37,187 bases of DNA from assembly GCA_027858995.1 (NCBI GenBank), contig JAQIBP010000069.1, forward strand, positions 1 through 37,187, written 5' to 3'. The notes beneath the pieces are model-generated. The model did no database searches and was not told the DNA's origin. It saw nothing but the letters and a program-made list of their open reading frames with translations. The stretch comes from Deltaproteobacteria bacterium (GTDB lineage Bacteria > Desulfobacterota > Desulfobacteria > Desulfobacterales > Desulfobacteraceae). Below are positions 1-37,187 of this stretch, in pieces. Both the position numbers and the translations under genes were made by a program. Within the stretch, counting starts at the first letter, position 1; each line of letters opens with the position of its first letter.

Positions 1-438
1 GGTTATGCATATTTCATAATTAAACCCTCTGTAAACCAAGAAGTTCATAAATTTTTTTTTAAATTTTTTTTTATCAAAGCTCTGCCATCTCACTATTTTT
101 GGTTCCACCGCTTTTATTGCCAGTGATTGATCATCATATTGCTCTAAAACAGGTTCAATGATTGAGAGGTCAATTCCTTTTTTCTTTAATGCAAACTCAA
201 TGGCAAATTTTGATTTTGGTCTGTTTCTTACCATGGTTTCTATATATAATTTTGTAAAATCTTTATCGTTCAAATAGTTTCTTTTTATTAAAATTTCAAC
301 AGTTTTTTTTACAATACTTTTGTCAAAGCCCTTTTTTTTTATGTATTCCTCTATTTCATATACACTCTTTGGCCGATAGGATAAATATCTCATTGCAAGC
401 AGTAAAGGTCGTTCAATTGATTTTTTATCATTTTTCAT
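1..438 (-). CDS. recX: Regulatory protein RecX (3'-truncated by window edge)
   Basis: This is the N-terminal 146 codons of a RecX-type protein; the rest lies beyond base 1. RecX binds RecA filaments and modulates their activity in recombination and the SOS response. The translation shows the family's tandem three-helix repeats: an opening segment with AMRYLSYRPKSVYEIEEYI, then KKGFD, then a second unit with RNYLNDKDFTKLYIE, RPKSKFAIEFALKKKGID and a third unit ending LVYRGFNYEI. These match the RecX pattern of L..R..S..EL...L..KG(F/I)D. The ATG at 436-438 lies inside the end of the AsmA-like gene, an 11-base overlap, so the two are probably translationally coupled; only a weak GGGA-type ribosome site precedes it. 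recA is not in the window. Confidence 0.85.
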   Translation of the reverse strand, partial: MKNDKKSIERPLLLAMRYLSYRPKSVYEIEEYIKKKGFDKSIVKKTVEILIKRNYLNDKDFTKLYIETMVRNRPKSKFAIEFALKKKGIDLSIIEPVLEQYDDQSLAIKAVEPKIVRWQSFDKKKFKKKFMNFLVYRGFNYEICIT

Positions 439-3400
439 CTATTTTTTCCCATAATCTGACAGGAGTTTTTAAAACATTGGTCAGCATGTTGAAAAGACTT
501 TTCCCAACTGCTGAAGGATGTAGAGGTACAACGGTTGGATCAGAAAGTTTTCCACTTGCTTTAACCGGCAATGATACTATCCGTCCCTCCAAAATTGTAT
601 TTATGATAGGAATTTTTTCAATAATTAGATCTATGGTTTTAAATGGAGCTACAAGGCAGGTTAAATTAAGTTTATCATTCAAAGGGTCAATCACACCTGT
701 GAATACAAGTGTCATATCCTCCCCATCAATTATTGCTTTTGTCAAATAAATTATACTATCCTTAATATATGCCTCAATGACAATTGTTTCATAGCGAAAT
801 CCATCTTGTGTTATATCGGGAAGCTTACCTTTAAAAACTTTTGAAACATTTATAACAGAAAGGATTCTTGAAAGAAGAGTTAATTTGTAGATATGGCCTT
901 TTTTGGCAATGAATTCTAATGATCCATTGATATTTTTTAAATAATCTTTCTTAGTAGTTTCAGATAAAAGATTGCATGTCAAAGAATAATTTCCATCCAT
1001 AAAATTATTTTTTTGGAAAAGGCAGGTCAATAGATTTTGAATATTGGATTTATTTTCAGCTTTAATGGGAAGTTTAAAATTAACACTGTTATTTTTAAAA
1101 TTGATATAACCACTTGTTTCAAGATCGCATAAAAAGGCTTTGTACAATCTGATATATAATCCATTTTGCTTTAAAAATATTTTACTGTGAACATTGGTAA
1201 TAGTCAGGTTCTTTGTTTTTAGTTTATCTGTTTTAAAATTGATGGTTGTGTATGGGAATAATAGGCGATGGTCCAGGTAGAGTTTCTCAGATCGGGTACT
1301 CAGGTGATCTATATTTATAATTTTACTTGTGATATTTAAATTAGAATTTTTATCAATGGATATTAAAATGGGTTGACCGTCTGTTAGTACCTTGAACTTT
1401 TCCCCCCAATGACTGTGGGGTTTAATGATTTTATTCAGTGTGGTCGTGTCTAAAAATCCATTAAAATAAAATAATGGTTTATCCTGACCATGATTAAAAG
1501 TAATAGTTCCTTTTGATATCTCTTGATCATAAAATTTTATTGACTCTAAATAAAGAGATTTCAGAGTTTCTCCTTTAATGTCAATATTAAGAATAGGCCC
1601 CTTATTGAAAGTCAGATTACCTTTTAAAAAGTTGTCTTTGGGTTTGATCTGCAGCTTTCCATTATTCATATCAAATGGTACTAAAATACTGTTAAGATAT
1701 TTTTTATTAATAAAATTTTTCATCCGTGAAAGATTATTTATTTTTAAATGAATTTTATTAAGATTTATAAATTCATCAGATATATGATATTCAAAGGAGA
1801 TATTTTCTATATCTTTTTGATCTGAATCTGTAGTGATATATATATCAGTGCCTTTCCCTTTTAAATTATACTTCCATTTGTCCATGTTGAATATTGGTCC
1901 GGATATAACCATTGAGTTTACATAAATTGTACCGTGTGTTTTTTTAGCACGAGAAATAAGCTTGTTTTGTTTATTAAAGGACATCAGCCAGGGTATGGTT
2001 GATTCAAGATTAATCACACCTGAACCTGAGACAACTTGTATGTTTGCTTCATCCTTGAAAGCAAGAAACATCTCAAGGTCATCAATAGTACTGTTATTAA
2101 TAATACCGTTAATATTTGTGAGATGTACCATGTCTGGTTCATAAATAAAATTTATATTTTTTAGCTCGATATTCCCTGGAATACGATCATATAACCCTGC
2201 AATCGAGAAATCATGGGTATGAATTTCGACTTTAAGATCATCAGATAGTGTCTCCATGGAAAGACTCAGTCTTGTATCAGCTCGTCCTGTGATGTCATGA
2301 ACCAATCTTAACTCTTTGGAAAGAGGAGTGTCTGGTAAAAGTGAAATCAATGTCTGTGGAATTCTGGAAAGATCAATATCAAGTGTGAATTCACCATGAA
2401 AAGGAAAGTCAGTGTAATTTAAAAGATCTACTACAAGATTTCCTTTTTTAATCTTTGAACCGTTAATATTGCCTTTGTTTGTATTGATATTAAGAGCACC
2501 TTTTTTTATACTGACATGCCCATCAACATCAGATGCTGTCAAACTTGTTAAAGGAATATGTATAAGGCCTTTCTTAATATTACCTTTAAGATTTAAACTG
2601 TTTGCATTAAAAAGATTGTCAAGATTTTTACCATTAAAAGAGGCATCTACCTTTGAAACAATCCCTTTGTGTATAATTTTAAAAAGACCATCTGCAATCT
2701 TATTATCCTTGAACATCAACCGTGACATTTGTCTTGCCTGGTCAACCTCTATATCGGTTCCTCTGATTTGCAGCCGGGATTTTTCCTGGATTTGATTATC
2801 CTGAAAATTAACCTCAATCATTGATTCTGGATAATTGAGTTTAAATGGTTTTATATCAATTTGACAGAGGTTTTCAGATATTTTAAAAGATGATTCAATA
2901 TTGTCTGAATCAAATAGTAATTGATTGCTGTTTGATTTAATATCCATGCGGGTAAGTTTACACTCTCCCTTGATTTCGCCCTGTGAATTAAACTTTATAA
3001 GGCAATCAAGTTTATTGATCTTAATGGAATTCAAATCATAATATTTTTTAAAATCATCATCAAAAAACTCAGAGGATTCAAAGGCAATGTTATCTATTAT
3101 TGTGTTTAAAATAATCTGGTTTTTCTCTTTTGACAGATAAAAAGAGCCATCCATACGTTTGAAATATGGAGTTCTGACATCCTTGAATGCAAATTCAACA
3201 GACTCTTGATGCTCAGGCAGCAGAGTAAATAAGTTTTTTATGGCTTGAGCCAATTGCTGAAGAGGTTTTAAGTTTGAAAAAGCAGAATTTGATTGCAATT
3301 GATCTGAATATTTTGTTTTAAGTTCAGGGCGGACAATTGATATGTGCGTTACACTAATTTTACCGTATAACAGTTTCTTGATATCAAGATTAAAATTTAT

Positions 3401-3664
3401 AGCTTTAATATTTATATCTGTTCTACTGTCAGGGTTGAAAATAAAATCTTTTACACTAATGCTAAAGTCTGGAAACAGGGTGATGGAAAATCTGGAAGCC
3501 TTAAAATCAGCACCGGTTTTCTGAGATATTGCCAGAGAGATTTGATGTTTTATATAAGAAGTGTTGACCGCCCAGTTAAGTATATAAGGAGATAATACAA
3601 ATAAAACAAGAATTAACATAAAACCATAAAAAAGAAAATTTTTTACTTTAGCAAAAGGTGTCAT
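428..3664 (-). CDS. AsmA/YhdP-like inner-membrane-anchored protein
   Basis: A 1078-residue protein with one N-terminal membrane segment (about residues 11-33, LFYGFMLILVLFVLSPYIL) followed by a very long, beta-rich periplasmic region. The region just after the anchor, with KTGADFKASRFSITLFPDFS and a later KKLLYGKISVTHISIVRPEL, is the typical AsmA-family opening. The C-terminal 120 residues, with GVIDPLNDKLNL and GRIVSLPVKASGKLSDPTV, match the AsmA-like C-terminal domain of YhdP/TamB relatives. Known members form hydrophobic grooves that bridge inner and outer membrane and help move phospholipids; that role is inferred here. It starts 6 bases after prc and overlaps recX at its end, so it is in the same transcription unit. 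I cannot say which AsmA subfamily (YhdP, YicH, AsmA) it belongs to. Confidence 0.8.
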   Translation of the reverse strand: MTPFAKVKNFLFYGFMLILVLFVLSPYILNWAVNTSYIKHQISLAISQKTGADFKASRFSITLFPDFSISVKDFIFNPDSRTDINIKAINFNLDIKKLLYGKISVTHISIVRPELKTKYSDQLQSNSAFSNLKPLQQLAQAIKNLFTLLPEHQESVEFAFKDVRTPYFKRMDGSFYLSKEKNQIILNTIIDNIAFESSEFFDDDFKKYYDLNSIKINKLDCLIKFNSQGEIKGECKLTRMDIKSNSNQLLFDSDNIESSFKISENLCQIDIKPFKLNYPESMIEVNFQDNQIQEKSRLQIRGTDIEVDQARQMSRLMFKDNKIADGLFKIIHKGIVSKVDASFNGKNLDNLFNANSLNLKGNIKKGLIHIPLTSLTASDVDGHVSIKKGALNINTNKGNINGSKIKKGNLVVDLLNYTDFPFHGEFTLDIDLSRIPQTLISLLPDTPLSKELRLVHDITGRADTRLSLSMETLSDDLKVEIHTHDFSIAGLYDRIPGNIELKNINFIYEPDMVHLTNINGIINNSTIDDLEMFLAFKDEANIQVVSGSGVINLESTIPWLMSFNKQNKLISRAKKTHGTIYVNSMVISGPIFNMDKWKYNLKGKGTDIYITTDSDQKDIENISFEYHISDEFINLNKIHLKINNLSRMKNFINKKYLNSILVPFDMNNGKLQIKPKDNFLKGNLTFNKGPILNIDIKGETLKSLYLESIKFYDQEISKGTITFNHGQDKPLFYFNGFLDTTTLNKIIKPHSHWGEKFKVLTDGQPILISIDKNSNLNITSKIINIDHLSTRSEKLYLDHRLLFPYTTINFKTDKLKTKNLTITNVHSKIFLKQNGLYIRLYKAFLCDLETSGYINFKNNSVNFKLPIKAENKSNIQNLLTCLFQKNNFMDGNYSLTCNLLSETTKKDYLKNINGSLEFIAKKGHIYKLTLLSRILSVINVSKVFKGKLPDITQDGFRYETIVIEAYIKDSIIYLTKAIIDGEDMTLVFTGVIDPLNDKLNLTCLVAPFKTIDLIIEKIPIINTILEGRIVSLPVKASGKLSDPTVVPLHPSAVGKSLFNMLTNVLKTPVRLWEKIDEK

Positions 3665-3670
3665 TCATAC

Positions 3671-5779
3671 TTACCATGAATAGCCATGGATTTTTGCCAG
3701 GCTGATAAAATCACCCATGACAAGGTGGGTCTGACTCATTAAGATTTTTTTAAAGTCGCTGATTTTTATATCTTCTTGATCAAAGTTGGCTATTGGATCT
3801 CTGCCCATGGATTTTAAATAATCATTTTCAATATCAAGCTCAGTGATTTCATAGTGTTTTTTCCTGGATTTTCTAATATCCAGGTTTAAAGAGACAGAAG
3901 TTTCGTGATTCAGTCTTGACGTAATCTCAATTCTTTTACTAAGATAGTTTATTCCAGGATCTTGAGCAGATCTCTGCTTGTATTGTGCCATAAGTTCTTT
4001 TTCAATATTTTGAAGTCCTTTATAGGGCGAATAGGATGTTCTAATTGTTGTGTCCCAGGGCAGGGCGTTTTCCAGCGAGCTCTCTCCGGTATCTTCAATT
4101 TTATAGATCTGTGGAAATTTTATATCAGGTACTATACCAAGGTTTTGAGTGCTTTCTCCTGATACGCGATAAAATTTTGCACTGGTCAGTTTTAGCTTTC
4201 CTTTGCCAAGGGGCTGCAATTCCTGAACTGTGCCTTTGCCAAAGCTTCTTGTACCAACAATAATGCCTCTATTATAATCTTTAATGGCTCCTGCAAAGAT
4301 TTCCGATGCCGAGGCACTCATTCTATTAATTAAAACTATAAGAGGGCCTGAATATTGAATTTTTGGATCCTCATCATATAACCTTGAGATTTTGTATTTT
4401 GTTTTTATCTGCACCACAGGGCCTGATTTAAGAAATAGTCCAGTCAGCTGGCTTGCCTCTTTTAAAGATCCACCCCCGTTATCTCTTAAATCAATAATTA
4501 CTCCGTCAATGTTTTCATTTTTTAATTCAGCAAGTAATTTTTCGACATCTTTAGTCGTGCTTTTATAATCTTTATCTCCTCTGCTATAAGCATTGAAATC
4601 AAAATAAAAATTGGGGATTTCAATGACTCCTATTTTAAGGTTTTTTTCATTGTGTTTAAGAGTAATTATATTTTTTTTAGCAGATTGCTCTTCAAGTTTA
4701 ACACGGTCTCTTTTTATTTTGATTGTTCTGGTTGAATTATTTTTTTTGGCAGGAATTATTTTCAGTCGTACAAAAGTATTTTTAGGACCCCTTATGAGTT
4801 TAACAACATGATCAATTCTCTCTCCTATGGTATCTTTTATCTCTCCTTTCGCTCCTTGCCCCACACCAATTATTTTATCTCCGGGCATAAGCATATTGGA
4901 TTTCTCAGCAGGGCCTTTAGGGATTAAACGAACCACCTTTGTATATTCATATTCATTTTGAAGAACCGCACCAATACCCTCAAGAGATAAACTCATATGA
5001 ATATCAAAATCTTCAGAAACCCTAGGAGGGAAAAACTGGGTATGGGGATCAAAACTTGTGGTGACAGAATTCATTAAAATTTGGAAAATATCATCTGAAT
5101 CGGTTTGCAACAGACGTTTGAGCCTGTTTGAATACAGCTTGTTTAAAGTTTCATAAATTGTATCCTTGTCCTGATCATCTAATAACAGTGAAATAATATG
5201 ATTTTTTAACTCTTTTTTCCAAAGCGTATAGAGTTTTTGTTCAGCGGTCTTCCATTTGCGCAAATCATTCTCAACGATCAAGGATTCTTCTTTAGAAAAA
5301 TCCAGCTCTTTTTCCCATGTTTTGATTAATGAAGAGATATATTCCAGTCTCTGTTTTGACCTGTCCATGAACAGATCAAATATTGTAAAACTGAGATCAA
5401 GCCTTCCTCTTTTAAGATCATCATCAAAACTAAACTGGTACTGTTTTAACCAATTAATATCTTTTAAAGTGAACAGCTGTTTTCTTGGATCAAGTCTTTT
5501 TAAATATCGGTTAAGAATAATTTCAGACATTTTGTTATCCAATTTTTTTCCGAGATAATGATATCGTTCCAGAGCTTTTATGATCTTGATACATTGGAAA
5601 GAGTGTTCAAGTTTTGGCCCGATTGTGTTGATAGTGCCTGTTTTTGCTGAAACTGGAGCTGAATATGCCAGAAGAGTCAATATTACAACAATATATCGCA
5701 TCAGAATCCAGAAGTTCCTTCGAGAGTTTGCTGTGGTTTTAACAGCCTGTTGATAAATCATTTTAGATTTTAGTGTCAT
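3671..5779 (-). CDS. prc: Carboxy-terminal processing protease Prc/Tsp (peptidase S41A)
   Basis: A 702-residue periplasmic tail-specific protease, close to the 682 residues of E. coli Prc, which trims or degrades proteins from their C-terminus (including tmRNA-tagged ones in the periplasm). Order seen: cytoplasmic leader and signal/anchor segment (about 27-46), the Tsp N-terminal helical domain with LDPRKQLFTLKDINWL, a PDZ domain (about 260-345), and the S41 catalytic domain. By alignment to E. coli Tsp (S430, D441, K455) the Ser/Lys dyad is S490 in SASASEIFAG and K515 in SFGKGTVQEL, with the matching aspartate at D501. A Tsp C-terminal domain follows. The ATG at 5777-5779 is preceded by AAAGGA at 8 bases and overlaps the end of rbgA by 17 bases. 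The same transcript encodes the AsmA-like envelope protein. Confidence 0.95.
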   Translation of the reverse strand: MTLKSKMIYQQAVKTTANSRRNFWILMRYIVVILTLLAYSAPVSAKTGTINTIGPKLEHSFQCIKIIKALERYHYLGKKLDNKMSEIILNRYLKRLDPRKQLFTLKDINWLKQYQFSFDDDLKRGRLDLSFTIFDLFMDRSKQRLEYISSLIKTWEKELDFSKEESLIVENDLRKWKTAEQKLYTLWKKELKNHIISLLLDDQDKDTIYETLNKLYSNRLKRLLQTDSDDIFQILMNSVTTSFDPHTQFFPPRVSEDFDIHMSLSLEGIGAVLQNEYEYTKVVRLIPKGPAEKSNMLMPGDKIIGVGQGAKGEIKDTIGERIDHVVKLIRGPKNTFVRLKIIPAKKNNSTRTIKIKRDRVKLEEQSAKKNIITLKHNEKNLKIGVIEIPNFYFDFNAYSRGDKDYKSTTKDVEKLLAELKNENIDGVIIDLRDNGGGSLKEASQLTGLFLKSGPVVQIKTKYKISRLYDEDPKIQYSGPLIVLINRMSASASEIFAGAIKDYNRGIIVGTRSFGKGTVQELQPLGKGKLKLTSAKFYRVSGESTQNLGIVPDIKFPQIYKIEDTGESSLENALPWDTTIRTSYSPYKGLQNIEKELMAQYKQRSAQDPGINYLSKRIEITSRLNHETSVSLNLDIRKSRKKHYEITELDIENDYLKSMGRDPIANFDQEDIKISDFKKILMSQTHLVMGDFISLAKIHGYSW

Positions 5780-6611
5780 ATTTTATATCCTTTGGGGTTT
5801 CAAAGCTTATCCTTCCAATCTTACCTGCTCTGAGTTCACGAATCAATAGTTCTGAGGCTTTTTGTAAATTAACAACACCTCCTTTTTTCAAACACCCCCG
5901 TGCTGAACCTATCTTCTCTATGAGTGTCAGTTCATCATGGGGCAGGATTTTTAAAAAAGAGTAACGATGCATCAAAAGATCCGGGTATTTTTTTAAAAGA
6001 AATCCTGCAGTAAAAAAAGCAATGTCATTATAGTCAATGGCTGTATCTGATATGGCGCCACTTGCTGCCAGAATATAGGCTTTTTCTTCAGGCTCTATTA
6101 TGGGCCATAAGATCCCGGGTGTATCATAGATATCAATACTGTTTTTTAAACTGGTTCGCTGGTTATGCCTTGTGATTGCCGGCACATTCCCGGTTTTTGC
6201 TATCTTTTTCCCTGCAAGGGTGTTTAAAATAGTTGATTTCCCAGTGTTTGGGATACCTACTACCATTATTTTAATTTTTCGAGCACGGTTTCTCTTAGTT
6301 TTGCTTACACAGTAATTTACAGCTTCCCAGGCTTGAGATTTCTGGCTGCCAACTATTGAGACAGCATAAGAATTGGTTTTGTTATTAAAATAATCAAGCC
6401 ACAACTTTGTATGTTCAGGATCTGCAAGATCTTTTTTATTTAAGACTTTTATTGTAAGTTTATCTTTACAAAGTTTGTTTACAAGTGGGTTTGCACTTGC
6501 CACCGGCAGTCTTGCATCGAGAATCTCCAAAATTGCATCTGTTTTTGCTATAACAGTTTGAAGTAATTTTTTTGTTTCAAGCATATGGCCTGGAAACCAT
6601 TGAATTGTCAT
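5763..6611 (-). CDS. rbgA: Ribosome biogenesis GTPase RbgA/YlqF
   Basis: A 282-residue circularly permuted GTPase that acts late in 50S subunit assembly. The permuted motif order is visible: G4 NKKD at 58-61 comes first, then G1 GIPNTGKST at 119-127, G2 Thr147 in the segment PAITRHNQ, and G3 DTPG at 163-166. The opening QWFPGHM is the usual YlqF start. The C-terminal helical domain that contacts rRNA is present, so the length is normal. It ends inside the start of prc (17-base overlap) and begins 68 bases after the inositol-monophosphatase-family gene. The ribosome site before the ATG is weak. Confidence 0.93.
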   Translation of the reverse strand: MTIQWFPGHMLETKKLLQTVIAKTDAILEILDARLPVASANPLVNKLCKDKLTIKVLNKKDLADPEHTKLWLDYFNNKTNSYAVSIVGSQKSQAWEAVNYCVSKTKRNRARKIKIMVVGIPNTGKSTILNTLAGKKIAKTGNVPAITRHNQRTSLKNSIDIYDTPGILWPIIEPEEKAYILAASGAISDTAIDYNDIAFFTAGFLLKKYPDLLMHRYSFLKILPHDELTLIEKIGSARGCLKKGGVVNLQKASELLIRELRAGKIGRISFETPKDIKYDTKI

Positions 6612-6679
6612 TGTTTTACACTTTAGTATAGTTTAAAATTTTTGATTTTTTTTATCATTATGTGAGGGTTGCCAAATAT

Positions 6680-7441
6680 TTAATTAAAGTTATCAAGTAA
6701 GTCTTTTTGAATATTTTTGTTTGAAGCAATGATTCCCCGGTCTGGAAAATTTGAATTGCCATTAAAATCACAGACTACTCCGCCTGCCTGTTCAACAATA
6801 AAAGCGCCCGCAGCAATATCATAAAGGTTAAGATTCATTTCCCAGAATCCGTCAAATCTGCCGCATGCCACATAACAAAGATCAATGGCTGCAGATCCAT
6901 ATCGTCTTATGTCTCTTAACTGGGGAGCAATTTTATTAAAATATTTAAGATTATTGTCAGAAAGGTTGGATCGCAAACAGGCAAATCCTGTAGCCATGAC
7001 ACAATTTATAAGCTTGTCAGTTTGTGTGACACAAATGGGCAGATCATTTAAAAAAACTTTGTTGTTTTTTTCTGCAAAGAACAGTTCATCCATCCTTGGT
7101 GCCAGAACAGCGCCGTATATTGTTTGACCCTGATATTGCACTGCAATACTTATGGAGTAAAATGGCTGCTGATGAAAAAAGGATGTTGTTCCGTCTATGG
7201 GGTCAATTATCCACAGATAATCCGATGAAAGATTTATTTTGCCTGTCTCTTCTCCAAAAATACCATGTAAAGGATACTTTTTGATTATCTGTTTAATTAT
7301 AAAATCTTCAACTTTTCTATCTATAACAGTTACAAGATCTTTTTTATCTTTAAAATCCACATCCGAGGGTTTTAACAGCTTTTGTTCTTTTTTGCAGATT
7401 TCACCTGCCTGCAAAATTAGATTTTTTAAAAAAGTTTTCAA
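6680..7441 (-). CDS. suhB: Inositol monophosphatase family protein (SuhB-like)
   Basis: A 253-residue Mg2+-dependent phosphatase of the inositol monophosphatase superfamily. The metal-binding residues are all visible: GEE at 63-65, DPIDGTTSF with D80 and D83, and D208 in LYDIAAG, where family members usually have W-D. The segment GSAAIDLCYVACGRFDGFWE is the substrate-side family signature. Substrate cannot be read from sequence; inositol-1-phosphate, fructose-1,6-bisphosphate or nucleotide phosphates (CysQ-like) are alternatives. The start is TTG at 7439-7441, the only start-type codon between the upstream in-frame stop and the first conserved block, with a modest AGG seven bases upstream. 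It is a member of the guaA-to-recX minus-strand run. Confidence 0.88.
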   Translation of the reverse strand: MKTFLKNLILQAGEICKKEQKLLKPSDVDFKDKKDLVTVIDRKVEDFIIKQIIKKYPLHGIFGEETGKINLSSDYLWIIDPIDGTTSFFHQQPFYSISIAVQYQGQTIYGAVLAPRMDELFFAEKNNKVFLNDLPICVTQTDKLINCVMATGFACLRSNLSDNNLKYFNKIAPQLRDIRRYGSAAIDLCYVACGRFDGFWEMNLNLYDIAAGAFIVEQAGGVVCDFNGNSNFPDRGIIASNKNIQKDLLDNFN

Positions 7442-7588
7442 GGTACAGCCTAATCAATTAATAATCTTCAAGTTTAAATTCTAATTATTGATTATGGCAT
7501 ATTAGAAGTTTTTTTCAAAGCCCCTGCATTTATTTTGATCATGGATTCTGGGATGATTCACCCGGGTAACAGGCTCTTAGTTGAATAT

Positions 7589-7744
7589 TTATGAGGATGT
7601 CTCTTTTGAGTTATCTTTTTTTGGTTTTTGTTGTTTCTTTAAACATATTTGGTCATCGCGTATAATGGCACAAAGTTTTGGATTGTGTAATTCTCTGCAT
7701 GTAGCATGATTATAAAGCGGGCACTCAGGGTATTGTTTCGACAT
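7589..7744 (-). CDS. Small cysteine-rich protein (51 residues)
   Basis: A short gene encoding 51 residues with four cysteines spaced C-x7-C-x8-C-x8-C: CPLYNHATCRELHNPKLC followed by AIIRDDQICLKK, then a lysine-rich polar tail. The ATG at 7742-7744 has a good ribosome site, AAAAGGA, ending 7 bases upstream, and the frame is closed by TAA at 7589-7591. The regular cysteine spacing suggests a small zinc- or iron-sulfur-binding fold; this is inference, and I do not recognise a named family. It sits between the coiled-coil gene and the inositol-phosphatase-family gene on the same strand, with about 145 bases on each side in which I see no convincing gene. Confidence 0.72.
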   Translation of the reverse strand: MSKQYPECPLYNHATCRELHNPKLCAIIRDDQICLKKQQKPKKDNSKETSS

Positions 7745-7887
7745 TTTTATTCCTTTTAAAATTATATCCCCAAAGACTGGTTCTATATATACCTTAATTC
7801 TTCAATTTTTTCAAGGTATTTCCAGAGTATAGCAGTAGGCAGTGCGAATTTTTTTGATTTCATCTTTTTTAACAGGCTGTGCGTTGA

Positions 7888-8838
7888 TTATTGTGTCAGC
7901 GATTCTTCCTTAATTTCAACCGGGCCTGATGAATCTATGTTTATTTGCGGCATTGGTTTATTGGGTTTTTGTGCAATCTGTAATATAAGGTCAATGTCTT
8001 TTTGAAGCCTTGAAATATTTGCAGTAAGCCTTTGATTTAATATTGTTAATTGTTCATCAAGATTTTTTGTAAGAGTTTTGACTGAACTTTCAAGTTCATA
8101 GATTTTTTCACTGATCTTTTGGTTAAGGTTGGTCTGGGTACTATGGTCCTGGTCTATTTTTTTATATTTTTTATCAAGCAGGCTTATGTTTTTTCCAAGT
8201 TCACCTATTTGCTGTTCATAATTGGATAATTCAACCAGTCTTGCATCAAATTCTTTTTTAAATAATTTTGTATCCTCTTCTATCTCCCGGGTTGCTTTCT
8301 TCAGTTCAATCTTATTGTTTTTAATTGCATCAAGAGTCTGTTTATTAATTTTTTGAATAGCCAAACCGGCTGTTTTATTCTGATTGGTATTATTGTCAAT
8401 ACGGTTTTCAATTTTGGAAAAAAGACTTTTAATGTTTTTATTATCAGCTTTCAAGGTTGATAATTTTGCAATCTGCCCTTCAAGTGAAATATTTTTCTTT
8501 TCAAGTTCAGGCAGTTTATTATCAAAATTGAATCTGTTTTTTGCTATTTTAACATCTAATGCATTTAATTTTTCTTCTAATTGTTGAGATATTTTCTCAA
8601 ATTGGTTTTTTTTTGTAAGATCAGCACCAACCACCCTCTCTTTCATGTCAAGATAGGCAAAAATAAGAATAGCTCCGATGAGACAGGGAATAATAATGGA
8701 AATAATAGTTACCCTGTTGGAAAGTTTATCAATTTTAAGTGAGTTGATCTCCTGGTGATAAGTTGATTCTGTGATTTCATCATCACTGTCAAAGTCCTGG
8801 TTGTCCGGCTTGAAATCTTTTAAGTTCATGGAATCCAT
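7888..8838 (-). CDS. Membrane-anchored coiled-coil protein of unknown function
   Basis: A 316-residue protein not assigned to a named family. An acidic N-terminal cytoplasmic stretch of about 42 residues precedes one membrane segment (about 44-63, TIISIIIPCLIGAILIFAYL). The rest is almost entirely charged heptad-type helix rich in K, E, L, I, N and Q, ending in a proline-containing tail (KPNKPMPQINIDSSGPVEI). This predicts a single-pass inner-membrane protein with a long extracytoplasmic coiled coil. It starts 20 bases after guaA with AGGA about 11 bases upstream of the ATG at 8836-8838, so it is probably co-transcribed with guaA. Met4 is an alternative start. Its operon position says nothing clear about its role; a cell-envelope spacer or scaffold is only a guess. 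Confidence 0.85.
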   Translation of the reverse strand: MDSMNLKDFKPDNQDFDSDDEITESTYHQEINSLKIDKLSNRVTIISIIIPCLIGAILIFAYLDMKERVVGADLTKKNQFEKISQQLEEKLNALDVKIAKNRFNFDNKLPELEKKNISLEGQIAKLSTLKADNKNIKSLFSKIENRIDNNTNQNKTAGLAIQKINKQTLDAIKNNKIELKKATREIEEDTKLFKKEFDARLVELSNYEQQIGELGKNISLLDKKYKKIDQDHSTQTNLNQKISEKIYELESSVKTLTKNLDEQLTILNQRLTANISRLQKDIDLILQIAQKPNKPMPQINIDSSGPVEIKEESLTQ

Positions 8839-8858
8839 ATATATTTATATCCTGTTAT

Positions 8859-10388
8859 CTATTCCCACTCTATGGTACCGGGCGGTTTGGAAGTGATATC
8901 AAAAACCACCCTGTTAATATTTTTAACTTCATTAATAATTCTATTGGAAATCTTACCAAGAAGGTCATGGGGCAATTTTGCCCAGTCCGCAGTCATTGCA
9001 TCATTACTGGTGACAGCTCTTATGGCAATACAATTGGCAAAGGTTCTTTTGTCCCCCATAACTCCCACGCTTTTTACAGGCAGCAGCACTGCAAAAGACT
9101 GCCATAATTTTCTGTAAAGTCCTGCACTTTTGATCTCTTCAAGCAAAATAGAATCAGCCTCCCTTAATATCTCAAGGCGTGAATAAGTGATATTTCCCAT
9201 TATTCTGATGGCAAGTCCAGGTCCTGGAAAGGGTTGGCGCCAAATAAGATTTTCATTAATACCAAGTTCTGCCCCAAGTTTTCTTACCTCATCTTTAAAA
9301 AGGAGTTGTAAGGGTTCAATAAGTTTGAGTTTCATTTTTTCGGGCAGCCCTCCCACATTATGGTGGGATTTGATAATGGAAGTGGGACCGCCAAAAGCTG
9401 ATTTGGATTCAATAATATCAGGGTACAATGTCCCCTGACCAAGAAATTGAGCACCCTGAATTTTATTTGCCTGGGCTTCAAACACCTTGATAAAAAGTTT
9501 TCCTATAATTTTGCGCTTTTTTTCAGGGTCTGTAACATCTTTTAATGCTTTTAAAAAAGTATCTTGCTCATTAATAAATTTTATATTTAAATCAAGGTTG
9601 GCAATCAGGCTTTTTTCAAGGATTTGTTTCTCATTTTTTCTTAAAAGTCCATTGTCAACAAAAATACAGAATAAATTTTTCCCAATGGCTTTATGAATCA
9701 GCGTTGCAGCAACTGAAGAGTCCACACCTCCAGATAATCCCATAATTACTTTTTTATCTTTAACTGCATCTTTTATCTGAGCTATGGCACCATCGCAAAA
9801 TGATTTCATAGTCCAGTTTTTTTTGCAATTACATATATCCAAGATAAATTTGGAAATCATTAATGACCCATTTACAGTGTGTTCTACTTCTGGATGAAGC
9901 TGAAGACCATAAAAATTTTTCTCATAATTTGCAATTGCTGCAATGGCAGTATTTTTTGTGGAAGCTGTAATGACAAAATTATCAGGCAGTTCACTGGCAG
10001 AATCTCCATGACTCATCCAGCACTGAAAACCAGTGTCCATATTTTTAAATATTGCCTTATTTTCCTTAATATCAAGGTTTGCAAATCCGTATTCACGTTT
10101 ACTTGCTTCTTTAATTTTTCCACCAAGAGCATGTACCATATAATGCATACCATAGCAGATTCCTAAGATTGGAATACCAAGATCAAAAATAGCTGTATCA
10201 ATATTGGGGCTGTCCTCTTCATATATACTTGAAGGACCTCCTGAGAGGATAATGCCTTTTGGGTTCAGGTCCTTTAGTTTGTCCATTGAAATGCTGGCTG
10301 GCTCTATCTGGCAATATACATCGTTTTCCCTGACTCGTCTTGCGATAAGCTGGTTGAATTGTGAGCCAAAATCTATAACCATTATCAT
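8859..10388 (-). CDS. guaA: GMP synthase (glutamine-hydrolysing)
   Basis: A 509-residue GMP synthetase converting XMP, ATP and glutamine to GMP in purine synthesis. Class I glutamine amidotransferase domain comes first: nucleophile C78 in GICYGMHYM and the His/Glu pair in LQLHPEVEHT. The ATP pyrophosphatase P-loop GLSGGVDSSVAA follows, and the C-terminal dimerisation domain ends in KPPGTIEWE, the standard terminus. Length is close to that of E. coli GuaA (525). The ATG at 10386-10388 has CAGGA eight bases upstream; an in-frame ATG two codons later is possible. It is followed after 20 bases by the coiled-coil membrane protein. guaB is not nearby. Confidence 0.97.
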   Translation of the reverse strand: MIMVIDFGSQFNQLIARRVRENDVYCQIEPASISMDKLKDLNPKGIILSGGPSSIYEEDSPNIDTAIFDLGIPILGICYGMHYMVHALGGKIKEASKREYGFANLDIKENKAIFKNMDTGFQCWMSHGDSASELPDNFVITASTKNTAIAAIANYEKNFYGLQLHPEVEHTVNGSLMISKFILDICNCKKNWTMKSFCDGAIAQIKDAVKDKKVIMGLSGGVDSSVAATLIHKAIGKNLFCIFVDNGLLRKNEKQILEKSLIANLDLNIKFINEQDTFLKALKDVTDPEKKRKIIGKLFIKVFEAQANKIQGAQFLGQGTLYPDIIESKSAFGGPTSIIKSHHNVGGLPEKMKLKLIEPLQLLFKDEVRKLGAELGINENLIWRQPFPGPGLAIRIMGNITYSRLEILREADSILLEEIKSAGLYRKLWQSFAVLLPVKSVGVMGDKRTFANCIAIRAVTSNDAMTADWAKLPHDLLGKISNRIINEVKNINRVVFDITSKPPGTIEWE

Positions 10389-10665
10389 AAATATTTTCCT
10401 GTATTAATAATTTATCCGAATTTTTTAATTTCCTATAATATGGATAAAAAATCAAGTTGTTTTTACGGGATTTTGCAAGTTGCCTGGGTGACTGTTCTTT
10501 GAATATCCCGGAAAAATTGAGCATCAAAAGTCATTATTTAGCATCATAATTAAATAATACAGCAAAACATTTTGACAGATTCTGAAGAGATATCTTTCAA
10601 GGTTTGAACTAAAACCTACTCAAGTTTCCAAAAAAGACTAACAGGGGGGTGATTATATTTTATCG

Positions 10666-10848
10666 TTATTTATATAATGCAACTTTATTTGTTTCACAGG
10701 CACCTTCAAGCATATATTTGAGATATTTCCTTCTTGCCCTTACAAAATCTTTAAATAAATAATAGTTTATGTTTTCTTCAACCTCGAATTGATTTGTGAA
10801 TCGGTTGATCAAAAGTTTGATCCCCTTCTCTTTTGTACAGTTGTCCAT
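10666..10848 (-). CDS. Small hypothetical protein (60 residues)
   Basis: A 60-residue protein, charged and rich in aromatic residues, opening with CTKEKGIKLLINRFTNQF and ending KYLKYMLEGACETNKVALYK. The ATG at 10846-10848 is preceded by AAAGGA with a 10-base gap, and the composition looks coding rather than random. It lies 277 bases upstream of guaA on the same strand and is divergent from efp. No recognised domain and no membrane segment; two cysteines. I do not recognise a function, and it may be a lineage-specific gene. Confidence 0.55.
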   Translation of the reverse strand: MDNCTKEKGIKLLINRFTNQFEVEENINYYLFKDFVRARRKYLKYMLEGACETNKVALYK

Positions 10849-11001
10849 ACACTGTTGTTCCTTTCATTCATAGATTCAAAGTGTCATAATGTTAAAAAAA
10901 GCAAGAAGTATGCCTGGTTTGTTAATTGTGCTGTAAAACTAATTAAATCAGGGGGTTTTTGCAGATAATTACTTTTTATTGCAATTATTTTTCTAGTAGA
11001 A

Positions 11002-11065
11002 CTATTACATAAATTACCTAATTTTATGTAATTAATTATATAAAATTAGGTAATTTATGTAATAG
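11002..11065. repeat. 64-base near-perfect palindrome with nested 10-mers
   Basis: The left arm (11002-11027) and right arm (11040-11065) are perfect 26-base reverse complements. The inner 12 bases are also palindromic except for one G/T mismatch (11028/11039), so 31 of 32 pairs match. Inside it the 10-mer ATTACATAAA at 11004-11013 recurs inverted as TTTATGTAAT at 11023-11032 and 11054-11063. It lies about 120 bases upstream of the efp promoter in a divergent region, so a terminator role is unlikely; a multi-site operator or the trace of a small mobile element are possible. Confidence 0.9.
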
Positions 11066-11184
11066 AATTGTGTCCTCTTACACTATGGAATGATTGTACC
11101 TGTGAAAAATATTTAATCGCAATTTTTTACAGGTAATACTTTTGATTCAAAAAGTTATGTTTGAGTTTTGAATTTATCTGAAGG

Positions 11185-11213
11185 TTGCCAATTTATTATT
11201 AATATGGTTTAAT
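11185..11213 (+). promoter_or_regulatory. Likely sigma-70 promoter of efp
   Basis: TTGCCA at 11185-11190 and TTTAAT at 11208-11213 are separated by exactly 17 bases, each one base from consensus. They lie about 50 bases upstream of the efp start codon. Assigned by inspection only; the region is very AT-rich, so chance matches are possible. Confidence 0.5.
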
Positions 11214-11265
11214 CACAACTCATTAAGGTTTTTAATTATTGAAAAATTAACTTGGGGAGTATTGC

Positions 11266-11829
11266 ATGTATCTTGCAAGCGATTTAAGAAAGGGTTTAAA
11301 GTTTGAAATAGATTCTGAACCCTATGTTATTGTTGACTTTGAATTTAAAAAACCAGGGAAAGGGCAATCCCTTTATAAATGTAAATTGAAAAATATGATT
11401 ACAGGAGCTCAATTTGAGCGAACTTATAGATCAGGGGATAAATTTCATAAGGCTGATCTTGAAGAGCGGGAAATGGAATATCTTTATAAAGACAATACAG
11501 GATTTTGTTTCATGGATACATCAACCTATGAACAGCATTTCCTTACAAAAGAGCAACTGGAAGATGTAATTGATTTTTTAAAAGATAATATTACCTGTAC
11601 AATTCTTCTGCATAATGGTTATCCAATCGGTGTTACAATGCCTAATTTTATTAATTTGAAAGTCATTAAATCAGAACCATGGGCAAAAGGTGATACTGCA
11701 ACGGGAAGCACAAAACCTGCAATACTGGAGACAGGACTCGAAATTCAGGTTCCTCCTTTTATAGAAGAGGAACAAATAGTGAAAATTGATACCAGAACAG
11801 GGCAATATGCAGAGAGGGTAAATGAATAA
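11266..11829 (+). CDS. efp: Translation elongation factor P
   Basis: EF-P relieves ribosome stalling at consecutive prolines. The 187-residue length is standard. Domain I (KOW-like) has the modification loop with K32 in KKPGKGQSLY, matching the lysine that is beta-lysylated in E. coli (K34). Two OB-fold domains follow, with the C-terminal signature near GLEIQVPPFIEEEQIVKIDTRTG cut here to its usual end YAERV. No modification enzyme (epmA, epmB) is in the window. The ATG is preceded by GGGGAG at six bases. The gene ends 15 bases before the end of convergent topA with no hairpin between them. Confidence 0.96.
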   Translation: MYLASDLRKGLKFEIDSEPYVIVDFEFKKPGKGQSLYKCKLKNMITGAQFERTYRSGDKFHKADLEEREMEYLYKDNTGFCFMDTSTYEQHFLTKEQLEDVIDFLKDNITCTILLHNGYPIGVTMPNFINLKVIKSEPWAKGDTATGSTKPAILETGLEIQVPPFIEEEQIVKIDTRTGQYAERVNE

Positions 11830-11844
11830 AATTTATGAATAGCC

Positions 11845-14112
11845 CTACTTAAGTTCCTTGAAATTGCATTCCCTGCTGGGACACTTTATAAATTTCCCCT
11901 CTTTTTTGGTCTCTTTTTCAACAAGATATTTTGATTCACAATCAGGACATGATTTACCAACAGGTTTATCCCATGATGCAAAGGTACAATCCGGATATCT
12001 TGAACAGCCATAAAAGATTTTACCTCTTTTTGATTTTCTTTCCACAATAGTTCCACTGCAATCAGGTTCAGGACATTTTATCCCGATCTCTCTACTGCCC
12101 TGGCCACCATTTACAGATTCAGTATGTTTGCATTCTGGATATCCGGTGCATGCAAGGAAAGTTCCAAAACGACCGTCTTTTTTAACCATTGGCTTGCCGC
12201 ATTTTACACAATCTTTTACTTTGGTGTTATCAATTTTTTTTCTTTCAATAGAGAGATTGCCTTTTTCATCTCTTAAATAATTGCTGGTAAATGAGCAGTC
12301 AGGGTATTGGGTGCAGGCAAGAAAATGTCCGTTTTTGCCAATTTTAATATTCAATTGACTGCCGCATTCAGGACACTTTAGATCAGTATCAACTCCAACA
12401 CCTTTGACGCTTACCATATGCTCATCTGCTGTATCCAGACTTTTTTTAAATGATGTATAAAACCTGGTTAAAAGTTGTACCTCATCTAAGTTTCCACTTG
12501 CAACATCATCAAGACTGGTTTCCAAATGGGCTGTAAAAGTGGTGTTGAGAATATCAGGAAAAGATGATACCAATAAATCATTGACAATAAATCCAAGTTC
12601 GCTTGGTACAAAATAGCGTTTAATAAAATCGACATATCCTTTATCTCTGATTACACTGAGGATTGTTGCATAGGTACTTGGTCGTCCAATACCATTTTTT
12701 TCAAGTTCTTTGATTAAGGATGCCTCGGAAAACCTTGGTGGTGGTTTTGTAAAATGTTGTTTAGGATTGATTTTTAAGGTTTTTAAAACATCCCCCTCTT
12801 TTACATGGGGCAGAGTTTGGATGTCTTTGTCTTTGGAAGAACTGTCCATTGAATAGAGTTTCATAAAACCCTGGAACTTTACAGTTGAACCAGCCACAGA
12901 AAATAGATATTTTTTGGATGCCTGTATCAAAATGGTTTTCTGATCAATGATTGCCTGTGCCATTTGTGAAGCAACAAATCGTTTCCAGATCAAATCATAG
13001 AGTTTAAATTGATCGGGACTTAAAAATTTTTTTAATTTTTCAGGTGTATGAAATACTGATGTAGGACGAATGGCCTCATGGGCATCCTGTACCTTGTTTT
13101 TATTTTTAAAGAATCGTGGGCTTGGCAGTGCAAATTTATCTCCAAAAGTTTGAGAAATAAGTTGTTGTGCTTCTGATGCCGCATCAGGAGCAATTCTGGT
13201 GGAATCAGTACGCATATATGTTATAAGACCTTCAGGGCCTCCTATCCCAATTTCTATTCCTTCATAGAGCTGCTGGGCAACTATCATTGTTTTTTTTGCG
13301 GAAAATCTTAACCGGTTTATGGTATCCTGCTGAAGTTTACTGGTAATAAATGGGGGCAGGGGATTGCGTTTGACTGTTTTTGCTTTTATTTCATGGACAA
13401 TAAATTGTGAGTTTTCAAGGTCTTTTACAATTTTTGAAGATTGTGTCTGATCCTTAATTTTTATCTTTTTATTGCTGATTTTAATTAAATTTGCATTAAA
13501 TTCAGGAGGAGTCTGTCCAAGAAGGTCAGCTGTAACTGTCCAGAACTCTTCTGGAATAAATTTTCTAATCTCCCTCTCCCTGTCACAGATGATTTTCACG
13601 GTAACAGATTGAACTCTGCCCGCACTTAAACCTCTCTGGACTTTTTTCCATAACAGGGGAGAAATTTGATAACCAACAAGCCTGTCAAGTTTTCTCCTTG
13701 CCTGCTGGGCATCATATTTATCAATATCCGGCTCCATTGGGTTTTGCAGTGCATCCTGAATACCTTTCTTTGTCAGTTCATGGATAAGAATCCTGTGAAA
13801 ATGGCGATTTTTTTTCTTTAAAATATGCATGACATGAAAGGCAATAGCCTCCCCTTCACGGTCAGGGTCAGGTGCCAGAAAAATTTCATCGGTATTTTGG
13901 GCAAGTTTTTTTAAATTAGAGATAACCTTGGATTTATCTTTAATATTAACATATTTTGCCTTAAATTTTTTTTCAATATCAATACCAAGGGTTTTAACAG
14001 GCAAGTCTCTGATATGGCCTGCACTTGCAGCAACATTATATTGCTTGCCCACATATTTTTTTAAGGTTTTAATTTTGGTTGGAGATTCAACTATAATAAG
14101 GGGTTTTGTCAA
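11845..14112 (-). CDS. topA: DNA topoisomerase I (type IA)
   Basis: A 755-residue type IA topoisomerase that relaxes negative supercoils. The TOPRIM domain carries the acidic motif PDPDREGEAIAF (about 80-91), and the catalytic tyrosine is near residue 300 in GLITYMRTDSTR. The helix-turn of the gate domain includes FSEASLIKELEKNGIGRPST. The C-terminus has four zinc-ribbon-like Cys4 motifs beginning CPECGS, CVKCGK, CPEPDC and CPDCES (about 595-750), more than some relatives have. The start is TTG at 14110-14112, with an excellent GGAGG ribosome site 7 bases upstream. Its first bases overlap the dprA stop (TTGA), so translation is probably coupled to dprA. The dprA-topA order is common in bacteria. 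Confidence 0.96.
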   Translation of the reverse strand: MTKPLIIVESPTKIKTLKKYVGKQYNVAASAGHIRDLPVKTLGIDIEKKFKAKYVNIKDKSKVISNLKKLAQNTDEIFLAPDPDREGEAIAFHVMHILKKKNRHFHRILIHELTKKGIQDALQNPMEPDIDKYDAQQARRKLDRLVGYQISPLLWKKVQRGLSAGRVQSVTVKIICDREREIRKFIPEEFWTVTADLLGQTPPEFNANLIKISNKKIKIKDQTQSSKIVKDLENSQFIVHEIKAKTVKRNPLPPFITSKLQQDTINRLRFSAKKTMIVAQQLYEGIEIGIGGPEGLITYMRTDSTRIAPDAASEAQQLISQTFGDKFALPSPRFFKNKNKVQDAHEAIRPTSVFHTPEKLKKFLSPDQFKLYDLIWKRFVASQMAQAIIDQKTILIQASKKYLFSVAGSTVKFQGFMKLYSMDSSSKDKDIQTLPHVKEGDVLKTLKINPKQHFTKPPPRFSEASLIKELEKNGIGRPSTYATILSVIRDKGYVDFIKRYFVPSELGFIVNDLLVSSFPDILNTTFTAHLETSLDDVASGNLDEVQLLTRFYTSFKKSLDTADEHMVSVKGVGVDTDLKCPECGSQLNIKIGKNGHFLACTQYPDCSFTSNYLRDEKGNLSIERKKIDNTKVKDCVKCGKPMVKKDGRFGTFLACTGYPECKHTESVNGGQGSREIGIKCPEPDCSGTIVERKSKRGKIFYGCSRYPDCTFASWDKPVGKSCPDCESKYLVEKETKKEGKFIKCPSRECNFKELK

Positions 14113-15230
14113 TGGGATTCCTCCGGGATAGAGTAGTAATCACCCTGATGGCGGATTACATGACCTTCAAGCTCCAGATCAAGCAATTGAGACGTAACTT
14201 TTGAAGAGTCAGTTTTACTCTTTTCAATAAGCACATCAATATGGACAGGGTAGGGTTCTAAAAGATTAATGATTTTATATTTATCTGACTTACGAGTAGT
14301 CGTTTTTTTTTGTAAAGATGGTGCCTGGTAATTATTTTTGGCATGAATGAAATGATGAAGCTCATCAATGATGTCCATTTCATTTTCCACAAGTTTTGCA
14401 CCCTGTTTCAGCAGGGAGTGTGTGCCCTGGCTTTTTTTTGATTTGATGCTTCCAGGTACTGCAAAAACTTCTCTGTTATATTCATTTGTAAGGCGGGCAG
14501 TAATTAGAGAACCGCTTCTCTGGGCTGCTTCAATAATTATGGATCCGCATGATAACCCGGCAATAATCCGGTTGCGTATGGGAAAGTTTTGTGGAAGTGG
14601 ATCACTGTTTATTTTGAATTCTGAAAAAATTGTGCCTTTTGCAGCTATTTCATAAAAAAGATTTCTGTTCTCCCTTGGATATATTTTATTTAATCCTGAA
14701 CCCATGACTGCAATAGTTTTTTTATCTGCTCTTAAAGCACCTTTATGAGCCATGGAATCAATGCCCCTTGCAAGTCCGCTGACAATTTGAAAACCTTTTA
14801 AAGCAAGATTGTATGAAAGGTTTTCCGATGTACTTAAACCATAGGAAGTAGCATTTCTTGAACCTATAACAGAGATACACGGCGAAGTATTATCAAGTTT
14901 ACCAAGATAGGTCAGAAAAGGTGGAGGGTCAGGAATCTCTTTTAATAATAGAGGATATAAGGGGTCGGTAATTGTAACTATTTTAATATTTTTTTTTAAA
15001 ATCAGTTCCAACTCTTTTTTTGCCGGGCTGTGGTACTTTTTATGATTTATAATGCCATCTACAGTTTTTGCAGATATTTTATCAATCAATTTGAGTTGGC
15101 TTCTCTGGGCTTGTAAAACCTTTTGAGGAGTTTGAAACTCACTGATCAATTTTTTATACATCTTGTTCCCGAGAAAGGGAATTTCTCTCAATATCAACCA
15201 GGGTAAATATTTTTCAAAAGAACTACTCAA
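14109..15230 (-). CDS. dprA: DNA-processing protein DprA
   Basis: A 373-residue DprA, which protects incoming single-stranded DNA and loads RecA during natural transformation. An N-terminal helix-hairpin-helix/SAM-like region (REIPFLGNKMYKKLISEF) precedes the Rossmann core with ISVIGSRNATSYG, VSGLARGIDSMAH, AVMGSGLNKIYP and NRIIAGLSCGSIIIEA. A C-terminal winged-helix domain (KYKIINLLEPYPVHIDVLI) is present. The best start is TTG at 15228-15230, overlapping the stop of the upstream TPR gene; there is no ATG until residue 24 and only a poor ribosome site, so the start is uncertain. It overlaps topA by 4 bases. Many non-competent bacteria also keep dprA, so it does not prove competence. Confidence 0.93.
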   Translation of the reverse strand: MSSSFEKYLPWLILREIPFLGNKMYKKLISEFQTPQKVLQAQRSQLKLIDKISAKTVDGIINHKKYHSPAKKELELILKKNIKIVTITDPLYPLLLKEIPDPPPFLTYLGKLDNTSPCISVIGSRNATSYGLSTSENLSYNLALKGFQIVSGLARGIDSMAHKGALRADKKTIAVMGSGLNKIYPRENRNLFYEIAAKGTIFSEFKINSDPLPQNFPIRNRIIAGLSCGSIIIEAAQRSGSLITARLTNEYNREVFAVPGSIKSKKSQGTHSLLKQGAKLVENEMDIIDELHHFIHAKNNYQAPSLQKKTTTRKSDKYKIINLLEPYPVHIDVLIEKSKTDSSKVTSQLLDLELEGHVIRHQGDYYSIPEESH

Positions 15231-15888
15231 AACTCTTTAATTTTTCCTCTGCTTTTTCAGCTGCCGGGGAAAAAGGGTATTTCCTTAATACTTGTTTTAA
15301 GTAATAGTATGCCCTGTTGGAATCATCCAAAGACAAATATGCATACCCTGTTTTTAATAAAGCCCCGGGAACTTTTCCTGATTTTGGGTATTGTGCAGCA
15401 AGATCTTTAAATATTGTAATTGCTTTTTTATACCTGTTCATAGAGTAATAACATTCTCCCAGCCAATAGGCTGCGTTACCGGCAAGAGTGTTTTCAGGAA
15501 ATTTTTTAATAAAGTCAGTAAAAAGATCTGCAGCAGTTATATAATTTTCTTCTATTAAAAGATTTCTGGCTTTTTTATATAAATCAGACGAGCTTATATG
15601 TTTTGTGTTATTATTTTTACTATATTTCAGATGGGCAGTTTTTTCTTCAATTACCATGATCTGATCTTCAAGGTTTTCAATGGTGGTATTTGAGTTTTTT
15701 AGCTGAAGTTTAATATCAGCCTGGTCATTTTTAACATCAACAAGTTCAGATTCAAGGGATGATATCTTTATACTGTTTGAATTGTTTTCAATATTGCTTT
15801 CCGGACTCTTTTTATAATTCATAGAGTTGCAGGATACAAAAAATAGGCTCAGGAAGATAATAGGAAGACCATAACGTGTGGTTTTCAT
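15223..15888 (-). CDS. YbgF/CpoB-like TPR lipoprotein
   Basis: A Tol-Pal-associated CpoB/YbgF-type protein. The chosen ATG at 15886-15888 gives a lipoprotein signal peptide with lipobox FVSC at residues 17-20 (GLPIIFLSLFFVSC). A coiled-coil segment follows (SLESELVDVKNDQADIKLQ), then three TPR repeats with LYKKARNLLIEENYITAA, NAAYWLGECYYSMNRYKKA and LLKTGYAYLSLDDSNRAYYY, as in CpoB. An upstream in-frame ATG at 15967-15969 has a better ribosome site (AAAGGTGA, overlapping the secF stop). That start would add 27 residues that do not resemble a signal peptide. No tol or pal genes are in the window; the gene lies between secF and dprA. E. coli CpoB coordinates envelope constriction with peptidoglycan synthesis; that role is inferred. 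Confidence 0.82.
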   Translation of the reverse strand: MKTTRYGLPIIFLSLFFVSCNSMNYKKSPESNIENNSNSIKISSLESELVDVKNDQADIKLQLKNSNTTIENLEDQIMVIEEKTAHLKYSKNNNTKHISSSDLYKKARNLLIEENYITAADLFTDFIKKFPENTLAGNAAYWLGECYYSMNRYKKAITIFKDLAAQYPKSGKVPGALLKTGYAYLSLDDSNRAYYYLKQVLRKYPFSPAAEKAEEKLKSFE

Positions 15889-15975
15889 ATTATATAAATA
15901 GGGCTTGACTGAAAACCGCAAATCAGCCCAATTACTGCGCTGGCAGAAAATTTTCAAACCCTGTAGCATAATAAA

Positions 15976-17007
15976 TCACCTTTTGTTGGCAGCAAGAACA
16001 ATAGGGGTTGCTACAAATATTGAAGAGTATGTCCCCACGAGAACTCCTATAATCATGGCAAATGCAAAATTATGGATAATCTCTCCTCCAAGGAAAAAAA
16101 GTGAAAAAAGAACAACCAGAGTGGTAACAGAAGTTAAAATTGTCCTTGAAAGTGTTTCATTTATACTTTTGTTAAACAAAGATGGCAGGGAATCTTTTGT
16201 TTTTGAGCCTTTTATATTTTCTCTGATTCTGTCAAAAACAATAATAGTGTCATTTAATGAGTATCCTATAATGGTCAACAGGGCGGCAATGATAGGCAGA
16301 GAAAAGTCCAGATCAAGGATTGAAAAAATACCAACAGTTATTAAAATATCGTGGAGCAAAGCAACAATTGCACCCATGGCATATTTAAGCCGTAAAAACC
16401 AGAAAAGTCCAAGGGTTATAACTAAAGCTGCTGCAATTAAAATAGCCATACTCACATTGAATACTGATAAAAAATAGACTGCTGTCATTAAGGAACCCGC
16501 AGTTACTCCTGACAACATCCATTTTAATTCAAATCTTCCTGAAATATAGATAGTGATAAAAAGAAGAGAATAAAATATTGCCAGTAGTGCTTTTCCCCTA
16601 AGGTCTTTACCAACCTGAGGCCCTACCATCTCTACCCTTCTGATTTCAGGTGTAATTCCAGTTGATGTTTTCACAGCATCGGATATTGATTGTGACAAGC
16701 CGCTGCTGCTCATCTGAGACTTACTCGTCCTAATCAAAAATTCATAATCCTCTTTATGGCCGAAATGTTGTACTGAAGCATCATTAAATCCTATGGTAGC
16801 AAGCCCTGTTCGTATCTTTCCCACTGGGACATCCTGGGAAAATTTAACCTGGATCAGTGTTCCACCAACAAAATCAATACCATAATTAGGACCATTATTA
16901 ATTAAAAGAGATCCTGCGCTTATCAGAATAAGGATAGCTGATAAAATAAAACCAATATTATGTTTACCAATAAAGTCTATATTAATATCAGACTTGATAA
17001 TCTGCAT
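15976..17007 (-). CDS. secF: Protein translocase subunit SecF
   Basis: A 343-residue SecF, the smaller RND-type half of the SecDF complex that uses proton motive force to complete protein export. Six membrane segments are apparent. The periplasmic P1-like motif GIDFVGGTLIQVKF follows the first segment, and the late helices contain YSLNDTIIVFDRIREN, the family signature. The ATG at 17005-17007 has AAGGA nearby. It follows secD by 13 bases and ends just before the CpoB-like gene, whose upstream candidate ribosome site overlaps the secF stop codon. Confidence 0.96.
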   Translation of the reverse strand: MQIIKSDINIDFIGKHNIGFILSAILILISAGSLLINNGPNYGIDFVGGTLIQVKFSQDVPVGKIRTGLATIGFNDASVQHFGHKEDYEFLIRTSKSQMSSSGLSQSISDAVKTSTGITPEIRRVEMVGPQVGKDLRGKALLAIFYSLLFITIYISGRFELKWMLSGVTAGSLMTAVYFLSVFNVSMAILIAAALVITLGLFWFLRLKYAMGAIVALLHDILITVGIFSILDLDFSLPIIAALLTIIGYSLNDTIIVFDRIRENIKGSKTKDSLPSLFNKSINETLSRTILTSVTTLVVLFSLFFLGGEIIHNFAFAMIIGVLVGTYSSIFVATPIVLAANKR

Positions 17008-17020
17008 TATTTTATTTCCT

Positions 17021-18592
17021 TTATATACTTAATTTAGATGATTGTCTGTTTCTAAGGATAAAGTCAAAAATATTTTTTGACAGAATCAGGGCAGTGAAAA
17101 GACTTGCAATAATACCAAGACAAAGTGTAACAGCAAAGCCCTTAATTGGACCTGTACCAAATTGAAAAAGTACGAGAGCTGCAATCAAGGTGGTAACATT
17201 TGCATCCAGAATTGTTAAAGTGGCTCTGTCAAACCCTGAATGAACTGAGGCCAGTGCTGTTTTCCCAGATCTAAGCTCCTCTCTGATCCTCTCAAAAATA
17301 ATAACATTGGCATCAACTGCCATACCAATAGTAAGAATGATGCCTGCAATTCCCGGCAGAGTCAGTGTGGCCTGGAAAGCAGCAAGTCCTCCTCCTATAA
17401 GAATAATATTAATAATAAGTGCAAGATCAGCAATTATACCCGCACCTTTATAATATACAGCCATGAATAAGATTACGAGAAGGCCGCCAATAAGCATTGA
17501 CATAAGGCCCATACGCACGGAATCTGCACCAAGTGTTGGGCCAACGGTTCGCTCTTCGATGATTTCAACAGGTGCAGGCAGAGAGCCGGCTCTCAGGGCA
17601 ATGGCAAGATCTTTTGCCTCATTTAAAGTGAAATTTCCAGTAATAACTGCCTTTCCTCCTGCTATTCTGTCCTGAATGGTGGGAGCGGAATAAACTGATT
17701 CATCAAGAACAATAGCAAGGCGTTTATGTATATTTTCTCCTGTTATCCTGTCAAATATCCTCGCACCTTTTCTATTAAATTCAATACCAACCTGGGGTTG
17801 CTGGAATTGATCAAATTCTACTCTTGCATTAGTTAAGAGGCTGCCATCAAGGAGGACACGTTTTTTAATTAAAAAAGGAATTTTTACAGGTGTGTCAGAG
17901 CCCTGATTATATCTGTTTTGATATAAAATTTCATCACCTACGGGAGGTGTTCCATTAATGGCAGCGTCAACATCTGCATCATCATCAACAAGCTGAAATG
18001 TCAACTGGGCAGTTTTTCCGATGAGATCTTTTGCTCTCTTGGGATCTTTAATGCCGGGAAGCTGTATCAGGATTCTATCGTCACCTTGTATCCTGATATC
18101 AGGTTCACTTACACCGAATTCATCAATTCTGTTGCGGATGGTTTCAAGAGCTTGTGCTGTTGCCATTTTTTTAAGAGTGTCCATCTCTTTTACCGGCAGG
18201 GCAAGGTGAAAGGTGATGATACCAGCATTGGTTTCAGGTCTTTTTGTAATAAGGTTTTCAAAATCTTTAGAGAGAATAGTTTCAAACTTGGATTTATTTT
18301 CACCCTTTTGAAGTTTTACAAGTATGGAATTATCCTTGAGACGGGAAATACCAAGATGCTTGATCCCTTGTTTTCTAAGTTCCTTTTTGATTTCCTGTAT
18401 GGTTCTTTCAACTTCTGCTTCAACAGCTTTTATATTCTGAACTTCAAGCATAAGATGCATCCCCCCTTGAAGGTCCAGTCCAAGATTAATCTTTTTATGA
18501 GGCCAGCAGTTAAAGAATGTGGGCAGCAGCCAGACAATAGCTGCTATGATAACACCTGTGATTAACAGGGTTCTAAAAGTAAATGATTTCAA
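17021..18592 (-). CDS. secD: Protein translocase subunit SecD
   Basis: A 523-residue SecD. The first membrane helix (LLITGVIIAAIVWLLPTFF) is followed by INLGLDLQGGMHLML, the SecD signature. A large periplasmic domain comes next and then five more helices, including IGMAVDANVIIFERIREELRSG. The start codon is TTG at 18590-18592: an in-frame TAA lies only three codons upstream and no ATG is available, while AGGAG lies 12 bases before it, a long spacing that may lower expression relative to secF. It lies between yajC and secF, the usual order of the accessory Sec operon. Confidence 0.96.
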   Translation of the reverse strand: MKSFTFRTLLITGVIIAAIVWLLPTFFNCWPHKKINLGLDLQGGMHLMLEVQNIKAVEAEVERTIQEIKKELRKQGIKHLGISRLKDNSILVKLQKGENKSKFETILSKDFENLITKRPETNAGIITFHLALPVKEMDTLKKMATAQALETIRNRIDEFGVSEPDIRIQGDDRILIQLPGIKDPKRAKDLIGKTAQLTFQLVDDDADVDAAINGTPPVGDEILYQNRYNQGSDTPVKIPFLIKKRVLLDGSLLTNARVEFDQFQQPQVGIEFNRKGARIFDRITGENIHKRLAIVLDESVYSAPTIQDRIAGGKAVITGNFTLNEAKDLAIALRAGSLPAPVEIIEERTVGPTLGADSVRMGLMSMLIGGLLVILFMAVYYKGAGIIADLALIINIILIGGGLAAFQATLTLPGIAGIILTIGMAVDANVIIFERIREELRSGKTALASVHSGFDRATLTILDANVTTLIAALVLFQFGTGPIKGFAVTLCLGIIASLFTALILSKNIFDFILRNRQSSKLSI

Positions 18593-18616
18593 TTTTTTGA
18601 ATTACTCCTGATGGAT

Positions 18617-18943
18617 TTATTTTGAATCGGTTGTTGTGTCAGAGACCACTGCAGCTACATTACCACGGGTAATTTTTATTTTGATCTTCTCTGCTATTTC
18701 AAGCCCTATGGTCGTATCGTCTATGCTTATGATGGTTCCATAAATACCACCAGATGTAATGATTCTAACTCCTTTTTTTAAGTTAGATATCATTGCTTTG
18801 TGCTCTTTTGCTTTTTTCTGCTGGGGTCTGATTAAAAGAAAATAAAAAATGACAAATAAAATAATTATGGGTAAAAATCCTGCTATTCCACCAGCCTGTC
18901 CAGCCCCTCCGGTTTGTCCCATTGCATGTGCTACACTAATCAA
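18617..18943 (-). CDS. yajC: Sec translocon accessory subunit YajC
   Basis: A 108-residue single-pass membrane protein that associates with SecDF. The membrane helix (GFLPIIILFVIFYFLLIRPQQ) ends in the diagnostic RPQQKKAKEH, followed by the small cytoplasmic domain with GVRIITSGGIYGTIISIDD. The start is TTG at 18941-18943, well supported by AAGGAGG about 8 bases upstream; the alternative ATG at codon 8 (MGQTGG) would still give a complete helix. It starts 15 bases after the LysM-like gene and ends 24 bases before secD. Confidence 0.95.
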   Translation of the reverse strand: MISVAHAMGQTGGAGQAGGIAGFLPIIILFVIFYFLLIRPQQKKAKEHKAMISNLKKGVRIITSGGIYGTIISIDDTTIGLEIAEKIKIKITRGNVAAVVSDTTTDSK

Positions 18944-18958
18944 AATAGATCCTCCTTA

Positions 18959-19768
18959 TTACAGTTTTTTTGCAGGAACCCATATGGTTTTTCCATCAAA
19001 CTGGATCCTGTCAATGTTATCATAGTTAAATTCAAAGAGAAGTGAAAAAACTTCATCCATATTGTAAATTATGATCTTGCTCAATGGTTCAAGTAGATTA
19101 ATATTTGAAACCACTTTTTTATCAACAAGATTATATATAATCACCATGGTCTCTGAAAATTTTAAAATTTTTCCAACACCTGAACTCATTCCCTGATCAA
19201 CAGGCTCATCTGCCTTTGGAGAGACATTAATTCCCTTATGTTCATAGAATTCTTTTAAAATATTAAAATGGATATTCCATATATTGTCCCCTGGCCGAAC
19301 CACATAAATTCCATATGTTTTTATTTTCTGTGGTGAGACTGCTCCGGAAGTTGCAATTTTTTCTTCAAAAACATTACCTTGTTTTATAAATGCTTTTTCC
19401 AGGATATCTCTCATTGATATATGATTTTCACCAATTGTAAAACTCTCATTGGATTTAACAATCATATCAAGACTGCTCTTAATGCCAAATTTTGTTTTTC
19501 GTGAGTTCATGAGCTTTATTAGTTCATCGTCTTTTTTAAGCTCGTTATAATCTATAGTTGGCGGTACAATAATATTTTTTTTAACAATTCCATCCCCGTT
19601 CTTGTTTATGAATTCCTTTTTATTCTCTTCAGATGTTAGTAATCCTTTAGTTATATTCTTTCCATCTGACAATTTTGTTTGTTGAGACCTGTTAACATAC
19701 AGGATGCCCAATAGAACAATACCCAATAGAATAATAAGGGGTAGTAATATTTTACTGTTTTTTTTCAG
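18959..19768 (-). CDS. LysM-like single-pass membrane protein, probable CTG start
   Basis: A protein of 269 residues if translation starts at CTG 19766-19768. That start gives KKNSKILLPLIILLGIVLLG, a positive N-terminus and intact membrane helix, and sits 10 bases after AAGGAG. The next start-type codon, TTG at 19724-19726, would cut the helix in half and lacks a ribosome site. A stop codon lies seven codons upstream of the CTG and no in-frame ATG exists. After a polar linker, YVVRPGDNIWNIHFNIL (about 160-176) resembles the opening of a LysM peptidoglycan-binding domain. The C-terminus ends DGKTIWVPAKKL. It heads the yajC-secD-secF operon. I know no characterised homologue; a link to envelope biogenesis is inferred from the domain and neighbours. 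Confidence 0.72.
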   Translation of the reverse strand: MKKNSKILLPLIILLGIVLLGILYVNRSQQTKLSDGKNITKGLLTSEENKKEFINKNGDGIVKKNIIVPPTIDYNELKKDDELIKLMNSRKTKFGIKSSLDMIVKSNESFTIGENHISMRDILEKAFIKQGNVFEEKIATSGAVSPQKIKTYGIYVVRPGDNIWNIHFNILKEFYEHKGINVSPKADEPVDQGMSSGVGKILKFSETMVIIYNLVDKKVVSNINLLEPLSKIIIYNMDEVFSLLFEFNYDNIDRIQFDGKTIWVPAKKL

Positions 19769-19810
19769 GAGTAGTTGTCTCCTTTTTTAAAATATTTCTT
19801 AAACGTGTCT

Positions 19811-19839
19811 CAAATACACAATTGCAATGTTTATGTCAA
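19811..19839 (-). promoter_or_regulatory. Likely promoter of the LysM/yajC/secDF operon
   Basis: On the minus strand TTGACA (19834-19839) is followed after exactly 17 bases by TATTTG (19811-19816), a weaker -10. It lies in the only gap between rng and the LysM-like gene and would give a leader of about 40 bases. Called by inspection. Confidence 0.5.
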
Positions 19840-19865
19840 CAGCATGTTGCGGTTCCCTGCCTGTA

Positions 19866-21332
19866 TTAGTCTATATTTATAAAGGTATTGCTTTCTCCAG
19901 ATACCATATCAGGGTCACCTTCAATTGTAATTAAAATCTTTCTTTTTGATTCAATATCTATTAATTCTTCTCTTTTTTTGTTTAACAGATAAGTTGCTAC
20001 TTCTTTAGGAACAACTCCTGTTATCTCTTTTATTTCAGGTTTTAATGCTTTCAGGTTTAACTGTCTTAGCAAAGCAAGTCCCTGGGTTTCCACCGATGGA
20101 ATCTGTCCTCTGCCTTTACAATGTCTGCACGCTTCATAGCTTCCATAAGTGATGGCATGCCTGATACGCTGCCTTGTCATTTCCAACAACCCGAATGTTG
20201 TTATGCCGCCAATTTTTGTTTTTGCTTTATCAGATTTTAGATGTTTTTTCAGGGCTTTTGTGATTTCAGCTTTATGCTTTCTCTCTTTCATGTCAATGAA
20301 ATCAACCACAATCAACCCCCCCATATCGCGAAGTCTCAATTGCCGGGCAACTTCTTCACACGCTTCAAGGTTTGTATGAAAGGCAGTCTCCTCAATATTT
20401 TTTTTCTTAGTGGATTTGCCTGAATTTACATCAATTGTAACCATGGCTTCAGTCTGTTCAACAACAAGGAACCCTCCGGATTGAAGAAACGCCTCTTTTT
20501 TATAAATAGAAGCGATCTGATCTTCAAGTTGATATTTTGTAAATATTGGTTTTTCACCTTTAAAGAGCCTGACAATATTCTTTTGTTTTGGAGCTATAAC
20601 CATGATGAAATCTTTTACTTCTTTAAAAACATCAGGATTGTCAATTAGAATCTCTTTGACATCCGAAGTGAAATAATCCCTTAATGATCTCACAGCAAGG
20701 GTCTGTTCTTTATAAAGCAGTGAGGGAGCATTGTTTTTAATGGCCTTTTCATCAATATTTTTCCATACACGCATCAAATATCTTAAATCTGCATTAAACA
20801 TTGTTTTGGTGGCATTTCTCCCTGCAGTTCTGACAATCATGCCAAATCCATCATCGATTTTCATTTTTTTTACAATATTAACAAGGCTCTTCCTTTCATC
20901 CTCATCACTTATTTTTCTGGAAACTCCTCTTGTGGTATTTCCGGGCATTAAAACTGAAAGCCGTCCCGGCAGAGAAATATAGGTTGTCAACATTGCACCT
21001 TTCAAGCTGATGGGGTCTTTTGTAACCTGCACAATAAGTTCCTGCCCCTTTTTTATTAAGTTGAACAATGCTTTGCTGTTGGATGTGACATCCTGGAAAT
21101 AATCTTTGTGGATTTCATTTTTTTGAAGAAATCCGTTTCTTTGTACTCCATAATCCACAAAAACAGCCTGCAGGCTCTGTTCTACTCTTGTTACAACACC
21201 TTTATAGATGTTTCCCTGGGTTACCTGTATTGCAGTTGTTTCAATGTGAAATTGTTCAAGTTTATTGTCTTTAATAGCTGCAATTCTGTGCTCATCAGGA
21301 TCCAGAGCATTAATTAAGATTTTTTTTGTCAT
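19866..21332 (-). CDS. rng: Ribonuclease G/E family endoribonuclease
   Basis: A 488-residue RNase G-type enzyme, the same length class as E. coli RNase G (489) and lacking the long RNase E scaffold tail. It cuts single-stranded RNA, including 5' ends of 16S rRNA precursors and mRNAs. The S1 domain includes NIYKGVVTRVEQSLQAVFVDYG. The DNase-I-like catalytic region has TIDVNSGK (Asp near residue 300) and LIVVDFIDM (Asp near 343). The Zn-link CRHCKGRG joins subunits. The C-terminal small domain is present. It starts 46 bases after parC ends, on the same strand; a promoter for the downstream genes lies just beyond its stop. Confidence 0.95.
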   Translation of the reverse strand: MTKKILINALDPDEHRIAAIKDNKLEQFHIETTAIQVTQGNIYKGVVTRVEQSLQAVFVDYGVQRNGFLQKNEIHKDYFQDVTSNSKALFNLIKKGQELIVQVTKDPISLKGAMLTTYISLPGRLSVLMPGNTTRGVSRKISDEDERKSLVNIVKKMKIDDGFGMIVRTAGRNATKTMFNADLRYLMRVWKNIDEKAIKNNAPSLLYKEQTLAVRSLRDYFTSDVKEILIDNPDVFKEVKDFIMVIAPKQKNIVRLFKGEKPIFTKYQLEDQIASIYKKEAFLQSGGFLVVEQTEAMVTIDVNSGKSTKKKNIEETAFHTNLEACEEVARQLRLRDMGGLIVVDFIDMKERKHKAEITKALKKHLKSDKAKTKIGGITTFGLLEMTRQRIRHAITYGSYEACRHCKGRGQIPSVETQGLALLRQLNLKALKPEIKEITGVVPKEVATYLLNKKREELIDIESKRKILITIEGDPDMVSGESNTFINID

Positions 21333-21378
21333 GTTTAATAAATCTCTTTTTGTTTTAGTGTATTAAAATAGATATTTT

Positions 21379-23658
21379 TCATTGAGAGTCAACTCCAGAT
21401 GGAATTGGCATAATTTCAACTCTTTTGACATTTTGAAATCCACGGGGAAGCTTTTTCCCTCTGTGTCCTCTCATTCCTTTATAATCCTTTTGGTTGCCAG
21501 GGGTCAGTTTAAAAAAGTGTTTTCCAGAGTGTATAACAAGAATAGAACCCAATGGCAATATTTTAAGGAACTTAAGCCTCTCACCATCTGATGAGTTGAG
21601 CTCTTTTCTCGGTATTGAAATAATTTTATTGCCCATGCCTTTCTGTAAGTTTGGCAGTTGATTCAAGGTAAAGATTAACAGCCTGCCCAAAGATGTAACA
21701 GCAGCAATATGGTCTTTTTCAAGGTCAATCACTTTTTGGGGATGTAAGAGCTGACTGTTTTCTTTTAAGGTAATAATTGCTTTTCCGTTTTTGTAATTTG
21801 TTAATAAATTATTTAATTTAATAATAAATCCATATCCTTTGTCAGAACCCAAAAGAAAATGATTAGAGTTTTTTCCTGATAACATAAATTTTATATGGGC
21901 ATCAGCTGCAATGGAGAGGTGGCCGGTTAAGGGCTCTCCATTACCCCTTGCTGAAGGCAGTGTGTGTGAGTACAACATATAACTTCTGCCGGTATTATCA
22001 AAAAAGATAATTGGTTTATCACTTTTTGTTCTCAAATAGCCAGAGAGGGAGTCCCCGGATTTAAATTTAACATTTCCAGGATCAATTTCATGCCCCTTAG
22101 CTGATCGAATCCAGCCATTTTTTGATAATATAATGGTTACAGGTTGTATATCTATAACATCGGTAATGGAAAATTTTTCTGCTTCTCTCCTTTTTTTTAT
22201 GGGAGAGCGTCTTTTATCACCATATTTTTTTGCATCAGATCTTATTTCCTCTTTTATATACTCTTTAAATACTTTTTCATGTTTAAGAATTTTTTCAAGA
22301 TTTTTTCTTTGGGAGCCAAGATCTTTTAATTCAGCCTTAATTTTAATCTCTTCCAGTTTGGCAAGCTGGCGCAGCCTGATTTCCAGTATAGCCGCAGCCT
22401 GAATATCTGTAAGAGAAAAAGCTTTAATCAACTTGTTTTTAGGTTTATCAGAATTTCTGATGATTTTAATAACTTCATCAATATTTAAAAAAGCAGTGAG
22501 CAAACCTTGTAGAATATGGATGCGTTTTGAAATTTTTTCCAATCGGAAGTTTAATTTTCTTCTTATGGTGTCTGCCCTGAATTCAAGCCATTCCGTTAAA
22601 AATTCAAGCAGGTTCTTAACCCTGGGTTTGCCATTAATTCCGATTACATTCATATTAAAAGAAAAGGACTTCTCAAGATCTGTTGTTGCAAACAGATGAT
22701 CTGTCAGGGCAGTCAAGTCAACTCTGTTTGATCTTGGAGTTACAACAAGACGTGTCGGGTCTTCATGGTCAGATTCATCTCTTATATCACTTACCATGGG
22801 AAGCTTTTTTGTCTCCATCTGTGCTGCAATCTGCTCTTGTATCTTTTCAGTGGAGGCATGATAAGGCAGGGCAGTAAAAATTATTTCATTCTCTTCAATA
22901 TGAAATTTTGCACGCATTTTTATTCTGCCCCTGCCGGTTTTGTAAATTTTTTTTATTTCCAGAGCAGGGGTGATAATTTCAGCATTGGTCGGGAAATCCG
23001 GTCCTTTAATGAATTTGCAGATTTTATCAAGATCTGCGTCATCATTATCAATTAAATGGATCAAAGCTTTTGCAACCTCACGCAGATTATGGGGCAGAAT
23101 ACTTGTAGCCATGCCAACAGCAATACCAGTAGACCCGTTAAGCAGAACATTTGGCAGACGGGCAGGAAGGATAACAGGTTCATCAAGGGTGCCGTCAAAA
23201 TTAGGAACCCACTCTACAGTTCCCTGATCCAGCTCAGCAAGAAAAATTTGTGCATATTGTGAAAGACGTGATTCTGTATATCTCATGGCAGCAAAGGATT
23301 TAGGATCATTGGGATCACCCCAGTTTCCCTGGCCTTCCACAAGAGGATATCTCAAAGAAAAAGGCTGTGCCAGAAGAACCATGGCTTCATAGCAGGCTGT
23401 ATCCCCGTGGGGATGAAATTTTCCGAGAACATCACCAACAGTTCTTGCTGATTTTTTAAATTTTGCCGTTGATAATAACCCAAGCTGGCTCATGGAGTAA
23501 ATGATTCTTCTTTGAACAGGTTTTAAACCATCGCCAATATGGGGCAGAGCGCGGTCTAAAATAACATACATTGAATAGTTTAAATAAGCTTTTTCAGTAA
23601 ACTCCTGAAAAGGTAATTTTTCAATATCCTCAATGGCTGGTGGAAATAACTGTTTCAT
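21379..23658 (-). CDS. parC: DNA topoisomerase IV subunit A
   Basis: A 759-residue type IIA topoisomerase A subunit that decatenates chromosomes with ParE. The breakage-reunion domain includes [28 protein letters not shown] and the catalytic Y127 in [13 protein letters not shown]. coli ParC has serine (S80) where this protein has T87 in the quinolone-resistance-determining region; E91 matches E84. The coiled coil with [16 protein letters not shown] and a shorter C-terminal beta-propeller domain follow, so it is ParC- rather than GyrA-like. The ATG overlaps the parE stop in ATGA, indicating coupling. Confidence 0.95.
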
Positions 23659-25601
23659 TGGTCAATCTCTTTTATATTGCCTTTGGTTTCTATCCAGGTT
23701 TTGCGCTCATGTGCTCTTTTTTTACTCAAAAGCATATCCATGGAACTGTGAACCTCTCTTATGGAATCATCAGAATCATAATCTATGGACAGCTGGACAA
23801 GACGTCGGGAATCCGGAGCAATGGTAGTCTCTTTAAGCTGTGAAGGATTCATCTCACCAAGACCTTTAAACCTTTGAACATTTATCTTGTTTTTGTTTTT
23901 TCTACGCCTTTTGATGCGCTTGATAATATTATCTTTTTCCGGGTCATCCAATGCATAAAAAACTTCTTTGCCTACATCAATCCTATATAGAGGAGGCATG
24001 GCAATATACATATGTCCGTTTTGTACAATTCCGGGGAAATGTTTTAAGAACAGAGCACATATCAATGTTGCTATATGCAATCCATCAGAGTCAGCATCTG
24101 CCAGAACACATACTTTATTATACCGTAATTTTGAAATATCATCAGAACCGGGCAGGACACCAATAACTCGGGAAATATCCCTTATTTCTCTTGATTCCAT
24201 TATGGCAGAAGAGTCAATATCCCAGGTGTTTAAAATTTTGCCCCGCAAAGGCATAATTGCCTGAAAACGTCTGTCTCTTGCCTGTTTTGCTGAACCTCCT
24301 GCTGAATCTCCCTCAACAAAGAACAACTCTCGTCTTCCATGGTCAACACTTGTGCAGTCAGATAATTTAGCAGGAAGTCTCATGCCGTTTGATGTTTTTT
24401 TCTGGGTAACTTTTCTGGATTTTTTTATACGGGCTTTTGCATTTTCAATGGCAAATAGAGCAAGGCGCTCCCCCTCTTTAATATTCTGGTTAAGCCATAA
24501 ACTGAAAGCATCTCTGACCTGTATATTCACAAGGCCTGCACAATGCCTGGATGACAGTCTCTCCTTGGTCTGTCCTGAAAACTGGGCATCGGAAAGTTTT
24601 ATGGAGAGAATATATCCAACATTTTGCCAGATGTCTTCAGGGGCAAGGTATAAGCCTTTTGGCAGAAGATTTTGAAATTTACAAAACTCCTTAATAGATT
24701 CCAAAAGCCCTGATCTGAAACCATTTACATGGGTTCCCCCAAGACTTGTAGGTATAAGGTTTACATAGCTTTCTTCCGGGTTGGAACCTGATTCTGATGT
24801 CCAGTTAACTGCCCATATTATCTGGATATCATCTCCTTTGATTTTGCCGGCAAAAGGATCAGGGAAAATGCATTTTTCTTGGTTTAAACTTTCATTAAGA
24901 TAATCATCCAATCCATGATCATATTTCCAGGTTATTTTTTCATTGGATTTTTCATCAAAAAAGCTTGTAACAAGCCTTTTACACAGAACTGCCTTTGATT
25001 TTAAAACTTTTTTTAATGCAGTTGTTGAAAATTGAGGTGTATCAAAATAGGAGGTGTCAGGGTAAAACCAGATTGAAGTACCGGATTGGTTTTTGCCAAC
25101 TTTTTTAATGGGTTCTAAATCCTGGGTTTTAAATCCGTTTTTAAAACCAATATGGTACTTGTAACCATTGCGTTTGATATGAATACTCAAGTTTGAAGTC
25201 AATGCATTTACCACAGAGACACCAACTCCATGCAGACCTCCTGAATAACTGTAATCCTTATTGGAAAATTTGGCACCGGCATGAAGTTTTGACATGATTA
25301 ATTCCACACCGGATATTTTTTCTTCCGGGTGGGTATCCACGGGCATTCCGCGGCCATTATCAGAAATAATTATGGAATTATCTTGTTTCAACACCACATC
25401 AATTTTGTCTGCATACCCTGCAATGGCCTCATCAACACAATTATCAATTACTTCATATGCCAGGTGATCCGGACTTGAAGTATCTGTGTACATTCCAGGC
25501 CTTCTCTTAACCGGGTCCAGTCCTTTTAGAACTTCAATGGATTCAGCATTGTAGTCATTGTTCGTCTTTTTATTGTCTTTTTGTAGATCAAATAATTTCA
25601 T
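23655..25601 (-). CDS. parE: DNA topoisomerase IV subunit B
   Basis: A 648-residue GHKL ATPase subunit of topoisomerase IV. The ATP site is visible in [34 protein letters not shown] and [14 protein letters not shown]; the TOPRIM acidic motif is in [19 protein letters not shown] and [14 protein letters not shown]. The C-terminal [14 protein letters not shown] is the standard signature. It lacks the long insert typical of many proteobacterial GyrB proteins, which with the parC partner supports ParE. The ATG at 25599-25601 follows a weak ribosome site. It is the first gene of the long minus-strand run and is divergent from the adenylate cyclase. Confidence 0.95.
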
Positions 25602-25632
25602 AAATCACTCTGTTGTGATATAAAAGTTAAAT

Positions 25633-25667
25633 AATGATATTAATTTTAAGCATACCCCTATATCATT
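25633..25667. promoter_or_regulatory. Inverted repeat between parE and the adenylate cyclase
   Basis: AATGATAT (25633-25640) and ATATCATT (25660-25667) are perfect 8-base inverted copies separated by 19 bases, near the centre of the 105-base divergent gap. This is a candidate shared operator; in such AT-rich DNA chance is a real alternative. Confidence 0.3.
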
Positions 25668-25706
25668 TTTATTTAGAAATGTAAAAATAGGAAAATTATA
25701 TTTATC

Positions 25707-28700
25707 ATGACATCCATTAAAACTGGTTTTAATTTCAATACTTTTGAAAGTCAATGGGAAGAATTATCTGAAGAGGACAAAGCCATTGTTGTTAAAAATG
25801 CAGCTATGCTTGAACCTGAGATTGCAATCCTGCCTGTTCTGGCCGGCATTACTTCCTATCATTTTACTGTCAGAAATAATGCCAGAAAAGGCCTTGAAAT
25901 TATTCAGGATAAAATCACTAAGCTTTTATCAGAACCTAACGATTCAAAAACATATTTAAAAGGTATGAAAGCCTCTGCTTCCATATGTTCAAGAATATAT
26001 GCCAAGATTTATTTTGGAATGCCTTTTAGTGAACTCAGGTTATTATTTAAAATTTTGCTTGTGTTTAAAGGGAAGGGAGCCTCTTTTTCCTTTCAGGCTG
26101 TTTATACAGGCCTTTTATCTGTTGCTGCCATGCAAAAAATTATTTATACTATTCCGGAAACATCGCGTCTTGCCCTTGTAGACAACTATCTTCAAACTTC
26201 CCCTGATATCAGGCTTAAATACGGGTTTTCCTTTAAGAAAATTTTAAGATCAATAGAAAATAGAGATACAGTTGTTAAGTTCTATGCCGATCTTTTTGAT
26301 GCAAAAAGAGATGCTGATCCATTTTTAAATAATATTAACCTTGATTTAAGAGATCCAGATCAAATAATTTCCAATGAAATAAAATCCCTCTCTTTGGAAA
26401 CAAAAATCATGGGTCTTAAAGCCCTTTCCATGATAGCTGCCAAAATACCTGCAGATTTGCTTCTTAATATCCTGGCAACCCAGGAGGTTAAAAAAGTTAG
26501 GATTGTAATTTACAATATTATTGAAAATTCTTCTATGGGAGTATATCCAGAACTTTTTGATCCTGTTTTACAACTTTTTTATAAATGTGATGAACAGGAA
26601 GCTTTCCATGCATTCAAAGCTCTTATTGTCACAGGCGGGCTACCGCTTTATAAGTTACTTGGTTTGGTTATGGATAAGTATCCTTCTCTTATGCCTGTGA
26701 TCAATATTGAAATATCAACTCTGTCTAAAATTTCTTTTTTCTTTATTCAGGATATTGCCCTGAATAGAGAAAAATATCTGAATTCAAATTTTGAAGTGAA
26801 TCTTGCCTGTGTTTTTGGGATGATTAAAAAAAGACCTGAACGTGTTGTTAGAATTTTAAAAAAATATAATGATGAGCTCAATGATTCTCTGCGTATGGAT
26901 ATAAGCAGATTGATTAAAAAAGCAAATTATTTTCTTGGCCAGGAAAAATTCAGTATTGAAACACAATTTGGCCCCATTGTTCAAAAAGTAAAAGAAGAGT
27001 CAAAAAAATCCAAAGGCTTGATAAAGGCTTTTTTTTTAGACTCAAGTGCAAAAGAGATAGAATCTTTTAAAGCCAACAAAAAGTTCGATTCAATAGATTT
27101 TCAAAAAGAGGTAATTAAGGACGTTGATCTTACATCCTCTGAATTTACTTCCTCATCTCTGTTTTTAAATCAATGTATTTTTAATAATTGTGATTTTTCC
27201 AAGGCAATATTTTCCAAGGCTTTTTTCAAAGCTGCTGTTTTTTACAATATTGATATGCGCAAAACAAAATTTGATCATGCTAATTTCGACAATGCTTTTT
27301 TCATTAATGTTAATGCAAGCAAAGCAGTTTTCAAAGATTGCAGTTTCCAGAATGTGTCTGTTTTTAATTGCAATTTCAGCCATGCACAGATTATTAATGC
27401 ATCTTTTATTAATTCAACAATTTCAAAAACTTCCTTTAATAAAACCCATCTTTTTTGTTCCTCTTTTGCATATTCAACAATATCAGCTATATCTTTTGTA
27501 ACCTCAAATATTGACAAGACCGATTTTGCAGGCGTAAAAGCACGATTTTGCAGATTCCCTTCCAGCCAAAGATTGGACATTCAAAGTACTGATATAGATT
27601 ATAATGCCAGGAAATTCCAGTTTGACTTTAAAGATATGCCGCAAATGGATGAAAAAGTTGTCTCTCAACTCAATATGTTGATTGTCAGTGAATTTATCCA
27701 TTATGGAGAGATGAAATTTTTAAGTCAAAATCGGCTTTCTATTTTGACTGCTTTTGATATTTTTAAGCCCGGGCAGGCAGATTTATTTCAAATCATACCA
27801 TTTTTAATCCATGAAAATATCAGCTTTCCCGGTATGGAGGCTGTCAAAAATGACACACCCTGTGGGATATGTGACTATATCCCTGGAATTGAAATACAAG
27901 AAGTTTTGAAAAAATATATATCAAAAGATAAGATAATAGTCCGGCGTCGCCAGAATCATGCAGTGGAAGGCCTTTTTACAATCGGCAGCACAGGTTCTAT
28001 TGCCCAGACAGCAGATTCTGATATTGACTGGTGGGTGTGCATAAATGAGGAATATTTTACATCCCGGGAAATAGAGTTGTTTAGAAAAAAACTTGATATC
28101 CTGGAAAATATGGCTGGCGAGCAGTTTCACACCAAGGTGACGTTTTTCTTGGTAGATATCCTTAAAACAAGAAATAATATTTTTGGCGATTCAAGTATTG
28201 AAAGTTCAGGGTCTGCACAGGCAAGACTTTTAAAGGAAGAATTTTACAGAACAATGATTTATATTGCAGGCAAAATTCCCCTTTGGTCAGTATTGCCCAC
28301 TGCAATCAGTATTAATTATTACAATAGTATTTTAAAGACGATTTCAGATTTTACTAATCTTGCAAGATACATTGATCTTGGCGACATCCATGCCATATCC
28401 ATAAGTGAATACCTTGGGGCATCAATCTGGCAGATGTTTAAATGGTTGAAAAGTCCGTTTAAATCAGTAATTAAAATGGCACTTCTTGAAAAATATATTT
28501 ACGAATATGGCAAAGAATCTCTGCTTTGTAATAAATATAAAGATGAATGGATGAATTCAGGAGCACATCTAAAGCTTGCCCAGAACGATTCATACTATAT
28601 TTTATTGAAAAATCTTCTAAACTATTATGAAACTGCTGAAGATAAGCAATCAGCAGGGATTTTACTCACATGTTTTTTTTTAAAACTTGGTATTTCAAAG

Positions 28701-29579
28701 GATTCTCAAATTGATAACAGTGTGTTTGGCCTCAAAAGAATCCTTCTTGAAAAATGCATGAATCAATGGGAGTGGGAAAAAAAACAGATATTTGAAATAG
28801 GCAGTTTTAAAACATGGGCTTACAGTGATATAGTCAAGCTCTCCAATTTTATTGAAAAATTCATGGTAAAAAAATATAAAACAATAAATAGAGCCTATGA
28901 AAGTCTGTTTCATGGACGATCAGAGATCAGCCCTGAAGATCGTGCTGTACTTGGGCGGAAAATACTTGTTGAATTTTCAAAGCAACCCGGTAAAGTTAAG
29001 AAAGTCCTTTTGGTGTCAAGAGGTGACAGGCATTTGCAGAGCCTCTATTTAAAATATAATAAAAAGAATGATACAATTGGGACGTGGCAGCTTTATAATA
29101 AAAATAGAAAAGCTTTGCAAATCAAGGAAGAATCTTTAATAAATGCAGATACCATTGAAGAAATCGGTGCATGGCTGATTAACAACAGCCTTTATACTGA
29201 GAAAAGTGTTATCAATTTGATTCCCAATCCTGCATATGTGACTTTTGATGATATCCGTAAACTTTATAAAAATATGTATGAGTTTTTCAGTCCTATATTG
29301 AATAAAGTCATCAGTTTTGATCAGTTGTTGATGAAAAACAGGGTGGTTTGCCTGTTTGTTTCAATTAATTTTTATGCAGCAAAAAAGGAGCGCAGTATAA
29401 ACGGATATTCTGCAGTTTATCTCAATTCCTGGGGAGAGATGTTTTGCAAATCTGTTTATTCCAATCAGGGATTTTCATCCATGGATCAGGCAAAACAGGA
29501 TATCATGAACAGAATTGGTATAAAAAAATTGCCTTTAAACACAGCTTTTTATTTTTCAAAGGGCGCTGCGAGGTGTTAG
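25707..29579 (+). CDS. cyaA: Class I adenylate cyclase with HEAT-like and pentapeptide-repeat domains
   Basis: A 1290-residue protein; E. coli class I CyaA has 848. Residues about 1-430 are helical, with HEAT-like helix pairs (LSLETKIMGLKALSMIAAKI). Residues about 470-620 form a pentapeptide-repeat solenoid of roughly 25 units such as CDFSK, AVFYN, TKFDH, ANFDN and CSFQN. The cyclase domain then begins: GSTGSIAQTADSDIDWWV (760-777) is the class I signature with the metal-binding D772 and D774, followed by family blocks such as LWSVLPTAISINYY and IDLGDIHAISISEYLGASIWQMFKW. It should make cAMP from ATP in the cytoplasm. It is divergent from parE and ends 4 bases into the convergent LOG gene. 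AGGA lies 14 bases before the ATG, which is distant. ptsH and ptsI are close by, but no EIIA or CRP gene is in the window. Confidence 0.88.
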   Translation: MTSIKTGFNFNTFESQWEELSEEDKAIVVKNAAMLEPEIAILPVLAGITSYHFTVRNNARKGLEIIQDKITKLLSEPNDSKTYLKGMKASASICSRIYAKIYFGMPFSELRLLFKILLVFKGKGASFSFQAVYTGLLSVAAMQKIIYTIPETSRLALVDNYLQTSPDIRLKYGFSFKKILRSIENRDTVVKFYADLFDAKRDADPFLNNINLDLRDPDQIISNEIKSLSLETKIMGLKALSMIAAKIPADLLLNILATQEVKKVRIVIYNIIENSSMGVYPELFDPVLQLFYKCDEQEAFHAFKALIVTGGLPLYKLLGLVMDKYPSLMPVINIEISTLSKISFFFIQDIALNREKYLNSNFEVNLACVFGMIKKRPERVVRILKKYNDELNDSLRMDISRLIKKANYFLGQEKFSIETQFGPIVQKVKEESKKSKGLIKAFFLDSSAKEIESFKANKKFDSIDFQKEVIKDVDLTSSEFTSSSLFLNQCIFNNCDFSKAIFSKAFFKAAVFYNIDMRKTKFDHANFDNAFFINVNASKAVFKDCSFQNVSVFNCNFSHAQIINASFINSTISKTSFNKTHLFCSSFAYSTISAISFVTSNIDKTDFAGVKARFCRFPSSQRLDIQSTDIDYNARKFQFDFKDMPQMDEKVVSQLNMLIVSEFIHYGEMKFLSQNRLSILTAFDIFKPGQADLFQIIPFLIHENISFPGMEAVKNDTPCGICDYIPGIEIQEVLKKYISKDKIIVRRRQNHAVEGLFTIGSTGSIAQTADSDIDWWVCINEEYFTSREIELFRKKLDILENMAGEQFHTKVTFFLVDILKTRNNIFGDSSIESSGSAQARLLKEEFYRTMIYIAGKIPLWSVLPTAISINYYNSILKTISDFTNLARYIDLGDIHAISISEYLGASIWQMFKWLKSPFKSVIKMALLEKYIYEYGKESLLCNKYKDEWMNSGAHLKLAQNDSYYILLKNLLNYYETAEDKQSAGILLTCFFLKLGISKDSQIDNSVFGLKRILLEKCMNQWEWEKKQIFEIGSFKTWAYSDIVKLSNFIEKFMVKKYKTINRAYESLFHGRSEISPEDRAVLGRKILVEFSKQPGKVKKVLLVSRGDRHLQSLYLKYNKKNDTIGTWQLYNKNRKALQIKEESLINADTIEEIGAWLINNSLYTEKSVINLIPNPAYVTFDDIRKLYKNMYEFFSPILNKVISFDQLLMKNRVVCLFVSINFYAAKKERSINGYSAVYLNSWGEMFCKSVYSNQGFSSMDQAKQDIMNRIGIKKLPLNTAFYFSKGAARC

Positions 29580-30253
29580 TCAGGATGATAGGTTTGGTGG
29601 AAATCAACAACTGTCTGGACAATTTTTTCCGGGTCGTCCAAAATATGAAAAAGATCAAGATTCTGCTTGGAGATCATTTTTTCTTCTAATAATCTCTCTT
29701 TTATCCATTTGACAAGACCTTCCCAATACTCTATTCCCACAAGAATTACCGGTACTTTTCTGATACGCTGGGTCTGGATCAATGTGATGGCCTCAAACAT
29801 CTCATCAAGGGTCCCAAAACCTCCGGGCATAGCTATATAGGCTTGCGCATATTTTAAAAACATAACTTTTCTAACAAAAAAATATTTAAATTCAACCTTT
29901 ATTGTTGCATATGGGTTTGGTTCTTGTTCAAAAGGAAGGGTTATATTCAACCCGATGGAATCTGCATTCTCTTTTGCGGCTCCTTTGTTGGCAGCCTCCA
30001 TAATTCCGCCACCCCCGCCGGTAATAGTTGCAAAACCGTTTTTGGCAAACAAAGCTGCAAGATTTTCACACTTTTTATAATTTGAGTGATAACTGCTGGT
30101 TCTTGCTGATCCAAAAATAGATACTGCAGGGCCAAGATTATATAAGGCATCAATTCCTTCAACAAACTCTCCCATAATTTTAAACAGTCGCCAGGATTCA
30201 CCAGTTTTAAAATCATTAATAGGATATTTACCGTTTATACTGTTTTGTTTCAT
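29576..30253 (-). CDS. LOG family protein (TIGR00730, nucleotide 5'-monophosphate nucleosidase-like)
   Basis: A 225-residue Rossmann-fold protein of the LOG (Lonely guy)/TIGR00730 family. Members release the base from nucleoside monophosphates, either cytokinin riboside phosphates or AMP-type substrates. The two active-site motifs are present: ITGGGGGIMEAANKGA and YIAMPGGFGTLDEMFEAIT. The start at ATG 30251-30253 is preferred because AAGG lies about 9 bases upstream and conserved sequence begins shortly after. A further in-frame ATG at 30314-30316 would add 21 unconserved residues and has no ribosome site. The stop codon overlaps the stop of the convergent adenylate cyclase gene (TTAG). The true substrate cannot be told from sequence. 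Confidence 0.88.
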   Translation of the reverse strand: MKQNSINGKYPINDFKTGESWRLFKIMGEFVEGIDALYNLGPAVSIFGSARTSSYHSNYKKCENLAALFAKNGFATITGGGGGIMEAANKGAAKENADSIGLNITLPFEQEPNPYATIKVEFKYFFVRKVMFLKYAQAYIAMPGGFGTLDEMFEAITLIQTQRIRKVPVILVGIEYWEGLVKWIKERLLEEKMISKQNLDLFHILDDPEKIVQTVVDFHQTYHPD

Positions 30254-30290
30254 AATGTTTTTACCTTGTATTTGCTGATTTAGTTGTTTG

Positions 30291-30321
30291 ATAACATATC
30301 TAACATTGAATAACATATCTA
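30291..30321. repeat. Two direct copies of ATAACATATCTA
   Basis: The 12-mer ATAACATATCTA occurs at 30291-30302 and 30310-30321, 19 bases apart start to start. The repeats lie just downstream of the likely LOG promoter, near its transcription start, so they could bind a regulator. Confidence 0.6.
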
Positions 30322-30327
30322 TGGTAA

Positions 30328-30356
30328 ATCTAACCGATATATGCTATATAGGTCAA
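30328..30356 (-). promoter_or_regulatory. Likely promoter of the LOG-family gene
   Basis: On the minus strand TTGACC (30351-30356) and TTAGAT (30328-30333) are spaced by 17 bases, about 75 bases upstream of the preferred ATG. The -10 is imperfect. Confidence 0.4.
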
Positions 30357-30456
30357 CAAATTATACGCCTGTCAAACAAAATAATAACAATACATATAAG
30401 CTCTCCATAGAATTGACATTTTTTAGGGGAAGATATAAAGAGAAGAAAACTTTTTT

Positions 30457-30720
30457 ATGGAAAAAGCAACACTGGTTAAAAATGAGTTTGGTATGCATGC
30501 AAGACCTGCTGGTGTAATTGCAAAAATTGCAAGGACAGCGCATGATGAAATATGGCTTTGTGCCAATTCAGACAAGGTTGATGCGACCAGTATCATAGAT
30601 ATATTAACACTTGGCGCTGTAAAAGGAACTAAGGTTGTGATTGAAATAGAAAACCACGAAGATGTTGAAATTCTTAATCAAATTATCGATTTTTTTGAAG
30701 CAGGTTTTGAGGAGATGTAA
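30457..30720 (+). CDS. ptsH: Phosphocarrier protein HPr
   Basis: An 87-residue HPr that passes phosphate from enzyme I to EIIA proteins. The phosphorylated histidine is H14 in FGMHARPAGVIAKIA. A serine (S45 in DATSIIDILTLGA) lies where Firmicutes and some Gram-negative HPr proteins are phosphorylated by HPr kinase. A TTGACA at 30413-30418 with TATAAA at 30434-30439 (15-base spacing) is a possible promoter, leaving almost no leader. ptsI starts two bases after the stop, so the two are one transcription unit. No EIIA, EIIB or EIIC gene is in the window. Confidence 0.95.
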   Translation: MEKATLVKNEFGMHARPAGVIAKIARTAHDEIWLCANSDKVDATSIIDILTLGAVKGTKVVIEIENHEDVEILNQIIDFFEAGFEEM

Positions 30721-30722
30721 AA

Positions 30723-32498
30723 ATGAAGACTTTAAAATCTGAACAGATAATAATCAAAGGGATCAGCGGCTCTCCCGGGATTTGTATTGGCAAAGCTTAT
30801 ATTGTTGATAAAGAGGGTGTTGATCTTATTAAACGATATTGGATCACTGATGCCCAGGTAACAAAAGAAATTGATAGGTTCAAAAATGCTGTGGCAAAAG
30901 CAAAAAGTGACCATGCCAGGATAATTGATTCCTTGGATGAAGACCTTAGCGAAAATTTAAATATTCTTGAGACACATATGGTGCTCTTTAAAGATAAAAT
31001 GCTGTATGGCAAGACCATTGATACAATTTCCAATGAAAAAATCAATGCTGAATGGGCATTAAAAAAAGTATCAAGAAAAGTCAAAGCCATGTTCAAGGAG
31101 ATTGATGATAAATATCTTCAGACCAGGGTTAATGATATTGTCCAGGTGTCAGACAAGATCATGTCATACCTTGTAGGTGCCCAGGATATTAAAATCTCAG
31201 ATATTAATAAACGTGTAATTCTTGTGGCCCATGATTTATCACCTGCAGATGCAAGTCAGATACAGCTTGAACGAATAAAAGGGTTTGTTACGGACAGAGG
31301 AGGTAAAGATTCCCATACCAGTATTGTTGCAAAATCCTTGAAAATCCCTTCAGTTTTTGGTCTTGGCAGGGCAACAAACGTTGTTAAAAATGATGATATT
31401 TTAATTGTTGATGGCTCTTCAGGAACTTTGATCATAAATCCTTATGAGAATACGCTCTTTGAATATGAAGACCGTATGACAAGGTTTGCAGAATACATGG
31501 CAGGCCTGGAAAGAGAAAGTCATCTTCCCGCTGTAACAAAAGACGGTATTCCTCTCAACCTTATGGCAAATATTGAACTTGTCGAAGAGGTTGTAGGGGC
31601 TAAGGATTATGGGGCAACTGATATTGGTCTTTTCAGGACTGAATTTTTATACCTTGATTTAAAACGATTTCCTACTGAAGATGAACTTTTATATAAGTAT
31701 AAAGAACTTATAGAGTTGATGAATCCGCACAGCGTTACCATCAGGACACTTGATATAAACGGTGACAAGGTGAATCCTTACCTGACAACCGTTGAAGAAG
31801 CCAACCCTGCATTGGGGCTGCGGGCAGTAAGATTTTGTCTTGAAAACCAGGATATTTTTATCACACAGTTCAAAGCTATTTTCAGGGCGGCAGCATTTGG
31901 AAATATAAAACTGCTGATTCCTATGATTTCCTGTGTTGAGGAAATTATTCAGGTCAAGCAGGTAATGAACAAGGCAGTGCTTGAACTTGAAGATGAAAAT
32001 AAAGTTTTTAACAAAGATATCCCTCTTGGAGCCATGATTGAAGTCCCATCTGCTGTAATGATTGCTGAACATCTTGCAGAGCAAGTGGATTTTTTCAGTA
32101 TCGGAACAAATGACCTGATTCAATATTCTCTGGCGATTGACAGGGGAAACAGGCAGGTAGCCCATCTTTACCAGGCATTAAATCCTGCAGTGCTGAAAAT
32201 GATTAAAATGACCTATGATGCAGCAAAGAAAAAAGATATAGATCTTATCATGTGTGGTGAAATGGCAGGAGACCCAATTAATATTCCAGTGCTTGTTGGT
32301 ATGGGGTTGACAAATTTTTCCATGAATTCAGCATCCATTCCTGTGGTCAAAAGAATGATTCGTAATCTTGATACGACAAAGGCAAAAAATAGTTTAAAAA
32401 AAATAATGACACTTAACAGTGTACAAGAGATATTGGAACTTATTTTAAAGGAATACAAAGAGATACTTCCTTTTACCGAGACAGATGAAAATATATGA
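30723..32498 (+). CDS. ptsI: PTS enzyme I (phosphoenolpyruvate-protein phosphotransferase)
   Basis: A 591-residue enzyme I (E. coli 575) that takes phosphate from phosphoenolpyruvate and gives it to HPr. The N-terminal domain opens with IIIKGISGSPGICIGKAYI. The phosphohistidine is H198 in GGKDSHTSIVAKSLKIPSV. The C-terminal PEP-binding barrel has GLFRTEFLYLD, IGAMIEVPSAVMIAEHL-type sequence (here LGAMIEVPSAVMI), FFSIGTNDLIQYSLAIDR and C511 in MCGEMAGDP. No GAF domain is present, so it is the sugar-type rather than the PtsP form. It begins two bases after ptsH and its stop overlaps the smpB start (ATGA), an unusual coupling to trans-translation. Confidence 0.96.
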   Translation: MKTLKSEQIIIKGISGSPGICIGKAYIVDKEGVDLIKRYWITDAQVTKEIDRFKNAVAKAKSDHARIIDSLDEDLSENLNILETHMVLFKDKMLYGKTIDTISNEKINAEWALKKVSRKVKAMFKEIDDKYLQTRVNDIVQVSDKIMSYLVGAQDIKISDINKRVILVAHDLSPADASQIQLERIKGFVTDRGGKDSHTSIVAKSLKIPSVFGLGRATNVVKNDDILIVDGSSGTLIINPYENTLFEYEDRMTRFAEYMAGLERESHLPAVTKDGIPLNLMANIELVEEVVGAKDYGATDIGLFRTEFLYLDLKRFPTEDELLYKYKELIELMNPHSVTIRTLDINGDKVNPYLTTVEEANPALGLRAVRFCLENQDIFITQFKAIFRAAAFGNIKLLIPMISCVEEIIQVKQVMNKAVLELEDENKVFNKDIPLGAMIEVPSAVMIAEHLAEQVDFFSIGTNDLIQYSLAIDRGNRQVAHLYQALNPAVLKMIKMTYDAAKKKDIDLIMCGEMAGDPINIPVLVGMGLTNFSMNSASIPVVKRMIRNLDTTKAKNSLKKIMTLNSVQEILELILKEYKEILPFTETDENI

Positions 32499-32959
32499 AT
32501 GAAGAATATATTAAAATTATTGCAAACAATAAAAAAGCCAGGCACAATTATTTAATTGAATCAGAATATGAAGCAGGAATTGTGCTGGTTGGCTCTGAAG
32601 TAAAATCTATCCGTGAGGGAAAAGTCAGTTTCCATGATTCCTATGCTGACATTAGAAATGGTGAAATTTTTTTAAGGCGATTGCATATTTCACCATACAA
32701 ATATGCCTACTACACCAACCATGAATCCTTGAGAACAAGAAAACTTCTGCTCCATGGATATGAGATTCAAAAAATATGGAGTAAAATTAAAGAGAGAGGT
32801 TATTCCCTTATACCTTTGAAAATATATTTCAAAAACAGTAATATCAAAGTCAAACTCGGTCTTGGTAAAGGTAAAAAATTATTTGATAAAAGAGAAAGTA
32901 TCAAACGAAAAGATATGAAACGAGACCTTGACCGGGAACGTAAAAAACAATCCTGGTAA
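32495..32959 (+). CDS. smpB: SsrA-binding protein SmpB
   Basis: A 154-residue tmRNA-binding protein needed for ribosome rescue. Family signatures include NKKARHNYLIESEYEAGIV, LVGSEVKSIREGKVSF and LLLHGYEIQKI, plus the basic C-terminal tail (KLFDKRESIKRKDMKRDLD) that enters the empty mRNA channel. It overlaps the end of ptsI by 4 bases and lies 87 bases upstream of its partner RNA, ssrA. Confidence 0.97.
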   Translation: MNEEYIKIIANNKKARHNYLIESEYEAGIVLVGSEVKSIREGKVSFHDSYADIRNGEIFLRRLHISPYKYAYYTNHESLRTRKLLLHGYEIQKIWSKIKERGYSLIPLKIYFKNSNIKVKLGLGKGKKLFDKRESIKRKDMKRDLDRERKKQSW

Positions 32960-32989
32960 CTTTTGCAATCAAACAATCAAACAATGATA

Positions 32990-33018
32990 TTGACTTTTCA
33001 ACCAATTAATCATATGTT
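32990..33018 (+). promoter_or_regulatory. Possible ssrA promoter
   Basis: TTGACT (32990-32995) and TATGTT (33013-33018) are 17 bases apart in the gap between smpB and the tmRNA. The -10 is weak; alternative AT-rich hexamers (TAATAT at 33019-33024) are nearby. Confidence 0.35.
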
Positions 33019-33046
33019 TAATATAGTATTTGATCTTTTAAAATTT

Positions 33047-33403
33047 GGGGGCGAAATGGCTTCGACGGAGATTCTGAGGCCTATGGTAGCATACCGAGTG
33101 TTTTGTCAGCTCGTAAACTTGGCAAAATCTAAACATAATCGCAGATGATTATAATATAGCTGTAGCTGCGTAGAGCAGCTTCCGTCCTGCCTGAAATCCT
33201 TCTTGCAGATTCAGGACCAGGGCGTCGACTATGCAAGACCGCCTGAAAGTCTGTCTGAACCTTTCAGGTTGAACTTTTCAGACTATACTGTTTCGTATCC
33301 ATCTCAAAGGAGACACTACAGTAAAATTAAATTTTGAGATAAGTATGTAGAAGCTTGGGGTGATTGTTTTCGGACGCGGGTTCAACTCCCGCCGCCTCCA
33401 CCA
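33047..33403 (+). ncRNA. ssrA: Transfer-messenger RNA (tmRNA), tag ADDYNIAVAA
   Basis: The 5' end GGGGGCGAAATGGCTTCGAC is a standard tmRNA start, and its first seven bases pair with CGCCTCC before the ACCA end (33397-33403 region). The T arm GCGGG-TTCAACT-CCCGC and an encoded CCA are present; length is 357 bases. The tag reading frame begins at the resume codon GCA 33141-33143 and reads ADDYNIAVAA with TAG at 33171-33173. The terminal AA is the protease-recognition end. smpB lies just upstream. No rho-independent terminator follows the 3' end, where the gene content changes. Confidence 0.97.
33376..33403 (+). other. Candidate island attachment site at the ssrA 3' end
   Basis: The T-arm-to-CCA end of tmRNA genes is a common target of tyrosine recombinases. 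Here a truncated, broken gene and an arsenic-resistance cluster of different base composition begin within about 25 bases of this end. The second copy of the site would lie outside the window, and no integrase gene is seen, so this is inferred from position only. Confidence 0.4.
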
Positions 33404-33427
33404 ATTTTATTCTATAAATTCAAATAG

Positions 33428-33651
33428 TTACAATAAAAATACCCCTCTATGTGGTTCCGTATACACCCGGCCAAAATTAGCAGGCTGTTATGTTGGAAAC
33501 CGTATGCAACTGGTACAACAGCTCCCACGATAGCATAGGTAAATGTTGTTCTCTCTCTTATCCAGAGCCAAGTCAGATAGCGGCCCCCAGATTCGAACAA
33601 GTTTGCAATTAAAAAATAGATAATTGATTTTTCAATTGTTAATGCTTCCAA
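33428..33651 (-). pseudogene. YnfA/UPF0060-family membrane protein, degenerate remnant
   Basis: Starting at TTG 33649-33651, one base after the ACR3 gene ends, the frame encodes LFESGGRYLTWLWIRE and AIVGAVVPVAYG, matching the first half of the small multidrug-type YnfA (UPF0060) proteins. The expected continuation VPTLQPANFGRVYAAYGG appears in a shifted frame as P-T-stop-QPANFGRVY (about 33455-33495). That implies a small indel after YG plus a TTA-to-TAA nonsense change. The remainder ends at TAA 33428-33430, about 40 residues short of full length, close to the tmRNA end. The intact family has four membrane helices; this copy cannot make it. It was probably a passenger of the arsenic operon. 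Confidence 0.8.
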
Positions 33652-33652
33652 A

Positions 33653-34837
33653 TTAATTATTAAACCAGGAAGTGGTACGTTTGCAAAATCCTACCAGCAT
33701 TAACATGACCGGTACTTCGATTAAAACACCCACGACTGTTGCAAGCGCTGCACCAGAAGAAAGGCCGAACAGCATAACGGATGTTGCAATAGCCACTTCA
33801 AAATGGTTGGAGGCTCCGATCATGGCAACAGGAGCAGCATCTTCATATTTCAATTTTAATAGTCTGGCAGCACCATAACCAAGGGCAAAAATAAAGAGGG
33901 TCTGGATAAAAAGCGGAATGGCAATCCAGACGATTGTCAATGGATTGTTTGTGATAACCTCCCCTTTAAAACTGAACAATAATACCAGGGTCAAAAGCAA
34001 GGCACATATGGTTACGGGAGTTAACACCTGTAAAAATTTTTCTTTAAACCATGTTTCCCCTTTAGTGCCGATAATCCATTTTCTGGAAAAAAAACCTGCA
34101 ACAAGGGGAAGGGCCACATAAATGCCCACAGATAAAAACAATGCCTGCCACGGGATGGGAAGTTTGCCCACTCCAAGTAGAAAACCGCCTAATACACCAT
34201 ATAGGACCAGCATGGTAAGGGAGTTTATGGCAACCATGATCAGGGTCAGGCCGTCATTTCCCCGGGAGAGGTATCCCCAGACCAGGACCATGGCAGTACA
34301 CGGTGCGATTCCTAAGAGAATACAACCTGCAAAGTAACTTCGCCATAATGGAATCTGCAGCATTTTTACGCCTTCCTGCAAAATAACTATCCCGGCACCA
34401 TGCTGGGCTCCCACAGGAAGATCAAGGCCGAATGGCATTTTGACGAGATCAATGGCATCAGCTCCGATAAATGATTTGAATAAAAATCCAAGAAAAAATA
34501 TTGAAATGGCATACATGGTAAACGGTTTGATGCACCAGTTGATAAAAAGAGTTAAAAAGACCGGTTTTCCGCTTTTACCAGCCTTTATAACTGAGGCAAA
34601 ATCAATTTTTACCATTATGGGATACATCATGAAAAAAAGGCACACCGCTATGGGTATGGAAACAACAGGGGCACTATTCACATTGATCGACATTCCATCC
34701 AGTGTTTTGGCCAAATCAGGAGCAAGCTTACCTAACAGTATACCGCCAACGATACACAACCCGATCCAGACTGTCAGATATCGTTCAAATATACTGGTCA
34801 TCTTTCGATCATTTGCGGCAATATTCTTTTGATTCAT
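33653..34837 (-). CDS. acr3: Arsenite efflux transporter, ACR3 family
   Basis: A 394-residue inner-membrane carrier with about ten helices that exports arsenite using proton motive force. Family signatures: [16 protein letters not shown] near residue 70, the conserved cysteine in [19 protein letters not shown], and the helix-breaking motif with conserved glutamate in [14 protein letters not shown]. The ATG at 34835-34837 has AAAAGGAG about 10 bases upstream. It lies 62 bases downstream of an arsR gene on the same strand and directly upstream of the ynfA remnant, so arsR-acr3-ynfA was one operon. Some annotations call this gene arsB, but it is not the ArsB fold. Confidence 0.95.
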
Positions 34838-34899
34838 TTTTCCATATCTCCTTTTACTCTTTTAGATTGCCTGGCAATCCTTTAACAAATATTATTGTT

Positions 34900-35298
34900 T
34901 CATCCGGAGACTTCTGTTTGATTTTCAGGACAAGATGCTTCTCCTCTCTGTTTCCGGCACAGGTCTTCGCATGGGATAAGTGTAATCTGTTTTAACGATT
35001 TGAGATCTTTTTCAACTTGATTTGAACCATCAAGCTGCTGCCTCACCCATTTAAAAATAGGGTCAAGTGAAAAATTTTCTGTGTTCAGACGAAAATAAAT
35101 CCATCGTCCCGCTTTTCTGTTTTTTAATATGCCTGCATTGACCATGAGGCTTAAGTGACGGGAGACCGTGGCTCCTGCCACCTGCAAAAGCTCTGTGATC
35201 TGGCAGGCGCAAAGCTCTTCATAAGACAGTAGCGCACAAAAAGTTCTAAGCCTGTTTTTATCAGACAATGCCTTTAGTATTGAAAGAAGATTATCCAT
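34900..35298 (-). CDS. arsR: ArsR-family metalloregulator upstream of acr3
   Basis: A winged-helix repressor that releases DNA on binding arsenite. From ATG 35296-35298 it has 132 residues and opens with LLSILKALSDKNRLRTFCAL, aligned with the usual ArsR start. The As(III) site is C30-x-C32 in EELCACQITELL, followed by the recognition helix AGATVSRHLSLMVNAGIL and the wing (RKAGRWIYFRL). The C-terminal tail has three more cysteines (PCEDLCRK, ASCPENQ), an uncommon feature. An in-frame ATG at 35392-35394 would add 32 residues unlike the family; the ribosome site at the chosen start is weak, so the start is not certain. It presumably controls acr3. Confidence 0.9.
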   Translation of the reverse strand: MDNLLSILKALSDKNRLRTFCALLSYEELCACQITELLQVAGATVSRHLSLMVNAGILKNRKAGRWIYFRLNTENFSLDPIFKWVRQQLDGSNQVEKDLKSLKQITLIPCEDLCRKQRGEASCPENQTEVSG

Positions 35299-35432
35299 AA
35301 TCACATCATTTTTATAATTAGCTAAATAACTAAATTTATATTTTAAAAATTGAAATCCGTCAATACTTTTATGAAGTTGGGTTATCCTTGGCATTTGTTC
35401 TGCCTATCATAAACTTAGGGGTATTTTTATTT

Positions 35433-35438
35433 ATTATA
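35433..35438 (-). promoter_or_regulatory. Possible -10 element for arsR-acr3
   Basis: A perfect TATAAT lies on the minus strand, back to back with the -35 of the opposite promoter. No good -35 is seen at 16-18 bases, where the palindromic operator instead begins, so a single repressor site could control both directions. Confidence 0.35.
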
Positions 35439-35442
35439 TGTC

Positions 35443-35471
35443 TTGACACAGAGCTTATATATCGTTATATT
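35443..35471 (+). promoter_or_regulatory. Promoter of arsR2-arsP
   Basis: TTGACA (35443-35448) and TATATT (35466-35471) are spaced by exactly 17 bases, 33 bases before the arsR2 start codon. The -10 is embedded in a palindrome, the arrangement expected of an autoregulated arsR promoter. Confidence 0.75.
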
Positions 35472-35489
35472 CCATTTTAACGATATATA
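35456..35489. promoter_or_regulatory. Palindromic ArsR operator
   Basis: TATATATCGTTA (35456-35467) and TAACGATATATA (35478-35489) are perfect 12-base inverted arms with a 10-base spacer. They cover the spacer end, the -10 and the start region of the arsR2 promoter. ArsR repressors bind such imperfect or perfect 12-2-12-like palindromes; the spacing here is wider than the classical site. Confidence 0.75.
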
Positions 35490-35503
35490 TATGGAGAAGC
35501 TAT

Positions 35504-35848
35504 ATGAAAACATTTATTAGAGTTATGAAAGCACTGTCAGACCCTAACCGGGTAAAAATGATGAAGATGCTTCAATCCCGCCCACTTTGCGTCTGTGAAA
35601 TTAAAGAAGTCCTTGGTATCGCTCAATCGACCGCCAGCAAACATTTAAAAATTCTGGAGGATGCTGAATTAGTAAGAAGCTTCAAGGATGGAGTATGGGT
35701 CAACTACTCCCTTTCTGACGGCAGTGGTTCCCCTTATTCAGCAAGCATGATTGGAAATTTGAAGCATTGGCTGGATAACGAATCTGAGATCAGGGAACTG
35801 AGCAAAATACTACCTGGTATTGACCGGCATGATATTGTTGGAAAATAA
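35504..35848 (+). CDS. arsR: ArsR-family metalloregulator upstream of arsP
   Basis: A 114-residue ArsR/SmtB repressor. It opens MKTFIRVMKALSDPNRVKMM, has the arsenic-binding pair C29-x-C31 in RPLCVCEIKEVLG, the recognition helix AQSTASKHLKILEDAELV, and the wing FKDGVWVNYSL. No further cysteines are seen, unlike the neighbouring ArsR, so its inducer site geometry may differ. The ATG has GGAG seven bases upstream and a consensus promoter with a palindromic operator directly before it. It is transcribed away from the other arsR and is followed after 67 bases by the permease gene. Confidence 0.95.
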   Translation: MKTFIRVMKALSDPNRVKMMKMLQSRPLCVCEIKEVLGIAQSTASKHLKILEDAELVRSFKDGVWVNYSLSDGSGSPYSASMIGNLKHWLDNESEIRELSKILPGIDRHDIVGK

Positions 35849-35869
35849 TTAACATTAACAAAATTTATC

Positions 35870-35899
35870 TTGAAATATCGATAAGTGACCATATATAAT
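35870..35899 (+). promoter_or_regulatory. Second promoter, directly upstream of arsP
   Basis: TTGAAA (35870-35875) and a perfect TATAAT (35894-35899) are 18 bases apart, 16 bases before the arsP start codon. The sequence AATATCGATAAG within it resembles one arm of the operator before arsR2 (ATATCGTTA). Confidence 0.55.
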
Positions 35900-35915
35900 T
35901 GGAATAGGAGAAATC

Positions 35916-36983
35916 ATGGAATCAAAAACAACCCAGCCTGTACAGGAATGGGGGAAAACAAACAAAATGATGGCTTTGAATCTGTTGATGGGGGCCATTG
36001 GTATATATCTGTGGTGGACTATTTACAGGGTGCTGCCGGATCTTTCATCCTGGCTCACCTATAACCTTTTACCGATAAAGGAAGGCTCACACCTGGGGTC
36101 TTCGGTTGAATTTTTCTTTTACGACACACCAAAAGTCATGATGCTTTTGTTTTTGGTTGTCTTTGGCGTGGGCATCATCAGAAGTTTTTTTACACCTGAA
36201 AAAACCCGGGCTTTTCTTTCCGGGAAAAGTGAATTTGCCGGCAATGTTCTGGCAGCTCTTCTGGGAATTATCACTCCCTTTTGTTCCTGTTCAGCCGTAC
36301 CGCTGTTTATCGGATTTGTAACAGCCGGTGTTCCCCTTGGAGTGACTTTTTCATTCCTGATCGCAGCACCCATGGTCAATGAGATTGCCCTGGGGTTACT
36401 CTATGGTCTTCTGGGATGGAAAGTGGCTGCCATTTACATGGGAACCGGTCTTTTCATAGCTATTTTCGCAGGCTGGATCATCGGCCGCTTAAAACTTGAA
36501 GGCCATATCGAAGAGTGGGTAACAAAGACCAATGCATCAGGCGTGACCATGGAAGAAGAAAAATTAAGCTGGAATGACCGGTTTGTATACGGGTGGGATG
36601 CTGTTAAAGAAATTATCGGAAGAGTCTGGATTTATGTGATCATAGGTATTGCAGTGGGTGCCGGTATCCATGGATTTGTACCGGAAGGGGTCATGGCGTC
36701 CATTATGGGTAAAGGGTCCTGGTGGTCAGTTCCGCTTTCCGTCATCATAGGAGTTCCCATGTATTCCAACGCTGCCGGGATTATCCCCGTTGTGGAGGCT
36801 TTGCTTGGTAAAGGCGCTGCCCTGGGAACCGTTCTGGCTTTCATGATGAGTGTTATTGCCCTGTCTCTGCCCGAGATGGTGATTTTAAGAAAAGTACTCA
36901 AACCCAGACTGATAGCTGTCTTTATCGGGGTTGTTGCTTCCGGTATCCTTTCTGTTGGATATCTATTTAATATGATTATTTAA
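35916..36983 (+). CDS. arsP: ArsP/DUF318-family permease (organoarsenical efflux)
   Basis: A 355-residue membrane protein with about eight helices of the permease family that includes ArsP, which exports trivalent methylated and aromatic arsenicals. The diagnostic cysteine motif is C123-S-C125 in GIITPFCSCSAVPLF, followed by GFVTAGVPLGVTFSFLIAA and NEIALGLLYGLLGW. The second half repeats the pattern with IIGVPMYSNAAGIIPV and ALSLPEMVILRKVLKP. The ATG has AGGAG five bases upstream. Codon use and G+C (48% in 36241-36300) differ clearly from the core genes (30% in 28501-28560), suggesting transfer. Pairing with ArsR supports arsenic as the substrate, but some family members have other or unknown substrates. 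Confidence 0.9.
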   Translation: MESKTTQPVQEWGKTNKMMALNLLMGAIGIYLWWTIYRVLPDLSSWLTYNLLPIKEGSHLGSSVEFFFYDTPKVMMLLFLVVFGVGIIRSFFTPEKTRAFLSGKSEFAGNVLAALLGIITPFCSCSAVPLFIGFVTAGVPLGVTFSFLIAAPMVNEIALGLLYGLLGWKVAAIYMGTGLFIAIFAGWIIGRLKLEGHIEEWVTKTNASGVTMEEEKLSWNDRFVYGWDAVKEIIGRVWIYVIIGIAVGAGIHGFVPEGVMASIMGKGSWWSVPLSVIIGVPMYSNAAGIIPVVEALLGKGAALGTVLAFMMSVIALSLPEMVILRKVLKPRLIAVFIGVVASGILSVGYLFNMII

Positions 36984-37008
36984 AAACGTAAAAAAACTAT
37001 TTATATAT

Positions 37009-37025
37009 AAAGGAGTTTATCATGG
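37009..37025 (+). pseudogene. Start of a gene interrupted by a group II intron
   Basis: AAAGGAG (37009-37015), six bases, then ATG (37022-37024) and one more G form a complete translation start 38 bases after arsP. The group II intron begins at 37026, so only ATGG of the coding sequence is present. The product is unknown; in related clusters a small thioredoxin-like protein often follows this permease. If the intron splices, the gene may be functional. Confidence 0.5.
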
Positions 37026-37187
37026 GTGCGCCAGGCAAAGCTGGTAATTTCTTGTCGGTTAGAGTCCGACATAGTCAAAGGTTAGCCACCGGGCTATCAC
37101 CAAAGGTGCATTTGTGGAGGTAACAAAGCAAATGAAGCCACCTGTAGGGATGTGTCAGACCGCAACGAAAGTGAAGGTATTGAGCTC
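37026..37187 (+). mobile_element. Group II intron, 5' part (domain I), runs off the window
   Basis: The sequence from GTGCG at 37026-37030 matches the bacterial group II intron 5' consensus GUGYG. It continues with the structured, non-coding type of sequence seen in domain I: hairpins such as GTCGG-TTAGAGT-CCGAC (about 37054-37070), CACC-AAA-GGTG (37099-37109), and a late CGAAAGTGAAGGTATTGAG. The intron-encoded reverse transcriptase and domains II-VI would lie beyond the window. Class assignment is not possible from this part. Confidence 0.7.

What the first reader, a model, noticed from the sequence alone, without database searches (positions are those of the whole stretch)
25707..29579. Adenylate cyclase fused to a pentapeptide-repeat solenoid and a helical repeat region
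The class I cyclase signature starts only near residue 760. Before it are about 430 residues of HEAT-like helices and about 150 residues of pentapeptide repeats. In gammaproteobacterial CyaA the regulatory part is C-terminal, so this protein probably senses something through its N-terminal repeats by a different route.
Basis: partly seen in the sequence, partly recalled or inferred. Interest (0 to 1): 0.65.

Follow-up and report, generated by a model that had tools for sequence, protein, structure and literature searches.

The report
Bacterial cyclase fused to solenoid repeats
A sulfate reducer's cAMP-making enzyme, of the type known from E. coli, carries two repeat modules in front instead of E. 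coli's tail; the same layout recurs in relatives, often beside two phosphorelay genes, so it may be switched by a route different from E. coli's.

Summary
Window 25707-29579 encodes one 1290-residue protein: a helical HEAT-like array (about 10-455), a pentapeptide-repeat beta-helix (462-613) and a complete class I adenylate cyclase core starting near 666, not 760. Conserved catalytic positions match E. coli CyaA; E. coli residues 641-820 have no counterpart. The layout occurs in 15 of 23 sampled genomes of the genus and in at least four other family groups of the phylum, and falls on one side of one branch in a cyclase tree, so it looks like a single old fusion. In many Desulfobacteraceae loci the gene lies next to HPr and Enzyme I of a PTS; 24 genus genomes searched have no PTS_EIIC-family permease and no EIIA-Glc. 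My best reading is a soluble cyclase controlled by partner proteins docking on the N-terminal solenoids, with the regulatory PTS as leading but unproven candidate. Five relatives lack exactly this gene while keeping both flanks, one with a remnant: natural knock-outs. Activity, partner and signal are untested. New variant of a known kind.

The parts
25707..29579 (+). HEAT-like + pentapeptide-repeat + class I adenylate cyclase gene, 1290 aa
   Evidence: ORF and translation; Pfam and NCBIfam; only PF01295 match in this genome
25734..27071 (+). residues 10-455: helical (HEAT-like) array
   Evidence: AlphaFold2 model, pLDDT mostly 86-97 to residue 430, 50-62 at 431-460; HEAT_2 in 6 of 51 aligned relatives, over cut-off in homologue L073
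27084..27551 (+). residues 460-615: pentapeptide-repeat beta-helix
   Evidence: Pfam, model, Z up to 22.7 to solved PPR proteins, 5-residue periodicity; 154-156 residues long in 53 of 58 relatives
27651..27761 (+). residues 649-685: long predicted helix joining the PPR domain to the cyclase; its second half (from 670) aligns with E. coli CyaA from residue 11
   Evidence: model of residues 440-1290 (pLDDT about 49-62 at 620-659, higher after); alignment
27714..28286 (+). Adenyl_cycl_N domain, residues 670-860
   Evidence: Pfam E 2.2e-46
27984..28034 (+). nucleotidyltransferase motif, residues 760-776, with D772, D774, W776
   Evidence: equal to E. coli D114, D116, W118; invariant in 13 of 13 aligned class I cyclases
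28368..29375 (+). Adenylate_cycl domain, residues 888-1223 (holds D961 = E. coli D300)
   Evidence: Pfam E 9.2e-52
23655..25601 (-). divergent neighbour: gyrase B / ParE-type topoisomerase subunit
   Evidence: Pfam
21379..23658 (-). gyrase A / ParC-type topoisomerase subunit
   Evidence: Pfam
29576..30316 (-). convergent neighbour: LOG family (Lysine_decarbox), overlaps the cyclase frame by 4 bases
   Evidence: coordinates; Pfam
30457..30720 (+). HPr, with the GMHARPA histidine site
   Evidence: Pfam PTS-HPr E 1.4e-18; sequence
30723..32498 (+). PTS Enzyme I, with GGKDSH site
   Evidence: Pfam PEP-utilizers; sequence
32495..32959 (+). SmpB
   Evidence: Pfam E 8.8e-58

Best explanation
A soluble class I adenylate cyclase whose control region sits at the N-terminus. 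A partner protein docks on the helical array (10-455); the short, nearly fixed-length pentapeptide beta-helix (462-613) acts as a stiff coupler; a long helix (649-685), whose second half aligns with the start of E. coli CyaA, passes the change to the nucleotidyltransferase site (D772, D774, D961). SHOWN by sequence or prediction: the three domains, conserved catalytic positions, lack of E. coli 641-820, one group in the tree, gene context. INFERRED: catalytic activity, that the solenoids regulate, and the coupling path. The most likely input, at about 0.3-0.35 probability, is the phosphorylation state of the regulatory PTS (HPr and Enzyme I beside the gene; EIIA-Ntr-type and EIIA-Man proteins elsewhere), so that cAMP would report PEP/pyruvate or nitrogen status. 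The confidence below is for the regulated N-terminal-solenoid cyclase, not for the PTS input.
For: Cyclase: Pfam/NCBIfam; in an alignment of 13 class I cyclases, 25 columns are invariant in the 12 others and the window protein has the same residue in 25 of 25, among them D772/D774/W776/D961 = E. coli D114/D116/W118/D300. Solenoids; pentapeptide models match 51 of 51 aligned N-termini. Kept as a unit: 42 of 42 rows labelled HEAT-PPR on one side of a branch in an 81-row cyclase tree, one change, SH-aLRT 84; PPR length 154-156 in 53 of 58 relatives although identity there is 15-71%, as expected of a part whose length matters. Other control routes missing: E. coli 641-820, EIIA-Glc 0 of 24 genus genomes. 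PTS link: of 41 loci with both flanks long enough, 19 have topoisomerase and HPr-EI, 4 HPr-EI only, 2 topoisomerase only, 16 neither; in 7 loci without the LOG gene, HPr follows the cyclase on the same strand 83-244 nt on (my subtraction of coordinates); PTS_EIIC permease family 0 of 24, PF00359 (EIIA-Ntr/fructose type) 23 of 24, EIIA-Man 19 of 24.
Against: No activity or interaction was measured. The PTS neighbourhood is missing in 18 of the 41 loci with both flanks, including the seven second copies, two of six such Desulfamplus loci, the two Desulfobacterium loci and the seven more distant loci, and it also holds housekeeping genes (topoisomerase, smpB), so it may be passive. Where the cyclase is absent the PTS genes stayed, so the PTS does other work. 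The LOG gene separates cyclase and HPr in the window. The branch has only 84% SH-aLRT in a quick search without bootstrap. Both joints of the proposed rod are weakly predicted: 431-460 (pLDDT 50-62) and 620-659 (about 49-62, though 75-89), so a stiff path is not shown. No search for a PTS-docking site was made. Eight of 23 sampled genus genomes show no class I cyclase.
Confidence: 0.57

Rival explanations
1. The solenoids are a scaffold or address label: they hold the cyclase at a site or in an oligomer and do not change its rate.
For: Helical and pentapeptide solenoids are generally binding surfaces (established knowledge). The stand-alone cyclases in the same phylum lack them, so the core is complete without them. 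The joints at 431-460 and 620-659 are weakly predicted and may be flexible.
Against: Near-constant PPR length and long-term retention of all parts in one group fit coupling at least as well, but do not exclude this.
Confidence: 0.25
2. N-terminal control by a partner or ligand unrelated to the PTS; the HPr-EI neighbourhood is passive old gene order. (A sub-case of the best explanation, not exclusive of it.)
For: 16 of 41 loci with both flanks have neither neighbour set; others have different signalling neighbours: PilZ protein in Desulfamplus, CHASE2 class III cyclase in L147 and L149.
Against: HPr-EI stays downstream in four Desulfamplus loci with both flanks long enough, where the topoisomerase genes are not beside the cyclase, and in L146, whose upstream side is not held.
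Confidence: 0.4
3. The pentapeptide domain binds topoisomerase IV or gyrase, like Qnr and MfpA, and reports on DNA topology.
For: The fold matches Qnr and MfpA and the divergent neighbours are gyrase/topoisomerase subunits, in 21 of 41 loci.
Against: Qnr/MfpA act as acidic DNA mimics (recalled); here the PPR domain has net charge +2 and relatives range from +5 to -10. All PPR proteins share the fold. The topoisomerase genes remain where the cyclase is absent.
Confidence: 0.04
4. The protein is not an adenylate cyclase in function (inactive, or another nucleotidyl transfer).
For: Score is below all nine NCBIfam class I equivalog cut-offs listed (best 410 vs 802 bits); this genome also has 15 class III cyclase domain matches, so cAMP could come from elsewhere.
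Against: It keeps the residue in 25 of 25 columns that are invariant in 12 other class I cyclases, the aspartates of the nucleotidyltransferase motif included.
Confidence: 0.07

Closest known systems
E. coli CyaA (class I adenylate cyclase, 848 aa)
   Same: Adenyl_cycl_N and Adenylate_cycl core; D114, D116, W118, D300 equivalents. Input in E. coli also comes from the PTS (EIIA-Glc; stated for enterobacteria in PMC2405797, passages read).
   Different: Nothing in E. coli corresponds to residues 1 to about 665; E. coli 641-820 has no counterpart here; no EIIA-Glc in 24 genus genomes.
Stand-alone class I cyclases of the same phylum and of Nitrospinota and Nitrospirota records (roughly 610-750 aa frames)
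   Same: Same catalytic core, too short for an E. coli-type tail.
   Different: No repeats. The 31 rows labelled short in the tree fall outside the HEAT-PPR group. The window genome has none.
C-terminally extended class I cyclases (family groups f45, f46, f104)
   Same: Next group in the tree, branch supports 86 and 89.
   Different: Extra region mainly C-terminal; frames L072, L075 and L080 also begin some 190-340 residues before the cyclase domain (start codons not verified). No Pfam domain over cut-off in the extensions of the five scanned.
Pentapeptide-repeat proteins HetL, MfpA, QnrB1
   Same: Beta-helix fold, Z 19.6-21.9.
   Different: Those are small free proteins; here a 7-8-coil domain inside a cyclase, not strongly acidic.
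Yeast Cyr1, leucine-rich-repeat solenoid plus class III cyclase controlled by Ras (recalled, no call)
   Same: Works-like analogy: solenoid in front of a cyclase as docking site.
   Different: Different cyclase class, different solenoid, eukaryote; no homology claimed.

Membership tests
Class I adenylate cyclase | Adenyl_cycl_N and Adenylate_cycl domains over gathering cut-off | tested here: met
   158.8 and 176.9 bits vs 27
Class I adenylate cyclase | nucleotidyltransferase motif and conserved acidic residues | tested here: met
   25 of 25 columns invariant in 12 other class I cyclases kept; D772, D774, W776, D961 = E. coli D114, D116, W118, D300
Class I adenylate cyclase | makes cAMP from ATP | not testable with these tools
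   needs an assay
E. coli-type CyaA (EIIA-Glc controlled) | C-terminal regulatory stretch | tested here: not met
   E. coli 641-820 has no counterpart; exact limits of the E. coli regulatory part are recalled, not from a call
E. coli-type CyaA (EIIA-Glc controlled) | EIIA-Glc present | tested here: not met
   PF00358 in 0 of 24 genus genomes; control rings in E. coli
E. coli-type CyaA (EIIA-Glc controlled) | NCBIfam equivalog score | tested here: not met
   best 410.2 bits, cut-off 802
Pentapeptide-repeat fold | A(D/N)LXX periodicity and four-sided beta-helix | tested here: met
   Pfam over cut-offs, periodicity, model and Z up to 22.7
HEAT repeat | Pfam HEAT model over cut-off in the window protein | tested here: not met
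   no HEAT match up to E 1; at E 0.001 in 6 (HEAT_2) and 2 (HEAT) of 51 aligned N-termini
HEAT-like alpha-solenoid | array of antiparallel helix pairs | tested here: inconclusive
   all-helical, mostly confident model; geometry not compared alone, since PPR hits filled the fold search
Qnr/MfpA topoisomerase mimics | strongly acidic PPR surface | tested here: not met
   net +2 for residues 460-615 (whole-domain charge, surface not mapped)

The most novel reading that the evidence does not exclude
A second, separately evolved wiring of the PTS to a class I cyclase: phosphorylated or unphosphorylated HPr, Enzyme I or a regulatory EIIA of a PTS without EIIC-family permeases docks on the N-terminal helical array, and the pentapeptide rod carries the signal to the catalytic core, where E. 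coli uses EIIA-Glc and the C-terminus.
Probability: 0.3. Interest if true: 0.75.

Novelty: new variant of a known kind. Interest (0 to 1): 0.5.

Why it matters
[quoted passage not shown] Here is a lineage in another phylum with a dedicated N-terminal module, often next to HPr and Enzyme I, in a genus without EIIC-family permeases or EIIA-Glc in the 24 genomes searched. It gives a direct test of whether PTS control of class I cyclases is older or arose twice. None of the 48 solved-structure matches of a 51-sequence profile has its best stretch in the cyclase core, so a structure would be new ground.

Tried and rejected
Topoisomerase-binding PPR: considered because of the divergent ParE/ParC-type neighbours and the Qnr/MfpA fold match; lowered by charge.

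Finding the cAMP receptor by co-occurrence: all 10 genomes checked (5 with, 5 without the cyclase) have cNMP-binding proteins (6-14 matches) and class III cyclase domains (1-15 matches), so no receptor could be assigned. The best PF00027 match in the window genome (L170) lies beside a frame that looks like hybrid cluster protein (recalled name) and lacks the Arg-Ser/Thr of a cAMP pocket in its phosphate-binding stretch (read by eye).

HPr kinase: PF07475 matches in 7 of 24 genomes, 2 over the cut-off; not used.

HEAT array by fold search: PPR hits filled the lists, so its nearest solved fold is untested. The 'viral' fold library was not used.

Shared partner gene from neighbours: clusters c9, c12, c14, c52, c58 occur in 8, 5, 3, 2 and 2 loci only (Pfam).

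Literature: no paper holding 'class I adenylate cyclase' with 'pentapeptide repeat' (0 papers), none with adenylate cyclase, Desulfobacula and cAMP (0 papers); among the rows listed (some lists are capped) no title or abstract start describes this protein. The library is open-access PMC only.

Gammaproteobacteria survey for the same layout: not done, one search failed.
Full report
CHECKING THE OBSERVATION. The frame 25707-29579 (+) codes for 1290 residues. Pfam finds the two class I cyclase domains at 670-860 and 888-1223 and pentapeptide repeats between 490 and 612, all over their cut-offs; no HEAT model matches this protein. Of 51 aligned N-termini (window included), 51 match pentapeptide models, 6 match HEAT_2 (best E 6.1e-14) and 2 match HEAT at E 0.001. 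NCBIfam's class I models match 666-1254 at best, far below their equivalog cut-offs. A profile of residues 440-1290 of 51 sequences matches 48 solved sequences at E 0.01, none with its best stretch in the cyclase core.

STRUCTURE. The protein exceeds the size limit, so two overlapping pieces were predicted with alignments of 51 sequences. Piece 1-660: pLDDT 89.7, pTM 0.87, helices 10-455, beta-helix 462-613; low confidence (50-62) at 431-460. Piece 440-1290: pLDDT 82.6, pTM 0.71, the same beta-helix, a weak stretch at about 620-659 (49-62 here, 75-89 in the other piece), a long helix 649-685, then the mixed cyclase core. So the parts are well predicted, the joints between them less so. The beta-helix aligns to solved pentapeptide-repeat proteins (synthetic beta1 4ycq Z 22.7, rmsd 2.5, 173 aligned; HetL 3du1 Z 21.9, rmsd 2.1, 185 aligned). 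For the cyclase piece, the first 49 of the 50 rows shown are matches to pentapeptide-containing proteins; the last is an aminoglycoside nucleotidyltransferase (6xz0, E 1.4e-3), in line with the below-cut-off Polbeta match. One residue phase of 460-615 is 77% hydrophobic and the phase two before it 75% small, the classic pattern.

CATALYTIC CORE. In an alignment of 13 class I cyclases (the window protein, E. coli, and 11 chosen from 155 domain segments) 25 columns are invariant in the 12 others, and the window protein has the same residue in 25 of 25. They include E. coli D114, D116, W118 and D300 = D772, D774, W776 and D961. That these four matter in E. coli is recalled, not from a call. The window protein aligns with E. 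coli from residue 670 (E. coli 11) to 1282 (E. coli 640); E. coli 641-820 has no counterpart. So the solenoids stand in front of a normal class I start.

DISTRIBUTION. Own genome: one class I cyclase. Genus: 15 of 23 sampled genomes have the long form, some only as pieces at contig ends; 8 have no class I match (of these, G014 and G021 have pentapeptide matches only). One copy (G012, L015/L112) has stops in frame. Several genomes carry a second long copy and a stand-alone cyclase. Phylum: 50 of 395 sampled genomes have Adenyl_cycl_N; 10 of these 50 carry long HEAT-PPR forms (window; G386; G042, G079, G115; G077, G249, G312, G332, G426), eight of them checked by Pfam for the pentapeptide part, two by alignment or phmmer only. 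G035, adds a further family group (Pfam). In the named collection, 303 stretches were confirmed and the best 79 distinct loci kept; those with the long form bear names such as Desulfobacula, Desulfobacter, Desulfotignum, Desulfospira, Desulfamplus and Desulfobacterium; a Desulfovibrio record (L159) matches from residue 486 on, its N-terminus not checked. The nearest is a Desulfobacula metagenome genome, 74% identical.

TREE. 81 of 155 segments, chosen by me to thin near-copies and fragments, were used (quick method, no bootstrap). Labels come from frame length and alignment, not from a Pfam scan of every row. The 42 HEAT-PPR rows are one side of a branch (SH-aLRT 84, not starred; one change; shuffled mean 27.2). 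Next to them lie C-terminally extended cyclases. This fits one fusion before the split of the f63/Desulfovibrio-like and Desulfobacterales-like lineages, or later transfer; the root is not inferred. The E. coli and L070 rows are long branches of unsure place.

CONSTRAINT. In 58 full-length relatives the helical array is 12-70% identical to the window's, the pentapeptide part 15-71%, the cyclase 28-80%. The pentapeptide part, measured between fixed alignment columns, is 154-156 residues in 53 of 58. A near-fixed length in a loosely conserved repeat suggests that reach, not surface detail, is selected (inference). Most conserved stretches of the helical array: 370-381 and 196-207.

NEIGHBOURHOOD. 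Order in the window: ParC- and ParE-type topoisomerase genes (-), cyclase (+), LOG (-), HPr (+), Enzyme I (+), smpB (+). This order recurs in many Desulfobacteraceae loci. Among 41 named loci with at least 1500 bases upstream and 4500 downstream: both neighbours 19, HPr-EI only 4 (all Desulfamplus), topoisomerase only 2 (Desulfobacterium), neither 16. The 16 are seven second copies (loci whose assembly also holds a copy in the usual place, by record names), two Desulfamplus loci and seven more distant loci. In seven loci without LOG (L101, L103, L104, L105, L109, L131, L135) the first aligned HPr base lies 83-244 nt after the cyclase on the same strand (my subtraction, coordinates). HPr and Enzyme I keep their histidine sites. 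Of 24 genus genomes, PF00359 (EIIA-Ntr/fructose type) is in 23, EIIA-Man in 19, EIIA-Glc in 0 and PTS_EIIC in 0; the mannose-type permease family was not searched. In the window genome the PF00359 and EIIA-Man matches lie together on contig C40, beside frames that look like rpoN, hpf and rapZ (names recalled).

NATURAL LOSSES. In five genus members without any class I match the flanks are intact and only the cyclase is missing: L187 (G010), L188 (G003), L189 (G005), L190 (G019), L191 (G014), with 170, 127, 170, 11 and 11 nt between ParE and LOG; a sixth locus (L192) ends inside LOG and says nothing. L189 keeps a remnant matching the last residues of the cyclase (score 66; best of 300 shuffles 41); L187 and L188 give only scores within the shuffled range there (32 and 35). 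So the gene was lost at least in L189, and probably in the others given the conserved order, while topoisomerase and PTS persist. This argues against an obligate role in either, and not against either as input.

HOW IT MOST LIKELY WORKS. See Best explanation. The step from domains to 'regulated by docking on the N-terminus' is inference from the absence of other control parts and from the constraint data; the step to 'PTS' rests on gene order and on the lack of EIIC-family permeases, and is given about one chance in three.

LITERATURE. Passages read: PMC2405797 (EIIA-Glc acts on adenylate cyclase in enterobacteria; [quoted passage not shown] a particular adenylate cyclase type in 'VPES' and few species outside; that this is class I, and that VPES stands for Vibrio-Pasteurella-Enterobacteria-Shewanella relatives, is recalled) and PMC1183210 (class 1 cyclases not known as sensors). 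All other papers were seen as search listings only. Searches for the fusion found nothing among the rows listed, within an open-access library.

VERDICT. Real, well formed, old and widespread in its phylum; a layout not met in these searches; function of the solenoids untested.

Noticed in passing
L187-L191 (genomes G010, G003, G005, G019, G014): Cyclase absent from an otherwise intact parE-LOG-HPr-EI locus; L189 keeps a short remnant of the cyclase C-terminus.
   Followed up: yes
L128, L130, L132, L133, L140, L144, L145, L146 (Desulfamplus): A PilZ protein of 425-447 aa (PilZ and YcgR-type PilZNR domains in the one scanned, L133) lies downstream of the long cyclase in 8 loci: a possible meeting point of cAMP and c-di-GMP.
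   Followed up: partly
L147:10071-12278 and L149:8719-10998: A CHASE2 class III adenylate/guanylate cyclase lies directly downstream of the long class I cyclase.
   Followed up: partly
L116, L117, L124, L125, L147, just upstream of the cyclase: A small same-strand frame of 103-135 aa precedes the cyclase in five loci, no Pfam match for the one scanned (L116); the window has no room for it between parE and the cyclase.
   Followed up: partly
L070:5006-5494 and 6626-8623 (G007): A stand-alone class I cyclase sits about 1.1 kb from a 163-aa cNMP-binding protein with an FGEMALLDGEPRSAT pocket motif; similar distances in G004:C13 and G016:C10.
   Followed up: partly
L072, L074, L075, L076, L077, L079, L080: Class I cyclases with a long C-terminal extension, no Pfam domain over cut-off there in the five scanned (L072, L074, L075, L076, L080); next to the HEAT-PPR group in the tree.
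   Followed up: partly
window 29576-30316: LOG-family gene overlaps the cyclase frame by 4 bases, convergent; it is missing in five Desulfotignum loci, one Desulfospira and one other Desulfobacteraceae locus, which brings HPr next to the cyclase.
   Followed up: partly
L171 (G000:C80) and L174 (G000:C172): cNMP-binding proteins of the window genome lie near class III cyclase genes.
   Followed up: no
L015 (G012), sharing sequence with L112: A long cyclase copy split by in-frame stops, possibly decaying or an assembly error.
   Followed up: no
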